A stretch of DNA of 63,709 nt from the NCBI GenBank assembly GCA_024711025.1, contig JANJTP010000017.1, positions 1 to 63,709 on the forward strand, read 5' to 3'. The notes below the pieces were generated by a model, which searched no databases, was not told the DNA's origin, and worked only from the letters and a program-made list of their open reading frames with translations. A program made the translations under genes and the position numbers. Positions 1 to 63,709 of the stretch are shown here, piece by piece. The DNA is from Solirubrobacteraceae bacterium (lineage in GTDB: Bacteria > Actinomycetota > Thermoleophilia > Solirubrobacterales > Solirubrobacteraceae). Numbering within the stretch: the stretch's first letter is position 1; each line of letters begins with the position of its first letter.

Positions 1-25
1 TGACCGGACCGATCCGCGTGCACTA

Positions 26-99
26 TCGGGGAGACAGGATTTGAACCTGCGACCTTCCGGCCCCCAGCCGGATGCGCTACCAGACTGCGCCACTCCCCG
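26..99 (-). tRNA. tRNA-Pro (anticodon GGG)
   Basis: The minus strand folds as a complete cloverleaf. A 7-bp acceptor stem (CGGGGAG with CTCCCCG) is followed by a D-arm with GG in the loop, an anticodon loop CTGGGGG giving anticodon GGG, and a T-arm with loop TTCAAAT. The discriminator is A73. CCA is not encoded. It is the first of four minus-strand tRNA genes within 3.1 kb. Confidence 0.96.
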
Positions 100-115
100 T
101 GGAGTTGCCTGCCGA

Positions 116-186
116 AGCGGGCGACGGGAATCGAACCCGCCCTAGAAGCTTGGAAGGCTTCTGTGCAACCACAACACTTCGCCCGC
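116..186 (-). tRNA. tRNA-Gly (anticodon UCC)
   Basis: Acceptor GCGGGCG pairs with CGCCCGC. The anticodon stem GAAGC/GCTTC encloses loop CTTCCAA (anticodon UCC). The T-loop is TTCGATT and the discriminator T73 is followed by no CCA. It lies 16 bp from the tRNA-Pro gene on the same strand, so the two may share a transcript. Confidence 0.95.
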
Positions 187-400
187 CAGCGCAGCGAAGG
201 GTATCGCGCGGAGTCCGGTCGGTGGCCGCTCGTCCATCGGGATCCCGAAAAGGCGGCCTCATCGCGCCTCGCCGGCGCCGTCGCCGTTCAGCCGCCGGAC
301 CGCCGCCGACCCTCGACCGCAATCTCCTGGGCCGGTGCGCGGCACCGGCCGCCGGCGTTGTCGATGAGCACATCGAGGCGCCCGTGATCGGCGATTGCCC

Positions 401-560
401 GCTCTCCGGGCGGGGCCGCCTGGTCCGGATCGGCTCTCCGGGCGCGACCGCCCGGTCCGGATCGGCTCTCCGGGCGCGGCGGCCCGGTCCGGATCCGCTC
501 TCCGGGCGCGACCGCCCGGTCCGGATCGGCTCTCCGGGCGCGGCGGCCCGAACCGGATCG
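401..560. repeat. Tandem array, 32-bp unit, five copies
   Basis: The word GCTCTCCGGG recurs at 401, 433, 465, 497 and 529, an exact 32-bp period. Each unit also carries a near-palindrome of the type GGTCCGGATC. Copies alternate between cgcgaccg and cgcggcgg at their 3' side, suggesting that a 64-bp dimer was duplicated. The array fills most of the 430-bp gap between tRNA-Gly and tRNA-Trp. There are no unique spacers, so it is not CRISPR, and no convincing gene is seen in the gap. Confidence 0.9.
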
Positions 561-616
561 CGCGTCCCCGAAGGGGACCGTGTAGCCGGAGTCGACCTAC
601 CTGCGCGGCGCGCCAG

Positions 617-688
617 CGGGGGAGCCGGGATTCGAACCCGGATTCACGGTTTTGGAGACCGCGCGCATAGCCATTAACTCACTCCCCC
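617..688 (-). tRNA. tRNA-Trp (anticodon CCA), weak D-stem
   Basis: Acceptor GGGGGAG pairs fully with CTCCCCC. The anticodon loop CTCCAAA gives CCA, the T-arm CCGGG/CCCGG is perfect, and the discriminator is G73 as is usual for bacterial tRNA-Trp. The D-arm (nt 10-25) keeps A14, G18, G19 and A21. Only two of the four D-stem positions pair, one as G-U, and position 1 is G where many bacterial tRNA-Trp have A. It is either a divergent functional tRNA-Trp or a decaying extra copy. Confidence 0.78.
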
Positions 689-774
689 GGGGAGCGGACC
701 GCCATGGTACCGAGCGGCTCGCGCGGCCCCGCTCTCGCTGGTCCAACGACCGGCGCGCCCGCCCCGCTGCGATC

Positions 775-817
775 GTGGCTGCAGAAGCTCAGGTATGCGC
801 CTGGTTTCTGCAGCCGC
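775..817. repeat. 43-nt hairpin element, copy 1
   Basis: Arms GGCTGCAGAA (777-786) and TTCTGCAGCC (806-815) are perfect inverted repeats around a 19-nt loop beginning GCTCAGGTATG. A second copy with the same arms, loop length and loop start lies at 3833-3875. This copy is downstream of the MFS gene, between it and tRNA-Trp. It could be a transcription terminator, a REP-like mobile palindrome or a structured RNA. Confidence 0.85.
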
Positions 818-842
818 GTTCGCGAGCCCCCGGGCCGTCGCG

Positions 843-2721
<1,879 letters not shown>

Positions 2722-2780
2722 TCACGGGGCTGGGACGAGCGACGCCCCATGCGAGCAGAGCCGCGGGAGTGCCACCGCGA

Positions 2781-3000
2781 CGCGGGCGTAGGGACTCGAA
2801 CGCGGGCGTAGGGACTCGAATGCGAGCGGAGGGAGTCGAACGCGGGTGTAGGGACTCGAACGCGGGCGTAGGGACTTGAATGCGGGCGTAGGGACTCGAA
2901 TGCGGGCGTAGGGACTCGAATGCGGGCGTAGGGACTCGAATGCGGGCGTAGGGACTCGAATGCGGGCGTAGGGACTCGAACGCGGGCGTAGGGACTCGAA
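2781..3000 (-). repeat. Tandem array of 11 copies of the tRNA-Leu 3' end (20-bp unit)
   Basis: Directly beyond the discriminator base of the tRNA-Leu gene, the minus strand repeats TTCGAGTCCCTACGCCCGCA and close variants eleven times with an exact 20-bp period. The unit equals nt 54-73 of the tRNA (T-loop, 3' T-stem, 3' acceptor strand, discriminator). Ten of eleven copies have A at the position of tRNA C65; the copy at 2821-2840 keeps C. Five copies have G in place of discriminator A. No spacers, integrase or transposase are nearby. Confidence 0.97.
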
Positions 3001-3082
3001 TGCGGGCGGAGGGACTCGAACCCCCACGGCCAAGGCCACCGGCTCCTAAGGCCGGCGCGTCTACCGGTTCCGCCACGCCCGC
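3001..3082 (-). tRNA. tRNA-Leu (anticodon UAG)
   Basis: A class II tRNA of 82 nt with a long variable arm. Acceptor GCGGGCG pairs with CGCCCGC, and the anticodon stem CCGGC/GCCGG encloses loop CTTAGGA (UAG). The T-loop is TTCGAGT and the discriminator is A73, with no encoded CCA. Its last 20 nt are the template of the adjacent 11-copy array. Confidence 0.96.
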
Positions 3083-3119
3083 TCGAGCGCCCAGCCTAGG
3101 GCCCCGCGCGGTGCGGGGT

Positions 3120-3226
3120 CGGCGATCGCCCGGACCGGATCGTCAGGGACTGCCTGTGAGGTGTCGGCCTCGGGGGATGCACCGGGCACCGGCGATCGTC
3201 CGGACCGGATCGTCAGGGACTGCCTG
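3120..3226. repeat. 37-bp direct repeat, two copies
   Basis: The segments 3120-3156 and 3190-3226 match except at one position (both contain GGACCGGATCGTCAGGGACT) and lie 70 bp apart. They occupy the upstream region of the membrane protein starting at 3259. The shared GGACCGGATCG core resembles the GGTCCGGATCGG core of the array at 401-560. A double operator or a simple local duplication are both possible. Confidence 0.85.
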
Positions 3227-3258
3227 CCGGGGCCCCGGCGCGGTAGTCTCGCGCCCCG

Positions 3259-3750
3259 ATGCGCGCCGTCCGCGAGGGCCAGCCGATCGTCGAGCACCCC
3301 AATCGCGACAAGCCGTCGAGCAAGGTGGTGCGGGTCGCCGTGATCACGCTGCTGGTCGCCTCGGCCGCGCTGATCGCGGTGATCCTCGTCGGCGGCTGGA
3401 GCGTGCGCCAGGGAATGACGCTCCCATCGCTCGCCTGGATCGCCGCGTACCTGGTGTTCGCCGTCTACGTGGCGCGCTGGAACCGGGGCGTGCTGCCGGT
3501 CACGGCGGCCCTCGCCGTGATCATGATGGTCTTCGGAGTCATCGCCGTACCCGCCTGGATCGACCGCGACGCGCCTGGCTTCGCCGAGCCCGCGCTGAGC
3601 TCCGGCCTGCTCGGCGCCTTGACGGCGATCCTCGTCGCCGTCCAGGCGCTGCTGGCGGTCGTCGCGATGCACGGCTTCCACCAAGCGTGGAACGTCGAGG
3701 TCGAGGTCTGGCCCGACGAGGGGCCGCTCGCCCCGCCGCACGACGCCTAG
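3259..3750 (+). CDS. Conserved small membrane protein, unknown function
   Basis: A 163-residue protein with a short hydrophilic N-terminus (about 1-22) and four predicted membrane helices (roughly 24-46, 55-73, 77-98 and 113-135). An amphipathic tail ends WNVEVEVWPDEGPLAPPHDA. No enzymatic motif is recognisable. It stands alone between tRNA-Leu and a hairpin element, transcribed away from both. The ATG was chosen because no in-frame start lies closer to the first helix; no clear Shine-Dalgarno is seen, so translation may be leaderless. Codon bias and membrane topology support a real gene. Confidence 0.75.
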   Translation: MRAVREGQPIVEHPNRDKPSSKVVRVAVITLLVASAALIAVILVGGWSVRQGMTLPSLAWIAAYLVFAVYVARWNRGVLPVTAALAVIMMVFGVIAVPAWIDRDAPGFAEPALSSGLLGALTAILVAVQALLAVVAMHGFHQAWNVEVEVWPDEGPLAPPHDA

Positions 3751-3832
3751 CGCTGCTCCGTTTCCTGGTTGGTGGGGCCCGAGAGTCCCGTCTCCTGGCA
3801 CACCCCGAGCCGAGCGACGCGCCTCGAGGATT

Positions 3833-3875
3833 GTGGCTGCAGAAGCTCAGGTATGGGGCGTGTTTCTGCAGCCAC
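3833..3875. repeat. 43-nt hairpin element, copy 2
   Basis: Perfect 12-bp arms GTGGCTGCAGAA (3833-3844) and TTCTGCAGCCAC (3864-3875) enclose a 19-nt loop starting GCTCAGGTATG. It matches the copy at 775-817 in arm, loop length and loop start. It lies between convergent genes (3259-3750 and 3981-4889), a position typical of bidirectional terminators or REP-like palindromes. Confidence 0.88.
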
Positions 3876-3980
3876 GTTCCCGTCGCAGCGGCGACTACAC
3901 GGAGGCGGCGCGGTTCTGTCGCAGAGCGTGCGCGATCCGCGGGCGCAGCGGGCATCGCACCGGCTGACTCCTCGCCGCTC

Positions 3981-4889
3981 CTACGCCGGCGCCCGAGCTG
4001 TGCCGGCGGCCGCTTCGACAAGCCGTGCCATGACGGCCGCCATCCGCGGATCGACGTCGGGGTCGTAGTCGGCGAAGCTGGTCGCGAGGACGTCGAAGCG
4101 CCGGCCCACCGCCTCGATCGCCTCGACGACCTGGCTCACCGACAGGCCCCCCTCCGCGGTGTAGCGGCTCGCGTTCGCCTCACGGGGGTCCAGCACGTCG
4201 ACGTCGACGTGCAGGTACACGGCGTCGGTCCGCTCGGCCAGCCCGTCGAGCGCCGCGTCGAGCGCGCCGCCGAAGCCCTCCCGGGCGACGGCGGGCGGGT
4301 CGACGAGCGTCCCCAGCGGCTCGGCGTCGTAGAGGTACGGGCGCCGGTCGGCGGGTACGTAGCGCTCGTGCAGTCCGACCGTGACGATCCTCTCCTCCGG
4401 CACGACGCGGAAGCCCGGTATCTGCTCGCGCCAGGCCTTCCAGCAGCGGCCCGCGATCGTCGCCACCGGCATGCCGTCGAACAGCCCGGTGAGCGACGTC
4501 TCCGGCGTCTCGCTGTCGGGGTGGGCGTCGATCCACACGAGCCCGAAGCCCTCGCGCCGAACGCCGCTCGCGACGCCGATCGACGAGCTGCAGTTGCCGG
4601 CCAGCACGATCGGAGCGCGACCGGCGGCGCGCGCCTGCGCGACGAGCTCCGCGAGCTGGCGGTTCTGCACGAGGTGCTTGGTCATCACGTCGCCGATCGC
4701 GAGGCCCTCGTCGGGCTCGGCATCGTCCCGATCGACCCAGCGAACCTCGACGTCGCGGCCGAGCGCACGCAGCCGCGCGGCGAGGCGCTCGTCCTCCAGC
4801 AGGACGGTCGGCCCCCGCCCCATCGAGACGTTGCGCTCGCCGAGCGAGTACGGAACGCCGATCAGCGTGATGGCTGCGTCATCTCCCAT
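3981..4889 (-). CDS. Arginase/agmatinase-family ureohydrolase, atypical metal motif
   Basis: Ureohydrolases use a binuclear Mn centre to release urea from guanidino compounds such as arginine, agmatine or guanidinobutyrate. The 302 residues are typical in length. Two of the three metal motifs are intact: DAHPD (121-125) and HVDVDVLDP (227-235). The first motif, normally GGDHS, reads AGNCS (97-101), so the usual first His ligand is Cys and the Asp is Asn. The gene follows the binding-protein gene by 39 bp on the same strand and is probably cotranscribed, which suggests a substrate delivered by that transporter. Substrate cannot be read from sequence. Confidence 0.85.
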   Translation of the reverse strand: MGDDAAITLIGVPYSLGERNVSMGRGPTVLLEDERLAARLRALGRDVEVRWVDRDDAEPDEGLAIGDVMTKHLVQNRQLAELVAQARAAGRAPIVLAGNCSSSIGVASGVRREGFGLVWIDAHPDSETPETSLTGLFDGMPVATIAGRCWKAWREQIPGFRVVPEERIVTVGLHERYVPADRRPYLYDAEPLGTLVDPPAVAREGFGGALDAALDGLAERTDAVYLHVDVDVLDPREANASRYTAEGGLSVSQVVEAIEAVGRRFDVLATSFADYDPDVDPRMAAVMARLVEAAAGTARAPA

Positions 4890-4928
4890 GCGGATCCTTC
4901 GGCTCGTAGGTCGGCTTCTCGTCGGGGG

Positions 4929-6245
4929 CTAGCTCGCGCCCGCCGACACGGTCGCGAAGGCGGCCTCGTACCACTTGAGCTGCTCGCGCGTCGGCGTCGG
5001 GGTCGGCAGCCCGTTCGTCGCGATCTCCTCGGTGACGAAGATGCTGTCGAGCAGCTCCGGCGGACCGACCTTGCGCTCCTTGAGGACGTCGAGCGTCAGC
5101 TCCTTGAGCGGCTGCTGGTAGCCGACCGTCTTGAAGTTCTCGAGCGCGGTCTCCGTCTCCAGCAGGTGGTTCATGAACAGGTGTCCCAGAACCGGGTTCT
5201 CCGAGGACTTCGGGATGCACCAGAAGTCGTTGTTCACGAGCCCCTTGCCGTCCGGCGGGAACCAGTAGCGGATCACGTCGGCCGGCTTGCCCTTCGGCAG
5301 GTAGGCAGGTGCGACGAACGCGTCCCCGGGCCATGCGTGCGCGAGGATCTCGGTTCCCTCGGCGATCGGTTGGAACGCCGTGTACTGGAACTTCGCGCCG
5401 TTTGCCGTCAGCTTCTTGAGCGCGACGACCGCCTCATCGACCTGGGCCTTCGTGATCGTCGTGAAGTCGGTGACCCCGAGATGGAGGAAGGCGAGCGCGA
5501 GGCCCTCGAAGTACGTGGCGTTCTGCAGACCGATCTTGCCCTTGGCCGCCGGCGTCTCCCAGAAGACCGCCCAGGGGTTGGCCATGCTCGCCGGATCGAC
5601 GTCGGGCAGCAGGTCGGCTCGCCACATGATCCCGCTCGTCCAGATGTAGTTCGGCACCGTGTACTGCGAGCCCTGGTCGTAATACGGGTTGGCCATCGCG
5701 GGGATCGCGTGCTCGAGGTTGGGGATGTAGTCGTGGTTGATCGGCTGGATCAGCTTGGCCGCGACGAGCTGGGGGAGGTTCTCGGTAACGGGAACCCAGA
5801 CGTCCGGCTTCACCGCGCCCGAGACGACCTTGCTCATCGACTCCTGGAAGGACGAGTACGTCGTGAGCTTCGTCTTCACGCCGTACTTCGCCTCGAACGA
5901 CTTCAGGACGCCGGGGCTGATGTAGTCGCCCCAGTCGAGGACGACGAGCGGCCCGCTCTCCGGATCGAGGCTCGACGCGATCGCGTGGTTGTCCGGGTAC
6001 AGCGGCAGCTTGACCGGATGCCGCTTGCTGGCGATCGGGATGCCGCCGATGCCCTTCGCCTGGCCGGCGGCCGGCGCCGAGGCGGACGTCGTCGTCTCGG
6101 ACGAGCCGCCGCCGCACGCGGCGAGGATCGACCCCGCCCCCGACACGGCGGCCAGCGTCCCGCCCGCCCGCACGATCAGGCTGCGTCGTGTCAGCCCCTT
6201 CGACGACGTGATTCCGCGCACGTCGTCTCGATCCGTCTTGCTCAT
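4929..6245 (-). CDS. Spermidine/putrescine-type ABC substrate-binding lipoprotein (lone copy)
   Basis: A 438-residue extracytoplasmic binding protein of the PotD/PotF type. A twin-arginine motif TRRSLIV (about 19-25) precedes a hydrophobic stretch and a lipobox LAAC (41-44), so it is likely Tat-exported and lipid-anchored at Cys44. It is closely similar along its length to the binding protein at 9169-10494; both share GKGIGGIPIASK and YYDQGSQYT. It has no permease or ATPase of its own, so it may feed the PotABC-like channel 3 kb away. It heads a unit with the arginase-family gene. The AT-rich region upstream (6318-6345) contains the palindrome CACTATAGTG. Confidence 0.9.
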   Translation of the reverse strand: MSKTDRDDVRGITSSKGLTRRSLIVRAGGTLAAVSGAGSILAACGGGSSETTTSASAPAAGQAKGIGGIPIASKRHPVKLPLYPDNHAIASSLDPESGPLVVLDWGDYISPGVLKSFEAKYGVKTKLTTYSSFQESMSKVVSGAVKPDVWVPVTENLPQLVAAKLIQPINHDYIPNLEHAIPAMANPYYDQGSQYTVPNYIWTSGIMWRADLLPDVDPASMANPWAVFWETPAAKGKIGLQNATYFEGLALAFLHLGVTDFTTITKAQVDEAVVALKKLTANGAKFQYTAFQPIAEGTEILAHAWPGDAFVAPAYLPKGKPADVIRYWFPPDGKGLVNNDFWCIPKSSENPVLGHLFMNHLLETETALENFKTVGYQQPLKELTLDVLKERKVGPPELLDSIFVTEEIATNGLPTPTPTREQLKWYEAAFATVSAGAS

Positions 6246-6431
6246 CCTCGACTCCCCTCGCTTCTGATTGCGTGCACCGCGCGCGCACCGTGACGTCGAT
6301 GCACCTCAAATAACCTGACAAAAACCTACACTATAGTGAAGACGTTGTGGGTGAATTGCGCCCGCCCGCCGACCGTCACGGCGAGCGATGACCCCCGCGA
6401 GGGGATCGCCGAACCGGCGCCGGTACCGCGA

Positions 6432-7358
6432 CTAGGCGCGGACGGGGCCGAAGGTCTCGACGGCCAGGTCGAGACGCCGCTGTGTGAAGAGGATGTCGCT
6501 CTCGGCGAGATCGACGTCGCGATCGACGCCGATCGGCAGCTCGACGACAAGCGTGTCGGGGGGCGGCGTCATCCCCGGCGCAGCCCGAACCGCCTCGGCG
6601 ATCACCTCACCCTGCGGCGAGATCACCTGGCTGCGTCCGAACAGCGACATCGAGCGGTGGCTGCCGGCCTGGTTCACCAGCACCCAGCACTGCCCGTTCG
6701 TGAGCGCATGCGCGGGGTAGAGGAGATCCCACCACCGCTCCGCGGGATGGTCGTACGCCGAGGGCTGGACGACCAGTCGCGCGCCGCGCTCGCGCATCGT
6801 CCTCGCCACCTCGGGGAAGTCCCCGTCGAAGCAGATCGAGAGGCCGATCGTGCCGAACGGCGTGCCCTCGAAGACGGTGATCGCGTCCCCCGGGGTGATC
6901 GACGACTGCTCGAGCGGGCCGTACATGTGGGCCTTGCGGTGCCGACCGACGATCGCGCCGCCCGAGTCGATCAGCGCCGCCGTGTTGAAGCAGAGGTCGC
7001 CGTCTCGCTCGGGAACGGTCCCGGCGACGAGGTGGATGCCTCGCTCGCGCGCCAGCCGGCAGAGCCGCCCCAGGAGCGGGCCGTCGAGCGGCTCCGCGCA
7101 GCGTGCCACGTCCTCGGCGAACGTCTCGGGGTCGTAACCGCACGACCAGTACTCGGGCAGCACGATCAGGTCGCAGTCGGCGCTCAGCTCGTCGATCAGG
7201 CCTAGCGCGGTCTCCAGGTTCTGCGCCTTGTCGCCGGCGGCGGCCAGCCACTGGGCGACGCCGACTACCGCCCGGTCCGAAGCGCCATCCGCCGCACGGC
7301 GAGGCGCGCCCGGACGCCGAGCCGGACGACGGCCCGACACCGCCTCGGCGGACGTCAT
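6432..7358 (-). CDS. Carbon-nitrogen hydrolase (nitrilase superfamily), possible N-carbamoylputrescine amidase
   Basis: A cytosolic amidase of the nitrilase superfamily. The catalytic triad is visible as Glu69 (LPEYWSCGYDP), Lys142 (RKAHMYG) and Cys176 (LSICFDGDFPE), numbered from the ATG at 7358. The first ~28 residues are Arg/Ala-rich and precede the conserved fold, so the true start may be further in. A promoter with TTGACA and TAAACA lies upstream. Setting among polyamine transport and deacetylation genes suggests an amide or carbamoyl derivative of a polyamine as substrate, as for N-carbamoylputrescine amidase; this is inference. Family confidence is high, substrate confidence low. Confidence 0.88.
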   Translation of the reverse strand: MTSAEAVSGRRPARRPGAPRRAADGASDRAVVGVAQWLAAAGDKAQNLETALGLIDELSADCDLIVLPEYWSCGYDPETFAEDVARCAEPLDGPLLGRLCRLARERGIHLVAGTVPERDGDLCFNTAALIDSGGAIVGRHRKAHMYGPLEQSSITPGDAITVFEGTPFGTIGLSICFDGDFPEVARTMRERGARLVVQPSAYDHPAERWWDLLYPAHALTNGQCWVLVNQAGSHRSMSLFGRSQVISPQGEVIAEAVRAAPGMTPPPDTLVVELPIGVDRDVDLAESDILFTQRRLDLAVETFGPVRA

Positions 7359-7407
7359 CGATCCCCCTGGTCCCACGCGCCATCTCCCAAGGTGCCGGAT
7401 CCCGCGA

Positions 7408-7439
7408 GCGACCGTTCGGTCGCCCGCCCCGTGCGGGGC
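7408..7439 (-). terminator. Two adjacent small hairpins downstream of the deacetylase gene
   Basis: GCGACCG-TT-CGGTCGC (7408-7423) is followed by GCCCC-GTGC-GGGGC (7426-7439). They lie between the end of the deacetylase-like gene and the start of the amidase gene, right at the predicted transcription start of the latter. They may terminate upstream transcripts or structure the amidase leader. No U-tract is visible. Confidence 0.45.
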
Positions 7440-7469
7440 TGTTTAGCAGTACGAGACATTGGTTGTCAA
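7440..7469 (-). promoter_or_regulatory. Promoter TTGACA-N18-TAAACA for the amidase gene
   Basis: On the minus strand TTGACA (7469-7464) and TAAACA (7445-7440) are separated by 18 bp, with TGC just before the -10. The same -10 hexamer recurs before other units of the amine locus (8792-8797, 8933-8938, 13581-13586). Confidence 0.6.
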
Positions 7470-7579
7470 CCCGCCCTCATGCGATCAGGTGGCGCCACGT
7501 CGGCGGCGGCGTGCTCCGCGGCGCCGAGCAGCGAGCCGCTCTTCCTCGCCGGCCGGCATGCGCATCGCGAGGCTCCTGC

Positions 7580-8728
7580 TCAGCGCGATGTCGGCGTGGG
7601 CGGGTGGATCGCGGCGACGAGCCGCTCGGCGGCTGCGACGACCGCCTCCTGGTGAGCCTGGAGCTCCTGGTAGCCCGCTTCGCGGTATGCCTCCAGGAAC
7701 GGGTCCTCGATGCGCTCGCTCGCGCCGATCAGGGTCTCGACGACCGCCGCCCCGCAGAACGGCACGTACGCTGACGAGTAGCCGCCTTCGTGGCAGAGCA
7801 CCAGGCGCCCCGCGCAGTGCTCCTGCGCCGCGTCCATCGTCAACCGCGTGAGGGTGGCGAAGCCCTCGCTCGTGAGCATCATGCTGCCGAGCGGGTCGAG
7901 CATCGAGGCGTCGAACCCGCAGGCGACGAGGACCAGCTCCGGGCGGTACGCGCGCAGGGCCGGCAGGACGACGCGCTCGAACGCGGCCAGGTACGCCCCG
8001 ATCGCCGAGCCCGGGGGAAGCGGGATGTTGATGTTGAAGCCCCGGCCCGCGCCCTCCCCGACGTCCTCGATCGCGCCGGAGTCGACGGGGAACACGTTGT
8101 CCTGGTGCAGGGAGATCGTCAGGACGCCGGGGTCGTCGTAGAAGGCGTGCTCGGTTCCGTTGCCGTGGTGGACGTCCCAGTCGATGATCGCGACACGCTC
8201 GAGCCCATGGGCCGCGCGGGCGTGCAGCGCGGCGAGGGCGGCGTTGCCGAAGAGGCAGAAGCCGCGGCCGAGGTCGCGCTCCGCGTGGTGGCCCGGAGGA
8301 CGGACGAGGGCGTACGCCTGCCCGACCGTCCCTCCCATCACCGCATCGACCGCGGTCAGCACGCCGCCCGCCGAGAGCGCGGCGATCTCGTAGCCGCCGG
8401 GGCCGAACGGAGCGAAATCCCCGCCGTCACCCCCGCCTGCGGCGCTCATCGCCTTGATCGCGTCGACGTAGTCGCGCGTGTGCAGGCGCAGGAGCTCCTC
8501 CTCCGTGGCGGGACGCGGCCTGAGCGCCACCAGCTCGTCCAGCAGCCCCGTCACCTCGAGGAGGTTGCGTAGCCGGCGCTTCGTCGCCGGGCTCTCGCCG
8601 TGCATCTCGGGCTCGACGAGCCCGCCGGCGGGCATGAAGCTCGAGCCCGTGCCGGTGTCGTGCCAGGCGTAGAGCTCGTGCCACACGAAGCCCGTCGCGG
8701 TGGTGCCGCCGAGCTCGCTCTTGGCCAT
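7580..8728 (-). CDS. Histone deacetylase-family protein, likely acetylpolyamine amidohydrolase
   Basis: A Zn-dependent deacetylase of the HDAC/AcuC/APAH superfamily. Conserved elements are RPPGHH, IIDWDVHHGNG (Zn ligands Asp and His), the SLHQDNVFPVD segment and CGFDAS (third Zn ligand Asp), with a late EGGYSS carrying the usual Tyr. Bacterial members near polyamine genes remove acetyl groups from acetylated polyamines, which fits here; acetoin-type or other amides remain possible. The start is ambiguous. A 21-bp tandem duplication (8724-8765) repeats the ribosome site and ATG, giving in-frame starts at 8767 (GTG), 8749 and 8728. The innermost is taken because it lies closest to the conserved fold. 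Confidence 0.9.
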   Translation of the reverse strand: MAKSELGGTTATGFVWHELYAWHDTGTGSSFMPAGGLVEPEMHGESPATKRRLRNLLEVTGLLDELVALRPRPATEEELLRLHTRDYVDAIKAMSAAGGGDGGDFAPFGPGGYEIAALSAGGVLTAVDAVMGGTVGQAYALVRPPGHHAERDLGRGFCLFGNAALAALHARAAHGLERVAIIDWDVHHGNGTEHAFYDDPGVLTISLHQDNVFPVDSGAIEDVGEGAGRGFNINIPLPPGSAIGAYLAAFERVVLPALRAYRPELVLVACGFDASMLDPLGSMMLTSEGFATLTRLTMDAAQEHCAGRLVLCHEGGYSSAYVPFCGAAVVETLIGASERIEDPFLEAYREAGYQELQAHQEAVVAAAERLVAAIHPPTPTSR

Positions 8729-8765
8729 CGTCCTGCTCTCTCCCGCCATTGTCCTGCCCTCTCCC
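8724..8765. repeat. 21-bp tandem duplication spanning ribosome site and start codon
   Basis: Units 8724-8744 and 8745-8765 differ at two positions. On the minus strand each reads GGGAGAG..CAGGAC.ATGGC, so each contains an AGG ribosome site and an in-frame ATG for the deacetylase-like gene. Confidence 0.85.
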
Positions 8766-8791
8766 ACAAGTCGGTGCTACGGGCCCGATGC

Positions 8792-8797
8792 TGTTTA
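8792..8797 (-). promoter_or_regulatory. Candidate -10 element (TAAACA) of the deacetylase gene
   Basis: TAAACA on the minus strand lies about 25 bp before the GTG at 8767. It matches the -10 of the neighbouring units, but no good -35 hexamer stands at the expected distance. Confidence 0.35.
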
Positions 8798-8909
8798 GCG
8801 ACGCCGGACGTCTAGCATCGGCGCATGCGGGAGTCAACCGTACGAGAGTCCCGAGGAGCTGCGTAGGACTAGGTGTCGGTTGCGGCCGCCACCCGGCAAC
8901 CAGGCACGA

Positions 8910-8938
8910 TTGACACCCCGGTTTGGCACTGCTAAACA
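8910..8938 (+). promoter_or_regulatory. Promoter TTGACA-N17-TAAACA for the PotDBCA-like operon
   Basis: TTGACA (8910-8915) and TAAACA (8933-8938) are 17 bp apart. Predicted transcription would start near 8945, giving a leader of about 220 nt before the binding-protein gene at 9169. The leader holds a short reading frame with its own ribosome site (9025-9144). Confidence 0.65.
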
Positions 8939-9024
8939 TCGCACCGCTCGGTGAGAGCTTGAAGTGACCGACGGCGGAGGGCGTTTCGTCGTCGTGGCGC
9001 GCCGAGCAGGAGAGGAGATCGCAC

Positions 9025-9144
9025 ATGCAGAGTCACGAACCTTCTCCGCCATGCCATGCCCCGATCCGCCCCGCGCGGCAGCGGGCCGGGCACATCTCGC
9101 CCGCCGGTCCAGCAGCTCACGTCCCGTGCGTCGCGCGGGTGTGA
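9025..9144 (+). CDS. Possible 39-residue leader peptide
   Basis: An ATG at 9025 is preceded at 7 nt by the purine-rich stretch AGGAGAGGAG. The frame runs 39 codons and stops 25 bp before the GTG of the binding-protein gene. The product begins MQSHEPSPPCHAPIRPARQR, rich in Pro, Arg, Ala and His, with no homology I can recognise. Its place in a long leader of an amine-uptake operon is reminiscent of translational attenuators such as speFL in enterobacteria, but that is analogy only. It may not be translated. Confidence 0.3.
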   Translation: MQSHEPSPPCHAPIRPARQRAGHISPAGPAAHVPCVARV

Positions 9145-9168
9145 GAACCACACGAAGAGGAGGATGAA

Positions 9169-10494
9169 GTGAGCGCACGTTCAGGCGGCAACCCCGGGCA
9201 TACGCTTCCGACCGATGCCCTGACGCGGCGCAACCTGCTTCTCCGAGCCGGTGGCGGCGCGCTCGCGCTCTCCGGCGCGGCATCGATCCTCGCCGCGTGC
9301 GGTGGCGGCGGCTCGTCCGATGGAGGCTCGTCGGCGACGAGCTCGGGCGCTTCGGGCGGCCAGGGCAAGGGCATCGGCGGGATCCCGATCGCCAGCAAGC
9401 AGCACCCCGTGAAGCTGCCCATCTACGACGCCAACCAGGCGATCAAGTCGGGGCTCGACCCCGAGGCCGGGCCGCTCACCGTCTTCGACTGGGGCGACTA
9501 CGTCAGCCCCGAGGTCCTCAAGTCCTTCGAGAAGAAGTACGGCGTCGAGGCGAAGCTCACGACGTACGCCGACTTCCAGGAGTCGCTGGGCAAGATCTCC
9601 TCCGGCGCTATCAAGGCCGACGTCTGGGTGCCGGTCGTCGAGCGCATCCCCCAGCTCGTGGCCGCCAAGCTCATCCAGCCGCTGAACCACGACTACGTCC
9701 CGAACTTCGCCAACGTCATCCCGGCGATGGCGAACCCGTACTACGACCAGGGCTCGCAGTACACGATGCCGAACTACATCTGGACCACCGGCATCCTCTG
9801 GCGCGGCGACCTGCTGCCCGATCTCGACCCGCAGAGCGAGAGCAACCCGTGGGACGTCTTCTGGACGACGCAGGGCATCAAGGGCAAGCTCGGGCTGCAG
9901 AACGCCGAGGCGTTCGACCCGCTCTCGCTCGGGCTGCTGCGCAACGGGGTGACGGACTTCCCCAACACCACCAAGGCGCAGGTCGACGAGGCCACGGCCA
10001 AGCTCAAGGAGCTGACGGCCAACGGCGCCAAGTTCCAGTACACGGGCTTCCAGCCGATCGCCAACGGCACCCAGGTCATCGCCCAGGCGTGGAACGGCGA
10101 CGCGTTCGTGGCACCGGGCTACCTGAAGAAGGGCACCCCGGCCAGCGCGATCCGCTACTGGTTCCCGGACGACGGCGTCGGCGCGGTCAACAGCGACTTC
10201 TGGAGCATCCCGAAGACCGCCAAGAACCCCGTGCTCGGCCACCTGTTCATCAACCACCTCCTCCAGGAGCAGACCGCGATCGAGAACTTCAAGGTCGTCG
10301 GCTACCAGCAGCCGCTGAAGGGGCTCACGGCCGAGCGGTTCAAGGAGCTCGAGCTCGGCGACCCGGACCTGCTCGACGCCGTCGTCGTGACGGAGACGGA
10401 TGCCGACAAGGGGCTGCCGAATCCGACGCCGTCGAAGGACCAGCTCACCTGGTATGAGGACGCGTTCGCGTCGCTCACGTCGGGCGCGAGCTGA
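9169..10494 (+). CDS. potD: PotD-like ABC substrate-binding lipoprotein of the amine importer
   Basis: A 441-residue spermidine/putrescine-type binding protein. Twin Arg at 20-21 (TRRNLLLRAG) precedes a hydrophobic stretch and lipobox LAAC (41-44), so it is a Tat-exported, Cys44-anchored lipoprotein. A low-complexity Gly/Ser linker follows. The GTG start is supported by AGGAGG 6 nt upstream. It is the first gene of a four-gene operon with two permeases and an ATPase, 30 bp before potB. A near-duplicate on the other strand (4929-6245) suggests gene duplication with a second ligand range. The ligand is likely a polyamine or related amine (inference). Confidence 0.93.
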   Translation: MSARSGGNPGHTLPTDALTRRNLLLRAGGGALALSGAASILAACGGGGSSDGGSSATSSGASGGQGKGIGGIPIASKQHPVKLPIYDANQAIKSGLDPEAGPLTVFDWGDYVSPEVLKSFEKKYGVEAKLTTYADFQESLGKISSGAIKADVWVPVVERIPQLVAAKLIQPLNHDYVPNFANVIPAMANPYYDQGSQYTMPNYIWTTGILWRGDLLPDLDPQSESNPWDVFWTTQGIKGKLGLQNAEAFDPLSLGLLRNGVTDFPNTTKAQVDEATAKLKELTANGAKFQYTGFQPIANGTQVIAQAWNGDAFVAPGYLKKGTPASAIRYWFPDDGVGAVNSDFWSIPKTAKNPVLGHLFINHLLQEQTAIENFKVVGYQQPLKGLTAERFKELELGDPDLLDAVVVTETDADKGLPNPTPSKDQLTWYEDAFASLTSGAS

Positions 10495-10524
10495 TCGCCT
10501 GAAGCCGGAGTCGACCCCGAGACC

Positions 10525-11433
10525 ATGAGCCGCCGTTCCTTCTACCCGCTCCCGTACCTGCTGACGACCAGCGGGCCCGGGCTGGCATGGATCGCGTTGT
10601 TCGTGGTCCTCGGGGTCTACTCGCTGTTCGCGATATCGCTCGGCACGCCCGACCCGATCCTGCTCACGCCGACGCCGGCATGGAGCCCGCTCGACTGGAG
10701 CTTCGCCAACTTCCGGGACGTCATCTCCGGGCTGAACCCGTCCGGAGGGATCTTCTGGGAGGTCTTCCGCCGCAGCTTCGTCTACATCGTGCTGGCAGCG
10801 GCCGGATGCGTGCTGATCGGCTATCCGGTCGCCTACTACGTGGCGATGTACGCCAAGCGCAGCAAGGCGCTGCTGCTCGTACTGCTGATCCTCCCCTTCC
10901 TCGTCAGCTACATGCTGCGGATGCTGGCGTGGGTCGGGCTGCTCTCCCCCGACGGATACGTCAACGAGGCGCTGAGCCGGCTGCACCTCGTCAGCCAGCC
11001 CCAGGACTGGCTCGGCGGGCGCCCGAGCACCGTCGTCCTCGCGCTGATCTACGGCTGGGTGCCGTACTTCATCCTGCCGCTCTACGCGGCGCTCGAGCGC
11101 CTCGATCGTCGCTACCTCGAGGCCTCCGCCGACCTCGGCGCGGGGCGCGTGCGCACGTTCATCTTCACGACGCTGCCGCTCTCCGTGCCGGGCATCCTCG
11201 CCGGGCTGGTGCTGATCGCGCTGCCGATGTTCGGCGACTACTACACGAACCAGCTCGTATCGGGAGCGGCCACCACCAGCATGATCGGCAACACGATCAA
11301 CACGTACATCGCCAGCACGCAGCAGCGCGCCATCGGGGCCGCGCTCGCGTCGACGCTGCTGATCTTCCTGATCGCCGTGCTCGCGTACTACGTGCGCACG
11401 ACCGCGCGCGCCGCCCGGGCGGTGGTCCGGTGA
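10525..11433 (+). CDS. potB: PotB-like ABC transporter permease
   Basis: A 302-residue inner-membrane permease of the spermidine/putrescine type with about six helices. Near residue 200 is the cytoplasmic EAA-type loop (YLEASADLGAGRVRTFIFTT) that contacts the ATPase. It would form the translocation pore with the next gene product. Start ATG at 10525; the end overlaps the GTG of the next gene by 4 bp (GTGA), implying translational coupling. Confidence 0.92.
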   Translation: MSRRSFYPLPYLLTTSGPGLAWIALFVVLGVYSLFAISLGTPDPILLTPTPAWSPLDWSFANFRDVISGLNPSGGIFWEVFRRSFVYIVLAAAGCVLIGYPVAYYVAMYAKRSKALLLVLLILPFLVSYMLRMLAWVGLLSPDGYVNEALSRLHLVSQPQDWLGGRPSTVVLALIYGWVPYFILPLYAALERLDRRYLEASADLGAGRVRTFIFTTLPLSVPGILAGLVLIALPMFGDYYTNQLVSGAATTSMIGNTINTYIASTQQRAIGAALASTLLIFLIAVLAYYVRTTARAARAVVR

Positions 11434-12311
11434 GCGTCGCGATGACCCAGGCATCGGCTACGGGCCGCGCGCACGCGATCCGCCTGCGACTGCGGCGGCG
11501 GCCGAAGGTGCTGACCCTGTTCGTCTGGGGGTACATCGTCTGGTCGCTGGCGCCGGCGCTGATCGCGATCGCCTTCTCGTTCAACAGCGGGAAGTCGCGC
11601 AGCATCTGGCAGGGGCTCTCGCTGCGGTGGTGGACGGACGGCCCCGGCTCGATGCTCCACAACGACGTCTTCCGCGGCGCGCTGGAGCACAGCTTCACGC
11701 TCGCCGTGCTCAACGTGCTGATCGCGGTGCCGCTCGGCATCGGCCTCGCGATCACGCTCAGCCGCTGGTTCGGCCGCGGCTCGGGCGCCGTCAGCCTGCT
11801 CGCGACGATGACGCTCGTCGTCCCCGAGCTCGTGCTCGCGATCTCCCTCTTCCTGCTGTTCACGCAGCTGCTGGACATCGTCGAGCTGGGCACGATGGCG
11901 CAGGTGATCGGCCAGGTGACGTTCACCCTGCCGTTCGTGGTCGTGATCACGCGCGGACGGATGTCGTCGATCTCCACCGACCTCGAGGAGGCCGCGATGG
12001 ACCTGGGCTGCTCGCCGCTCCAGGCGCTGCGCCTGGTCCTGGTCCCGCTGCTCCAGCCGGCGATCGTCGCGAGCGTCGTGATCGCCTTCGCGCTGTCGAT
12101 CGACGACTTCGTCGTCACGCAGTACCTCTCGTCGGACGCGTCCACGCAGACCGTCCCGATGCTGATCTACAACACTGCTCGCGGCTCGGCCACGCCGGCC
12201 CTGAACGCGACCGCCACCGTGCTGGTCGTCGTGACGGCGCTCCTGGTCGCGCTCGGCGGGCTCCTGTACTACGCGCTGAGCCGCAGGCAGCGGCTCGGCG
12301 CCGCTGAGTAG
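11430..12311 (+). CDS. potC: PotC-like ABC transporter permease
   Basis: A 293-residue permease, second half of the pore. An Arg-rich N-terminus (about 12-26) is followed by a helix and further membrane segments. The coupling loop LEEAAMDLGCSPLQALRLV matches the EAA motif. The GTG at 11430 overlaps the potB stop; an ATG 12 bp further in is the alternative start. It ends 26 bp before the ATPase gene. PotB/PotC pairs are typical of this transporter class; the assignment rests on order and the EAA loop. Confidence 0.92.
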   Translation: MSVAMTQASATGRAHAIRLRLRRRPKVLTLFVWGYIVWSLAPALIAIAFSFNSGKSRSIWQGLSLRWWTDGPGSMLHNDVFRGALEHSFTLAVLNVLIAVPLGIGLAITLSRWFGRGSGAVSLLATMTLVVPELVLAISLFLLFTQLLDIVELGTMAQVIGQVTFTLPFVVVITRGRMSSISTDLEEAAMDLGCSPLQALRLVLVPLLQPAIVASVVIAFALSIDDFVVTQYLSSDASTQTVPMLIYNTARGSATPALNATATVLVVVTALLVALGGLLYYALSRRQRLGAAE

Positions 12312-12337
12312 TCGGAATGCAAACAGAAAGAGGAACG

Positions 12338-13453
12338 ATGGCTGGCGGCGAAGTCAGGCTGGCGAAGCTCGTCAAGGCGTTCGACGAAGTGACCGTCGTG
12401 GATGGGATCGACCTCCACATGCCCGGGGGCGAGTTCTTCTCGCTGCTCGGGCCGTCCGGCTGCGGCAAGACGACGACGCTGCGGATGATCGCCGGCTTCG
12501 AGCAGCCGACGTCCGGGGAGATCCTCCTCGACGGCAAGAACGTCGCGTTGACGCCGCCGCACAAGCGCAACGTCAACACCGTGTTCCAGGGCTACGCCCT
12601 GTTCCCCCACCTGTCGGTCTTCGACAACGTGGCGTTCGGCCTGCGCCGCCAGGGGACTCCCAGAGCCGAGGTGCGCCGGCGGGTGAACGAGGCGCTGGCG
12701 ATGGTCCACATGGAGGCCTTCGCCAAGCGCAGGCCGGCGCAGATGTCCGGCGGCCAGCAGCAGCGCGTGGCGCTCGCGCGCGCGCTCGTGCTCAAGCCCG
12801 CGGTGCTCCTGCTGGACGAGCCACTCGGCGCGCTCGACGCGAAGCTGCGCAAGATCCTGCAGATCGAGCTCAAGGCGCTCCAGCAGGAGGTCGGGATCAC
12901 GTTCATCTACGTGACGCACGACCAGGAGGAGGCCCTCACGATGAGCGACCGCATCGCCGTCATGCACGAGGGCCGGGTCGAGCAGGTCGCGCCGCCCGAG
13001 GTCGTCTACGAGGAGCCGAGCACGACCTTCGTCGCCGACTTCCTCGGCACGTCGAACGTGATCCACGCGGTCGCCACGCAGGCGACCGCGAGCGGCTGCG
13101 AGGTTCGCGTCGGCGAGTTCGAGCTGACGGCCGGTCGCGGCGCCATCGATGCGAGGGGCGAGACGAAGATCGCGATCCGCCCCGAGCGCGTCACCCTCGA
13201 GCCCCACGGCTCCACGGGCCCCAACCGCCTCGCCGGCATGGTGGAGCGGGTGGTCTACCTCGGCAACGCCAACCAGATCATCGTCCGCCTCCCCACGGGC
13301 GAGGCGCTCCAGGCGCTCGTGCAGAACACCGGCGAGAAGCTCGCCTACGAGCAGGGAGACCCCGTCCGCGCTCACCTTCCGGCGGAGGCGCTGCGGGTCC
13401 TTGCCGACACCGGAGCCGCGGAGATCGAGGAGCAGGCGGCAGCCGCCGCTTAG
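12338..13453 (+). CDS. potA: PotA-like ABC transporter ATPase
   Basis: A 371-residue cytoplasmic ATPase that powers the PotBC-like pore. Walker A GPSGCGKTT is at 38-46, the Q-loop VFQ near 82-84, the ABC signature MSGGQQQR at 136-143 and Walker B VLLLDEP at 156-162. A C-terminal ~130-residue TOBE-like regulatory domain follows, as in PotA. The ATG at 12338 is preferred over an ATG 21 bp upstream because GAAAGAGGA lies 4-5 nt before it. It is the last gene of the operon, followed by a strong hairpin at 13482-13517. Confidence 0.94.
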   Translation: MAGGEVRLAKLVKAFDEVTVVDGIDLHMPGGEFFSLLGPSGCGKTTTLRMIAGFEQPTSGEILLDGKNVALTPPHKRNVNTVFQGYALFPHLSVFDNVAFGLRRQGTPRAEVRRRVNEALAMVHMEAFAKRRPAQMSGGQQQRVALARALVLKPAVLLLDEPLGALDAKLRKILQIELKALQQEVGITFIYVTHDQEEALTMSDRIAVMHEGRVEQVAPPEVVYEEPSTTFVADFLGTSNVIHAVATQATASGCEVRVGEFELTAGRGAIDARGETKIAIRPERVTLEPHGSTGPNRLAGMVERVVYLGNANQIIVRLPTGEALQALVQNTGEKLAYEQGDPVRAHLPAEALRVLADTGAAEIEEQAAAAA

Positions 13454-13481
13454 ATAGCGCCGACCGTCCCGCGAGCCGGTT

Positions 13482-13517
13482 CGGCGGGGCCCTGCGACAG
13501 CCGCCAGGGCCCCGCCG
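13482..13517 (+). terminator. Terminator hairpin after the Pot-like operon
   Basis: Perfect 13-bp arms CGGCGGGGCCCTG (13482-13494) and CAGGGCCCCGCCG (13505-13517) enclose a 10-nt loop, 28 bp after the potA stop. There is no U-tract, which is usual in high-GC actinobacteria. Confidence 0.75.
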
Positions 13518-13557
13518 GACGGAGCCGGGCGCAGCGGCCCGGTCAGGCGCCACCGCC

Positions 13558-13586
13558 TTGACCTCGGCGTTCGGTGATAGTAAACA
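13558..13586 (+). promoter_or_regulatory. Promoter TTGACC-N17-TAAACA for the aminotransferase
   Basis: TTGACC (13558-13563) and TAAACA (13581-13586) are 17 bp apart, 90 bp before the aminotransferase ATG. It is the same architecture as before the amidase and the PotD-like operon, suggesting co-expression of the amine locus. Confidence 0.6.
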
Positions 13587-13675
13587 GTCCTTTCGGGGCC
13601 GGCATGCGTCGGGTCGCGCGAAAGCGCGACACGTCAGCTCCGGACCGGCCGGATCAACGACTCAGGAGACAGGCG

Positions 13676-15037
13676 ATGGCCACCCCCCATCTCGGTGCGA
13701 CCACCGAGAGCATCATCCAGCAGGATCGCGACCTCATCATCCACCCGTACCTCCCGACGACCGCCGAGGAGCGCGTCGTGATGCGCGAGGGCAGCGGCTG
13801 CCGACTGCGTGACATCGAGGGCCGCGAGTACCTGGATGCGACCGGTGGCCTGTGGCTCGCCCAGATCGGTCACGGGCGCGAGGACGTCGGTGCGGCGGCG
13901 GCCCGCCAGATGAGCCAGCTCGAGTACTTCATGAGCTTCTGGGAGTTCTCCAACGAGCGCGCGATCGAGCTCGCCCAGCGGCTCGTCGACCTCGCGCCGG
14001 AGTCGATCTCGAAGGTGTTCTTCACGAGCGGCGGCTCGGAGGGCAACGAGGCGGCGATCAAGATGGCGCGCCTCTACCACCACCGCCGCGGCGAGACCGA
14101 CCGCAACTGGGTCATCGCACGCAGCCAGGCCTACCACGGCGTCGGCTACGGCTCGGGGTCGGCGACCGGGTTCCCGATCTACCACGACGGCTTCGGCCCG
14201 ATGCTCCCCCACGTGCGCCACGTCACTCCGCCGTGGCCCTACCGCAGCGATCTCTACGGCGGGGAGGATCCGACCGACTTCTGCCTGCGCGAGCTGGAAG
14301 AGGTCATCGAGGAGATCGGCGCCGACAAGATCGCGGCGATGATCGGGGAGCCGATCATGGGCGTCGCCGGCATGATCGTGCCCCCGGAGGACTACTGGCC
14401 TCGGGTTCGCGAGCTGCTGAGCAAGCACGGCATCCTGCTGATCTTCGACGAGGTCGTCACGGCCTACGGGCGCATGGGCCACTGGTTCGCGGCCGAGTAC
14501 TACGGGATCACGCCGGACATCATCGTCACCGCTAAGGGCATCACCTCCGGCTACTCGCCGCTCGGCGCCGTGCTCGTGTCCGAGGGCGTCGCCGAGGTCA
14601 TGGGCCGGGAGCACGGCTTCCCGATGGGCTACACGTACAGCGGCCATCCCACCGGCTGCGCGGTGGCGCTCGCGAACCTCGACATCATCGAGAACGAGGG
14701 GCTGCTGGAGAAGGCCAAGACGACCGGCGCGAAGCTGCTCGAGCGGCTCCGCGCGCTGAGCGACCTGCCGGTCGTCGGTGAGGTGCGCGGCGTCGGGATG
14801 ATGCTCGCGCTCGAGCTCGTCAAGGACAAGGAGACGCGCGAGCCGCTGTCGATGCACGCTGCGCCGCAGGACGTGATCCGGCGCGAGAGCGGCGTGATCG
14901 TCCGCGAGTGCGGCCACAACATCGTGCTCTCGCCGCCGCTGATCATGAGCGACGGCGAGGTCGACGAGGTCGCGGACGCGATCGGCTCGGTGCTCGCCCG
15001 CATGGACACCGACGGCAACATCGCCGACGCCGCCTAG
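13676..15037 (+). CDS. Class III (omega) aminotransferase, likely amine:pyruvate/alpha-ketoglutarate
   Basis: A 453-residue PLP enzyme of fold type I, subgroup III. Landmarks are the cofactor phosphate loop TSGGSEGNE (117-125), Asp258 in LIFDEV contacting the pyridine N, and the Schiff-base Lys287 in VTAKGITSGYSPLG. Length and motifs match putrescine/spermidine or beta-alanine:pyruvate aminotransferases. The ATG at 13676 follows AGGAG at about 9 nt; the frame is open further upstream but without a ribosome site. With the importer before it and the FAD oxidoreductase after, it plausibly deaminates imported amines. The exact amine is unknown. Confidence 0.93.
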   Translation: MATPHLGATTESIIQQDRDLIIHPYLPTTAEERVVMREGSGCRLRDIEGREYLDATGGLWLAQIGHGREDVGAAAARQMSQLEYFMSFWEFSNERAIELAQRLVDLAPESISKVFFTSGGSEGNEAAIKMARLYHHRRGETDRNWVIARSQAYHGVGYGSGSATGFPIYHDGFGPMLPHVRHVTPPWPYRSDLYGGEDPTDFCLRELEEVIEEIGADKIAAMIGEPIMGVAGMIVPPEDYWPRVRELLSKHGILLIFDEVVTAYGRMGHWFAAEYYGITPDIIVTAKGITSGYSPLGAVLVSEGVAEVMGREHGFPMGYTYSGHPTGCAVALANLDIIENEGLLEKAKTTGAKLLERLRALSDLPVVGEVRGVGMMLALELVKDKETREPLSMHAAPQDVIRRESGVIVRECGHNIVLSPPLIMSDGEVDEVADAIGSVLARMDTDGNIADAA

Positions 15038-15177
15038 ACTGCCGCCGCGTGCCCGTGGCCAGAGCGGCCGCGGGCGCGCCTCCGCGGGCCGCTGCGCGTC
15101 TTGCCCGGCCGTGCTCCGGCCGCCGATCCCACCCGCGGTGGGCGCTCTCCCGGCCATTCGCATTCGCGGCCGGCCGA

Positions 15178-15259
15178 TACCCGGGGTGGGACTCGAACCC
15201 ACACGCCCTGAGGCAGCCGATTTTGAGTCGGCCCTGTCTACCCATTCCAGCACCCGGGC
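15178..15259 (-). tRNA. tRNA-Leu (anticodon CAA)
   Basis: A class II tRNA with a long variable arm. Acceptor GCCCGGG pairs with CCCGGGT (a G1-U72 wobble), the anticodon stem GCCGA/TCGGC holds loop CTCAAAA (CAA), and the T-arm is GTGGG/CCCAC with loop TTCGAGT. Discriminator A73, no CCA. It lies between the aminotransferase and the FAD oxidoreductase. No tail repeat is present here, unlike the UAG gene. Confidence 0.95.
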
Positions 15260-15292
15260 GGGCGAGGGCAAGGGTACTCGCGGGCGGTCCGC

Positions 15293-16684
15293 CTAGCGCG
15301 GCAGGTTCATCCCGAGCAGCTTCGGCAGCTTCGCGATCCCGGCCGTGAGCGGATCGACCGGCTCGCCGCGCTCGTCGAGCGCGTCCTTGCGAACGAGCGC
15401 GGCGCGAATCGCCGAGCCGCCGATCCAGCGCGCCGGCTCGGGCGGGAAGCGCTTCGCGTCCGGCTCGACGAGCGGCAGGCTCGTCAGCTCGTCCCGTTCG
15501 CCCAGCGCGAGCGCCGCGAGGATCCGCCCACCGAGGTGGGAGGGGCCGACGCCGTGGCCGGTGAAGCCCCAGCCGGCGTGCAGCGCGCCGTTCGAGCGGT
15601 AGATCGGCAGGCGCCGCGGCGCGACGTCGATCGGCCCTCCCCAGGCGTGCGTGATCTCCCGGCCGCGCAATGCCGGGAAGAACCGTCGCAGGGTGTCGGC
15701 CGCGATCGCGATCACCTCCGCGTCGACGTCGATCCGCGGGTCCTCGCGCGCGCCGTAGACCATCCGCCCGCCCCCCCAGCCGAAGGCGATCCGCCCGTCC
15801 TCGGTCGTCCGGAAGTAGTGCAGCATGCGCCGACAGTCGGCGAGCGCCTCGTGACCGGTCCAGCCGATCTCCTCCAGCACGTCCGGAACGGGCTCGGTCA
15901 GCACGATGTGACTCGATGCCGCGCTCAGCTCGCGGCTGAGCCCCGGCCAGCGCAGCGTGCGCCAGTTCACGGCGAGCACCGCCGCCCGAGCGCTCACGCG
16001 CCCGCCGCGGCAGCGCACGACCACCCCGCCGTCCCGCGACTGGTCGACGCCCCGCACCTCGCTGCCCTCGTACACCCCCACGCCGCGCCGCAGCAGCGCG
16101 GCGCGCAGGCCGAACGCCAGGCGAGCCGGCTGGATCGTCGCGGCCGTGCGCTGGGCGGCGCCGGCGCGGAACAGCGGCGAGCGACAGATGCCCTGGACCT
16201 GCTCGGGACTCAGGTAGACGTGCTCGTCGCCGTGGCCGAGCTCGCGCAGCCCGTCGACCGAGGCACGCCACGCGCCGTCCTGGGCGGCGGCCGTCGAGAT
16301 CTCGATCTGCGGCACCGGGCGGTACCAGGCGCCGACGCTCTCCGCCCGGCAGAACTCCCCGATCGCCCTGACAGAGGAATCGGCCTCGCGCGCGAGCCGC
16401 ACCGCCGGCTCGCGCCCGAACCGCTCCGCGAGCTCCGGCACGTGGTCCCAGTAGCCGTTGACGAAGCCCCCGTTGCGCCCGCTGGGCCCGAAGCCGCAGC
16501 GGTCGCGCTCGAGGACCACGACACGCAGATCGCGATCCCGCTCCAGCAGGTGCCAGGCGGTCCACATGCCCAGGTAGCCGCCGCCGATGACGACGACGTC
16601 GGCCTCGTGCCTCCCGTCGAGCGGCGCGGACGGCTCCGGCGCTCCCGCCTCCTCGATCCACCAGCCGGTCGCCGTATGACGCAT
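15293..16684 (-). CDS. FAD-dependent oxidoreductase (DAO/PuuB-like)
   Basis: A 463-residue flavoenzyme of the D-amino-acid-oxidase fold. The dinucleotide-binding motif VVVIGGGYLGMWTAWHL is at 31-47, and a second conserved patch HAWGGPIDVAPRRLP precedes the C-terminal GFTGHGVG segment. It lacks a signal peptide and is cytosolic. The N-terminal WWIEE block and total length resemble gamma-glutamylputrescine oxidoreductase (PuuB) and related amine oxidases. The ATG at 16684 is chosen because conserved sequence begins right there. It is transcribed toward the aminotransferase with a tRNA between. An amine substrate is inferred from context. Confidence 0.87.
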   Translation of the reverse strand: MRHTATGWWIEEAGAPEPSAPLDGRHEADVVVIGGGYLGMWTAWHLLERDRDLRVVVLERDRCGFGPSGRNGGFVNGYWDHVPELAERFGREPAVRLAREADSSVRAIGEFCRAESVGAWYRPVPQIEISTAAAQDGAWRASVDGLRELGHGDEHVYLSPEQVQGICRSPLFRAGAAQRTAATIQPARLAFGLRAALLRRGVGVYEGSEVRGVDQSRDGGVVVRCRGGRVSARAAVLAVNWRTLRWPGLSRELSAASSHIVLTEPVPDVLEEIGWTGHEALADCRRMLHYFRTTEDGRIAFGWGGGRMVYGAREDPRIDVDAEVIAIAADTLRRFFPALRGREITHAWGGPIDVAPRRLPIYRSNGALHAGWGFTGHGVGPSHLGGRILAALALGERDELTSLPLVEPDAKRFPPEPARWIGGSAIRAALVRKDALDERGEPVDPLTAGIAKLPKLLGMNLPR

Positions 16685-16781
16685 CGCCGGCACCCTACCC
16701 GGCGCGCGTCGGCGAGCTCCCCGCAGATCGGCCCCTCCTATGCTCGCCGTAACGAACCTGCCACCGAGCAAAGGAGAAGAG

Positions 16782-17186
16782 ATGAGCGTCGAGCTGCCCC
16801 AACGCGCGAGGGAGATCCTGGCCGCGCCGAACTTCGCGACGGTCTCGACCATGCGGGGGGACAACACGATCCACGCGGTCGTCGTGTGGGTCGACGTCGA
16901 CGAGAGCGGCCGCGTGCTGCTCAACTCGGCCGAGGGACGCGCGTGGCCGCGGAACGTCGCCCGCGACCCGCGTCTGACGATCACGGTCCCCAACCTCGAG
17001 AACCCGTACGAGTTCGTCTCGATCACCGGTCGCGTCGTCGAGACCGATCACGACGACGCGCCCGCGCACATCGACGCGCTCGCGATGAAGTACCTCGGGC
17101 AGGACAAGTACCCGTTCCTGCAACCCGGCGAGGTTCGCGTGAAGCTCACGGTCGCGCCGGAGCGCGTCCACGTGCAGGCCGGCTGA
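16782..17186 (+). CDS. PPOX-class F420/FMN-dependent oxidoreductase
   Basis: A 134-residue split-beta-barrel flavin or F420-binding protein of the pyridoxamine-phosphate-oxidase-like superfamily. It starts with the typical LPQRAREILAAPNFATVSTM segment, and AWPRNVARDPRLTITV carries the family's basic cofactor-phosphate contact. ATG at 16782 follows AAGGAG. Such small actinobacterial proteins often use F420, and the F420 biosynthesis genes are in this window. The 3' end is tandemly duplicated (17149-17224); the duplicated stop codon means the protein is unaffected. Confidence 0.85.
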   Translation: MSVELPQRAREILAAPNFATVSTMRGDNTIHAVVVWVDVDESGRVLLNSAEGRAWPRNVARDPRLTITVPNLENPYEFVSITGRVVETDHDDAPAHIDALAMKYLGQDKYPFLQPGEVRVKLTVAPERVHVQAG

Positions 17187-17224
17187 CGGTCGCGCCGGAG
17201 CGCGTCCACGCGCAGGCCGGCTGA
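17149..17224. repeat. 38-bp tandem duplication of a gene 3' end
   Basis: Copy 17149-17186 holds the last codons and stop of the PPOX gene; copy 17187-17224 repeats it with a single change (cacgtg to cacgcg). A recent slippage or unequal exchange event is likely. Confidence 0.9.
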
Positions 17225-17294
17225 CGGCGGCCGCCCGGCCGTGCGATCGGCGACCGAACAGTGCCCCGCCCGCGCTCCCCGCGCTGCCCGCCGC

Positions 17295-18077
17295 TCAGGC
17301 GAGCAGCGCGGCGAGCCGGTCGACGATGCCGGGCGAGGCGACGAGCACGCCCGGCGGCAGGTCCCCGTGCGCCGTCAGCGCGCGCGCCGCGAGCCCGGCG
17401 TTGCGGCACAGCAGCAGGCCGGCAGCGACATCCCACCGCTGCACGCCGCGCTCGTAGTAGGCGTCGTAGCGCCCGGCGGCCGTCCACGCGAGGTCGAGCG
17501 CCGCGCTGCCCAGACGCCTGATGTCCCGCACCTGCGGCAGCAGCTGCGCGACCTGGCGCGCCTGCGCGGCGCGTACCTCGGCGTCGTAGCCGAACCCGGT
17601 CGCGACGAGCGCCGTTCCCAGCTCGTCGCGCGCCGAGGGCGTCAGCGCCACGCCATCGAGCAGCGGCGCCTCGCCTTCGAGGACGCTGAAGCACTCGCCG
17701 CGCACCGGATCGAGCACGACGCCGACGTGGCCCTCGCACGCGATCGAGACGCACCACTGCGGGATCCCGAAGAGGTAGTTCACCGTTCCGTCGAGCGGGT
17801 CGACGATCCAGCGCAGGCCGCTCTCGCCGGCGCGGTCCTCGCCCTCCTCGCCGAGGATCGCGTCGGCCGGCCGGCGCCGCTCGAGCACCGCGCGTATCGC
17901 GCGCTCGGCGGCGACGTCGGCGGCGCTCACCAGGTCGGTCGGCGTCGACTTGGTCCGCACGCCGTCCGGCTCGCGGAGCCCGGCCTGCTCGACCAGGATC
18001 TCGGCGGCCGCGTGCGCCGCCTCGAGTGCCACGGCGAGCAGCTCGCGACGGTCGGGCTGCTCGTCCGCCTCGCTCAT
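17295..18077 (-). CDS. Inositol-1-monophosphatase family phosphatase
   Basis: A 260-residue Mg-dependent phosphatase that would hydrolyse inositol monophosphate or a related sugar phosphate. Metal-binding motifs are present: GEEGED (about 76-81), WIVDPLDGTVNY (90-101) and RWDVAAG (about 208). Length matches the SuhB/IMPA family. ATG at 18077. It is convergent with the PPOX gene and divergent from the DUF4389 gene. The family also contains histidinol phosphatases and fructose-1,6-bisphosphatases, so the substrate is not fixed by sequence. Confidence 0.9.
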   Translation of the reverse strand: MSEADEQPDRRELLAVALEAAHAAAEILVEQAGLREPDGVRTKSTPTDLVSAADVAAERAIRAVLERRRPADAILGEEGEDRAGESGLRWIVDPLDGTVNYLFGIPQWCVSIACEGHVGVVLDPVRGECFSVLEGEAPLLDGVALTPSARDELGTALVATGFGYDAEVRAAQARQVAQLLPQVRDIRRLGSAALDLAWTAAGRYDAYYERGVQRWDVAAGLLLCRNAGLAARALTAHGDLPPGVLVASPGIVDRLAALLA

Positions 18078-18252
18078 CGGTCGATCCCAGTGCCGCTCAT
18101 CGGTCGTCCTTTGGTGCCGGCGGCCTCGCGATCGTGGAGGCGGGACCGCCGGATCGCGAAGACGTGGGCGAGCCAGTTCGGTCCATCGGCCTCCGGGAGC
18201 CTAGTCAGCGGTGGCGAGACACGCGCTCACCGTCCGACGATCCCTCCCTGGC

Positions 18253-18282
18253 CCGATCGCGAGCGCCGGCGCTCGCGATCGG
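18253..18282. other. 30-bp perfect palindrome
   Basis: CCGATCGCGAGCGCC is followed without spacer by its exact reverse complement, in the 264-bp gap between the divergent phosphatase and DUF4389 genes, about 60 bp before the latter. It could be a dimeric-regulator operator; a cruciform-forming repeat is the alternative. Confidence 0.7.
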
Positions 18283-18341
18283 TCGGACGTGTCATCTACG
18301 CTGCAAGGGACCCGCCGCACGCCATCCGAGGAGAGCGTCAC

Positions 18342-19073
18342 GTGAGCAGCGAGCTACTGTCGGAAACGGCCGGCCGCCAACCGGTGTTCCGGATGGCCTA
18401 CCAGGAGCGCCACAGCCGGCTCACGACGTTCTTCAGGCTGATCCTGGCGATCCCGCCGACGTTCGTCCTGGGCCTGTGGTCGATCGCGCTGTGGGTGACG
18501 GTGCCGGTCTCCTGGTTCGCGCTGCTGTTCACGGGGCGCTACCCGCGCGGTCTCTACGACTTCCACGCCTCGTTCGCGCGCTACAACACGTTCGTCTCGG
18601 GGTACTCCTATCTGGCGAGCGACCGCTGGCCCGGATTCTCCGGCACGAGCCCCGGCTACCCGGTGCAACTCGCGGTCGGCCCGCCGCTCGAGCGCTACGA
18701 CCGCGTGAAGGTGGCGCTGCGGATCGTGCTCGTCATCGTGCCCGCCCTGATCGCGTACGCGATGGGCCTCGTGATGTCGGTCGCGGCGATCATCGCCTGG
18801 TTCGCCATCGTCTTCACCGGCAAGCTGCCGCAGGGCATCTTCCAGATGCTGCACCTCGGGATGAGCTACGTCGTCCGGGTGACGCCCTACTACCTGCTCC
18901 TGACCGAGGACTGGCCGCAGTTCACGCAAGCGGAGGACCGCGAGGTGCTCGCCGCCGGGGAGCCCGCCCTGCCCGCCCCGCCCGCCGGCTCCGGACCACG
19001 CGGCGACGAGCGCGGCGCGAGCGAGCTCCCCGGCGGATTCGAGCCGCCCAGCCCACCTGCCGGATCGAGCTGA
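18342..19073 (+). CDS. DUF4389 domain membrane protein
   Basis: A 243-residue protein. A short N-terminus is followed by two similar membrane blocks, about residues 28-62 and 128-160, each of two helices and an FTG(R/K)LP or FTGRYP turn (WFALLFTGRYPRGLYDF and WFAIVFTGKLPQGIFQM). This internal duplication is characteristic of DUF4389. A Pro/Gly-rich tail ends the protein. The GTG at 18342 is supported by GAGGAGAG upstream. Function is unknown for the family. No operon partner. Confidence 0.83.
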   Translation: MSSELLSETAGRQPVFRMAYQERHSRLTTFFRLILAIPPTFVLGLWSIALWVTVPVSWFALLFTGRYPRGLYDFHASFARYNTFVSGYSYLASDRWPGFSGTSPGYPVQLAVGPPLERYDRVKVALRIVLVIVPALIAYAMGLVMSVAAIIAWFAIVFTGKLPQGIFQMLHLGMSYVVRVTPYYLLLTEDWPQFTQAEDREVLAAGEPALPAPPAGSGPRGDERGASELPGGFEPPSPPAGSS

Positions 19074-19232
19074 CGGCGGGCCGTCGCGCGGACCGGGCAG
19101 ACCGAGGAGCCGGCGCCACCGGACCGGCCGAGCGGCGCACGGCGACCGTCCGGCCGGACCGCACCGAGCCGACCGGATCGATCGGCGGAGGCCGGACGGG
19201 CGAGCGCCATGCGAAGGCGTCGCGTGCCGTCG

Positions 19233-19535
19233 TCAGTCGTCTTCGTCGTGGTCGTCGCTGCGGTGCCCGTGATCGTCGTCGTGCTTCGTCGTCGTGCCGT
19301 GCGAGTCGTCCGGCGTGGTGCGCTCCGTGCTCGTGCCGGATGTCCCGTCGTCACTCCGGGGCGTCGTTGCCGTCGTCGTCCGGCTCGATGCGTCGGGCGC
19401 GAGCGACTCGCCGAGCGTCGCCGGCTCACCGGTCAGCCCGATCGGCTGGGAGACGAGCCGCCCCGCGGCGTACGTGACGCCGGCGGCCAGCGCGAGCCCG
19501 GCGACGGCGAGCAGCATGACGAGGGAGCGGCGCAT
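19233..19535 (-). CDS. Small membrane-anchored protein with Asp/His-rich tail
   Basis: A 100-residue protein. Residues 4-24 form one hydrophobic segment (signal anchor), followed by a Ser/Thr-rich linker. The tail (about 73-100) is composed almost wholly of Asp, His, Glu and Lys (HDDDHGHRSDDHDEDD), which could chelate divalent metal outside the cell. Not recognised as a named family. It lies downstream of the histidine kinase on the same strand, with its own 11-bp direct repeats upstream. A similar anchored D/H-tailed protein (21773-22198) sits on the other side of the two-component genes. Confidence 0.68.
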   Translation of the reverse strand: MRRSLVMLLAVAGLALAAGVTYAAGRLVSQPIGLTGEPATLGESLAPDASSRTTTATTPRSDDGTSGTSTERTTPDDSHGTTTKHDDDHGHRSDDHDEDD

Positions 19536-19559
19536 CGGCTCGAGCGTACGTCACCCTGC

Positions 19560-19577
19560 GCAAAGCGTTCGTAAAGC
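19560..19577 (-). promoter_or_regulatory. Phased direct repeat GCTTTAC-N4-GCTTTGC
   Basis: On the minus strand GCTTTAC (19577-19571) and GCTTTGC (19566-19560) are spaced 11 bp start to start, just before the small D/H-tailed gene. The CTTTGC word recurs in the other intergenic region of this cluster (21709-21737). 11-bp direct repeats are the usual form of OmpR/PhoB-type binding sites. Confidence 0.5.
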
Positions 19578-19585
19578 CGGCCCCG

Positions 19586-20950
19586 TCATGCGGCTCGCAT
19601 CCGGATCTCCGCGACCACGCCGCCGCCGGGCGCGGGCTCCAGCGTGACCTCGCCGCCCCAGCGCCGCGCGAGGTCGCGGGCGATCGACAGGCCCAGGCCG
19701 GTCCCCGCCGGCCCATGGAGCCCGGCCGGGCCGCGGTGGAAGCGCTCGAAGAGCGTCTCCACCGCATCGGTCGCGAGCCCGGGGCCGTGGTCGCGCACGC
19801 GCAGCGTGGAGCCGTCGACGCTCAGCTCGACGGGCGCCCCCGGGGCATAGGCGAGCGCGTTCTCGACGAGCACGTCGAGCATCCGATCGAGATCGCCGGC
19901 GTGGCAGACCACGGTCGAGGCCGGCCCTCCTCCGGGAACGATCTCGAGCCGTCCGCCGCCGGCCTGAGCCGCGGCGGCCAGTCGCTCCACCGCCCGTACG
20001 AGCGCCGCACGCGGATCGCTGGTCGCCGGCGCCCGCGGATCCTCACCGGCCCGGCTCAGCTCGAGCAGGTCGTTGACGATCCTCGTGAGTCGGTCGACCT
20101 CGCCGATCGCCCGTCCGAGATCGTCCCGCTGACGCTCGTCGACCGCATCGACGAGCGTCTCCTCCAGGCGCAGCCGCAGACCGGTAAGCGGCGTGCGGAG
20201 CTGATGCGAGGCGTCCGCGACGAAGTCGCGCTGCGCGGCGAGCAGCGTCGCCAGCCGCTCGGTCATCGCGTTGAAGGTGTGCGCGAGATCGCGCTGCTCC
20301 GCCGTGCCCTCGACGACGGCGCGGACGGTGAGGTCGCCGTCGGCGACCCGCCGGGCCGCCGCGTCGAGCCGCACGATCGGACGGGCGACGCCCCGTGCGA
20401 TCAGCGCGCCCGCGACCAGCCCGAGACCGAGCACCAGCGCACCGATCAGCCCCAGGCCGAGCCACGTGCGCCGAACGGCCCGGTTGACGGCGGCGACGCT
20501 CTGCGTCACCCGGACCGCACCGACGGTGCGCGAGCCGTCGAGCACCGGTGCCGCGGTCGCGAGGATGTCCTTCCCGAGGGTGCGCGACGAGCGCTGGACC
20601 TGCGTGACGTCGCCCGACAGCGCCGCCGCGATCTCGGGTCGGTCGTCGTAGGGCGTGCCGCGCGCGACCTCTCCCGACGAGTCGGCGAGCAGCGCGCCAC
20701 GTGCGTCGGTCACGAGAACCCGTCCGCGCACCTCGCGCGCCGCGCGCCGCGCCAGCGAGATCAGCTCTGAGCGGCGCAGCGGCGAGACCGAGCCGGACGC
20801 GCGCGCGGCGACGATCTCGGCCTGCGCCCGCGCCTGCAGGCGCACCTCGGCGTCGACGCGGTCGCGCAGGCTGAGGCCGAGCGGCACGAGCAGCGCCACG
20901 ATCGCCAGCACCAGCACGTAGCTGAGCGCCAGCAGCAGTCCACGACGCAG
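19586..20950 (-). CDS. Two-component sensor histidine kinase (HisKA/HATPase)
   Basis: A 454-residue membrane sensor kinase. Order: helix 1 (about 4-27), an extracytoplasmic sensor of ~130 residues, helix 2 (about 162-186), HAMP (about 187-240), HisKA with phosphoacceptor His249 in DASHQLRTPLTGL, then HATPase with N-box VLVENALAYAPG and G-boxes VRDHGPGL and GTGLGLSIA. The start is uncertain: no ATG/GTG precedes helix 1 in frame close by. A CTG just after the regulator's stop is used here; GTGs further in would cut into helix 1. It is coupled to the response regulator and probably senses an envelope signal. Confidence 0.88.
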   Translation of the reverse strand: MRRGLLLALSYVLVLAIVALLVPLGLSLRDRVDAEVRLQARAQAEIVAARASGSVSPLRRSELISLARRAAREVRGRVLVTDARGALLADSSGEVARGTPYDDRPEIAAALSGDVTQVQRSSRTLGKDILATAAPVLDGSRTVGAVRVTQSVAAVNRAVRRTWLGLGLIGALVLGLGLVAGALIARGVARPIVRLDAAARRVADGDLTVRAVVEGTAEQRDLAHTFNAMTERLATLLAAQRDFVADASHQLRTPLTGLRLRLEETLVDAVDERQRDDLGRAIGEVDRLTRIVNDLLELSRAGEDPRAPATSDPRAALVRAVERLAAAAQAGGGRLEIVPGGGPASTVVCHAGDLDRMLDVLVENALAYAPGAPVELSVDGSTLRVRDHGPGLATDAVETLFERFHRGPAGLHGPAGTGLGLSIARDLARRWGGEVTLEPAPGGGVVAEIRMRAA

Positions 20951-20952
20951 GC

Positions 20953-21669
20953 TTACGGCGCCCCGCCCTCCCCCGGTGCGGCGAAGCGGAAGCCCACACC
21001 GCGAACGGTCTCGATCCAGCGCGGCGCCGAGGCGTCGTCGCCGAGCTTGCGCCGCAGCCAGCCGACGTGGACGTCGAGCGTCTTCGTGGATCCGAACCAG
21101 TTCTCGTCCCAGACCCGCGCCATCAGGTCCTCGCGCGTCACGACGTCGCCGGCGTGCCGGGCCAGCTCGACCAGCAGGTCGAGCTCCTTGCGGCTCAGCT
21201 CGAGCTCCTCCCCGGAGAGCCACGCGCGCCGCGCGGCCGGCTCGATCCGCAGCTCGTCGATCTCGATCGGAGCGGACGGGGCGACCCCCTCGACGACCTG
21301 GGCGCCGGAGCGGCGCAGGACCGCCCGGATCCGTGCGATGACCTCGGCCGACGAGAACGGCTTGACGACGTAGTCGTCGGCGCCCAGCTCGAGTCCCACG
21401 ACCCGGTCGGTCTCGGTGCCGCGCGCCGTGAGCATGATGATCGGGACCTGCGAGCGGCCGCGGAGCTCGCGCGCGACGTCCCGTCCATCCCGATCGGGGA
21501 GGTTCAGGTCGAGCAGCACGAGGTCGGGAGCGTCGCGGTCGTGCAGCTCGACGGCGGCCCTCGCGGTCGACGCGATCGTCGTCGCGAAGCCCTCGCGGCC
21601 CAGCAGGCGCGCGAGCGGCTCGGCGATCGATGGCTCGTCCTCGACGAGCAGGATCCGCGGACCGGCCAC
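20953..21669 (-). CDS. OmpR/PhoB-family response regulator
   Basis: A 238-residue regulator. The receiver domain spans about 5-118 with acidic pocket E10/D11, phosphoacceptor Asp54 (LLDLNLPD), Thr81 and Lys103 (VVKPF). A winged-helix DNA-binding domain follows (about 135-230) with VRGVGFRF near its end. The GTG start at 21669 was chosen because GPRILLVEDE begins the receiver directly after it. It is first in a two-gene unit with the kinase. Candidate targets are the 11-bp-phased repeats at 19560, 21709, 22593 and 28057 (inference). Confidence 0.93.
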   Translation of the reverse strand: MAGPRILLVEDEPSIAEPLARLLGREGFATTIASTARAAVELHDRDAPDLVLLDLNLPDRDGRDVARELRGRSQVPIIMLTARGTETDRVVGLELGADDYVVKPFSSAEVIARIRAVLRRSGAQVVEGVAPSAPIEIDELRIEPAARRAWLSGEELELSRKELDLLVELARHAGDVVTREDLMARVWDENWFGSTKTLDVHVGWLRRKLGDDASAPRWIETVRGVGFRFAAPGEGGAP

Positions 21670-21708
21670 AGTCCGGCGAGCGTACCGGCCGAGAGCGAGC
21701 CGCCCGGG

Positions 21709-21737
21709 CCTTTGCCGAACCTTTGCCCGGCTTTGGC
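21709..21737. promoter_or_regulatory. Phased repeats CCTTTGCC (x2) and GCTTTGGC
   Basis: CCTTTGCC at 21709 and 21720 (11 bp apart) is followed by GCTTTGGC at 21730. They lie between the divergent response-regulator gene and the D/H-tailed protein gene and could serve both. The word matches the repeats at 19560-19577 on the far side of the kinase gene. Confidence 0.55.
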
Positions 21738-21772
21738 GGGCGCTTGGGAGCGGCCCGGGCACGCTGGCGCAC

Positions 21773-22198
21773 ATGCTCAAGCTCACCCGCACCCATCTCG
21801 CCGCCGGCGGAACCGTCGCGGCGCTCGGCGCACTCGGTGCCGTCGCGCTCGCCGCCGGCTCCGGCGACGAGAAGACGGCCACCGCATCCGCGCCGGCGGC
21901 TCCACAGGTCCGCACGATCATCGAGCGGCGCACGGAGACGGTCGTGCGCCGCGAGCGCCCCCGCAACGGGACGGCCGGCGCGAGCGGCGAATCGCAGGAC
22001 GCGCCCGCGGCGGCCGCGAGCGGCGCGCGGATCGTGCCGATCGACGCGACGTCCTCCGCGCCCCGGCCCGCCGACCCGCTACGCAGCGGATCGAGCGCCG
22101 CGGGCGACGACGATGACCACGCGGACCACGGCGACCGCGAGGACCACGGCGACCGCGAGGACCACGACGACGACGAGAGCCACCACGAGGATGACTGA
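21773..22198 (+). CDS. Membrane-anchored protein with Asp/His-rich tail
   Basis: A 141-residue protein. Residues 8-28 are a hydrophobic signal anchor (AAGGTVAALGALGAVALAAG). A basic stretch IIERRTETVVRRERP and an Ala/Ser-rich linker follow. The tail (about 110-141) repeats DHGDRED and ends in an Asp/His/Glu run, a probable extracytoplasmic metal-binding tail. Same layout as the 100-residue protein at 19233-19535, without clear alignment in the middle. It is transcribed divergently from the response regulator and overlaps the next gene by 8 bp. Confidence 0.68.
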   Translation: MLKLTRTHLAAGGTVAALGALGAVALAAGSGDEKTATASAPAAPQVRTIIERRTETVVRRERPRNGTAGASGESQDAPAAAASGARIVPIDATSSAPRPADPLRSGSSAAGDDDDHADHGDREDHGDREDHDDDESHHEDD

Positions 22199-22568
22199 CG
22201 CTCGCCGCCCCGTCGCGAGCCGTCCGAGAGCCCTGCCGGTGTTCGCAGCGGGAGCGGTGCTCTTCGCCGGCATCCTCGGCCTGCTCGGCGTGCGCACCGT
22301 CCAGGGCCACGACCCGGCGATCGGCGCCGGTCAGGGAGCCGCGACGAGCGCCAAGGCCGGCCCTCCGAGGGTCGTGCGGCGGATCATCGTCACGCGGCGG
22401 GTGATCGTCGTGCGCCCCGCTCCGCGGGTGGCGGCATCGCAGGGATCGCCGGCTGGCGCCGGCGCGCCGGCCCCCGTCGGCCCGGCGTCCGCTCCCACTC
22501 CCGCTCCGGTCCAGAGCGCGCCCGCTCCTGCGCCGGCCCCCCCGCCGGTGCAGAGCTCGAGCTCGTGA
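22191..22568 (+). CDS. Small anchored protein with G-V-R-x3-GHDPA(I/L)G motif
   Basis: A 125-residue protein. Basic N-terminus, one membrane segment (about 14-34: LPVFAAGAVLFAGILGLLGV), then RTVQGHDPAIGAGQ, a basic stretch (RRIIVTRRVIVVRP) and a Pro/Ala-rich tail. The segment from the helix through GHDPAIG matches the 87-residue protein at 28118-28381 (LGIRVAGGHDPALGSR), so the two are paralogues of a family I cannot name. Its ATG lies within the end of the previous gene, implying translational coupling. The apbE gene follows after 64 bp. Confidence 0.66.
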   Translation: MTDARRPVASRPRALPVFAAGAVLFAGILGLLGVRTVQGHDPAIGAGQGAATSAKAGPPRVVRRIIVTRRVIVVRPAPRVAASQGSPAGAGAPAPVGPASAPTPAPVQSAPAPAPAPPPVQSSSS

Positions 22569-22592
22569 TCGCCGGCTTCCCCGGCTCCTGAT

Positions 22593-22609
22593 CCTCAGCT
22601 TCCCCTCAG
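22593..22609 (+). promoter_or_regulatory. Direct repeat CCTCAG-N5-CCTCAG before apbE
   Basis: CCTCAG at 22593 and 22604, exactly 11 bp apart, 24 bp before the apbE ATG. An identical arrangement lies 45 bp before the GHDPALG gene at 28118. The phasing suits an OmpR-type regulator. Confidence 0.55.
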
Positions 22610-22632
22610 GTTCTCCCCGTACACCGCAAGCC

Positions 22633-23682
22633 ATGATCGCCACCACCGCCACCCCCCGCCGCGTGACCACGGCCGAGCCCGACCAGCTCGCCGACGTGCG
22701 CCTGCTGCTGATGGGCACGCGCGCGCGGATCGTCGTCGGCTCTCCGGCATCGCCGGACCTGCCGGCGGCCGACGACGCCGCGGCCGAGGTCGCGGCGATG
22801 CTCGCCGACTACGACGCGCGGCTCTCGCGCTTTCGCACGGGCTCCGAGCTCTGCGCGCTGAACGCCGACCCCCGCCGCACGGTGCCCGCCTCGGCGCTGC
22901 TGCGCTCGGCGATCAGCGCCGCGCTCGAGGCCGCCGAGCGCAGTGGCGGGCTCGTCGATCCCGTTTGCCTCGACGCGCTCGAGGAGGCCGGATACCGCGA
23001 GTCCTGGTGCGGCACCCGTCGCGTTGAGCTCGGACCGGCGCTGGCCACCGTCCTACAGCCGCGACGCCCCGCCGCGCCGCGACCGGACTTCGCCTGGACC
23101 ACGATCGAGATCGACGACCGAGCCGGAACGATCACGCGCCCACCCGGGATGCGGCTCGACACCGGCGGATCGGGCAAGGGCCATGCGGCCGACCTCGCGG
23201 CACCGCTGCTCGCCGGCTACGAGCACTGGGCGGTCGACGTCGGCGGCGACGTGAGGCTCGGCGGCGTCGCGAGCCTAGTGCGCGACGTCGAGATCGAGGA
23301 CCCGTTCAGCGGCCGGACGCTTGACGTGCTGCGCCTGCGCGGGGGCGCGGTGGCGACGTCGGGCCTGCGCTCACGCATCTGGCGCGGCGCTGACGGCATC
23401 GTCAGCCACCATCTGCTCGATCCGGCCAGCGGCCTGCCGGCGTTCACCGGGCTGGTCGCCGCGACGGCGCTGGCACCGACCGCCGTGGAGGCCGAGGCGC
23501 TCGCCAAGGCGGCGATCCTCGCGGGGCCGAGCGGCGCGCTGCGCGTGCTCGCCCGACACGGCGGCCTGACGGTCGACGAGGACGGAGCCGTCGCTCGCAT
23601 CGGCCGACTCGAGCCCGCTCCGCGCGTGCGCCTTCGCCGCCCGGTGGGCGTCCGGGGCCTGCCGACCGGGAGCGCGCCATGA
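22633..23682 (+). CDS. apbE: FAD:protein FMN transferase (ApbE family)
   Basis: ApbE enzymes split FAD and attach FMN covalently to Ser/Thr of extracytoplasmic redox proteins. This 349-residue member has the flavin- and Mg-binding signatures DTGGSGKGHAADLA, VDVGGDV and, near the C-terminus, ATSGLRSRIW. No signal peptide is evident, so it may act in the cytosol or be exported in another way. It overlaps the next gene by 4 bp. No protein with a clear FMN-binding motif is in the window, so the flavinylated partner must be elsewhere or is one of the uncharacterised small proteins. Confidence 0.9.
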   Translation: MIATTATPRRVTTAEPDQLADVRLLLMGTRARIVVGSPASPDLPAADDAAAEVAAMLADYDARLSRFRTGSELCALNADPRRTVPASALLRSAISAALEAAERSGGLVDPVCLDALEEAGYRESWCGTRRVELGPALATVLQPRRPAAPRPDFAWTTIEIDDRAGTITRPPGMRLDTGGSGKGHAADLAAPLLAGYEHWAVDVGGDVRLGGVASLVRDVEIEDPFSGRTLDVLRLRGGAVATSGLRSRIWRGADGIVSHHLLDPASGLPAFTGLVAATALAPTAVEAEALAKAAILAGPSGALRVLARHGGLTVDEDGAVARIGRLEPAPRVRLRRPVGVRGLPTGSAP

Positions 23683-24332
23683 GCGGCCCGAACCCGCTCG
23701 ACTACGGCTGGTGGCTCGCCTCCCGCTCGGCGGGCATCGTCGCGCTCGTCGCAGTCTCGATCTCCGTCCTGATCGGTCTGATGATGGCCAACGGGCTGCC
23801 CAGGCGCCCGGGCGTCAAGCGCAAGCTGCTCGCCGTGCACGAGTCGACCGCGCTCGCCGGGCTCGTCGCGATCTCGGTCCACGGCCTGACGCTGCTGGGC
23901 GACTCGTACCTGCGGGCGACGATCGCGAACCTGCTCGTGCCTTTCACGCTCGGCTACCGGCCGCTCTTCACCGGTCTCGGCGTGATCGCCGGCTGGGGCG
24001 CCGCGCTCCTCGGGCTGAGCTTCTACGTGCGAAGGCGCATCGGCACGAAGCTGTGGCGCAAGCTCCACCGGCTGACGGTCGTCGTCTGGGCGCTGGGCGT
24101 GATCCACACGCTCGGCGCCGGCACCGACGCGGGCCAGGTGTGGCTGCAGGCGATCGTCGCCGTCACCGGGATCCCGATCGTGTTCCTCTTCCTGATGCGG
24201 ATGCTGCCGGGCGAGCGGCGCCCGGCACCGCTTCCGGCGACGGCCCCGGCGCGCGGCGCAGCGCGCTCCGCGGCGCGGCGCACGTCCGCCGAGCGGACCG
24301 GCGGACGCCGGCCCGCCGAGGTGGCGAGATGA
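23679..24332 (+). CDS. Ferric-reductase-like transmembrane cytochrome b
   Basis: A 217-residue membrane protein with about six helices of the ferric reductase/YedZ superfamily. Two His pairs, His54/His68 (AVHESTALAGLVAISVHG) and His130/His143 (LHRLTVVVWALGVIHTLG), are spaced 14 and 13 residues, as expected for b-heme ligands across the membrane. No FAD/NAD domain is fused. The next two genes supply a separate flavin reductase and a ferredoxin, so electrons could pass NAD(P)H to ferredoxin reductase to ferredoxin to heme to an outside acceptor. The Arg-rich tail is cytoplasmic. ATGA overlaps on both sides. Confidence 0.87.
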   Translation: MSGPNPLDYGWWLASRSAGIVALVAVSISVLIGLMMANGLPRRPGVKRKLLAVHESTALAGLVAISVHGLTLLGDSYLRATIANLLVPFTLGYRPLFTGLGVIAGWGAALLGLSFYVRRRIGTKLWRKLHRLTVVVWALGVIHTLGAGTDAGQVWLQAIVAVTGIPIVFLFLMRMLPGERRPAPLPATAPARGAARSAARRTSAERTGGRRPAEVAR

Positions 24333-25444
24333 CTTCCGGGGTCGTCATCGCCGGTGGCGGCCTGGCCGCCCAGCGCTGCGCGGAGGCGCTGCGCCGAGGC
24401 GGCTGGGAGGGCCCGCTGCGAATCGTCGGCGAGGAGGCCATGGCGCCGTACGACCGCCCCCCGCTCTCGAAGGGCTTCCTGTCAGGCGACCTCGATCCCG
24501 CGGAGATCGCGCTGCGGCCGGCGGGCTGGCACGCCGAGCAGGGCGTCGAGCTGCTGCTCGGCGACCGGGCGAGCGGCCTCGACCCAGACCGGCGCCTGCT
24601 GCTGCTGGCCTCCGGCGCGACGCTCCCGTTCGAGCATCTGGTGATCGCCACCGGTGGACGGGCGCGCGAGCTTCCGGGCGCCGCCGGCCTGGCGAACGTC
24701 CACCGCCTGCGCTCGATCGACGACGCCGCCCGCCTGCGCGCGGCGCTGCTTCCCGGTGCGCGGCTCGCCGTGCTGGGTGCCGGGCTGATCGGTCAGGAGG
24801 TCGCGGCCACCGCGAGCGCGCGCGGCGTCCGGGTCACGCTGATCGAGGCCGAGCCGCTGCCGCTCGCACGGGCGCTGCATCCCCGGCTCGCGAGCTGGCT
24901 CGTCGACCTGCAGCGCGCGCACGGCGTCGACGTACGACTGGGCACGCGCCTCGAGCGGCTCGAGAGCGGCGATTCGCGGCTCGAGGCGCTGCATCTCAGC
25001 GACGGCTCCCGCCTGGAGGTCGATGCGCTGCTCGTGGCGATCGGCGTCGTCCCCGCGACCGGCTGGGTCGGCGCCGACGTCCACCAGCTCGCCCGCGCTC
25101 CGCACATCCACGTGGCCGGGGACGCCTCCGGCGCAAACCACTGGGAGGCCGCCGTCCATCAGGGCCGCGCGGCCGCCGGCGCGATCCTCGGCGGGGCGGC
25201 GCCCGCTCCGGCGCTCACGAGCTGGTGGAGCGACGTCCACGGCGTGCGCCTCCAGGGTCTCGGCGACCCCGTGGGCTCGGACGCGCTCGTCGTGGACGGA
25301 GATCCGCGGGGCCGGTCGTTCACCGCCGTCGCGCTGCGCCGCGGCTCACCGGTCGCCGCTCTCGCGGCAGGCCGCCCGCGCGAGCTGCCGCGCCTTCGAA
25401 AGCTGCTGACCGACGTCCACGAGCCCGCCAAGGAGGCCGCATGA
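24329..25444 (+). CDS. FAD-dependent ferredoxin reductase (pyridine nucleotide-disulfide type)
   Basis: A 371-residue NAD(P)H-dependent FAD reductase of the putidaredoxin-reductase/BphA4 type. FAD site VVIAGGGLAAQRCAEALR lies near the N-terminus, followed by the family block YDRPPLSKGFL, the NAD(P) site VLGAGLIGQEVA and the second FAD contact HVAGDAS. A C-terminal reductase domain starts near WWSDVHG. It overlaps the cytochrome and ferredoxin genes by 4 bp each (ATGA), so the three are made together. Its likely partner is the 69-residue ferredoxin next to it. Confidence 0.92.
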   Translation: MTSGVVIAGGGLAAQRCAEALRRGGWEGPLRIVGEEAMAPYDRPPLSKGFLSGDLDPAEIALRPAGWHAEQGVELLLGDRASGLDPDRRLLLLASGATLPFEHLVIATGGRARELPGAAGLANVHRLRSIDDAARLRAALLPGARLAVLGAGLIGQEVAATASARGVRVTLIEAEPLPLARALHPRLASWLVDLQRAHGVDVRLGTRLERLESGDSRLEALHLSDGSRLEVDALLVAIGVVPATGWVGADVHQLARAPHIHVAGDASGANHWEAAVHQGRAAAGAILGGAAPAPALTSWWSDVHGVRLQGLGDPVGSDALVVDGDPRGRSFTAVALRRGSPVAALAAGRPRELPRLRKLLTDVHEPAKEAA

Positions 25445-25650
25445 CCCTCGTTCCCACCATCGACCCCGCGGCCTGTGCCGCTCACGGCGACTGCGTGGAC
25501 ATCGCACCGTCGGTGTTCGCGCTCGACGGCGACTTCGCCGAGGTGATCGGCACCGACCAGGACGGCGTGATCCTCGCCGCCGCCGAGGCCTGCCCATCGG
25601 TCGCGATCGTCGTGACGGACGAGCAGACCGGGGAGCAGGTCTACCCCTGA
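25441..25650 (+). CDS. Small [3Fe-4S]-type ferredoxin
   Basis: A 69-residue ferredoxin. Only three cysteines occur: Cys12 and Cys18 in the CxxHxxC pattern CAAHGDC, and Cys51 followed by Pro. The residue that would be the second cluster Cys is His15, typical of 3Fe-4S ferredoxins that serve cytochromes P450 in actinobacteria. No P450 is in the window; the operon partner is a ferric-reductase-like cytochrome. Last gene of the apbE operon, ending 6 bp before the convergent mercuric reductase. Confidence 0.9.
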   Translation: MTLVPTIDPAACAAHGDCVDIAPSVFALDGDFAEVIGTDQDGVILAAAEACPSVAIVVTDEQTGEQVYP

Positions 25651-25656
25651 AGCTGC

Positions 25657-27048
25657 TCAGGCCGCGCAGCAGGACAGCTTGCTGGGGTCGCGGGTGAAGG
25701 CCAGCGCCGCCAGGTGGATGGCCTCACCGATGGTCAGGTACGGGTCCCAGTCCTCTGCCATGTCCGCGACGGTCCGGCGTGCTTCGATGGCGTAGACGCC
25801 TGCAAGGATGGCATCACCGGCGCCATCGGCGAGCAGGTGCACGCCGACCACGCGCCCGGTGTCGCGCTCGGCGACGAGCTTGACGACGCCGTGAGTGTTG
25901 CGGCTGACGATGGCGCGCGGCACGTTGTCCAGGTCGAGCACGCGGCACTCGCAGTCCAGGCCCTGCTCCTGCGCCTCGGCCTCGGTGAGGCCGACCGAAG
26001 CGATGGTCGGGCTCGTGAAGGTGATGCGCGGCAGCGCGGAGTAGTCGATGCGCCGCCCCGCGCCCTCGAAGGCGTTGTCGACGGCGAGCGCGCCATGCCT
26101 CGCCGCGACGTAGACGAACTGCGGGTGGCCCGTCACGTCCCCGGCAGCCCACACGCGAGGGTTGCTCGTGCTCATGTCGTCATCGATCACGACCTCGCCT
26201 GTGGGACCGACCCCGACCCCGAGCGCCTCCAGGCCCAGGCCGTCGGTCCGCGGGCGCCGGCCCGTGGCGACCAGCACCCGCTCGGCACGAAGCTCCCGGT
26301 CGCCTGCCACGACCACCACCTCGTCGCCTTCTCGTCGAACCTCGATGGGCTGCGTGCCCTCGATGACGGCGATGCCTTCGTCGGTGAACGCATCGTGGAT
26401 GCCTTCGGCGACCTCCGGCTCTTCGCGGCGCGCGAGCCGCGAGCGCACGAGCATCGTCACCTGCGTGCCGAGATGCGCGAACAGCTGGGCCGTCTCCATC
26501 GCGACATAGCCGCCGCCGAGCACGAGCATCGACTTCGGCAGGTGGTCCAGCTCCATCGCGGTGGTGGATGTCAGGTAGCCGCTGTCGGCCAGTCCGGGGA
26601 CATTCGGGATGTGCGGCTCGGCTCCGGTCGCCACGACGTAGTGGGCCGCCTCGATGCGCCGGCCGTCGACCTCGAGGGCCGGCCCCTCGACGAAGCGGGC
26701 GCCGCCCTGCACGAGCTCGAAGCCCCACTCCTCGGCGAGGTCGACGTACTTCGCCTGGCGCAGCCCCTCGACGATCTCGCGCTTGCCGGCGATGAGGGCG
26801 GGGAAGTCGACCGCGCCCGCTTCGGTGCTGATGCCGGGGAACCGCTGCTGGGCCGCGCGATGGCGCGCCTCGGCGGCTGCCAGCAGTGCCTTGGACGGGA
26901 TGCACCCAACGTTGACGCACGTCCCGCCGATAGTGCCGCGCTCGACCATCACGACACTCAGGTCCTTGCGGCGCGCGGCGATGGCGGCCGCGAAGGCCCC
27001 GCCGCCGGAACCGACGACCGCCAGGTCGTAGTCGTGGTTGCCGCGCAT
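25657..27048 (-). CDS. merA: Mercuric reductase (MerA), no N-terminal HMA domain
   Basis: A 463-residue cytosolic flavoenzyme that reduces Hg(II) to Hg(0) with NADPH. FAD motif VVGSGGGAFAAAIAA, redox-active pair Cys44/Cys49 in GGTCVNVGCIPSK and the C-terminal vicinal pair Cys460-Cys461 (KLSCCAA) that hands Hg to the active site are all present. The HMA domain of many MerAs is absent. It shares one base with the stop of the upstream ArsR-type regulator, so it lies in that operon. A second MerA, roughly three quarters identical by eye, is encoded at 41652-43067. Confidence 0.95.
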   Translation of the reverse strand: MRGNHDYDLAVVGSGGGAFAAAIAARRKDLSVVMVERGTIGGTCVNVGCIPSKALLAAAEARHRAAQQRFPGISTEAGAVDFPALIAGKREIVEGLRQAKYVDLAEEWGFELVQGGARFVEGPALEVDGRRIEAAHYVVATGAEPHIPNVPGLADSGYLTSTTAMELDHLPKSMLVLGGGYVAMETAQLFAHLGTQVTMLVRSRLARREEPEVAEGIHDAFTDEGIAVIEGTQPIEVRREGDEVVVVAGDRELRAERVLVATGRRPRTDGLGLEALGVGVGPTGEVVIDDDMSTSNPRVWAAGDVTGHPQFVYVAARHGALAVDNAFEGAGRRIDYSALPRITFTSPTIASVGLTEAEAQEQGLDCECRVLDLDNVPRAIVSRNTHGVVKLVAERDTGRVVGVHLLADGAGDAILAGVYAIEARRTVADMAEDWDPYLTIGEAIHLAALAFTRDPSKLSCCAA

Positions 27049-27428
27049 CAGCAGCCCTTCGAGTCGATGCGGCGGCAGGCGGCGACGTGCTCGGCATTGT
27101 CGGCGAGCAGCGCGCGGCCGAGCGTCAGCAGCTCGGTGACCCGGTCGTCGGCGATGCGGTAGTAGACGCTCGGATGGTCGCGGCGCGTCTGGACGAAGCC
27201 GCACCAGCGCAGACAGGACAAGTGGTTGGAGATCTTGGGCTGGGACTGGCCGAGCCAGTCGACGAGCTCGCCTACCGACAGCTCACCTTGCTCATCCAGC
27301 AACTCCAGTATCCGCACGCGCGTCGGATCGCCAAGACCCCGGAAGTACTTGGCCACGAGGTCCGGCTCGCGGGGTGCTGCAGGCAGCACGAACGGGGCTT
27401 TGGTCGGAGTGGCTTCAGGCATCAGCAT
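27048..27428 (-). CDS. ArsR-family metalloregulator, MerR-type of actinobacteria
   Basis: A 126-residue winged-helix repressor. The ArsR core spans about 25-110, with FRGLGDPTRVRILELL and the recognition region SQPKISNHLSCLRWCGFV. Cys72 and Cys76 in the helix and Cys118 and Cys126 at the C-terminus could bind Hg(II). In Streptomyces the mer operon is controlled by an ArsR-family MerR, so this is the likely repressor of the adjacent merA. Two starts are possible (27428 or 27422); the outer is used. A candidate operator, ATCA...TGAT, lies 22 bp upstream. Confidence 0.9.
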   Translation of the reverse strand: MLMPEATPTKAPFVLPAAPREPDLVAKYFRGLGDPTRVRILELLDEQGELSVGELVDWLGQSQPKISNHLSCLRWCGFVQTRRDHPSVYYRIADDRVTELLTLGRALLADNAEHVAACRRIDSKGC

Positions 27429-27449
27429 CAGGGACTTCTTATGAAGAGT

Positions 27450-27465
27450 ATCAGGAACGGTTGAT
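27450..27465 (-). promoter_or_regulatory. Candidate ArsR-type operator ATCA-N8-TGAT
   Basis: On the minus strand ATCAACCGTTCCTGAT is an imperfect palindrome overlapping a GATACT -10-like hexamer, immediately before the ArsR-merA unit. Form and place fit autorepression. Confidence 0.55.
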
Positions 27466-27599
27466 GTATCTGCCCCGCCCCCCCTCCCCCCCACGTGCGC
27501 CCGGGCCTCCGGCTGCTCACGCTCATCGCCGGAGCGCCACGCGACGCGGGGTGCCGCCTGCGGGTCGCGGCGAAGCAGCCCTGCATGTCGGTAGGACGA

Positions 27600-28024
27600 C
27601 GCCGGTGGTTCGTCGAGCCGTGGACGAAGGCGCGGCACCCGGGCGGTTCCTGCTCACCGGGTCTGCTCTGCCGGCTGGCCTTGGGACGCACACCGGCGCC
27701 GCTCGCATCGCGAGCGTACGGATGCGGCCACTGGCTCTCTCCGAGCGCCTCGCCACACCGGCCACGGTCAGCCTCGGAGCCCTGCTCGCGGGCTCGCAAC
27801 CGACCGTCGAAGGACGGACGGAATGCCGGCTTCAGGACTACGTGGACGAGATCTTGGCCTAGCTCGCCCGTGACGTCGGCGACCACGACGCACGCCATCT
27901 CACCTGGCTCGCCGAGAGGATCGACGACGAGCTGCTCGACCAGATCATCATCACCACCGGCGAGCAGGCGTACCGGCGCCGCGACGGGATCGCCGTCGTT
28001 CCCGCCGCGCTCCTCGGCCCGTAG
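27600..28024 (+). pseudogene. Remnant of a DUF4143/AAA-type ATP-binding protein gene
   Basis: One frame holds two pieces of the C-terminal part of the ATPase family with a DUF4143 domain. First comes GRFLLTGSA ... RMRPLALSER ... VSLGALLAG ... DYVDEILA, up to a TAG at 27860-27862. Then, in the same frame, come HLTWLAERIDDELLDQIIIT and DGIAVVPAALLGP up to TAG at 28022-28024. The N-terminal ATPase half is missing and a segment between the two pieces is lost. It fills most of the 690-bp gap between the mer genes and the gene at 28118. Not expected to be functional. Confidence 0.72.
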
Positions 28025-28056
28025 ATCGCCGGCGTTCCCGATCCGGGCCAGGGGAT

Positions 28057-28073
28057 CCTCAGGGACTCCTCAG
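28057..28073 (+). promoter_or_regulatory. Direct repeat CCTCAG-N5-CCTCAG before the GHDPALG gene
   Basis: CCTCAG at 28057 and 28068, 11 bp apart, 45 bp before the ATG at 28118. It is followed by further CTCAG/CTGAG-like words. The arrangement is identical to that before apbE (22593-22609), although the two sites are 5.4 kb apart with the mer genes between. Confidence 0.55.
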
Positions 28074-28117
28074 AAGGCGTTGAGGCTCCGCTGAGTCGCG
28101 TACCTCAACCTGACCGC

Positions 28118-28381
28118 ATGCCCGAGCGCCGCCGCACCGTCTTCTCCGCCTTCGGCACGCTGTTCGTAGTCGTGCTCGCCGGGCTCGGGATCCGCGTCGC
28201 GGGCGGGCACGACCCGGCGCTCGGCTCGCGGGCGGCCGCCGGAGGCGCAGCCGCGATCACGCAGGCGCAGACGGAGCGGTCCGACGACGAGGAGTGGTTT
28301 GACGAGGGTGGCGCGCTCGTCGCCCCCGCCACCCGGCAGGCGCCCGCACAGGCGCCGCCGCTCCAGAGCGGCGCGTCCTGA
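28118..28381 (+). CDS. Small anchored protein with GHDPALG motif (paralogue of 22191-22568)
   Basis: An 87-residue protein. Residues 8-27 are one membrane segment (VFSAFGTLFVVVLAGLGIRV), followed directly by AGGHDPALGSRAAAG. A short acidic stretch (DDEEWFDEG) and a Pro/Ala/Gln tail follow. The helix-GHDPALG part aligns with the protein at 22191-22568. The tail differs. It stands alone after the decayed ATPase gene and is convergent with the carboxyltransferase. The shared promoter repeat suggests it belongs to the apbE/two-component regulon. Confidence 0.66.
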   Translation: MPERRRTVFSAFGTLFVVVLAGLGIRVAGGHDPALGSRAAAGGAAAITQAQTERSDDEEWFDEGGALVAPATRQAPAQAPPLQSGAS

Positions 28382-28436
28382 TCGGCGATCGGCCGCGCGC
28401 GGCACTCCCCGCCCGTCGCGCGTGGCCCGCCGCTCG

Positions 28437-29966
28437 TCAGACCGGCGTCACGGCTCGGCGCTTCGCCGGCCGCTCGCGCCGCCTGCCGGCGGCCGGCGCC
28501 AAGCGCCTCGCGATCTCCTCGCGCAGCCGCGCCGGCTCGACGACGGCGTCGACGACCAGCTCGTCGGCGAGGTGCAGGATGTCGATGTCCCGCGCGTACT
28601 CGCGCCTGAGCTCCTCGGTCCTGGCGGCGCGCGCCTCGGGGTCCTCGATCGCCTGGAGCTGGTTGTAGAAGACGGCGTTGATCGCGGCCTGCGGGCCCAT
28701 CACGGCAATCGACGCCCAAGGCAGCGCGATCGTCGCCTCGGGCTCGAACGCCGGCCCGGCCATCGCGTACAGCCCGGCGCCGTAGGCCTTGCGGACGATC
28801 ACCGACAGCTTCGGCACGGTCGCCTCGCTGACCGCGCTGATCATCTTCGCCCCGTGGCGGATGATGCCCTGACGCTCGACCTGCGTCCCGATCATGAATC
28901 CGGGCACGTCGGCGAGGAACAGCAGCGGGATGCCGAACGCGTCGCACGTCCAGATGAAACGCGCCGCCTTGTCGGCCGAGTCGACGAACAGCACCCCGCC
29001 CTTCTGGCTGGGCTGGCTGGCGACTATCCCGACCACGCGGCCCTCGATCCGAGCGTAGGCGACGATCAGCTCCTTCGCCCACCGCGGGTGGATCTCCAGC
29101 AGCGAGCCGCCGTCGACCAGCGTGTCGAGCAGCAGCCGCATGTCGAACGGGCGGTTCTCGTCGGCCGGGACGATCCGCTCGAGCGGGGTGTCCGAAGCCG
29201 GTGGCGCGGCCGTCGCCGACGGCGGCTCCTGCGTCCAGCAGGTCGGCATGTACCCGAGGTAGCGCCGCGCGAGCTCGATCCCCTCCTCGTCGCTGCCGAC
29301 CAGCAGGTGGCCGCAGCCGGAGACGCCCGTGTGCATGCGCGCGCCGCCCATCTCCTCGAGCGTCACCTCCTCGCCGATCACCATCTGCGCCATCCGCGGC
29401 GAGCCCAGGTACATCGAGGCATTGCCGTCGCGCATGATCACCAGGTCGCAGAACGCCGGGATGTAGGCGCCGCCCGCGGCGCTCGGGCCGAACAGCACAC
29501 AGACCTGCGGCACGAGGCCCGACATCAGGACCTCGTTGTGGAAGATCCGTCCGGCGCCTCGCCGCCCCGGGAACATCGCGACCTGATCGGTGATCCGCGC
29601 GCCCGCGGAGTCGACGAGGTAGACCATCGGCACGCGAAGGTCGATCGCCCGCTCCTGCACGCGCAGGATCTTCTCGACCGTCTTCGCTCCCCACGAGCCG
29701 GCCTTGACCGTCGGGTCGTTCGCCATCACGGCGACCGGCCGCCCGTCGATCCGCCCGACGCCGGTGACGACGCCGTCGGCGCCGAGGCCGTCCTGCTCCC
29801 AGTTGGCGAGCAGCCCGTCCTCGGTCAGCGAGCCCGCGTCGAGCAGCAGCGCGAGGCGCTCGCGCACCGGCAGCTTGCCCTGCTCGGCCGCCTTCGCGCG
29901 ATGGCGCTCGGGGCCGCCGAGCAGCGCCCGCTCGATCGCCTCGTGCAGCCCGTGCGGATCGCTCAT
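28437..29966 (-). CDS. Acyl-CoA carboxylase carboxyltransferase subunit
   Basis: A 509-residue biotin-dependent carboxyltransferase with paired N- and C-terminal crotonase-like domains, as in the beta subunits of propionyl-, acetyl- or methylcrotonyl-CoA carboxylase. Visible motifs are VYLVDSAGARI, GPSAAGGAYIPAF, the C-half block LFLADVPGFMIG and KAYGAGLYAM. It would transfer carboxyl from biotin to an acyl-CoA in the cytosol. No biotin carboxylase or BCCP gene is adjacent, so it must pair with a subunit encoded elsewhere. HMG-CoA lyase at 45 kb makes a methylcrotonyl-CoA role possible but unproved. Confidence 0.92.
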   Translation of the reverse strand: MSDPHGLHEAIERALLGGPERHRAKAAEQGKLPVRERLALLLDAGSLTEDGLLANWEQDGLGADGVVTGVGRIDGRPVAVMANDPTVKAGSWGAKTVEKILRVQERAIDLRVPMVYLVDSAGARITDQVAMFPGRRGAGRIFHNEVLMSGLVPQVCVLFGPSAAGGAYIPAFCDLVIMRDGNASMYLGSPRMAQMVIGEEVTLEEMGGARMHTGVSGCGHLLVGSDEEGIELARRYLGYMPTCWTQEPPSATAAPPASDTPLERIVPADENRPFDMRLLLDTLVDGGSLLEIHPRWAKELIVAYARIEGRVVGIVASQPSQKGGVLFVDSADKAARFIWTCDAFGIPLLFLADVPGFMIGTQVERQGIIRHGAKMISAVSEATVPKLSVIVRKAYGAGLYAMAGPAFEPEATIALPWASIAVMGPQAAINAVFYNQLQAIEDPEARAARTEELRREYARDIDILHLADELVVDAVVEPARLREEIARRLAPAAGRRRERPAKRRAVTPV

Positions 29967-29982
29967 GGCCGTGATCGGGACT

Positions 29983-31263
29983 CTACGCGGGAACGCGAGC
30001 GGTGAGCGCCGCCGCCACGGCGGCGGCGAGCCCCCTGTCGTACGTCAGCACGTAGTCGTAGACCGCCCCGCCGGTGTGAGGCCCGTCGCCTTCGCGCTCG
30101 AGGGCGACGAGCGCCGCCGCGTAGTGGGGCCCGACGACCGCGATCGCCCACTCGCCGCCGAGCGGGTCGCCGGGGACGATCGGCCCTCCGCGAACGCCGG
30201 GCGCCGGGTCGACCGGCACGCCGTGGCCGACGATCGCGCAGAACGCCAGGCGACGCCCGAGCTCCTCGTAGCGGGCGCGCAGCCCGTCGGTGAAGCGGCG
30301 CTCGCGATCGAACGAGGCGACGAGCACCGCGGTCCGCCCGAGGCCGCGCGCCTGCTCCTCCAGGTGCTCGGTCATTGCCGTGAGCAACGGCTGGGTCGCC
30401 TGACGGGCCGGGCGGCGCGAGGCGACCAGCTCGAAGGGCGCGAGGTCGCGCGGATCGGGATGGCGACCCGGTAGCACGATCGCGTGCTCCGATGAGGACG
30501 GCAGGGCGATCGCGAGCTCGCGACGCCCGTACAGCCACCCCTGGGCGAGCGTCGCACCGAGGGCGTCCCCGGCCCGTGCCTGCGCGTCGTTCTCGACGCC
30601 CTCGACGAGGATCGTCGCGCCGGAGCGCTCCGCCTGCGCGGCGACCGCATGGACGACCTCGGCCAGCTCGGCATCCGGCGAGTTCTGGACGAGCGCGAGG
30701 TCGAGCTTGATCACCTCGGGCGCCAGCAGGCTCATCATGGCCAGCGTGTCCGGGTCGGTGCCGACGTCGTCGAGCGCCACGGCGACGCCCATAGCGCGCA
30801 TGTCGGCGACGTGCCCGAGCAGGGCGCCCGGGCGCTCGGTCAGCGCCCGCTCGGTCACCTCGACACAGACGATCATCTGCCCGCTGGCGTGCGCGTAGAG
30901 GTCGCGCAGCTCCAGCGGCAGGAAGCCCGACGAGTCCGGCTCGATGTTGAGGAACAGGATGTACGGGTGGCGCACGCCCGCCTCGAGCGCGCCGCGCAGC
31001 GCGTTGCGCTGGCAGAGCCAGTCGAGCTCCTCCAGCCGGCCCGCCGCGCGAGCCGCCCCGAACAGCCGATCCGGCTGCTCGAAGCCGCTGCCGATCGGCC
31101 CGCGAGCGAGTGCCTCCCAGCCGACGACGCGCCCGCTCACGAGCTCAACGACCGCCTGGAACCCGATCTCGACGGCACCCTCGGCCAGGATGTCGGCAAG
31201 CTCAGTGCGCTCGGCTGGAGAGATTCCCCGCCGGCGCGTGGCGGTCTCTCTTCGCACGGCCAT
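29983..31263 (-). CDS. EAL-domain phosphodiesterase with C-terminal DICT-like domain
   Basis: A 426-residue cytosolic protein. The EAL domain (about 20-250) keeps the signature EALAR, NIEPD, EVTER, IKLDLALV and EGVEN. The usual DDFG reads DDVG and the following GYS/A is DPDTL, so cyclic-di-GMP hydrolysis may be weak or lost. The C-terminal half (about 275-420) resembles the DICT sensory domain, with LLTAMTEHLEEQARGLGRTA and VLVASFDRERRFT. The start ATG at 31263 is one of two nearby ATGs and has no clear ribosome site. It ends 16 bp before the carboxyltransferase start on the same strand. Likely a second-messenger sensor or effector. Confidence 0.85.
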   Translation of the reverse strand: MAVRRETATRRRGISPAERTELADILAEGAVEIGFQAVVELVSGRVVGWEALARGPIGSGFEQPDRLFGAARAAGRLEELDWLCQRNALRGALEAGVRHPYILFLNIEPDSSGFLPLELRDLYAHASGQMIVCVEVTERALTERPGALLGHVADMRAMGVAVALDDVGTDPDTLAMMSLLAPEVIKLDLALVQNSPDAELAEVVHAVAAQAERSGATILVEGVENDAQARAGDALGATLAQGWLYGRRELAIALPSSSEHAIVLPGRHPDPRDLAPFELVASRRPARQATQPLLTAMTEHLEEQARGLGRTAVLVASFDRERRFTDGLRARYEELGRRLAFCAIVGHGVPVDPAPGVRGGPIVPGDPLGGEWAIAVVGPHYAAALVALEREGDGPHTGGAVYDYVLTYDRGLAAAVAAALTARVPA

Positions 31264-31405
31264 CGATGTTCCGATCGGGGCCAGCATCCCCCACCATGAT
31301 TCGCCGCGCGCAAGGACGTTCCCTTCGTGGAGCTTTTCCCCCCGAGCCGCCACGAAAGCGCCATGATTGGACGATGTCCGGCACCGGTGAGAGAGGACCG
31401 GCGCA

Positions 31406-32185
31406 ATGAGCATCCTCGTCACCGAGGACCGCGGCGCCGTTCGCCATGTCGTCCTGAACCGCCCTGAGAAGCGCAACGCGCTGAACGACGAGTTGGTGCT
31501 CGCGCTCGACGAGACGCTGCGCTACGCGGCGACCGACGAGCAGGTGCGGGTGGTGGTCGTGCGCGGCGCCGGCCCGATGTTCTCCTCGGGGATGGACCTC
31601 GGCGCGCTCGGCCGGCTCGCCGAGGACCCCGGCCGGCTGCGCGAGGTCCGCCGGCAGATCCTCACGGCGTGGAGCCTCCTGGAGGAGATGCCGAAGCCGA
31701 CGATCGCCGAGATCCACGGAGCCTGCCTCGGCGGGGCGATGGAGCTCGCGCTCGCGTGCGACCTGCGAGTGATGGCGGCCGACGCGCTGATCGGCCTGCC
31801 CGAGACGCGTGTCGGGTTGGTGCCGGACGTCGGCGGCTCGTCTCGGCTGCCGGCGCTGGTCGGCCTCGGCCGCGCGAAGGAGCTGGTGATGACCTCGAAG
31901 CTCGTCGACGGAGCCGAGGCCGAGCGAATCGGCCTCGTCAACCGCGTCGCGCCCGCCGATGAGCTCGAGGCGGCCACGGAGCAGCTCGCCGCCGAGCTGC
32001 TCGCCTGCGCGCCGCTCGCTATCGGCCTGGCCAAGCGCATCATGGACGGAGCCGCCCGGCCGACGCTGGCCGCGTCGCTGGAGCAGGAGGTCACCGCACA
32101 GGAGCTGTGCGTGCGCAGCGCCGACTTCGCCGAGGGCGTCGCCGCGGTCGCCGAGAAGCGCCAGCCGTCGTTCGGCGGACGGTAA
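31406..32185 (+). CDS. Enoyl-CoA hydratase/isomerase family protein
   Basis: A 259-residue crotonase-fold enzyme. The oxyanion-hole segment MFSSGMDLGAL and IHGACLGGAMELALACD, followed by PETRVGLVPDVGGSSRLP, are diagnostic. Typical hydratases have Glu at both catalytic positions; here the second region reads LVPDVGG, with Asp where mitochondrial-type hydratases have Glu, so an isomerase or other crotonase reaction is possible. It is separated by only 2 bp from the cation-efflux gene, an odd operon partner. Divergent from the EAL gene. Confidence 0.88.
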   Translation: MSILVTEDRGAVRHVVLNRPEKRNALNDELVLALDETLRYAATDEQVRVVVVRGAGPMFSSGMDLGALGRLAEDPGRLREVRRQILTAWSLLEEMPKPTIAEIHGACLGGAMELALACDLRVMAADALIGLPETRVGLVPDVGGSSRLPALVGLGRAKELVMTSKLVDGAEAERIGLVNRVAPADELEAATEQLAAELLACAPLAIGLAKRIMDGAARPTLAASLEQEVTAQELCVRSADFAEGVAAVAEKRQPSFGGR

Positions 32186-32187
32186 GG

Positions 32188-33099
32188 GTGCCGGCGCCCG
32201 ACCGCGAGCTTCCGGGCGTCGGCGTAGGCGACGAATCGCACGAGACGCACGATCACGCGCGGGACGCACACGGGCACTCCCACGGCACGCACCATCACGC
32301 CCGGGACGCGCACGATCACCTCCACGGCGCGCAGGATCACCTCCACGGCGCGCACCATCACGCCCGGGACGCGCACGATCACGTCCACGGCGCGCACGGG
32401 CACTCGCACGGGCTCGTCGATCGCTCGATCCTGCGCTCACGCGCCGGGATTCGCGCCGTCGTCCTGAGCCTGGCGATCCTGACGGCGACGGCGATCGCAC
32501 AGCTGGCGATCTTCGTCATCGCCAACTCGGTCGCCCTGCTCGCCGACCTGATCCACAACATCGGCGACGCGGCCACCGCCATCCCCCTCGGCATCGCCTT
32601 CCACCTGCGCTCCGTCCGAGCCGAGAAGGTCGCCGGCCTGTTCGTCGTGCTCGCGATCTTCGTGTCCGCCTGCGTCGCGCTCTACGAGACGATCGTGCGC
32701 CTCTTCGACCCCCAGTCGCCCTCGCATCTCGTTGCGCTCGCCGCAGCGGGGATCGTCGGCTTCGTCGGCAACGAGATAGCCGCTCAGGTCCGGCTGCGAG
32801 CCGGGCGAAGGCTCTCGAGCCCGGCGCTCGTCGCCGACGGCAACCACGCCCGGATCGACGGCTTCGTCTCGCTCGGCGTGGTCGCGAGCGCGCTGGGTGT
32901 CGCGTTCGTCGCCGACGTGGCCGATCCGATCGTCGGCCTGCTGATCACGCTGGTGATCCTCAAGATCACGTGGGACTCGTGGCGGATGATCGTCGGCACC
33001 GAGCCCGGCGAGATCGTGATCGACGAGAGCGTCATCGCAGCGCCGACGATCCCGGGCACGGACGAGGGGCACTCGGCTCATCGGGATCCCACGGGTTAG
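32188..33099 (+). CDS. Cation diffusion facilitator with repetitive His-rich N-terminus
   Basis: A 303-residue CDF-family efflux protein for Zn, Co, Cd or similar ions. Residues ~17-75 are an imperfect His/Asp repeat (units such as HDHLHGAQ, HHHARDAH), probably metal-binding. Six helices follow. The helix-2 site reads LADLIHNIGDA (His/Asp pair) and helix 5 HARIDGFVSLGVV. The usual C-terminal cytoplasmic domain after the last helix is very short (about 30 residues ending GHSAHRDPTG). GTG start, 2 bp after the hydratase stop. No regulator adjacent. Confidence 0.88.
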   Translation: MPAPDRELPGVGVGDESHETHDHARDAHGHSHGTHHHARDAHDHLHGAQDHLHGAHHHARDAHDHVHGAHGHSHGLVDRSILRSRAGIRAVVLSLAILTATAIAQLAIFVIANSVALLADLIHNIGDAATAIPLGIAFHLRSVRAEKVAGLFVVLAIFVSACVALYETIVRLFDPQSPSHLVALAAAGIVGFVGNEIAAQVRLRAGRRLSSPALVADGNHARIDGFVSLGVVASALGVAFVADVADPIVGLLITLVILKITWDSWRMIVGTEPGEIVIDESVIAAPTIPGTDEGHSAHRDPTG

Positions 33100-33172
33100 C
33101 CGCGAGCCCTCCAAAGTCCGCTTCCCCCGCGTTCACGCCGCGCGGCTCACGGGGATCGCACGGCCGGCGGCT

Positions 33173-33203
33173 GCGGCCGCACGTCGTCGAGACGTGCGGC
33201 CGC
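33173..33203. terminator. Hairpin between convergent genes
   Basis: Arms GCGGCCGCACGTC (33173-33185) and GACGTGCGGCCGC (33191-33203) are perfect 13-bp inverted repeats with a 5-nt loop, between the cation-efflux gene and the convergent copper-block gene. Confidence 0.7.
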
Positions 33204-33246
33204 GGCCGGATCGAGATCTGCGCGCAGCCGCGCATGGCCGTCCAGC

Positions 33247-33687
33247 TCAGGCCGGCGCGACGCGCACCCGCTCACCGGGTGTCATGCACGGCACGTCGGC
33301 CATTCGATGCGGGTGCCGGACGGTCAGCTCGCGGCCGCCGGGCAGCCTGAGCCGGTTGCGGCAGTGCGATACGCCGTCCGCGTCCGGCTGGCAGTCCTCG
33401 TCGCTGAGCACCGTCGCGATCGTCGGCGCCGAGGGGACCGCGCCCGTCAGTCGCTCGGCGTTCATCGGCCCTCCGGGCTGCGAGGGAGCGGCGCGGCCGC
33501 TGCGCGAGACCAGCACCGTGCGCGTCGCCGCCGGCGGCGCGTGGGACTGGTCCGGCGCGAGCGCCGAGCCGGCGGCCGCGGGCGTCCGAGCCGGCTCGCC
33601 TCCCCGGGAGAGCGCCGCTCCGACGGCGAGCGCGATGACGAGCAGCGCGCCGGCGACGAGGCCGACGATCTTGCTTCGAGGGTTCAT
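33247..33687 (-). CDS. Secreted or anchored protein of the copper block, unknown
   Basis: A 146-residue protein with one N-terminal hydrophobic segment (about 7-27) and an Ala/Pro linker. The C-terminal ~60-residue region has three conserved-looking Cys (DEDCQPDADGVSHCRNRL and VPCMTPGE) and RHPHRM, suggesting a small Cys/His domain that could bind a metal. The ATG at 33687 follows AAAGGAA. A CsoR-like operator lies about 80 bp upstream (33766-33782), nearly the same as the one before the copper ATPase. I do not recognise a named family; a role in copper handling is inferred from the operator. Confidence 0.72.
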   Translation of the reverse strand: MNPRSKIVGLVAGALLVIALAVGAALSRGGEPARTPAAAGSALAPDQSHAPPAATRTVLVSRSGRAAPSQPGGPMNAERLTGAVPSAPTIATVLSDEDCQPDADGVSHCRNRLRLPGGRELTVRHPHRMADVPCMTPGERVRVAPA

Positions 33688-33765
33688 CTGTTCGGTTCCT
33701 TTCGGTCCGCGTGGCGCCAGGCGGGCGAGCAGCTCGCCGACCGAGAGCCGTGAGCAGCTTCTCGC

Positions 33766-33782
33766 ATACCACCCGGGGGTAT
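33766..33782. promoter_or_regulatory. CsoR-like operator ATACC-N7-GGTAT
   Basis: ATACCACCCGGGGGTAT is a pseudo-palindrome of the GTACCC/GGGTAC class bound by copper-sensing CsoR repressors. Read on the other strand it is ATACCCCCGGGTGGTAT, differing at only two central bases from the site at 39455-39471 before the copper ATPase gene. Confidence 0.72.
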
Positions 33783-33823
33783 CAACGTATCATCACTCGG
33801 CCCGAGCCGACCGGGACCCGCGG

Positions 33824-34228
33824 TCACCGGTGGTGCTCCTCGTGCCGAGCGCCGTCCGTCTGCCGAGGGGCGGCCGGCGCACGGCGCTCGCCGTCGTCCG
33901 AGCCGGTGATCGCCGGCGCGACGACGAGCGACGAGAGCGCGAACAGCACGGCAAATAGCGCGAGCGCGGCGGACGGCGCCCGCCACGAGCCCGTCCGCCG
34001 CCTCATGCGAACGAGCATCGGCAGCGCCGCGACAAGGCCGAGGAGACCGAACAGCAGCGTGCCGGCGAACCCGGCGAAAAGCGCCGCCCCGGCGAGCGGA
34101 CCGGCGTGGTGCAGGACGTGGGGCGCGGCGCCGAGCAGCGCCGCGCCCACGCCCGCCGCCGCCAGCCGCACGCGCCGGAGCAGGCTCGGCGGCGCGGCAT
34201 GGGCGGCGTCAGCGATCGACGCGGTCAT
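33824..34228 (-). CDS. Membrane protein of the copper block with His-rich end
   Basis: A 134-residue protein with about three helices: roughly 20-38 (LAAAGVGAALLGAAPHVLHH), 45-70 and 87-105. His residues lie in the first helix and the tail ends DGARHEEHHR. Not recognised as a named family. The ATG overlaps the stop of the 82-residue membrane protein by 4 bp, so the two are coupled. It is the last gene of the copper operon. A metal-related envelope role is inference from context and the His residues. Confidence 0.72.
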   Translation of the reverse strand: MTASIADAAHAAPPSLLRRVRLAAAGVGAALLGAAPHVLHHAGPLAGAALFAGFAGTLLFGLLGLVAALPMLVRMRRRTGSWRAPSAALALFAVLFALSSLVVAPAITGSDDGERRAPAAPRQTDGARHEEHHR

Positions 34229-34473
34229 CCGCGCCCGTCGGTGGGGGCCGGCGGTGTCGACCCCGGCGGGCCATCGATCGACCGATTCCCATCGCGCGAA
34301 CCGGAGCCGTGACTGCCGTGATGGCCGCCCATCGAGCCCATGACGAGCGTCATGACGAGCATGCAGACGGCGAGCGGGACGAGCGAGCCCAGGCCCGCGC
34401 CGCCGATGATCAGCACGACGCCGACCAGCAGCATCGGGGCGCACATCAGCAGGTGCTTCAGGTGGCCCTTCAT
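34225..34473 (-). CDS. Small two-helix membrane protein with His-rich C-terminus
   Basis: An 82-residue protein. Two close helices (about 6-26 and 29-47) contain HLLMCAPMLLVGVVLIIGG, with Met and Cys residues that could bind Cu(I). A tail with GGHHGSHGSG follows. The ATG is preceded by GAGGAGG. Short His/Met membrane proteins like this are common in copper clusters; the family is unnamed to me. It overlaps the next gene by 4 bp. A palindrome, CCTAC-N5-GTAGG, lies 46 bp upstream. Confidence 0.74.
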   Translation of the reverse strand: MKGHLKHLLMCAPMLLVGVVLIIGGAGLGSLVPLAVCMLVMTLVMGSMGGHHGSHGSGSRDGNRSIDGPPGSTPPAPTDGRG

Positions 34474-34518
34474 GACAGGCCCTCCTCGACTCGGATGACT
34501 CCAGGGTAGCCCGTGACT

Positions 34519-34533
34519 CCTACGGTCTGTAGG
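34519..34533. promoter_or_regulatory. Palindrome CCTAC-N5-GTAGG
   Basis: A perfect 5-bp inverted repeat around GGTCT, in the gap between the multicopper protein and the 82-residue protein. It could be a metalloregulator site for the last two genes; the evidence is the symmetry and position only. Confidence 0.4.
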
Positions 34534-34554
34534 GGTGCTGCCGCTCCGCGATCG

Positions 34555-35790
34555 TCACTCATGGCCGGCTCCTTCCCCAGTCGTGTGGCCCTGGTCGGCC
34601 TCCGGCATCGCCGCGTGCTCGTCGCCGGTCATCGGCTCGGGCGCCGGCGTCGGCTCGGGCGCCGGCGCGTTGGTCGTCTCGAGCGCGCCGATGGCGCCAC
34701 GGACCATGTCCCCGAAGGCGTGGGTGACGAACGGATACTTGCCCTCACGGTCGAGCGTGAGCTCGACGAAGCCGCCCTCGGACGGCCCGAGATTCATCGT
34801 CTGAGCGTGCCGCCGCTCGTCGCCCTCGCTCCACACCCGGTCGAACACACTGCCGATGACGTGGAAGTAGGACGGCAGCGACGGACCGGCATTGAGCACC
34901 CAGATCCGCACGCGCTCACCGCGCCGCACGGCGATCGGCTTCTTGTAGTACTGCGTCGCGTAGCCGTTGAAGGCGATCACGTCGGGTGCCTTGGCGACCA
35001 TCTTCTCGACCGACGCGTCCTCCTTGGGACGCCCGATGTAGAACTCCTGCTGGGTCAGCCAGAGCTCTCGATCGACCTTTGGCAGGCGGCGTGGCTTGAC
35101 GACCATCATGCCCGCCATCCCCGCACCGACGTGGCGCAGCGCCGGCATGGTCCCGCAGTGGTACATGAAGACGCCCGGGTGCTTGGCGACGAAGCGGAAG
35201 CGCAGCGCCTTGCCGGGGTCGACGTCGCGGTAGGCACGCTGCGGCGAGACCTCCGCGGCGTGCGTGTCGAACGAATGCGGGAAGTGCACCTGCATCGCCT
35301 TCGAGCTGCCGTTGACCATCTCGATCTCGACGGTGTCGCCCTGGCCGACGACGATCGGCGGCGAGCCGCCGGTGCCCGACAGCCTCCGACCGTTGACCGA
35401 GTAGGACCAGACGCGCAGCGCCGGCTTCTCGTCGGAGACGCGCGTGACGTGCTCGGCGACGTCGAGACGGAAGCGCTTGACCTTGCCGGCGGGAATCGCC
35501 GGAAGCGCAGGGTCGGGGCGCCGGTAGCGCTCCACGCGCGTGGAGCCCGTCGCCTCGTGCTCATCCATGGCGAGGTCGGCGCCCTCCATCAGCGCGCGCT
35601 CCGGGCCGTAGTCGGGAACCTGCGTGGCGGCTGCCGCCGGGTCGGCCGGCGCAGCGTCGGTGCGATCGCTCAGGCCGACGGCAAGGCCGCCGGCGCCGAG
35701 CACGACGCCCAGCAGGGCGATGGCCTGCCAGCGTCGTGGGGATGAGGCGCGAGCCCCTGCGGGCTCACGCTGCGGGTCGTCTTCGAGCAT
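34555..35790 (-). CDS. Two-domain multicopper protein with NirK-type ligands
   Basis: A 411-residue membrane-anchored cupredoxin protein (anchor about 21-41). Ligands line up with copper nitrite reductase: type-1 His172, Cys212, His220, Met225; type-2 His177, His211, His357; and the NirK catalytic pair Asp175 and His310 (HSFDTHA, FMYHCGTMPALRHVGAGMAGM, SYFHVIGS, THAFGDM). So it may be a nitrite reductase or a related copper oxidase such as a two-domain laccase. The tail is repetitive Pro/Glu/His (PEPTPAPEP, GHTTGEGAGHE). GAGGA precedes the ATG. It lies in the copper operon, which argues for copper oxidation or storage. Confidence 0.88.
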   Translation of the reverse strand: MLEDDPQREPAGARASSPRRWQAIALLGVVLGAGGLAVGLSDRTDAAPADPAAAATQVPDYGPERALMEGADLAMDEHEATGSTRVERYRRPDPALPAIPAGKVKRFRLDVAEHVTRVSDEKPALRVWSYSVNGRRLSGTGGSPPIVVGQGDTVEIEMVNGSSKAMQVHFPHSFDTHAAEVSPQRAYRDVDPGKALRFRFVAKHPGVFMYHCGTMPALRHVGAGMAGMMVVKPRRLPKVDRELWLTQQEFYIGRPKEDASVEKMVAKAPDVIAFNGYATQYYKKPIAVRRGERVRIWVLNAGPSLPSYFHVIGSVFDRVWSEGDERRHAQTMNLGPSEGGFVELTLDREGKYPFVTHAFGDMVRGAIGALETTNAPAPEPTPAPEPMTGDEHAAMPEADQGHTTGEGAGHE

Positions 35791-35937
35791 GTTGGGTCTT
35801 CCTCTGGGATCTGAGAGCTCGCTGCACGCGCGACGGCGCGCGCAGCCCGAGATGGCGCGACGGCGGAGCCGTCCTGGTCGCGGTCGTGCGACCGCGCTCG
35901 CAACCGGGATTCCCGGTGCGCGCGCGGCGCGAGCAGC

Positions 35938-36267
35938 TCAGAGCAGCAGGACCTCGAGCTCCGGCGGGCCGGCGCGGATAGGCGTCGCGGACCGCGGGAC
36001 GAGGACAAACTCGGCCGTCGCCTGAGCGGGCACGACGAGCCACGTTCGCCGCGCCGGCGACGATCGAGCGAACGCGACCGCGCCGATGGCGGCGGCAGCC
36101 GTCTCGGCGACCGCGAGGCAGACGGCCACAGCGTCGTCCACGTGCTCACCGGACGCCCCTCCGTGGGCAACCGCCACCACGCCGGCCAGCGCCAGCAGCG
36201 CCGCGATGACGAGCACGCGACGGCGCCGGCGCCGGACGAAGCGGTTGAGGTCGCTGAGCAGCATCAC
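35938..36267 (-). CDS. Small membrane protein, unknown
   Basis: A 109-residue protein. An Arg-rich start (FVRRRRRRVLVIAALLALAG) leads into a first helix (about 17-35). A second hydrophobic segment (about 46-66) and an Ala/Val-rich C-terminus ending LEVLLL follow. No family recognised. It lies 13 bp downstream of the Lgt-like gene on the same strand and 147 bp before the multicopper gene, so it is probably an operon member. Confidence 0.6.
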   Translation of the reverse strand: MMLLSDLNRFVRRRRRRVLVIAALLALAGVVAVAHGGASGEHVDDAVAVCLAVAETAAAAIGAVAFARSSPARRTWLVVPAQATAEFVLVPRSATPIRAGPPELEVLLL

Positions 36268-36280
36268 GCGGTGCGGGAGC

Positions 36281-37036
36281 TCATGCCGCGGGGACGGGGA
36301 GGTCGGAGCGAGCAGCAGGACGCACCGCCAGCAAACCCACGCCGATCAGGACGAACGCGGCGGCGAAGAGCTGCGGCTGGGTCAGCCCGAGCACGACGGC
36401 GTCGTTGCGTCGCAGTAGCTCGACGAGGAAGCGGGCGACCCCGGAGAGCACGAGGTAGACGGCGAACAGCGACACGGCGGAGATGCGTGCGCGAAGTCGC
36501 CACAGCACGGCGAAGATCAGCAGCCCGACGAGCGTCTCGTAGACCGGCGTCGGATGCACGCGCTCCAGCGTCGGGACCTCGCCGTCGGGATAGCTCATCG
36601 CCCAGGGGAGGTCGCTCGGCACGCCGTAGGTTCCGTCGCCGGCGAGCTGGCAGCCGATGCGTCCCACCGCGTAGGCGATCGCCAGCGCGGGCGCGGCCGC
36701 GCCCAGCAGAGCCGGCAGGCTCACGCGCATCCGCCACGCGACGAGCAGCGTCGCGAGCGCGCCGCCGATCACTCCGCCGTACCAGGTGAAGCCGGCGCCT
36801 GAGACCGACTCGGTCAGCCCGACGCTCCTGAGATGCTCGGCCAGCCAGTAGAGCCGCGCGCCGACCATGCCGCCGAGCAGCGCGGCGATCGTCAGGGCGC
36901 CGGCCGCGTCGGGCCGGCCGGCGCGCCTGGCGAGCTCGTGACGGACCACCCACCACGCGGCGAGCGCGGCCAGCGCCCACATCGCTCCGTAGCCGTGCAC
37001 GCTGAGCGGGCCGAGCTCGAACAGGACCGGGCGCAT
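36281..37036 (-). CDS. Lgt-like prolipoprotein diacylglyceryl transferase family protein
   Basis: A 251-residue polytopic membrane protein. The Lgt landmarks are [17 protein letters not shown] at the N-terminus, FTWYGGVIGG, and the signature region AVGRIGCQLAGDGTYG. The family's usual GRIGNF(I/M)NGE has Asn where this protein has Cys, so diacylglyceryl transfer is uncertain. It is coupled to the copper ATPase (start and stop share a base). Since lipobox proteins in the window need a standard Lgt, a second, canonical lgt is expected elsewhere and this one is likely a copper-cluster paralogue. Alternative: an Lgt-fold protein with a new role. Confidence 0.85.
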   Translation of the reverse strand: MRPVLFELGPLSVHGYGAMWALAALAAWWVVRHELARRAGRPDAAGALTIAALLGGMVGARLYWLAEHLRSVGLTESVSGAGFTWYGGVIGGALATLLVAWRMRVSLPALLGAAAPALAIAYAVGRIGCQLAGDGTYGVPSDLPWAMSYPDGEVPTLERVHPTPVYETLVGLLIFAVLWRLRARISAVSLFAVYLVLSGVARFLVELLRRNDAVVLGLTQPQLFAAAFVLIGVGLLAVRPAARSDLPVPAA

Positions 37037-39387
37037 CAGACCGCCTCCCGCCTCGCCGCCGAGGCATCCGGCAGCGGCAGGCGCTTCAGCGCGATCGCGT
37101 TGGCGGCGACGATCACGCTGGAGCCCGACATCGAGATCGCCGCGACCTCGGGTCTGAGGACGAACCCGAGCGGCGCGAAGACACCGGCGGCGATCGGCAG
37201 CGCGAGGCCGTTGTAGCCGACCGCCCACGCGAGGTTCTGGCGCATCTTGCGCAGCGTCCCGCGGCTGATCGCTATCGCGGTCGCGACGTCGAGCGGGTCG
37301 GAGCGCATCAACACGACGTCGGCGGTCTCGACGGCGACGTCGGTGCCGGCGCCGATCGCGATGCCGACGTCGGCCTGTGCCAGCGCGGGCGCGTCGTTGA
37401 TGCCGTCACCGACCATCGCAACCCTGCGGCCGCGCCGCTGCAGCTCGGCGATCGCCGTCGCCTTGTCCGCGGGAAGCACCTCGCCGAGGACCTCGTCGAT
37501 GCCCAGGCCGGAGGCGATGCGCTCGGCGGTCGCCTGGCTGTCACCGGAGAGCATGACGACGTGCAGGCCCTGCTCGCGCAGCATCCGCGCAGCCTCGGCG
37601 GAGGTCTCGCGCGGCGCGTCGGCGACGGCGATCACCGCGACCGCCCTTCCGTCGACCGCCACGTGCACGGCCGTGCGACCCTGGCCGACGAGCCGCTCGA
37701 AGTCAGCCGCCAGACCGTCGGCGGAGACGCGCTCGCGCGCCAGCAGCCGTGCGTTGCCGACCGCGACGTGACGACCGTCGACGCTCGCCACGACCCCAAG
37801 GCCGGGAACCGCCTCGAACCCCTCGGCTCGTGGCACGTCGACGCCGCGCACGCGAGCGGCACGAACGATGGCCTGGGCGGTCGGATGCTCGGAGCCGCCT
37901 TCGGCGGCCGCGACGAGCTGCAGCAGCTCGTCCGCGTCGATGCCGTCGGCGGTCGCGACCTCGATGACCTCCGGCTCGCCGCGGGTCAACGTGCCGGTCT
38001 TGTCGAAGACCACCGTGTCGAGCCGCGCGCCCTGCTCCAGCGCCATCGCGTGCTTGAAGAGGATCCCGCGCCGCGCCCCCAGCCCTGAGCCGACCATGAT
38101 CGCGGTCGGCGTCGCCAGCCCGAGCGCGTCGGGGCAGGTGATCACGACGACGGTGATCGCGAACAGCAGCGCCTCGGACGCGTCGCGCCCGACGACGAAG
38201 AACCAGATGGCGAACGTCAGCGTGCCGCCGATCAGCGCGACGAGGACGAGCCAGAAGGCCGCCCGGTCGGCCAGCCGCTGCCCCGGCGCCTTGGAGCTCT
38301 GCGCCTCCTGGACCAGCTTCACGATGTGCGCCAGCGCGGTGTCGGAGCCGACCGCGCTCGCACGGGCGCGCAGCGTCCCGTTGGCGTTGATCGTCGCCCC
38401 GACCAGGCGATCGCCCGGGGCCTTGTGGACCGGCATGCTCTCGCCGGTCACCGTCGACTCGTCGACCTCGCTCTCGCCCTCCAGGACCTCCGCGTCGACG
38501 GGGATCTTGGCTCCGGGCCGGATCAGCAGCAGGTCGCCGACGATCACCTCGGCGGTCGGGACCTCGACAGGCTCGTCGCCGCGCAAGACGAGCGCCTTCG
38601 GCGGCGCGAGGTCGAGCAGCGCGCGGATCGCGTCGTTCGCGCCGCCGCGCGCCCGCATCTCGAACCAGTGGCCGAGCAGCACGAAGGTCGCGAGCATCGC
38701 CGCCGCCTCGTAGAAGACCTCTCCCTCGCCGAGCACCGTCGCGACGATCGAGTACGCCCAGCCGACGCCGATCGCGACCGCGACGAGCACCATCATGTCC
38801 AGCGTGCGCGCCCGCAGCGCGCGCACCGCGCCGGTGAAGAAGATCGACGAGGCGTAGAGCACGACGGGCAGGCTGAGCAGCAGCAGCCACACGTCTCGCG
38901 GCAGCCCCAACGGCGTCGCCAGCTCGCTGCCCAGCAGCTCGGTGCCGACGCTCGACCAGAGCACGATCGGGACCGTGAACGCCAGCGCGACGAGGAAGCG
39001 CCGTCGCATGTCCCGGACCATCGCGTCCATCGACATGCCGGCGTGGCCGCCGTGCTCGTGGCCGTGGGCCTGCTCGGCGCGCGCGACCGCGTCGTGGTCG
39101 TGCGGCGCCGCGCGCCCCGGCTCCGCGAGCGGATCGCAGACGTGCCCCGGCACCGACTGGCCCGCGCAGTGATAGCCGCACTGCTCGATCCACTCGCGCA
39201 GCTGCGCCACCGAGGTCTGCTCCGGGTCGTAGCTCACGACCGCCGTCTGGGCGACCGGGTTGGCGGCGACCGAGACGACGCCCGGACGCCGCGCGAGGAC
39301 CCGTTCGACCACAGCCTGCTCGCTCGCGTAGCTGAGACCGCCGACGTGCAGCACGGCCGTTACGCGATGAGGCTCGGTGGTGGTCAT
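37036..39387 (-). CDS. Heavy-metal P1B-type ATPase with CPD motif (copper type)
   Basis: A 783-residue metal-pumping ATPase. An N-terminal HMA-like fold (about 8-75) lacks the CxxC motif; its place reads GGLSYASE. A Cys/His segment (70-118: [22 protein letters not shown]) follows. Catalytic elements are TGES (314-317), phosphorylated Asp462 in DKTGT, SEHP (499-502) and GDGINDAP (660-667). The membrane metal site reads CPD (418-420) instead of CPC or CPH. Length and the block before helix 1 resemble CopB. ATG at 39387. It heads the copper operon behind a CsoR-like site. Copper is likely; another soft metal is possible. Confidence 0.92.
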
Positions 39388-39454
39388 CGATCTGTCGATC
39401 CTTGGGCCCCGTCGTGCTCCCACGCGGCGTCGGATCCCGCGAGGGCCACTCTAG

Positions 39455-39471
39455 ATACCCCCTAGTGGTAT
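39455..39471. promoter_or_regulatory. CsoR-like operator before the copper operon
   Basis: ATACCCCCTAGTGGTAT, 68 bp before the ATPase ATG, is a pseudo-palindrome of the CsoR type. It matches the reverse complement of the site at 33766-33782 at 15 of 17 positions. No csoR gene is in the window. Confidence 0.75.
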
Positions 39472-39551
39472 GTCAAGACGATGTGACGTCGGCTCGGGCA
39501 CGGCGCTCCGACCGCGAGGCCGGTGGTGTCGTGCCGAGTGAGCTGCGCCGC

Positions 39552-40376
39552 TCACTCCCATGAGCGCAGCGTCCTCAGCGGGTCGACGGGCCGCCCGCCG
39601 CGATACCAGCCGGGAGCCGTCCAGAGCTCGAAGTGGAGGTGGCAGCCGGTGGCGCGTCCTGTCTCGCCGACCTCGCCGATCGGCTCTCCGGCCGCGACGA
39701 CGTCGCCGGTTCGCACCAGGGCGCGCCGGCGCATGTGCATGTAGGCGTACGAGCGACCGTCGGCCATCTGGACGACCGCGTAGTTCCCGGCTCGGCTCTG
39801 GAAGATCGACTGGATCACCCGGCCCGGCAGCGCGGCGACGAGCGGCGTGCCGCAGCGGGCGAACACGTCCTGGCCCTGGTGCCCGCGGCCCCCGCCGAAG
39901 CGGCTGATCGCCGTGCCGTAGGCGTGGGCGCCGCGAATCGGGAAGATCGGCTGCCCCTCGTCGACGGGCGCGGCGTCGATCGGCAGGCCGCCGGGCGGCT
40001 CGGCCACGATCGTCACCTTCCGGGCCCGCGCGCGGCCGGTGGAGCCGATGACCTCGACCGGGCCGGAGCGAGTCCGCGCCGGCACCCTGACTCGGACCTC
40101 GTGGCGCTCCGCGGCGACCGGCCGGACGCTGCGGTCGTCACGGGCGCCGCGCGCGCCGAGGAAGCGAACCCGGGTGACGCCCTGCAGGCTGTGGCCGCCG
40201 ATGCGCAGCTCGCCACCGCGCCGGCATCGATCCGGCGCCCCGCCGGAGCACGAGAGCGAGGCGATGGCGGGGCGGCCGGGGGCGGCGAGGCCGCCGCTCG
40301 GCAGGGCCGAGGCCGACGCGGGAAGGGCGAGGCCGAAAAGTCCGGCGATCAGCGCGATGGCGCTACGTGGGGACAC
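39552..40376 (-). CDS. Secreted M23 (LytM-type) peptidoglycan endopeptidase
   Basis: A 274-residue exported Zn peptidase that would cut cell-wall cross-bridges. Signal peptide about 1-24 ending ASALP. An Ig-like or linker region (about 35-125) follows. The M23 domain (about 150-270) has the metal motif GRGHQGQDVF (HxxxD) and GCHLHFEL (HxH). The GTG start follows AGGAG at 7 nt. Upstream on the same strand lies a candidate c-di-AMP riboswitch (40392-40545), which in actinobacteria controls cell-wall hydrolases, in good agreement with this product. Confidence 0.93.
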   Translation of the reverse strand: MSPRSAIALIAGLFGLALPASASALPSGGLAAPGRPAIASLSCSGGAPDRCRRGGELRIGGHSLQGVTRVRFLGARGARDDRSVRPVAAERHEVRVRVPARTRSGPVEVIGSTGRARARKVTIVAEPPGGLPIDAAPVDEGQPIFPIRGAHAYGTAISRFGGGRGHQGQDVFARCGTPLVAALPGRVIQSIFQSRAGNYAVVQMADGRSYAYMHMRRRALVRTGDVVAAGEPIGEVGETGRATGCHLHFELWTAPGWYRGGRPVDPLRTLRSWE

Positions 40377-40391
40377 GAAGATCTCCTCTGC

Positions 40392-40545
40392 TCATGCCTA
40401 CGGGGTGAGCTGACGGGCTCGTGCGAAGAGGTGCACGCCGGTCGACGCTGCGACCGGTTCGCCCCACGAAGTTGGGTCCCCCGCTCCGGGTCGCCCATGC
40501 GGCCCGGACTCGGCTATCTCCTACGAAGTGTCGGAGCCTAGCAAG
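40392..40545 (-). promoter_or_regulatory. Candidate c-di-AMP (ydaO/yuaA) riboswitch
   Basis: The minus strand between the upstream lipoprotein gene and the M23 gene carries the conserved blocks of the ydaO class in order: GGGGGACCCAAC, GGGGCGAACCGG, a variable stem, then GAGCCCGTCAGCTCACCCCG and GTAGGC. A purine-rich ribosome site and the GTG of the peptidase follow. The same sequence order is known from the rpfA leader of Streptomyces, where c-di-AMP binding lowers expression of wall-lytic enzymes. The 5' limit is approximate. Confidence 0.85.
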
Positions 40546-40626
40546 AGAGCGGAAGGCGACGCCCCGACCCGCCCTGCGAGCGCCCGCCGTGCCGAGGGCG
40601 ACACGGCCGCCTCGCGTCGGCCGCCG

Positions 40627-41568
40627 TCAGTGCGGGACCTCCGCCCGGGCCCGCCAGCTCCGGCCACCATCGGTGGAGCGCAGGATCCGGCCATCGCCGG
40701 CCGCGAGGTAGAGGTCGTCCCCGCTCGCGGCGAAGGCCGCGGGCGCCCCCGGAATCACGCCCCCCATCGGCACCGGGCCCTTGCCCCCGTCCACCCGCAG
40801 CACACGGCCTCGTTGGTCGGCGGCGAAGAGACCCCTTTGTTGGGTCCAAGCGAGAAGGCCGGTGACGCTCGCGCCGACGGGGCGCCACGACGCGCCCGAG
40901 CTCCGGGAGACGACGATTCCCTCCTCGGTCGCGGCGGCGACCTCGGCCGGGTGCCCCGGACGCACGGCGAGGCTGAGCACGGGGCCCGGCTGGGCCCTCG
41001 CCGCGCGCCACCGGCGCCCGCCGTCGGAGGACACGAGCAGCCACCCGTCGAGCCCGTTGTAGCCGTAGGCGAGGCGGCCCTCCACCGCCAGGGCGTGGAA
41101 GTCGGCGGCTCCGTCGAGCGACAGCGTCGCCCACGTCGCGCCACCGTCGAGCGACTCCACCAGGCCGAGATGCGGAGATCGCTCGGCGGCCAGCTCGGGG
41201 TGGCCGGAGGCGAGGAGGCGCCGGCCCGACCGACTGAGGCCCATGAGATCGGGCCTCGCGCCACCGATCGGGCGGGCTGACCGCTCGTTCGGCCCCGCTC
41301 TCCAGAGGCCGGTGTGGGTCGCGACGAGCACGGCGCCCTCGTCGTCGACGACGAGTCCATGGACGTGACCGGCCTTGTCGGAGCCGCCCGCGTAGCTCGA
41401 GCCGCCCGCGTCGACGCCGGTCGTGCCACGAGACTCGCCGCCACCGCACGATGCGAGCGTCGCGGCGAGCAGGATCGCCGACACGAAAGCGGCAGCCCCC
41501 CGCGAACCGGGCCTCGCCCCTCGGAGCCTACGGCGCGCGGGGTTGATCGCGACCGGCATCGGGAGCAT
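40627..41568 (-). CDS. Lipoprotein with BNR/sialidase-like beta-propeller repeats
   Basis: A 313-residue exported lipoprotein. An Arg-rich start is followed by a hydrophobic segment and lipobox LASC near residue 40. HVHGLVVDDEG opens the propeller, and repeated blades carry Asp-box-like motifs (SLDGGATW, SSDGGRRW, STDGGRSW). Propellers of this kind are often annotated as exo-alpha-sialidase-like or photosystem-stability-factor-like without proven enzyme activity. The start at 41568 is one of two ATGs 9 bp apart. It stands between the M23/riboswitch unit and the second merA. Confidence 0.84.
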   Translation of the reverse strand: MLPMPVAINPARRRLRGARPGSRGAAAFVSAILLAATLASCGGGESRGTTGVDAGGSSYAGGSDKAGHVHGLVVDDEGAVLVATHTGLWRAGPNERSARPIGGARPDLMGLSRSGRRLLASGHPELAAERSPHLGLVESLDGGATWATLSLDGAADFHALAVEGRLAYGYNGLDGWLLVSSDGGRRWRAARAQPGPVLSLAVRPGHPAEVAAATEEGIVVSRSSGASWRPVGASVTGLLAWTQQRGLFAADQRGRVLRVDGGKGPVPMGGVIPGAPAAFAASGDDLYLAAGDGRILRSTDGGRSWRARAEVPH

Positions 41569-41651
41569 CCTACATGGCGTAGTACGACGTCTCGCCGATG
41601 CGAGCGCGAACCCCGAGGCGATGCACACGGATGCGACCGCGCGTCGCGGCC

Positions 41652-43067
41652 TCACGCTGCGCAGCAGGAGAGCCTGCGGGGGTCTCGGGTGAACGCCCGA
41701 GCCGCGAGCTGGATCGCCTCGCCGATCGTGAGATACGGGTCCCAGTCAGCCGCCATGTCCGCAACCGTCCGACGCGCCTCGATCGCGTATACGCCTGCGA
41801 GAATGGCGTCGCCGGCGCCGGCGGCGAGCAGGTGCACGCCGACCACCCGGCCGGTCGCCCGCTCGGCGACGAGCTTCACCACGCCGCGGGTATCGCGGCT
41901 CACTATCGCGCGGGGCACGTAGTCCAGGCTCAGCACGCGGCACGCGCAGTCCAGCCCGCGCTCCAGCGCCTGCGCTTCGGTGAGGCCCGCCGAGGCGATG
42001 GCCGGGGCGATGAACGTGATGCGCGGCAGCGCCGAGTAGTCGATGCGCCGCGCGGCTCCCTCGAAGGCGTTCTCTACCGCCAGCGCGCCCTGCCTGGCGG
42101 CCACGTACACGAACTGCGGATGGCCCGTGACGTCGCCCGCCGCCCATATGCGCGGGTTGCCGGTGCTCATGTCGTCATCCACGGCGACTTCGCCGCGCGG
42201 ACCGATCTGCACGCCGACGCCGTCCAGTCGCAGGTCATCGGTTCGCGGCCGCCGCCCGGCGGCGATCAGCAGCTGCTCGGCACGGAACTCGCGATCGCTC
42301 GCGAGAACGACGACGATCTGTGGCCCTTCCCGGTGGACCGCGACCGGTTGGGCGTCCTCGATGACGTCGATCCCATCCGCGGCGAAGACGTCGCGAACGC
42401 CCGCGGCGATCTCCGGCTCCTCATGGCGCGCCAGCTTCGACCGCGCGAGCACCGTCACCCGGGTTCCGAGGTGCGCGAAGAGCTGGGCCATCTCCATCGC
42501 GACGTAGCCGCCGCCGAGGACGAGCATCGACGCCGGCAGGCGCTCGAGCTCCATCGCCGTCGCCGACGTCAGGAAGCCTCTCTCGGCCAGGCCGGGAACA
42601 TCCGGGATGTAGGGCTCGGACCCCGTCGCCACGAGGTAGTGCTCGGCCTCGATGCGCCGGCGATCGGCCTCGATCGCCGGCCCCTCGACGAAGCTGGCGC
42701 GGCCTGCTACGAGCTCGATGCCGTACTCCTCGGCGAGGTCGACGTACTTCTCCCGGCGCAGACGCCCGACGATCTCGCGCTTGCCGGCGATCAGGGCCGC
42801 GAAGTCGACTGGGCCGCCCGCCCCGACGCCGATGCCGGGGAATCGACCGTCGGTCTGGCAATGCCGCGCCTGGGCGGCTGCGAGCAGCGCCTTGGATGGG
42901 ATGCAGCCGACGTTGACGCAGGTCCCGCCGACGATCCCGCCCTCGAGCATGACCACGCTCAGATCCCGATCGCGAGCAGCGATCGCTGCCGCGAACGCGC
43001 CCGCCCCCGAGCCGATGACCGCGAGGTCGTGCCTTGATCGCCGAGAGATGCCCAGATCGTTGCTCAC
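41652..43067 (-). CDS. merA: Second mercuric reductase (MerA paralogue)
   Basis: A 471-residue flavoprotein, roughly three quarters identical by eye to the MerA at 25657-27048. Redox pair Cys50/Cys55 in GGTCVNVGCIPSK, C-terminal Cys468-Cys469 (RLSCCAA), FAD motif VIGSGAGAFAAAIAA. No HMA domain. It lacks an adjacent ArsR/MerR regulator or Hg transporter, unlike the first copy. Two chromosomal copies 15 kb apart suggest duplication or separate acquisition; base composition matches the surroundings. Function: NADPH-dependent reduction of Hg(II). Confidence 0.94.
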   Translation of the reverse strand: MSNDLGISRRSRHDLAVIGSGAGAFAAAIAARDRDLSVVMLEGGIVGGTCVNVGCIPSKALLAAAQARHCQTDGRFPGIGVGAGGPVDFAALIAGKREIVGRLRREKYVDLAEEYGIELVAGRASFVEGPAIEADRRRIEAEHYLVATGSEPYIPDVPGLAERGFLTSATAMELERLPASMLVLGGGYVAMEMAQLFAHLGTRVTVLARSKLARHEEPEIAAGVRDVFAADGIDVIEDAQPVAVHREGPQIVVVLASDREFRAEQLLIAAGRRPRTDDLRLDGVGVQIGPRGEVAVDDDMSTGNPRIWAAGDVTGHPQFVYVAARQGALAVENAFEGAARRIDYSALPRITFIAPAIASAGLTEAQALERGLDCACRVLSLDYVPRAIVSRDTRGVVKLVAERATGRVVGVHLLAAGAGDAILAGVYAIEARRTVADMAADWDPYLTIGEAIQLAARAFTRDPRRLSCCAA

Positions 43068-43127
43068 GATCGTCCTCCACCTCAGTCGGAGCGGCTCAGC
43101 TCCGGGTGGTCGAAGCGCGCCCAGAGC

Positions 43128-43406
43128 TCACGGGGCGCCCAACAGCGAGCGGCGCTCGCGATACTCCTCCGGCGAGATGTCACCCTCGGCGAGACGGCGA
43201 TCGAGGATCTGCTGCGGCGTCTGTGCCGGCGGCGCCTCCGCCGTGGCGCGCGACTGCGTCTGGCCGGACCGCACGATCCAGTAGACGAGCGCGGCGGCGA
43301 CGATGATCGCGAACGCCATCAGCGCGACCATCGCCCAGCCCCACCCACCGTCCATGTGATCCTCGTAGCCGCGGTACTGCGCGAGAGCTGGCCAGAGCGT
43401 CGCCAT
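43128..43406 (-). CDS. Small membrane protein with SHOCT domain
   Basis: A 92-residue protein. One membrane helix (about 24-44: WAMVALMAFAIIVAAALVYW), a short linker, then a C-terminal SHOCT-like motif ILDRRLAEGDISPEEYRERRSLL. SHOCT helices are thought to mediate oligomer or nucleic-acid contacts; the function here is unknown. The ATG is preceded by AGTAGGAAC. It sits between the second merA and the divergent BlaI gene, and similar proteins are often seen with copper or other metal genes. Confidence 0.82.
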   Translation of the reverse strand: MATLWPALAQYRGYEDHMDGGWGWAMVALMAFAIIVAAALVYWIVRSGQTQSRATAEAPPAQTPQQILDRRLAEGDISPEEYRERRSLLGAP

Positions 43407-43619
43407 GTTCCTACTCCTCGTCGGGGTGAGTCGTCGGCGAATCATTGCGCGGCGCCGATCCCCGGGCGTCGGTGGTTCCCCGTATGCGCGGAGCGGGCGT
43501 AAGGCGGCGCGCGGGTGCTCGACGACCGGCCACGTTCCCTCGGGCCCGCCGAGCGGGCCGGACCGCTCCGCGAGAGGGAACGCCGCAAGCGTCCCCCCTG
43601 CCGTACCCTGGGACCTCCG

Positions 43620-44018
43620 ATGGCACGCGCCGCACCCGTCGCACCGGTCCAAGGCGAGCTCCAAGCCCAGATCCTCGCCGCGCTGTGGCGCTCCGGAGAG
43701 GGCACCGTGGAGCAGGTGCGCGGCGCCTTGCCGCCGCGCTACCGCAGCGCCTACACGACCGTCCAGACCGTGCTCAACAGGCTCGCCGAGCGCGGCCTGC
43801 TCGAGCGCGAGAAGCGTGGCAACGCGCTGGTCTACCGGCCGCGCCTGACGGAGGCCGAGTACCTCAAGCAGTCGATCGAGCACGCCTTGCACGGATCCTC
43901 GGCCGAGGCGCGCCGTGTGGCGCTGGCTCAGCTCATCGGCGAGCTCGACGGCACCGAGCTGCGCGACCTGACGCGCCTGGCGGGAGAGATAGACCGGCGG
44001 AGGTCCGGCTCGCGATGA
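43620..44018 (+). CDS. BlaI/MecI/CopY-family repressor
   Basis: A 132-residue winged-helix repressor: QAQILAALWRSGEGTVEQVR and YTTVQTVLNRLAERGLLERE form the DNA-binding domain, and the C-terminal helix bundle (about 85-130) dimerises. In BlaI/MecI systems a BlaR1/MecR1 M56 metalloprotease relieves repression by proteolysis, and such a protease gene overlaps this one by 4 bp. The ATG at 43620 has no strong ribosome site. Its target is not evident: no beta-lactamase is near. Nearby metal genes are possible targets. Confidence 0.9.
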   Translation: MARAAPVAPVQGELQAQILAALWRSGEGTVEQVRGALPPRYRSAYTTVQTVLNRLAERGLLEREKRGNALVYRPRLTEAEYLKQSIEHALHGSSAEARRVALAQLIGELDGTELRDLTRLAGEIDRRRSGSR

Positions 44019-44965
44019 CCCTCGCGCTCGTCGCGGTGCTGCTCGCCGCGGGGATCGCCGCGCCGCACGTCGTGGACCTGCGCCACGTGCCGGCGGGAAC
44101 CGCCTCGCTGCTGTGGGGAGCGGCGCTCGGCCTGCGGGCCGCTTGCGGCGTGCTGGTCGCCGGTGGCCTCGTGCTGCTGCTGCCGACGACCGCGGTCTTC
44201 CGGGCGCTGACGCACTGGTGCTGGCACACCGCCCTACCGCTGCTCGCCACGCACCTCGGCCTCGACGGCCATCGTCTGGGCGACGCGGTCGTGCTGCTGC
44301 CGGCGGCGCTGCTCGGCGTCTCGGTGATCTCGATCTCCTGGGGCGTGCTGCGCGCCGCTCGTGCCGTCCGGCGGGCTCTTCGCCGCCACGAGCTCGGACG
44401 CGGGCCGCACGACAGCGTGCTCGTCGCGGGCCGCGAGGTCGTGCTGCTGGCGGCCGGCCTGAGTCACCCGCAAGTCGTCGTGTCGACGGGGGCGCTGGCC
44501 ACGCTCGACGACGAGGAGCTGGCGGCCGCACTTGCGCACGAGCGCGGTCACATCGCCCGCCGGCACCGCTGGGTCCTGCTCTACGGCGAGCTCTGCAGGG
44601 CGCTGGGAGTGTTCCTGCCCGGGGGACGCCGTGCGACGCACGAGCTGGCGTTCCACCTGGAGCGGGACGCCGATGCGTGGGCGCTGCGCAGGCGCCACGA
44701 CCCGCTTGCGCTCGCGGGCGCGATCTGCAAGGCGGGCCGCGGCTCTGCCCCCACGCCCGCCCGGATCCATCTCGCGGGCTCCGCGGGCACGCGAGAGCGC
44801 GTCGACGAGCTGATCCACGGGCCGCCGCCACGCGGGCTGCGCCTCACCCTGGCGCGAGCCGGCGCCGCCGCGTCGGTCGCGCTGCTGCTGTCGCTGATCG
44901 TCGCGCTTCCGCTCGCCGCCGCCTCGGTCGCGTCGGCGGCGACCCTGGCCGTCCCCCACTGCTGA
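44015..44965 (+). CDS. M56-family membrane metallopeptidase (BlaR1-like, no sensor domain)
   Basis: A 316-residue membrane protease. About three N-terminal helices, then a cytosolic zinc-protease domain with HERGH (175-179, HExxH type) and the downstream ERDAD providing the third ligand. One C-terminal helix (about 278-302) follows. No penicillin-binding sensor domain follows it, unlike BlaR1, so the signal is unknown. The ATGA overlap with the repressor gene indicates coupled synthesis. Likely cleaves or derepresses the BlaI-type partner. Confidence 0.9.
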   Translation: MTLALVAVLLAAGIAAPHVVDLRHVPAGTASLLWGAALGLRAACGVLVAGGLVLLLPTTAVFRALTHWCWHTALPLLATHLGLDGHRLGDAVVLLPAALLGVSVISISWGVLRAARAVRRALRRHELGRGPHDSVLVAGREVVLLAAGLSHPQVVVSTGALATLDDEELAAALAHERGHIARRHRWVLLYGELCRALGVFLPGGRRATHELAFHLERDADAWALRRRHDPLALAGAICKAGRGSAPTPARIHLAGSAGTRERVDELIHGPPPRGLRLTLARAGAAASVALLLSLIVALPLAAASVASAATLAVPHC

Positions 44966-45090
44966 GCCACAACGCGCCGCCGCGGTCCACAGCCCGGCTC
45001 GGGGTCGTGGACGGATCGCATTCGGCGTCGCGTCCCGTGACGGGCTCGAGATCGCGTCGGCTCCGCCGCGTCTTCGGCCCGTGCCCGGCG

Positions 45091-46074
45091 TCAGCCCGCG
45101 CCCGGCGCCGGCAGGCGGCCGAGCCCGGCCCAGTCGACCGGGCCCGCGATGAGCGTGTGCGAGCCGAGCGGGCGGCCGAGCACATCGCGCACGGCACGGG
45201 CGGCCCCGAGCAGGCGATCGAGGTCGATCCCGGTCTCCAGGCCCATCTCGTGGAGCATCGAGACCAGGTCCTCGGTCGCGATGTTCCCTGTCGCCCCGGC
45301 CGGCACCGGGCAGCCGCCCAGCTCGCCGAAGCTCGACTCGAAGCTCTCGCAGCCGGCGTCGAGCGCCGCCACGACGTTGGCGAGCCCCTGGCCGCGGGTG
45401 TTGTGGAAGTGCGCGGTGAGCTCGATCGTCGAGTCGAGCCGCTCGCCGGCGAGCTCGAAGAAGGCGCCGACCTGGCGTGGATTGGCCATCCCCGTGGTGT
45501 CCCCGAAGCCGACCTCCTCCACGCCGGCCGCCACCAGGCGCTCCGCGATCGCGAGCACGCGCTCCGGGGCGACCCGCCCCTCGTAGGGGCAGCCGAACGC
45601 GACCGAGATGACCCCCTCGCAGCGCAGCCCGGCGCCGCGCGCCCGCGCGAGCACGCGATCGAGCGCTGCGAGCGACTCGTCGACCGAGCGGTTCACGTTC
45701 GCGCGGTTGTGCGACTCGGTCGCCGAAAGGAAGACGTTGACCTCGTCGAACGCGGGGCGCTCGGAGCGCTCCGCGAGCCGCTCGCGCAGCTCGAGCGCGC
45801 GGTCCAGGCCGCGCTCGTTGGGCACGAGCACCGAGACGCTCACGCCGCGCGGCACGTCGACGCGCTCCAGCAGCTCGGCGGCGTCGGCGAGCTGTGGGAT
45901 CACGTCCGGCCGCACGAAGCTCGTCACCTCCAGGCGCTCGAGGCCGGTCCGTGCCAGCAGGTCGACGAGCCGCGCCTTCTCCTCGGTCGGGATGACCTCG
46001 GGCTCGTTCTGGAAGCCGTCCCGCGGGCCGACCTCGCGGATCCGCACCCGGCGCTTCGCTTCGACCGGGCTCAC
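45091..46074 (-). CDS. mvaB: Hydroxymethylglutaryl-CoA lyase
   Basis: A 327-residue TIM-barrel DRE-TIM metallolyase cleaving HMG-CoA to acetyl-CoA and acetoacetate, the last step of leucine breakdown. The barrel start EVGPRDGFQNEP, the ESHN segment (LSATESHNRANVN), GFGDTTGMANP, the metal motif HFHNTRGQGLAN and GGCPVPAGATGNIATEDLV with the active-site Cys are all present. GTG start. Divergent from the F420 operon with an 83-bp gap containing a TATACT -10-like sequence. It is not in an operon with other leucine genes. Confidence 0.93.
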   Translation of the reverse strand: MSPVEAKRRVRIREVGPRDGFQNEPEVIPTEEKARLVDLLARTGLERLEVTSFVRPDVIPQLADAAELLERVDVPRGVSVSVLVPNERGLDRALELRERLAERSERPAFDEVNVFLSATESHNRANVNRSVDESLAALDRVLARARGAGLRCEGVISVAFGCPYEGRVAPERVLAIAERLVAAGVEEVGFGDTTGMANPRQVGAFFELAGERLDSTIELTAHFHNTRGQGLANVVAALDAGCESFESSFGELGGCPVPAGATGNIATEDLVSMLHEMGLETGIDLDRLLGAARAVRDVLGRPLGSHTLIAGPVDWAGLGRLPAPGAG

Positions 46075-46157
46075 GTCGTCCGCCTGCCGCTCGGGCCCGC
46101 GATCCCTGCGAGCCGCACAGCCGACCGCATAGCCTGAAATCTATACTCCGGCGCCAT

Positions 46158-46823
46158 ATGAGCGAGCCCGTCACGATCATCGGAGCGACCGGCGACCTGG
46201 GCTTCGGCCTCGCGGTCCGCTGGGCGCGCGCAGGCATCCCCATCATCATCGGCTCCCGCGCGGCGGATCGCGCGGCCGAGGCCGCCGAGCGCGTCCGCGC
46301 GGTCGTGCCGGACGCCCAGGTCGAGGGTCGTGAGAACGCGGACGCCGCCGCGGCCGCGCCGACCGTCGTCATGTCGGTCCCGTTCGCCGGCCAGGCGGCC
46401 ACCTACAAGGCGATCGCCGGATCGCTGAGCGCCGGCCGGCTCGTGATCGACGCGACCGTCCCGCTCGCCACGGCGATCGGCGGCAAGCCGACCCAGATGA
46501 TCGGCGTCCCGGCCGGCTCGGCGGCGCTGCAGGCGGCCGAGCTCGTGCCCGACGGCGTCGACGTCGTCAGCGCACTGCACACCGTCAGCGCGGCGTCGCT
46601 CACCGACCTCGACCACCGGCTCGACGAGGACGTCCTCGTCTGCGGCGACCGCCGCGACGCGAACGCCGCCGCGATCGCGCTCATCGGCCGGATCGAAGGG
46701 CTGCGCCCGATCGATGCCGGACGGCTTCAGGTTTCGCGCGTCACCGAGTCGCTGACGTCGCTGATGATCTCGATCAACATCCGCCACAAGACGCACGCGG
46801 GCATCCGCATCATCGGCGTCTGA
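46158..46823 (+). CDS. npdG: NADPH-dependent F420 reductase
   Basis: A 221-residue dinucleotide-binding protein that transfers hydride between NADP(H) and coenzyme F420. The N-terminal motif VTIIGATGDLGFGLAVRWA, followed by IIIGSRAADRA for the NADP phosphate, matches the archaeal/actinobacterial Fno/NpdG family. The C-terminal half contains HTVSAASL and a CGD segment typical of the family. First gene of the F420 operon; its stop shares a base with the cofD start. Placement beside the cofactor's own biosynthesis genes strongly supports the assignment. Confidence 0.93.
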   Translation: MSEPVTIIGATGDLGFGLAVRWARAGIPIIIGSRAADRAAEAAERVRAVVPDAQVEGRENADAAAAAPTVVMSVPFAGQAATYKAIAGSLSAGRLVIDATVPLATAIGGKPTQMIGVPAGSAALQAAELVPDGVDVVSALHTVSAASLTDLDHRLDEDVLVCGDRRDANAAAIALIGRIEGLRPIDAGRLQVSRVTESLTSLMISINIRHKTHAGIRIIGV

Positions 46824-47746
46824 TGGCGGCGCCGGTCGTCGTCCTCGCGGGCGGCACGGGCGGCGCGAAGCTGGCCCGCGGAATGCTCGACCTGGTCGGC
46901 GAGGACCTCGTCGTCGTGGCGAACACCGCGGACGACGTCGAGCTCTACGGCGCGCACGTCTCGCCGGATCCCGACCTCGTGACGTTCCGCCTCGCCGGGC
47001 TGCTCGACGAGCGCGGCTGGGGCCTGGAAGGCGACACCTTCGCCGTGATGGACGCGCTGCGCGCCCTCGGCGTCGACGTCTGGTTCAACCTCGGCGACCG
47101 GGACCTCGCCTGGTGCATCGAGCGCCGCCGGCTGCTGGACGGCGGCGACACGCCGACCGCGGCCCACACCGCCCTCGCCCGCGCTGTCGGCGTCGCCGCG
47201 CGCATCCTGCCGATGAGCGACGAGCTGGTGCGGACCCGCGTCCTGGCGCGCGGCGAGTGGACCGGGGTGCAGGAGTTCCTGATCCGCCAGCAGGCCGAGG
47301 GCCCGGTCGACGGCGTCGCCTTCGACGGAATCGCGCAAGCCCGGCCCACGCAGCAGGTGCTCGACGCGATCGCGGCGGCCCGAGCGATCGTGATCGGGCC
47401 CTCCAACCCCGTCATCTCGATCGGCCCGATCTTGGAGCTGGCGGGCATGCGCGAGGCGATCGCCGCGAGCCCGGCGCCGGTCGTCGCGGTCTCGCCGCTC
47501 GTCGGCGGGCGGGTTCTCAAGGGCCCCACCGCCGCGTTCATGGCCTGGGCGGGCCTGCCGCTCGGCGCGGCCGGCATCGCGCGCGCGTACGGCGGGCTGC
47601 TGGACGGCCTGCTGGCCGACGAGGACGCCGGCGTGGCCGAGCCTCGCGTGTCGCTGCTCGACACGCTGATGGCCGACGGACAGGGCTGCCGGCGGGTCGC
47701 CGGCGCGGCGCTCGAGCTGGCCGAACAGGTCGCGGGCGGACGATGA
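46823..47746 (+). CDS. cofD: 2-phospho-L-lactate transferase (CofD/FbiA)
   Basis: A 307-residue enzyme that joins FO to a phospholactate or phosphoenolpyruvate-derived nucleotide, giving F420-0 or dehydro-F420-0. Signature VVVLAGGTGGAKLARGM at 5-21, NTADDVELYG, FNLGDRDL and, further on, IGPSNPVISIGPIL are characteristic of CofD. Start ATG overlaps the npdG stop; the end overlaps cofC by 4 bp. Cytosolic. Confident. Confidence 0.96.
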   Translation: MAAPVVVLAGGTGGAKLARGMLDLVGEDLVVVANTADDVELYGAHVSPDPDLVTFRLAGLLDERGWGLEGDTFAVMDALRALGVDVWFNLGDRDLAWCIERRRLLDGGDTPTAAHTALARAVGVAARILPMSDELVRTRVLARGEWTGVQEFLIRQQAEGPVDGVAFDGIAQARPTQQVLDAIAAARAIVIGPSNPVISIGPILELAGMREAIAASPAPVVAVSPLVGGRVLKGPTAAFMAWAGLPLGAAGIARAYGGLLDGLLADEDAGVAEPRVSLLDTLMADGQGCRRVAGAALELAEQVAGGR

Positions 47747-48405
47747 GCCTCGTCGCGGTCCTGCCGGTGAAGCGCTTCGGGCTGGCCAAGAGCAGGCTCG
47801 GCTACGGCGGCCTGCGGCCGGCCGACCGGCTCGCGCTGGCGACCGGCATGCTGAACGACGTGCTGGAGGCGCTGCGCCGCAGCCGGCGGGTCGACGACAT
47901 CGTCGTCGTGACGAGCGAGCCGGGCGCCGAGGTGCTCGCGCGCTCGTGCGGCGCCCAGTCGATCGCCGACGACCCGAGCGGCGGGCACAACGGCGCCGTC
48001 GCGCTCGGCATCGCGTGGGCGCTCGCCGACGGCGCGCTGCAGGCCCTGGTGCTGCCGGGCGACGCACCGACGCTCGACCCCGCCGAGCTGGACGCGCTGA
48101 TCGACTCGGGCTCGGACGGGCCAGAGGTCGTGATCGTCCCGGACCGCCACGGGACCGGGACGAACGCGCTGCTGCTCTCGCCCCCGGACGTGATCGCGAC
48201 GAGCTTCGGCGAAGGCAGCCGCGAGCGCCATGAGCGCCTGGCGCGCGAGGCCGGGGCGACGGCGACGATCGCGGAGCCGCGCTCGCTCCTGCTCGACGTC
48301 GACACCGCGGACGACCTCGAGGCGCTCACCGCGCGACTCGCGGAGCTTCCGCGCGACGTCGCGCAGTTCACCCGGACCGCGCTCAGCCGCTGCGAGCGCC
48401 GATGA
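47743..48405 (+). CDS. cofC: Phospholactate/PEP guanylyltransferase (CofC/FbiD)
   Basis: A 220-residue GTP-dependent nucleotidyltransferase that makes the activated three-carbon donor for CofD. Motifs: VAVLPVKRFGLAKSRLG for the nucleotide, LVLPGDAPTLDP for metal and base, DRHGTGTNALLLSPPD for the acceptor. In actinobacteria the homologue FbiD uses phosphoenolpyruvate; which acid is used here is not visible. Overlaps of 4 bp on both sides place it in the middle of the F420 operon. Confidence 0.94.
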   Translation: MSLVAVLPVKRFGLAKSRLGYGGLRPADRLALATGMLNDVLEALRRSRRVDDIVVVTSEPGAEVLARSCGAQSIADDPSGGHNGAVALGIAWALADGALQALVLPGDAPTLDPAELDALIDSGSDGPEVVIVPDRHGTGTNALLLSPPDVIATSFGEGSRERHERLAREAGATATIAEPRSLLLDVDTADDLEALTARLAELPRDVAQFTRTALSRCERR

Positions 48406-49142
48406 GCCGCATCGAGGCGGTCGCGCTCGACCCGCTCCCCGAGGTGGCCGCCGGCGACGACCTCGCGTCGCTGCTGCTGGCCGCCGCCGGCGGCGACGTC
48501 GGCGACGGCGACGTGCTCGTGGTCGCGCACAAGGTCGTCTCGAAGGCCGAGGGCGCAGTCGTCGACCTCGACTCGGTCGAGCCCGGTGAGCGGGCTCTGC
48601 AGCTGGCCGCCGATCAGGGGAAGGACGCGCGCCACATACAGGTCGTGCTCGACCAGAGCGCCGAGATCATGCGTGCCGAGCGAGGCGTGCTGATCTGCCG
48701 AACACACCACGGCTTCGTCTGCGCGAACGCGGGCGTCGACGCGTCGAACGCGGGGCGGGCGGAGCGCCTGGTGACGCTCCCCCGCGACCCGGACGCCAGC
48801 GCGCGGGCCCTGCGCGCCGTCCTGCCGGGGCGCCCGGCGGTGGTGATCAGCGACTCGTTCGGCCGGGCATGGCGCCACGGCCAGGTGGACGTGGCGGTGG
48901 GCGTCGCGGGGCTCGCTCCGCTCGAGGACTGGCGCGGGCGCCACGACGCCTGGGGCCGCGAGCTGCACGCGACGTGGATCGCGATCGCCGACCAGGCGGC
49001 CGGCGCGGCCGACCTCGTGCGCGGAAAGGACTCCCGCGTGCCGGCGGTGCGCATCCGCGGGCTCGAGCGCTTCGTGACCGCGGACGACGGGCCCGGCGCC
49101 CAGGCTCTGCTGCGCGGGCGCGACGAGGACCTCTTCACCTGA
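48402..49142 (+). CDS. cofE: F420-0:gamma-glutamyl ligase (CofE), single-domain
   Basis: A 246-residue GTP-dependent ligase that adds gamma-linked glutamates to F420-0. Typical blocks are VVAHKVVSKAEGAVVDL near the N-terminus, RTHHGFVCANAGVDASN and VVISDSFGRAWRHGQVDVAVG. It corresponds only to the N-terminal half of mycobacterial FbiB. The C-terminal nitroreductase-like domain that reduces dehydro-F420-0 is missing, so that activity must be separate or unnecessary. Last gene of the npdG-cofD-cofC-cofE operon. Confidence 0.94.
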   Translation: MSRIEAVALDPLPEVAAGDDLASLLLAAAGGDVGDGDVLVVAHKVVSKAEGAVVDLDSVEPGERALQLAADQGKDARHIQVVLDQSAEIMRAERGVLICRTHHGFVCANAGVDASNAGRAERLVTLPRDPDASARALRAVLPGRPAVVISDSFGRAWRHGQVDVAVGVAGLAPLEDWRGRHDAWGRELHATWIAIADQAAGAADLVRGKDSRVPAVRIRGLERFVTADDGPGAQALLRGRDEDLFT

Positions 49143-49280
49143 CGGCGACGGCGCGGCGCGACGCGAGAGCCCAGACGGCCCGAACGCCGACCGGGCGACT
49201 CGGGCCCCCGCGGCGGCGACCGCGCTCGGTCCACGGCTCGACGGCCGCGGGGACGCGCCACTCGGTGGCGGCTGCTAGCT

Positions 49281-49305
49281 TTTTGCACATCGCCGATGTG
49301 CAAAA
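49281..49305. promoter_or_regulatory. 25-bp perfect inverted repeat before the RIC gene
   Basis: TTTTGCACATC (49281-49291), GCC, GATGTGCAAAA (49295-49305): 11-bp perfect arms, 32 bp before the RIC-protein ATG. AT-rich and symmetrical in a GC-rich region, it looks like an operator for a dimeric regulator, plausibly nitric-oxide or redox responsive given the gene. Confidence 0.7.
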
Positions 49306-49336
49306 GCTTCATCACGCCACCCCGAAAGGACATCCG

Positions 49337-50044
49337 ATGAGCGCGCCCGAGACATCACGCACGCTGGGAGAGCTCGTCACCGAGGATCCCGGAGCGGCCA
49401 AGCTGTTCGAGCGCCTGGGCCTCGACTTCTGCTGCGGCGGCCGTCAGACGCTCGCCGAGGCCTGCGACCAGCGGGGGCTCGACGCCGCCACGGTGAGCGC
49501 GTTGCTGGCCGCGCAGCGCAGCGATCCCGACGGGCCACCGGTCGAGGAGCACGATGTCGCCCGGGCCTCGATCACCGAACTCTGCGACCACATCGTGAGC
49601 AGCCATCACGAGCGGATGCGCAGCGAGCTCCCGGCGGTCTCCGAGCTGGCGGGGACGGTCGTCCGCGTCCACGGCTCCGACCACCCCGAGCTGCTCGACC
49701 TCCAGCGGACGTTCGAGGGCATGCGGCAAGAGCTCGAGGAGCACATGCGCGTCGAGGAGGACCTCCTCTTCCCCGCCTGCCGCTCCCTCGATGCCGGGGA
49801 CGACGCCGCGCGGCTCGGCGACGATGTCGTCTCACTGCTCGAGGACGAGCACGCGGCGGTCGGCAACGCCCTCGCCGCGCTGCGCGAGCTGAGCGGCGGC
49901 TACGACGCCGACGCCGCGTTCTGCAACACCCACCGCCGGCTGCTGCGCTCGATGCACGAGCTCGAGATCGACCTGCACCAGCACATCCACGAGGAGAACA
50001 ACGTGCTTTTCGGCCGGGTGCGCGACAGGTTGGCCGTTCGCTGA
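49337..50044 (+). CDS. ric: Iron-sulfur cluster repair di-iron protein (RIC/YtfE family)
   Basis: A 235-residue protein repairing Fe-S clusters damaged by nitric oxide or oxidants. The N-terminal ScdA-like segment (about 9-60) has LGLDFCCGGRQTLAEAC. The hemerythrin-like four-helix domain follows with metal ligands His and Glu in HIVSSHHERM, EEHMRVEEDLLFP, EDEHAAVGN and HIHEENNVLF. The ATG is preceded by GAAAGGA. It stands alone after the F420 operon with a strong inverted repeat in its promoter. Confidence 0.93.
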   Translation: MSAPETSRTLGELVTEDPGAAKLFERLGLDFCCGGRQTLAEACDQRGLDAATVSALLAAQRSDPDGPPVEEHDVARASITELCDHIVSSHHERMRSELPAVSELAGTVVRVHGSDHPELLDLQRTFEGMRQELEEHMRVEEDLLFPACRSLDAGDDAARLGDDVVSLLEDEHAAVGNALAALRELSGGYDADAAFCNTHRRLLRSMHELEIDLHQHIHEENNVLFGRVRDRLAVR

Positions 50045-50063
50045 GCCTGCCGGGCGACCGGCC

Positions 50064-50534
50064 TCAACCGCCGCCCAGGCCGACCACGCGCCAGCGGCGC
50101 ACGCCGCCCGGCGTCGCGACCTCGACGTCGTCGCCGGGCGAGCTGCCGATCAGCGCCTGGGCCATCGGCGACTCGGCCGAGAGCCGGCCGGCCTTCAGAT
50201 CGGCCTCCGTCGCCCCGACGATCGTGAAGCTCCGCTCGGTGCCGCGCTCGTCGCTGACGCGCACGGTGCTGCCGAAGCCCACGACGCCGGCGCTGTGGTC
50301 GGCCTCGACGACCACAGCCTGGCGCAGGCGCTCGCGCAGGCGCAGGATCCGGGTCTCGAGATGGCCCTGCTCCTCCTTCAGAGCGTGGTACTCGGCGTTC
50401 TCGGAGAGGTCGCCCTCCTCGCGCGCGGCCTTGATCTTCTTCGCCAGCGCGGCCCGGACCGGCCCCTGGAGCTCGGCGAGCTCGGCTTCCAGAGCCTCGA
50501 GCCCGGCGGCCGTGATCGCCTGCCCCTCGCTCAT
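50064..50534 (-). CDS. greA: Transcription elongation factor GreA/GreB family
   Basis: A 156-residue transcript-cleavage factor for stalled RNA polymerase. The N-terminal coiled coil (about 8-75) carries the acidic tip motif REEGDLSENAEYHALKEEQ with the essential Asp and Glu. The C-terminal FKBP-like domain holds GSTVRV and the closing SPMAQALIGSSPGDDVEV. The start overlaps the FbiC stop by 4 bp (ATGA), an unexpected operon partner. Full length for the family. Confidence 0.95.
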   Translation of the reverse strand: MSEGQAITAAGLEALEAELAELQGPVRAALAKKIKAAREEGDLSENAEYHALKEEQGHLETRILRLRERLRQAVVVEADHSAGVVGFGSTVRVSDERGTERSFTIVGATEADLKAGRLSAESPMAQALIGSSPGDDVEVATPGGVRRWRVVGLGGG

Positions 50535-52807
50535 GCCGCGAGCACCAGCACGTCGGCGGTGGCGGCGTGGTCGAGGTCGCTCTCGGGCAGCATGCCCACC
50601 GGGTAGCGGTGGCGGATCTCGTAGAGCGTGGTGCGCTCGGCGGCCGGGCGTCCCGCCCTGTGAGCGGCACCGGCCAGGTGCTCGGGATCAAGGCGCGTGC
50701 CGTGCTGGCTTCCGGCCAGACGGCTGATGCTCTCCTCCATCAGCGTGCCGCCGAGGTCGTTGACGCCCCAGCGAAGCGCCTCGGTGGCGATGTCGAGGCC
50801 CATCTTGACCCAGCTCGCCTGCAGGTTGGCGATCGAGCGTCCGAGCGCGAGACGGAAGACCGCGGTGTGCTTGAGGTTCTCCTCGGGGCTGATCTCCTGG
50901 ATGCCGTGCGTGCGCCCGAGCAGCGTCTGGAACGGGATGAACGACAGCGGCACGAACTCGGTGATGCCGCCGGTGCGCTCCTGCAGCTCGCGCACGATCC
51001 GCATGTGCTCGGCCAGCTCCCACGGCTCCTCGACGTGCCCGAACATCACCGTGGCCGTCGAGCGCAGCCCTGCGGCGTGGCTGGCCTCGATGATCTCGAC
51101 CCACCGTCCGACCGGCAGCTTGTTCGGGCTGATCCGCTCCCGGACGCCGTCGTGCAGCACCTCGGCCGCGGTCCCGGGCGTCGAGCCCAGCCCCGCGTCG
51201 GCCAGCCGCGCGAACACCTCCGCCGCAGGCAGGCCGCTGATATCGCACATGTGGGCGATCTCCATCGGGCTGTAGGCGTGCAGGTGCAGGTCCGTGCCGC
51301 AGCGCGCCGCCTCGTCCTTGGCCACGCGCAGCCAGCGCAGGTACTCGCCGAGATCCCAGTCCGGGTGGATCCCCGACTGGATGCAAAGCTCGCTCGCGCC
51401 GTACTCGACGGCCTGCGCGACGCGCTCGCGGAACTCCCACTCGGAGTGCTCGTACGCACCCGGCGAGCGGCGCCCCTGACCGAAGCCGCAGAACGCGCAG
51501 CCGACCGTGCACACGTTCGAGACGTTGATGTTGCGGTTGACGACGAACGTGACGAGGTCTCCGGCGAGCTCGCAGCGCAGCTCGTCGGCGGCCACCCTGA
51601 TCGCCTCGACCGCCTCCGGCCGGCGCTCTGCCAGCAGGGCGCTCGTCTCCTCCGCCGACAGCCGGGCGCCGACCCGCGCCTTCTCGAGCGCCGGGCCCAC
51701 GAGATCGGAGTTGATCGCGAACGGCGCGATCCCGCGCCCCGAGGTGCCTCGCGGGATGAACGACCAGTACCGCTCGCGAACGGTGTCCATGACCCCCCGC
51801 GAGAGCCACTCCGGGTTCGTGAGCTGCGGGTACACGCACAGCCGCTCGGCGACGGCCACGCCGTCGCGCCCCAGCCGCTCGCGCACCTGCTTCGGCGACG
51901 GGAACGGATGCTCCGGCGAGATGTGGTCCCCGTTCGCGCTCAGGCCACCGAGGTCGGTCGCGCCCATCGCGACGAGCTCCGGCCACCAGTCCGCGAGGTT
52001 CGGCGGCACCTGGATCCCGACCCCGGGGAGCAGCTCGCGCGCGACGCCGACGAGGCGCTTCATCTCCGCCAGGTCGACCGGCGCCGACCATGCCGGCGCG
52101 CCGACGACGGGCCCGTCGTGCAGGCCCGTCCGCCAGTATGCCTCGGAGGCCTCGTCGGCGATCTGGGCGGGCTCCTCGCCGTAGTAGCGCCGGTGGGGCA
52201 CGAAGTTCTGCAGGATCACCTCCTGCAGGTGGCCGTGCTCGCGATGCGCCGCCGCGAGCGCCTCGAGCGCCGCGTCGCGATCCTCCGGACGCTCGCCGAT
52301 GCCGACGAGGATCCCGCTCGTGAACGGGATCCGCAGCTCACCCGCCGCATGGATCGTCGCCAGCCGCAGCGCCGGGTCCTTCGTCGGCGACCCCTGATGG
52401 GCGACCAGGTCCTCGCGCAGCGACTCCACCATCAGCCCCTGCGAAGCCGTCACCTCGCGCAGCCGCGCGAGCTCCTCCCGCGAGAGCGCGCCCAGGTTCG
52501 TGTGGGGCAGCAGCCCCCGCTCGAGCGCCCGCTCGCAGCACCAGACGACGTAGCCGACGAAGTCGTCGAAGCCGAGCTCCGCCAGCCGTGCGCGGACGCC
52601 CGGGTGATGGCCCGGATCGTCGCCTGTGAGGATCAGAAGCTCCTTCGCCCGCCGGCGCACGGCCGACGCGATCTGCTCCTCGACCTCCTCGGGCGAGTGG
52701 AGGTGCGCCTGATGGGTCTGGAAAGCGCAGTACTTGCAGTGCGACCGGCAGGTACGAGACAGCGACAGCGTGAAGCTGCGCGAGAACGTCACGCGGCGAG
52801 TGCTCAT
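50531..52807 (-). CDS. fbiC: FO synthase, fused CofG-CofH (FbiC)
   Basis: A 758-residue bifunctional radical-SAM enzyme making FO (7,8-didemethyl-8-hydroxy-5-deazariboflavin) from tyrosine and a ribityl-pyrimidine. The N-terminal CofG half has the cluster motif CRSHCKYC (about 20-27). The C-terminal CofH half has VCTVGCAFCGFG with the CxxxCxxC cysteines. Actinobacteria carry this fusion, whereas archaea and cyanobacteria have two proteins. ATG at 52807. Together with npdG-cofDCE 2 kb away it supplies nearly the whole F420 pathway in this window. Confidence 0.96.
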   Translation of the reverse strand: MSTRRVTFSRSFTLSLSRTCRSHCKYCAFQTHQAHLHSPEEVEEQIASAVRRRAKELLILTGDDPGHHPGVRARLAELGFDDFVGYVVWCCERALERGLLPHTNLGALSREELARLREVTASQGLMVESLREDLVAHQGSPTKDPALRLATIHAAGELRIPFTSGILVGIGERPEDRDAALEALAAAHREHGHLQEVILQNFVPHRRYYGEEPAQIADEASEAYWRTGLHDGPVVGAPAWSAPVDLAEMKRLVGVARELLPGVGIQVPPNLADWWPELVAMGATDLGGLSANGDHISPEHPFPSPKQVRERLGRDGVAVAERLCVYPQLTNPEWLSRGVMDTVRERYWSFIPRGTSGRGIAPFAINSDLVGPALEKARVGARLSAEETSALLAERRPEAVEAIRVAADELRCELAGDLVTFVVNRNINVSNVCTVGCAFCGFGQGRRSPGAYEHSEWEFRERVAQAVEYGASELCIQSGIHPDWDLGEYLRWLRVAKDEAARCGTDLHLHAYSPMEIAHMCDISGLPAAEVFARLADAGLGSTPGTAAEVLHDGVRERISPNKLPVGRWVEIIEASHAAGLRSTATVMFGHVEEPWELAEHMRIVRELQERTGGITEFVPLSFIPFQTLLGRTHGIQEISPEENLKHTAVFRLALGRSIANLQASWVKMGLDIATEALRWGVNDLGGTLMEESISRLAGSQHGTRLDPEHLAGAAHRAGRPAAERTTLYEIRHRYPVGMLPESDLDHAATADVLVLAA

Positions 52808-52841
52808 GTGCGGGACGTTACAGACGATCCCCGCCGAACCG

Positions 52842-52866
52842 GGCCCCGGCCATGTCGGCCGGGGCC
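52842..52866 (-). terminator. Hairpin after the aquaporin gene
   Basis: GGCCCCGGCC (52842-52851), loop ATGTC, GGCCGGGGCC (52857-52866): perfect 10-bp arms, 59-83 bp beyond the aquaporin stop and before the FbiC start. No U-tract. Confidence 0.65.
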
Positions 52867-52924
52867 GGCGTCGCCCTGCGGACCGGCGATCCGCGGCGAT
52901 CCGCGATGCGATCGCGTCCGGGGC

Positions 52925-53677
52925 CTACGCGGCTCCCCCCTCGATGATGTCCTCGCGGGCGGCGGTGATCGCCTGTGCCTCCTCGACGTCGCCGCGGTAG
53001 AGCCAGTGGACCAGGAAGCCCGCCAGCAGGCCGCCGACGATCGGGCCGAGCGTGTAGACGAAGAGGAACGTCCCGAAGTTGTCGAACAGCGCGTCGGCGG
53101 CGAGCAGCGGCCCGAAGGCGCGCGCGGGGTTGAGCCCGGCGCCGGTCAGCGGCGCGATGCACATGACGGCCCCGCCGAGCGCGCCGCCGATCACCCACGG
53201 CGTCAGCGCGCTCTTGTTCTTCATGATGACCGCCGACCCGACGATCGCGAACAGCAGCACGAACGTGCCGATCCCCTCCAGCACGAAGCCGGAGAGGTCG
53301 CCGCCGAGGAACGCCTTGGCGACCAGCGTGCCGCCGTACTTGACCGAACGGCCCTCGTCGAGCAGCACCGCCTTGACGAGGTACGCCGCGAGCGTGGCCC
53401 CGGCGAGCTGCATCAGGATGTAGATGGCGGCGTCTGGGCCGCGGATCTTCCGCAGGGCGGCGAGCGTGACCGTCACCGCGGGATTGAAGTGCGCGCCCGA
53501 GACCCCCGCGAGGGAGGCGACCAGCAGGCCGAGGACGAACACGTGGACGAGGCCGATGACGGCGAAGTCGCGCACCTGCAGGACCGAGGTGTCGGTCACC
53601 ACGAGCGCGATGAAGAAGACGAGGACGAACGTTCCGACGAGCTCGGCGACGTAGGCCCGGAGGCTCTTCTGCTCCAT
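52925..53677 (-). CDS. MIP-family aquaporin/glycerol channel
   Basis: A 250-residue channel with six helices and the two pore-forming NPA loops, GAHFNPAVT (about 61-69) and GLNPARAFGP. The second NPA is followed by Arg, as needed for the selectivity filter. The sequence around it lacks the Asp of typical glycerol facilitators (NPARAFGP rather than NPARDxGP), favouring a water or small-neutral-solute channel. AAGGAGC precedes the ATG. The C-terminal ~25 residues are a soluble acidic tail. Stands alone. Confidence 0.93.
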   Translation of the reverse strand: MEQKSLRAYVAELVGTFVLVFFIALVVTDTSVLQVRDFAVIGLVHVFVLGLLVASLAGVSGAHFNPAVTVTLAALRKIRGPDAAIYILMQLAGATLAAYLVKAVLLDEGRSVKYGGTLVAKAFLGGDLSGFVLEGIGTFVLLFAIVGSAVIMKNKSALTPWVIGGALGGAVMCIAPLTGAGLNPARAFGPLLAADALFDNFGTFLFVYTLGPIVGGLLAGFLVHWLYRGDVEEAQAITAAREDIIEGGAA

Positions 53678-53808
53678 GGCGTCGCTCCTTTCCTTGGCGG
53701 GTGGTCAGAAACGGGCCGCACGGGCGATTCGAGCACCCGGCGGTGACGCCTGCCCCGTTCGCCCTCGATCGCCCCGCTCCTGCAGAGCGGGCCGGCGAGC
53801 CCACCCGT

Positions 53809-54303
53809 TCAGGGCGCGACGGTGACCTTGGCGATCTGCACGCCGGAGCGCTCCAGCTCGACCTCGAAGATGCCGGCGATCTTCGCCGGGACCGAGAACC
53901 TCGCGGCTCTGCCGGGCCCGACCGGCCGGGCCACGTCGTAGGCGTGGAGGTGGACCTCCTCCTCCGCGTCCGCGACAACCGCGAAGCGGATCGTGGCGCC
54001 CTGGCTCACGTCGAGCTCCCTCACCCCGCCGACCGGCCGGCCCCCACGCACGCGGATGAGCGGGACCTTCGGCCTGGTCTCGGCGGCGGGCGGGACGGTC
54101 GTCGTCGCCGTCTCCCCCGCGGCGTCACGGGAGTCGCCGGTGCTGGTCCGGGCCCCCTCGACGCCATCCTGCGTCGCGGTGGCGGCGTCCCGGTCGCCAC
54201 GCGAGCGGTCCGTCTCGTCGCCGCTCGGCCGAAGCGCGACGAACGCCGCGACGGCGACCACGAAGACGGCGACGACGAGCGCGACGCGCGCCGGACGCGA
54301 CAT
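53809..54303 (-). CDS. Membrane-anchored cupredoxin-like protein, unknown
   Basis: A 164-residue protein. One N-terminal helix (about 6-25), a charged Thr/Asp-rich linker to ~75, then a compact beta domain: PLIRVRGGRPVGGVRELDVS, GATIRFAVVADAEEEVHLHAYD, ARFSVPAKIAGIFEVELERS. The EEVHLHAYD stretch could bind a metal, and the strand order resembles a cupredoxin or Ig fold, but no blue-copper Cys is present. Its ATG shares a base with the stop of the receiver-like gene upstream. Function unknown. Confidence 0.76.
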   Translation of the reverse strand: MSRPARVALVVAVFVVAVAAFVALRPSGDETDRSRGDRDAATATQDGVEGARTSTGDSRDAAGETATTTVPPAAETRPKVPLIRVRGGRPVGGVRELDVSQGATIRFAVVADAEEEVHLHAYDVARPVGPGRAARFSVPAKIAGIFEVELERSGVQIAKVTVAP

Positions 54304-54722
54304 CAGCGCCCTCCCTGCGCGGGAGGCCGCGAGCCCGGTTCGTCGTCCGTCATCGTCCCGCGCTCCGCGAGCAGCCGCTCCACGAGCGCCGCGGCCTCGC
54401 GGCGCATCCGCGAGCGGGGCACGACGAGGTCGAGCCCCGCGGTCAGGCCGCGCTCACGCGCGGGGGCCTCGACGTGCGGATAGAAGCCGAGCGTGCGCGC
54501 CGCCCCGAGCATCCCCTCGGCGCGCAGCGCCCTGACCAGCGCGGCGCCATCGCACTCGTCGGCGGCGAGATCGACGACCAGCACGTCGGCGCCGTTCGCG
54601 AGCGCGGCCCGGGCGACCGCTTCGGAGCCGGCGAGGACGACCTCGTGCCCCGCGGGCTCAAGCGCCCCCTGGACATGCGAGCCGAACAGCAGGTCGGGAA
54701 CGACCGCGACGACGCGCGCCAT
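54303..54722 (-). CDS. Response-regulator-like receiver protein, degenerate
   Basis: A 139-residue protein resembling a stand-alone receiver: VVAVVPDLLFGSHVQGALEPAG, then VLVVDLAADECDGAALVRALR with an Asp at the phospho-acceptor strand, and VVPRSRMRREAAALVERLL for the last helix. The usual acidic pair of strand 1 is reduced to a single Asp after Pro, and no DNA-binding domain follows, so phosphorylation is doubtful. It lies between two small genes on the same strand (5-bp gap upstream, 1-bp overlap downstream). No kinase is nearby. Function unknown. Confidence 0.72.
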   Translation of the reverse strand: MARVVAVVPDLLFGSHVQGALEPAGHEVVLAGSEAVARAALANGADVLVVDLAADECDGAALVRALRAEGMLGAARTLGFYPHVEAPARERGLTAGLDLVVPRSRMRREAAALVERLLAERGTMTDDEPGSRPPAQGGR

Positions 54723-54727
54723 CGCGG

Positions 54728-55090
54728 CTATTGCGCGTGGGTTCGGCGGAACTCCTCGCGCACGCTCTCGGGCCGCCCCCATTCCTGGAAGACCGGCGCC
54801 CGCCCGGTGCGCACCTCGCGCACGGCGAGCTCGCCGGCGATGCCGGTCTCGTCGAGGAACAGCAGCGCGCGATGCACCGCGGGCGCCGCGGCGGCGTTGC
54901 CGAAGCGGTGCGCGCAGAGGATCCGCCAGTGCCAGTCGTGCCTCGAGTACGGCTGGGCGTTGCACGTGACGAGGAACGTCGCAGCCTCGACGTAGCGGCG
55001 CTCGTCGGCGATCCGCAAGTCGAGCTCGATATCGGTCCAGTCGCTCGGGAGCGAGTCGAGGACTGCCTGGAAATCGTCGGCGAGCGCCAT
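54728..55090 (-). CDS. Conserved hypothetical protein
   Basis: A 120-residue soluble protein beginning MALADDFQAVLDSLPSDWTD, with RIADERRYVEAATFLVTCNA, YSRHDWHWRILCAHRFGNAA and a final EWGRPESVREEFRRTHAQ. His/Trp-rich in the middle. I recognise no family motif. It is first in a three-gene unit with the receiver-like and cupredoxin-like genes, 5 bp before the former. The ATG is set where conserved-looking sequence begins. Confidence 0.72.
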   Translation of the reverse strand: MALADDFQAVLDSLPSDWTDIELDLRIADERRYVEAATFLVTCNAQPYSRHDWHWRILCAHRFGNAAAAPAVHRALLFLDETGIAGELAVREVRTGRAPVFQEWGRPESVREEFRRTHAQ

Positions 55091-55137
55091 CGCCCCGCAA
55101 TCTACCGGCGTCGGCCGCCGACCGCCTTCCCGCACGT

Positions 55138-56454
55138 TCAGGCGAACGTCGCCCACAGCAGGAAGAGGTTCAGCGCGATGATCATCGCCGCGGCGATCGA
55201 GGCGGCGAGCGTCGTCACGCCACGGTTGACCAGCGCGCCCATCACGTCGCGGCGCCTGGTCAGCAGCACGAGCGGCACCAGCGCGAACGGGATGCCGAAC
55301 GACAGCACGACCTGGCTGATCACGAGCGAGCGCGTCGGGTCGAGGCCGATCGCGAGCACGACGAGCGCCGGCAGCATCGTCACCACGCGACGCACGAACA
55401 GCGGGATCGTGCGTCCGATGAAGCCCTGCATCACGACCTGACCGGCATACGTGCCGACGCTCGACGAGGCGAACCCGGACGCCAGCAGCGCGAGCGCGAA
55501 GGCGAGCGCGGCCTCGGGGCCGATCAGGTCCGTGAAGCCCTGGTGGGCGCCCTCGATCGTGTCGAGGCCGTGCAGCGGCGAGTCGAAGAACAGCGCCGCG
55601 GCGATCACGAGCATCGACATGTTCACGAGGCCGGCGACGCCCATCGCGATCGTCACGTCGATCCGCTGGAAGCGAAGCAGCGCCCGCCGCTCGCCGTCGT
55701 CGCGCGGGCGGATGCGGTCCTGGGTCAGCGCCGAGTGCAGGTAGATGACGTGCGGCATGACGGTCGCGCCGAGGATCCCCGTGGCCAGCAGCACGCTGTC
55801 GGAGCCGCTGAACGTGGGAACGAACCCGGCCGCCGCCCCGCCTGCGTCGAAGCCGATCCGCAGCGTGTCGTAGAGGAAGCCCAGCAGGATCACGCCGAGG
55901 AAGAACGCGATCGCGAGCTCGAAGCGCCGGTAGCCGCGGCGCTGCAGGGCGAGCACGGCGAAGGAGACCACGGCGGTCATCAGGCCCGCCGTGAACAGCG
56001 GCACCCCGAAGAGCAGGTTGAGCGCGATCGCCGCGCCCACGAACTCGGCCAGGTCGGTCGCCATCGCGACGATCTCGGCCTGGACCCAGAGTCCCCAGCT
56101 GACCGGCCTCGGGAATCGCTCGCGGCACAGCTCAGCGAGGTTGCGGCCGGTCGCGATGCCGATCTTCGCCGAGAGGTTCTGGATCAGCATCGCCATCAGG
56201 TTCGCGGCGAGCAGCACCCACAGCAGCATGTAGCCGAACGTCGCGCCGCCGGCGATGTTCGTCGCGAAGTTCCCCGGGTCGACGTAGGCGACGCAGGCGA
56301 CGAACGCCGGGCCGAGCGCGGCGAGCGTCATGCGCAGCCGGCCCTTCTCGCGCAGTCGCTCGAGGTCGCTCGGGCCGATCTGGACCGCGGTCTCGGCGTC
56401 GAGCCCGGGCGGGAGCGCGGGCTCCGGCGCGGGCCGCGGCGGCGAGACGCTCAT
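55138..56454 (-). CDS. mntH: Nramp-family Mn2+/Fe2+ transporter (MntH-like)
   Basis: A 438-residue proton-coupled metal importer with about 11 helices. The metal-binding helix-1 motif DPGN occurs in VAYVDPGNFATN, and helix 6 has ATVMPHVIYLHSA with the Met/Pro/His site, both diagnostic of Nramp. The ~40-residue N-terminus is cytosolic. ATG at 56454 overlaps the stop of the DtxR/MntR-type regulator by 4 bp, so regulator and transporter form one unit, and manganese is the likely substrate. Confidence 0.94.
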   Translation of the reverse strand: MSVSPPRPAPEPALPPGLDAETAVQIGPSDLERLREKGRLRMTLAALGPAFVACVAYVDPGNFATNIAGGATFGYMLLWVLLAANLMAMLIQNLSAKIGIATGRNLAELCRERFPRPVSWGLWVQAEIVAMATDLAEFVGAAIALNLLFGVPLFTAGLMTAVVSFAVLALQRRGYRRFELAIAFFLGVILLGFLYDTLRIGFDAGGAAAGFVPTFSGSDSVLLATGILGATVMPHVIYLHSALTQDRIRPRDDGERRALLRFQRIDVTIAMGVAGLVNMSMLVIAAALFFDSPLHGLDTIEGAHQGFTDLIGPEAALAFALALLASGFASSSVGTYAGQVVMQGFIGRTIPLFVRRVVTMLPALVVLAIGLDPTRSLVISQVVLSFGIPFALVPLVLLTRRRDVMGALVNRGVTTLAASIAAAMIIALNLFLLWATFA

Positions 56455-57131
56455 CGTGCGACCTCGACGCGCATCGCCCTCGCCAGGGCTCCGCCGAGCA
56501 CGTGCACGTCGTCGCCGAAGCGCGCGAAGACGGGCCCGTCGAACGGCTGCCTGTCGATCACCTCCAGCTCGTCGCCGGGCGCGATCCCGCGCGCGGCCAG
56601 GTACCGGAGCATCTCCGGGTCGGCGTCCGAGACCCGCACGAAGGTCCCCCGGGCGCCGGGCGCGAGCGCGTCGAGCGCGACGGTGTCGCCCTCGTCGATC
56701 ACGAGGTCGGCGCTGGGGATCGGGTCGCCGTGCGGGTCGTGGGTCGGGTCGCCGTATCGCGCCGCGATCAGGTTCTCGAGCTCCTCGGAGATGTGGTGCT
56801 CGAGCACCTCGGCCTCGTCGTGCACCCGATCCCACGGCAGGCCGAGGTCGGCGAGCAGCAGCTCGATCAGCCGGTGGTGGCGGATCACCTCCAGCGCGAC
56901 GCGCCGCCCCTGCTCGGTCAGCGCCACGCCGCGATAGGGCTTGTGCTCGACGAGCCCCAGCTCGTCGAGGCGGCGGAGCATCGCCGACGCCGAGCCGCTC
57001 GTGACGCCGAGCCGCTCGGCGAGCGCCGTCGTCGTCACCGGCGCGTCCGGCAGGCGCCGCTGCAGCGCGTAGATGGCCTTCGTGTAGTCCTCGACGGCAA
57101 CCGTCGGCCGCTCCGGTTCCTCGCTGGACAT
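56451..57131 (-). CDS. mntR: DtxR/MntR-family metal-dependent repressor
   Basis: A 226-residue regulator. The winged-helix domain (about 12-75) is followed by a dimerisation/metal domain (about 76-145) with His and Glu ligands (EVIRHHRLIE, HDEAEVLEHHISEE), and a C-terminal FeoA/SH3-like domain (about 150-225). It would repress the coupled Nramp gene when Mn or Fe is replete. The ATG at 57131 is preferred: a TTGACA -35 at 57167-57162 places transcription start close to this codon, so the message may be leaderless. An ATG 18 bp upstream would fall inside the promoter. Confidence 0.92.
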   Translation of the reverse strand: MSSEEPERPTVAVEDYTKAIYALQRRLPDAPVTTTALAERLGVTSGSASAMLRRLDELGLVEHKPYRGVALTEQGRRVALEVIRHHRLIELLLADLGLPWDRVHDEAEVLEHHISEELENLIAARYGDPTHDPHGDPIPSADLVIDEGDTVALDALAPGARGTFVRVSDADPEMLRYLAARGIAPGDELEVIDRQPFDGPVFARFGDDVHVLGGALARAMRVEVAR

Positions 57132-57138
57132 GAAACGA

Positions 57139-57167
57139 GAGTTTGTCATGCCAAGAATGATTGTCAA
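57139..57167 (-). promoter_or_regulatory. Promoter of the mntR-mntH unit
   Basis: TTGACA (57167-57162), 17 bp, AAACTC (57144-57139) on the minus strand. Within it, the word TTGTCA occurs twice, 18 bp apart, in the plus strand. Overlap with a metalloregulator site is plausible. Confidence 0.5.
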
Positions 57168-57275
57168 GCCGGACTGCGTGGAATGTCGCGCCAGGCGCTC
57201 GGCCGCGTGCTGCCCACGGGCAGGCCCGACGGGACGCCCGGACCTGCCCATAGCGGCACTCCTATCCTCGGCACG

Positions 57276-58214
57276 GTGACGCCGATCGCCGCACAAGACC
57301 CGCTGCGCAGCGGCGCCGGACTGCTCGATCGGAGCGACCGCGGCAAGCTCGCGCTGCGTGGCGAGCAGACGAAGGCCGCGCTGAACGGGCTCGTCACGAA
57401 CGACGTCGAGGCGCTCGCGCCCGGCGAGGGCCTGTACGCCGCCGTCCTATCACCCAAGGGCCGGATGCTCGGCGACCTGCGCGTGCTCGACGCCGGCGAC
57501 GAGCTGCTGCTCGACATGGAGCGCGTCGCCCTCCAGCCGGTCTTCGACGTCCTGCGCCATGGCCTCGTCGGCTACGCCGCGGCGCTCGACAAGCGCACAT
57601 TGCAGCGCGGGCTGCTATCGCTCGTCGGACCGCGCAGCCGCGAGCTCGCGGGGGCCCCCGATCTGCCGGACACCGAGCACGCCCACCGCGAGGCGACCAT
57701 CGGCGGCGTGCCCGTGCGGCTGATCGCAACCCACTTCGGAGTCGACGTGCTGTGCGACGCGCAGGCCTCGGCGCAGGTGCGCGAGGCGCTGCACGCAGCG
57801 GGAGCGGCGGCCGTCAGCGAGGAGCAGGTCGACGTGCTGCGCGTAGAGGCCGGGCGCCCGCGCTACGGCATCGACGTGGACGACACGACGATCCCGCAGG
57901 AGGCCGGGCTCAACGAGCGCGCGGTGAGCTTCACCAAGGGCTGCTACGTGGGCCAGGAGACGGTCGCGCGGCTCCACTACAAGGGCAAGCCCAACCGCCA
58001 CCTGCGCGGTCTGCGGCTCTCGGAGGCGGTCGCGCCCGGGACGCCCCTCCGGCTCGCCGAGCGCGAGGTCGGCAGGCTCACGAGCTGCGCCCTGTCGCCC
58101 CGGCTCGGCCCCGTCGGGCTGGCCCTGCTGCGGCGCGAGGCCGAGCCCGGAGCGACGGTGGTCGCCGGCGACGGGCCGGCGAGCGCCGTCGTGGTTGCCC
58201 TGCCGTTCGACTGA
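57276..58214 (+). CDS. ygfZ: YgfZ/GcvT-like folate-binding protein
   Basis: A 312-residue tetrahydrofolate-binding protein helping Fe-S enzyme maturation or repair. The diagnostic motif KGCYVGQET is near residue 225, preceded by IPQEAGLNERAVSFTKG; the N-terminal region LNGLVTNDVEALAPGEGLYAAVLSPKGRM is also typical. GTG at 57276 is used because homology starts right after it; an in-frame ATG 93 bp upstream would add a low-complexity stretch. Divergent from mntR. Confidence 0.9.
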   Translation: MTPIAAQDPLRSGAGLLDRSDRGKLALRGEQTKAALNGLVTNDVEALAPGEGLYAAVLSPKGRMLGDLRVLDAGDELLLDMERVALQPVFDVLRHGLVGYAAALDKRTLQRGLLSLVGPRSRELAGAPDLPDTEHAHREATIGGVPVRLIATHFGVDVLCDAQASAQVREALHAAGAAAVSEEQVDVLRVEAGRPRYGIDVDDTTIPQEAGLNERAVSFTKGCYVGQETVARLHYKGKPNRHLRGLRLSEAVAPGTPLRLAEREVGRLTSCALSPRLGPVGLALLRREAEPGATVVAGDGPASAVVVALPFD

Positions 58215-58334
58215 CCGCCGGTCGAGCGACGTCCGGCCACTCCGGCGAGCTGTACGCCGGCTTGCGCGATCGCACCCGGACCCCTCCCGCCGCCGACGGG
58301 AGTAGTCTGGTCGAATCGGACGAGGAGGTACGTC

Positions 58335-58541
58335 GTGAGCATCATCGCCCCGCAGCAGGATCTCGCGGCGCAGGAGCGCACGCGTGAGGCCTGGTCGCTC
58401 TACGCCGACGAGGTTCGCGGCCTCAGCGGCAACGCCTACGAGGACGCGGAGCACGCCGCCTGGGAGCGCCTCCGCCGCGAGCTCGATCGGATCGCCGCCG
58501 GCCTGCCGGCGGACGACGAGCCATCCGACGAGGGCGCATAG
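58335..58541 (+). CDS. Small conserved hypothetical protein
   Basis: A 68-residue soluble acidic protein: WSLYADEVRGLSGNAYEDAE, AWERLRRELDRIAAG, ending DDEPSDEGA. Mostly helical by composition. The GTG start has a strong ribosome site (GAGGAGG, 6 nt away). A hairpin follows at 58559-58588. No family or function recognised; the ribosome site and terminator make it a credible gene. Confidence 0.7.
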   Translation: MSIIAPQQDLAAQERTREAWSLYADEVRGLSGNAYEDAEHAAWERLRRELDRIAAGLPADDEPSDEGA

Positions 58542-58558
58542 CCCAAAAGCACCCGTCG

Positions 58559-58588
58559 GGCGCCCGCCCGCGGGCACCCGGGCGCCCG
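58559..58588 (+). terminator. Hairpin after the 68-residue gene
   Basis: GGGCGCCCG (58559-58567) and CGGGCGCCC (58580-58588) are perfect 9-bp arms, 18 bp beyond the stop codon. Confidence 0.6.
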
Positions 58589-58638
58589 GTATGGTGCCTG
58601 CGCGGCGTTGCGGCGTCGCGAAGCCAGCGGAGTCAGGG

Positions 58639-59073
58639 ATGAGGGGGACGAGCGGAATCCTCGCGCTCGCTCTCACGGGCGCGCTCACCTCGACGGTCCT
58701 CGCCGGGTGCGGCGGCGCACAGCAGCGCGGCAGCGAGCTGCGTCCGCCTTCGGCGATCCTGCTCAGCGCGGCGATCACGCCGACGCGCGTCGACGTCTCG
58801 CCGGCCGCGACCGGAGCCGGCCCCATCACGGTCGTCGTCACGAACTTGACCGGCCGCTCGCAGCAGGTCACGTTCGAGTCCGCGGACACCGCCTCCGGTC
58901 GGGAGGTCAGGCAGACGACCGCGCCGATCAACCCGCGGGACACCGCGACGCTGAAGGCCGACGTCGAGCCCGGGACCTACCGCATGCGGGTCGGCGGAGG
59001 CGCCGTCACGCCGGCGACTATCAGCGTCGGCGCCCATCGCCCTTCGGCCCAGGACGAGCTGATGCTGCCGTGA
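58639..59073 (+). CDS. Small lipoprotein, cupredoxin/Ig-like, unknown
   Basis: A 144-residue exported lipoprotein: signal peptide with lipobox LAGC at about 21-24. A beta-rich domain follows: ITPTRVDVSPAATGAGPITV, VVTNLTGRSQQVTFESADT, DTATLKADVEPGTYRMRVGG. No metal-binding residues stand out. The ATG at 58639 follows CAGGG. Divided from the following MFS gene by 106 bp. Function unknown. Confidence 0.78.
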   Translation: MRGTSGILALALTGALTSTVLAGCGGAQQRGSELRPPSAILLSAAITPTRVDVSPAATGAGPITVVVTNLTGRSQQVTFESADTASGREVRQTTAPINPRDTATLKADVEPGTYRMRVGGGAVTPATISVGAHRPSAQDELMLP

Positions 59074-59179
59074 GCGACGGGGCGCTCGCGCCGTCCGCGG
59101 GGCTCTCGGCCCGAGGAAGGCCGCCGGTACAATCCGTGCTCCGGACGCGCGATCTCCTCGCCCGCGGCCGGGCCCGCCG

Positions 59180-60823
59180 ATGAGCTTCTCGCTCCCCGTC
59201 ATCAACGACGGCAACCGACGCTGGTGGACGCTCGGCGCGATGTGCTTCGCGCTGTTCATGGTGATGCTCGACAACACCGTGGTGAACGTCGCGCTGCCGG
59301 CGATCCAGCGCGACCTGCAGGTCGCGATCGGGGGCCTGGAATGGACCGTCAACGCCTACACGCTGACGTTCGCCGTGCTGCTCGTAACGGGCGGTCGCCT
59401 GGGCGACATCTTCGGCCGGCGGCGCATCTTCCTCGTGGGCGTCGCGGTCTTCGGCCTGTCCAGCCTCTTCATCTCCGCCTCGCAGAGCTCCGCCTGGCTG
59501 ATCGCCGGCCGCACGGCACAAGGCGTCGGGGCGGCGCTGATGATGCCCGCGACGCTGTCGATCATCTCGAACGCCTTCCCGCCGAACGAGCGCGGCAAGG
59601 CGATCGGCACGTGGGCGGGGGCGAGCGCCGTCGCGCTCGCGATCGGCCCCCTCGTGGGCGGCTTCCTGGTCGAGCACGTCTCTTGGCAGTCGATCTTCCT
59701 GATCAACGTCCCGATCGCCGCGGCCGCGATCCTCGTGACGCTCTGGGCAGCGCGCGAGTCGCGCGACGAGGGCGCCCGGCACGTAATCGACGTCCCCGGC
59801 GTCGCCGCGATCTCGATCGGCCTGGCCGCGTTCGTGCTGGCGCTCGTCGAGGCCAACTCGTGGGGCTGGGGCTCGCCGGCGACCCTCGCGCTGTTCGCCG
59901 CCGGCGCGCTGGGGCTCACGGCCTTCGCCGTCATCGAGCACCGCGCCGAGGAGCCGATGGTCGACTTCGCGTTCTTCCGCTCGCGCTCGTTCCTCGGCGC
60001 CAACGTCGTCGCCTTCATCGTCAGCTTCGCGATGCTCGCGATGTTCTTCTTCCTCGCGCTCTACCTCCAGAACGTACGGGGGTACTCCCCGCTCGAGGCG
60101 GGCGTGCGCTTCCTGCCCGCGACGCTCGTCATCATGCTCACCGCCCCGATCGCCGGCCGGCTCGCCGATCGGATAGGCCCGCGGACGCCGATGGTCGCGG
60201 GCCTCGTGTTCGCCTCGCTCTCGCTGTTCGTGCAGGCGCGCCTCGAGGTCGACACCCGGTACGGCCTGCTGGCGGGCGCGTTCGCCCTCATGGGCCTGGG
60301 CATGGGGCTCGTCATGTCGCCGATGAGCACGGCGGCGATGAACGCCGTCCACCACTCGAAGACGGGCGTCGCCTCCGGCGTGCTGTCGATGAGCCGCATG
60401 GTCGGCGGCACGTTCGGCATCGCCGTCCTCGGAGCGCTCGTCAGCGCCATCAGCAGCGCGCGGATCGCAGACGGTCTTGCGCCCTCCACCTCCCCGGCCG
60501 TACGCGAGCGGCTAGAGGAGGCTGCGGCCATCGGCGCTCCCGGCGTTCCCGGGCAGGCGGGCGAGCTCGTCCACCAGGCGTTCCTCGATGCGGTCAACGC
60601 CGGCCTGAAGCTGGGCGCGGCGGTCGCGCTGGTCGGCGCCCTCGTCTCCTGGTGGCTGATCTCGCCGCGCGTGCCGCCGGCGCACGAGGAGCTGCCCGGC
60701 GTCGAGCGCGTCCCGCTGGACCTCGTCGAGGCGGGCGACACCGGTGGCGCTCCGCAGGGCGAGGCCGCGATGCGCGAGATGTCGTCCCCGGCGCGCACCG
60801 GGGACGACCGCACCCGCAGGTAG
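59180..60823 (+). CDS. MFS exporter, DHA2 family
   Basis: A 547-residue 14-helix drug:proton antiporter type protein. MVMLDNTVVNVALPAI (about 23-38) and GRLGDIFGRRR (about 73-83) are the family's motif D1 and motif A, and GPLVGGFLVEHVSWQSIFLINVPI is motif C and its flank. Long C-terminal hydrophilic tail (about 505-547). A second member of the family is at 976-2640, not closely alike. Separated by only 10 bp from corA, so possibly cotranscribed. Substrate unknown. Confidence 0.92.
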   Translation: MSFSLPVINDGNRRWWTLGAMCFALFMVMLDNTVVNVALPAIQRDLQVAIGGLEWTVNAYTLTFAVLLVTGGRLGDIFGRRRIFLVGVAVFGLSSLFISASQSSAWLIAGRTAQGVGAALMMPATLSIISNAFPPNERGKAIGTWAGASAVALAIGPLVGGFLVEHVSWQSIFLINVPIAAAAILVTLWAARESRDEGARHVIDVPGVAAISIGLAAFVLALVEANSWGWGSPATLALFAAGALGLTAFAVIEHRAEEPMVDFAFFRSRSFLGANVVAFIVSFAMLAMFFFLALYLQNVRGYSPLEAGVRFLPATLVIMLTAPIAGRLADRIGPRTPMVAGLVFASLSLFVQARLEVDTRYGLLAGAFALMGLGMGLVMSPMSTAAMNAVHHSKTGVASGVLSMSRMVGGTFGIAVLGALVSAISSARIADGLAPSTSPAVRERLEEAAAIGAPGVPGQAGELVHQAFLDAVNAGLKLGAAVALVGALVSWWLISPRVPPAHEELPGVERVPLDLVEAGDTGGAPQGEAAMREMSSPARTGDDRTRR

Positions 60824-60833
60824 CGTCCGCCGC

Positions 60834-61847
60834 GTGGAGGTCCTCGAGCGGGTCGCTCCGACCCGTATCCGCGAGCTGCTGGCGCAGGAGCGCCCGTTCT
60901 GGCTCGCGCTGGCCGCCCCTCGCGAGGAGGAGCTGCGCGAGGCCGGCGAGCTGCTGGGACTGCACCCGCTGGCCGTGCAGGACTCGTTTGAGATGGGCCA
61001 GCGGCCGAAGCTCGACGACTACCCGGACAGCGCGCTGCTCGTCTTCTACGGGGCCCGGCCGGCGACCGGCGACGGCGGCGAGCGCCTGCCGCGACCGGTC
61101 GAGGTTCACTTTCACCTGACGCGTCACGCGATCGTCAGCATCGGCGGCGGCGAGCTCGACGCGCTCGACGAGGCGCGCGCGCACATCGCGCTCGAGCACG
61201 TGCGCACGCTCGAGGACGCGCTCTTCCACGGGCTCGACGCGGTTGCCGCGAGCTTCACCGGGCCGCTCCAGGAGCTCGACGACGAGATCGACGAGATCGA
61301 GGACGTGCTGCTCGACGACCCGCGCCCCGACCTCCGTCGCCAGCTGCTGGACCGCAAGCACGCGGTGACGCGCCTGCGCCAGGTCGTCGAGCCCCAGCGC
61401 GACGTGCTCGCCGGCCATCGCGACATGCTCGAGCGCCTGCCGGGCTTCGAGGACCGGGAGTCGCGCAACCGCCTGCGCGACGTCTACGACCGCCTCGCGC
61501 TGATCGACCAGCAGATCGAGACGGTTCGCGAGAGCCTCTCGAACGCTCTCGACCTGTACGTCTCGGCGGTGTCGAACCGGCTCAACGAGATCATGAAGGT
61601 CCTCACGATCGTCGCGACGTTCTTCCTGCCGCTGACGTTCCTGACCGGCTTCTTCGGCCAGAACTTCGCCTGGATGGTGCGCAGGATCGGCTCGGCCGCG
61701 GCGTTCTGGGGACTCGGGTTCGGGCTGGCGCTCGCGATCGTCGTCGCGATGTGGATCGCCCTCACGCGTGCCGGCTACCTGACCCTCCACCTGCCCGGTC
61801 GAGCCCGCAGCGGCGGCCGTGAGCCGGGCCGCTCCGCTGGGTCGTAG
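60834..61847 (+). CDS. corA: CorA-family divalent cation transporter with GQN motif
   Basis: A 337-residue channel-like transporter: a large cytosolic N-terminal domain (about 1-270, with a long helix from ~135) and two C-terminal helices. The pore motif that is GMN in nearly all CorA proteins reads GQN here (TGFFGQNFAWM). Substrate may be Mg, Co or Zn and is uncertain for the variant. GTG start, 10 bp after the MFS stop. The tail is Arg/Gly-rich. Confidence 0.9.
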   Translation: MEVLERVAPTRIRELLAQERPFWLALAAPREEELREAGELLGLHPLAVQDSFEMGQRPKLDDYPDSALLVFYGARPATGDGGERLPRPVEVHFHLTRHAIVSIGGGELDALDEARAHIALEHVRTLEDALFHGLDAVAASFTGPLQELDDEIDEIEDVLLDDPRPDLRRQLLDRKHAVTRLRQVVEPQRDVLAGHRDMLERLPGFEDRESRNRLRDVYDRLALIDQQIETVRESLSNALDLYVSAVSNRLNEIMKVLTIVATFFLPLTFLTGFFGQNFAWMVRRIGSAAAFWGLGFGLALAIVVAMWIALTRAGYLTLHLPGRARSGGREPGRSAGS

Positions 61848-61920
61848 TATTCGCGCCCCGCCAGCCGATCGCCGGTCCGCCGCCGGCTATCGCAACGTCC
61901 ACGCACGGAGTACACGCACC

Positions 61921-63177
61921 ATGGCCGTCGACCTCTCGAAGATCGCCGACGTCGCAACCGAGCCCGGGGAGATTCCCGCGACGATGGCCGCATGGGTGAT
62001 CCGCGCCGAGCGCGAGGGCGAGCCCCTCCAGGCGTTCCAGCTCGAGGAGATCGAGGTGCCCGAGCCGGCGGCGTTCGAGGTGATCGTGCGCGTGATGGCC
62101 GCCGGGGTCAACTTCAACAACGTCTGGGCGGCGCTCGGCGAGCCGGTGTCGGTCTTCGGCTACGGCGATCACCCGCAGCACGGCCACCACATCGGCGGCT
62201 CGGACGCCTCGGGGATCGTCTGGAAGGTCGGCCCCGGCGTCACCCGCTGGAAGCCGGGCGACGAGGTCGTCGTGCACTGCAACCAGGCCTCCTACGAGGA
62301 TCCCGAGGTCCACGGGCTCGATCCGCTCGCCGCGCCCTCGCAGAGGATCTGGGGCTATGAGACGACCTGGGGCTCGTTCGCCCAGTTCGCCAAGGTCCAG
62401 GCGCAGCAGCTCCTGCGCAAGCCCGCGAGCCTCTCGTGGGACGAGGCGGCCTCGTATGGCCTGACGTACTTCACCGCCTACCGGATGCTGCTGGACCGAG
62501 CGAAGCTCCAGAGCGGCCAGCGCGTCCTCATCTGGGGCGCGGCGGGCGGGCTCGGCGTCTTCGCGACGCAGCTCGTCAAGGCCGCGGGCGCCGAGAGCGT
62601 CGGGGTCGTCTCCTCGCCCGAGAAGGGCGAGCTGGCCCGGCAGCTCGGAGCCAAGGGCTGGATCGACCGCAGCGAGTTCGCGGGCATGATGCGCCGCGGC
62701 GACGAGAGCCCCGAGCAGGAGCGCGAGCGCTTCAAGGTCTCGCGCGCGTTCGCCAAGCGCGTCAGCGAGATCCTCGGCGAGCCGCCCGACATCGTCTTCG
62801 AGCACGTCGGCAGGGCGACGTTCCCGACATCGGTGTACACCGTCAAGCCGTTCGGCAAGGTCGTGATCTGCGGCGCCACGTCCGGCTACACGCTCGACTT
62901 CGACGTGCGCTACCTCTGGATGCGCCAGAAGGAGATCATCGGCTCGCACTTCGCCAACGCGTGGGAGTGCACGCAAGCCAACCGTCTGATCGAGGACGGG
63001 CTGATCCGCCCGGTCCTCTGGCGGACGATGGGATTCGACCAGGTGGCGGAGGCCCACCAGCTAATGCACGAGAACAAGCACCTCGGGAAGATCGCGATCC
63101 TCGTCGGGGCCACCGACGAGGGCCAGGGACGCACGGCCCGGGGCCCGGGCGCCATCCGTGCGGAGGTCGGTGCCTGA
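61921..63177 (+). CDS. ccr: Crotonyl-CoA carboxylase/reductase (Ccr-type MDR)
   Basis: A 418-residue zinc-free medium-chain dehydrogenase/reductase. The N-terminal AAGVNFNNVWAALGEPVSVF and HHIGGSDASGIVWKVG, the NADP site WGAAGGLGVFATQL and the final block VICGATSGYTLDFDVRYLW are typical of crotonyl-CoA carboxylase/reductase. It would reductively carboxylate crotonyl-CoA to ethylmalonyl-CoA (ethylmalonyl-CoA pathway) or simply reduce it. It is slightly shorter than the best-known enzymes. No other pathway gene is adjacent. Its stop shares a base with the next gene's ATG. Confidence 0.92.
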   Translation: MAVDLSKIADVATEPGEIPATMAAWVIRAEREGEPLQAFQLEEIEVPEPAAFEVIVRVMAAGVNFNNVWAALGEPVSVFGYGDHPQHGHHIGGSDASGIVWKVGPGVTRWKPGDEVVVHCNQASYEDPEVHGLDPLAAPSQRIWGYETTWGSFAQFAKVQAQQLLRKPASLSWDEAASYGLTYFTAYRMLLDRAKLQSGQRVLIWGAAGGLGVFATQLVKAAGAESVGVVSSPEKGELARQLGAKGWIDRSEFAGMMRRGDESPEQERERFKVSRAFAKRVSEILGEPPDIVFEHVGRATFPTSVYTVKPFGKVVICGATSGYTLDFDVRYLWMRQKEIIGSHFANAWECTQANRLIEDGLIRPVLWRTMGFDQVAEAHQLMHENKHLGKIAILVGATDEGQGRTARGPGAIRAEVGA

Positions 63178-63545
63178 TGGCCGGCCACGTCCACATCCCC
63201 TGGTACTCGACGGGCCTGCGCGGCGACCGCCTCGAGCGGGCGCTCGCGGACGTCAGCGGGACGACCCTGCGCTACGGCGCGACGAGCTGGGCGCTCCACC
63301 GCAGCCGCGAGGACCGTCACCGCTTCCTGCAGATCGTCGCCTTCGAGGACAAGACGAGCTTCGAGCGCTGGTGGGAAGGCGAGGAGATGATCGACTTCCG
63401 CGCGATCTGCTCCGGCTGGTACCAGATCCCCGTGCTCTACGCCTGGAACGACCTCGTCGGCGAGGGCACCATCGACCAGGGCGAGGCGACCGGCTCCGCG
63501 ACGACCGGCTCCGCGACGGCCGCCCGCGCGACCGTCGGGGGCTGA
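63177..63545 (+). CDS. Small protein coupled to ccr, possible ABM-like fold
   Basis: A 122-residue soluble protein: HVHIPWYSTGLRGDRLERAL, FLQIVAFEDKTSFERWWEGE, WYQIPVLYAWNDLVGEGTI. The alternating strands and the length recall antibiotic-biosynthesis-monooxygenase-like ferredoxin folds, but no catalytic residues can be named. The tail is a Thr/Ala/Gly repeat (TGSATTGSATAARATVGG). Start overlaps the ccr stop, so expression is coupled. A role alongside Ccr is inference. Confidence 0.75.
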   Translation: MAGHVHIPWYSTGLRGDRLERALADVSGTTLRYGATSWALHRSREDRHRFLQIVAFEDKTSFERWWEGEEMIDFRAICSGWYQIPVLYAWNDLVGEGTIDQGEATGSATTGSATAARATVGG

Positions 63546-63574
63546 GCCCCGGCCTGTCGGCCGGCCGGCAGGGG

Positions 63575-63709
63575 CGTTGGGGGGGGGGCCGCGCCGCCCC
63601 CCCCCAGCGCACCCCCCCCCCCCCGGCGCCCCCCCCCGCCCCCCCCCGCGCCCCGGCACCCCCGACTGCGGCGCGGGCGCGCCGGGGCCCCCCCCCCCGA
63701 ACGCCGCGC
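63575..63709. other. Low-complexity C/G runs at the window end
   Basis: Runs of 9-14 identical C or G fill this stretch, unlike any other part of the window, and no coding pattern is visible. This is most likely sequencing or assembly noise at a contig end rather than biology. Confidence 0.8.

Follow-up and report, generated by a model that had tools for sequence, protein, structure and literature searches.

An eleven-copy array of the tRNA-Leu(UAG) 3' tail behind its own gene in a Solirubrobacteraceae bacterium

Results

The window, a stretch of 63,709 nucleotides from a Solirubrobacteraceae bacterium (contig JANJTP010000017.1 of assembly GCA_024711025.1), carries a tRNA-Leu(UAG) gene on its minus strand at positions 3001 to 3082 (ARAGORN; Rfam RF00005, 56.7 bits). 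The 3' end of this gene reads ...GGGGGTTCGAGTCCCTCCGCCCGCA, and its last 20 nucleotides, T54-A73 (TTCGAGTCCCTCCGCCCGCA, positions 3020-3001), are followed from the very next base by 11 head-to-tail copies of themselves, which occupy positions 2781 to 3000 on the same strand. The remaining spacer to the next gene (2641 to 2780, minus strand) starts with TCGCGG and resembles the first trailer bases (TCG...) of many homologous tRNA genes. Two further genes are mentioned for context only: an MFS transporter gene (PF07690; 976 to 2640, minus strand), which on that strand is the first gene to follow the tRNA gene, and, upstream of the tRNA gene, a divergently oriented ORF of 163 aa (3259 to 3750, plus strand), which is conserved and adjoins tRNA-Leu(UAG) in relatives too.

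Alignment of all 11 units with the tail of the gene showed from one to three mismatches per unit, and counting in 20-bp steps from A73 showed that the units follow each other over 2781-3000 without a gap. Unit 1 differs from the tail by C65A and A73G, as do units 10 and 11, and the five consecutive units 2 to 6 are identical to each other and carry C65A only. Unit 7 carries G57A, C65A and A73G, unit 8 carries C65A, G67A and A73G, and unit 9 carries G59C and C69T while retaining C65. The C65A change is thus found in 10 of the 11 units (1-8, 10 and 11), and the mean pairwise difference between units is 1.45 per 20 nt. The original prediction, made from the letters of the sequence, had described 11 copies of the segment from T54 to the discriminator at an exact 20-bp period right behind the tRNA, ten of them sharing the change of C65 to A; the unit printout, the alignment and Tandem Repeats Finder agree with it in coordinates and description, the exception to C65A being unit 9.

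Tandem Repeats Finder reported the array at 2782-3020 with a period of 20, 11.9 copies, no indels and a score of 408, the twelfth copy of this call being the tail of tRNA-Leu(UAG) itself. Chance can be excluded as the source of the array, since it ranks third by tandem-repeat score among the 175 arrays detected in the 646 kb of the genome that were scanned; its copy number is the highest among the best 45 of these 175.

The genome is a draft of 72 contigs and short tandem repeats are prone to assembly errors, so that the true array might be shorter, longer or absent. We consider such an artefact very unlikely, given that units 1, 7, 8 and 9 carry distinct variants, that the flanks are continuous and that the longest exact self-repeat is just 83 nt, a length that could be resolved by assembler k-mers above about 84 or by longer reads.

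Other intergenic tandem arrays are present in this genome, two of them within 3 kb of the tail array. The tRNA-Trp gene is flanked by two such arrays (window 401-560 and 830-984), one palindrome-rich with five units of 32 bp and the other with 4.8 units of about 31-34 bp. Two intergenic sites (window 776-820 and 3832-3880) share a dispersed repeat whose inverted ends read GGCTGCAGAAGCTCAGGTATG...TTTCTGCAGCC, and GGCGATCGYCCGGACCGGATCGTCAGGGACTGCCTG is repeated just upstream of the tRNA-Leu gene (window 3120-3156 and 3190-3228). The tails of tRNA-Gly and tRNA-Pro were seen at two contig ends (window 26-135 and G000 contig 41:7-116); these ends are perhaps an unmerged overlap, in which case tRNA-Pro(GGG) may have been counted twice.

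We then compared the array with the rest of the genome. A search of the whole 3.14 Mb for two or more tails at a spacing of 20 bp matched this locus only, so that no tail array was found at the other tRNA genes, and the tail copies found elsewhere in the genome were just tRNA genes or matches with three mismatches at roughly control level. The search of 40 relatives with a query made of the tRNA and the array gave matches of tRNA length only. The homologous tRNA-Leu(UAG) gene was recovered in 10 of the 16 other genomes of the genus, and also in members of the family and order, and no array was found behind it in any of these 10 genus relatives or in the family and order members. Comparison of copy number, one of the checks suggested with the original prediction, therefore gave 11 extra tails here and 0 in the 10 genus relatives. 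Matches of 26 nt to the tail in genus relatives were considered as possible pieces of an array and were rejected, as they proved to be tRNA-Met genes and one tRNA-Met tail fragment.

A flexible three-copy tail pattern, searched in 399 sampled genomes of the class, matched only the locus described here and two tRNA-Ser loci in a different genus. The Leu-type tail pattern matched just this genome and G038 among the class genomes; the G038 copy agrees with the tail at 15 of 19 positions from T55, where the control reached 14 of 20 once, and is only suggestive. A two-copy pattern matched 73 of 396 genomes of the phylum, mostly in coding sequence or by chance, and among 16 suspicious loci that were fetched for inspection, one showed a clear tail duplication (tRNA-Leu(UAG) of G461) and two showed partial ones (tRNA-Val of G450 and tRNA-Gln of G021). 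The copies at tRNA-Val and tRNA-Gln speak against the idea that tail duplication is confined to class II tRNAs (Leu, Ser and E. coli Tyr). A contig scan for three T-loop motifs at spacings of 19-30 bp revealed no tail array among the matches listed (at least 119 stretches and 41 viral stretches), and in plasmid and phage searches the query was matched only in part, over up to about 30% of its length, with the best matches on its tRNA part. Searches of the open-access literature yielded no account of pure tail arrays, which does not prove that none exists.

Two observations were made in the course of these searches. The contig ends of G640 (L349 and L350) carry an array whose 21-bp unit, GGTTCGATCCCGCCCACCTCC, resembles a tRNA T-arm and acceptor tail, and no tRNA was found beside it. 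A viral contig (L372:5891-5909) contains a tRNA 3' end fragment, TTGGGTTCGAGTCCCTACGCCCGCTCCA, with no tRNA gene; this fragment is possibly an attachment site.

The closest known system is the E. coli tyrTV locus (rttR/tpr region), where tandem repeats also lie directly behind a tRNA gene and contain exact copies of its 3' end. Our measurements on E. coli MG1655 located three exact 19-nt tail copies 159, 337 and 515 bases after tyrV, with a period of 178 bp, which bears out the earlier statement that these repeats are larger and each hold 19 bp of the tRNA 3' end. The 3'-terminal 19-20 nt of the tRNA are thus present in each unit in both cases, whereas the E. coli period includes 159 bp of other sequence and the rttR RNA and the small ORF tpr are annotated there. 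The array described here has units of 20 bp made of the tail alone, with no spacer, no annotated product and no Rfam match that would indicate an RtT RNA (cmscan of positions 1-4000 and of the locus detected tRNA only). Since it contains no added sequence, it is minisatellite-like and was not classed as a tyrT-type repeat. Its units follow each other head to tail and in register, with a length within the range of about 10-100 bp typical of minisatellites (period 20, 11.9 copies, no indels), and its copy number depends on the lineage. It shares with bacterial intergenic minisatellites (VNTRs) the short head-to-tail units, the intergenic position, the restriction to a lineage and an identical recent block, and differs from them in that its unit coincides exactly with a functional segment of the tRNA and is in register with the end of the mature tRNA.

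Comparison with the duplications found in other genomes showed different unit structures. In G140 and G166, which belong to another genus of the same family, the 3' tail is also repeated behind its gene, but the gene is tRNA-Ser rather than tRNA-Leu and the unit, as in tyrT, consists of tail, trailer and a core of about 55 bp; one of these repeats has at least 2 repeats with a period of 93 bp and lies at a broken contig end. At these loci (L243/L365 in G140, L242 in G166 and L289/L366 at the start of G166 contig 46), tail and trailer (about 37 nt) are duplicated around the core containing GTGTGGCNACGCC, behind genes for tRNA-Ser(UGA), (GCU) and (CGA), an anatomy like that of E. coli tyrT. The duplication in G461 (L357:1524-1660) concerns the same isoacceptor and was also made in place, but consists of one extra copy with a period of about 26, including six trailer bases.

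Discussion

The array is real, rare, lineage-specific and made of a tRNA tail, and was found in this genome alone among the hundreds checked. We consider it highly probable that it is a minisatellite born from the tRNA tail in this lineage, with slippage as its most likely origin. In homologous tRNA genes the base after A73 is mostly T, often within TCG, whereas A73 is followed here by unit 1 and the sequence TCGCGG comes after unit 11. The trailer start seen in relatives is therefore preserved behind the last unit, which puts the array exactly at the junction of the mature tRNA and the old trailer, as fits an in-place tandem duplication of the tail.

We infer three steps. A tandem duplication of T54-A73 would first have placed an additional tail behind A73 and ahead of the old trailer. 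One tail copy would then have acquired C65A, and the 20-bp repeats, by now identical, would have grown to 11 copies through slippage or unequal recombination between one another. The first duplication was no perfect microhomology slip, since the TCG of the trailer in relatives matches T55-G57 at a distance of 19 bp and not 20; the later steps would require just the 20-bp repeats themselves. The replication slippage or tandem expansion put forward in the original prediction is thus supported, and its view that the array grew from a variant copy, not repeatedly from the tRNA, is a fair reading of C65A in ten of the 11 units, although unit 9, which keeps C65, allows the order of events to be only partly resolved. 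Comparison of the identical units 2-6 with the more varied distal part suggests a late expansion near the tRNA, the block of units 2-6 being the probable product of the most recent event. The units differ by up to several bases, which indicates that the array has persisted long enough to diverge and is more than a momentary accident.

Transfer RNA 3' ends are classical targets of integrases, and the segment between tRNA-Leu(UAG) and tRNA-Trp varies in gene content among relatives, the MFS gene not having been found in the loci of those examined. The units could on these grounds be att-like copies of the tRNA 3' end, left as the scar or kept as the landing pad of a tRNA-targeting integrase, but we give this only a slim chance. 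Five Phage_integrase matches were obtained, none of them on this contig, and a second tail copy bounding an insert was found neither at the distal end of the variable segment nor elsewhere, beyond other tRNAs and chance-level matches. There is also no sequence between the units, and an excisable element would need more than 20 bp. The landing site proposed earlier hence finds no support.

A role of the array as RNA was also considered. It follows the tRNA gene directly on the same strand, no terminator-like site was found between the two, and passages in PMC2965389 and PMC4986893, which cite Bosl and Kersten 1991, state that rtT RNA is freed from the tail-bearing repeats of E. coli tyrT during tRNA processing. 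Co-transcribed tails might divert tRNA 3'-processing enzymes as decoys or give rise to small RNAs, but this appears highly improbable. The array is not conserved among relatives, Rfam models matched only the tRNA (cmscan at gathering score for window 1-4000, and with E up to 0.5 for the locus), and neither DNA strand of the array folds better than shuffled sequences. Each unit holds only the 3' strands of the T-stem and acceptor stem, so that without the 5' strands it cannot build a T-arm or acceptor stem, and the T-loop/acceptor mimics of the original prediction are not borne out. In a crude RNA model, the extra tails compete with the real tRNA and pull the 5' acceptor strand off its proper partner, which looks like a cost; addition of one unit increased the gap between the best fold and the cloverleaf from 3.6 to 12.9 kcal/mol, a weak indication as folding of unmodified RNA misses the cloverleaf even when no unit is attached to the tRNA. 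Any effect of a full-length transcript on the tRNA would be expected to be a hindrance. That the array tunes expression of the MFS gene as a repeat of variable number in its leader is barely credible, for although the MFS start follows 140 bp downstream on the same strand, the array adjoins the tRNA and not that start, and neither promoter- nor terminator-like sites were found at the locus by scans that, for sigma-70 promoters, are weak for this organism.

A function of the array is therefore unlikely, and the tail-born minisatellite is probably neutral. Alternatively, it is perhaps mildly costly and tolerated because tRNA-Leu(UAG) reads the rare CUA codon: the tRNA gene may tolerate the array since CUA is absent from the 163 Leu codons of four neighbouring ORFs and genes for Leu(CAG) and Leu(GAG) tRNAs are present.

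The single or degenerate tail duplications behind other tRNAs indicate that the first step, duplication of the tail, recurs. A broader idea, which we regard as doubtful, is that tRNA tails from T54 to the discriminator are a recurrently duplication-prone segment in bacteria, and that one origin, linked to the tRNA gene itself, underlies both pure tail arrays like the present one and tyrT-type repeats. Trouble between replication and transcription, or a structure-dependent template switch at the T-arm, would be examples of such an origin.

The array gives no indication of a new functional system. Of the pure tRNA-tail arrays met in this analysis it is the longest, and it illustrates that a tRNA trailer can become a minisatellite, apparently without destruction of the tRNA gene. 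To our knowledge, the beginnings of tyrT-type repeats are unclear; together with the tail duplications behind other tRNA genes, the array offers a possible origin for them.
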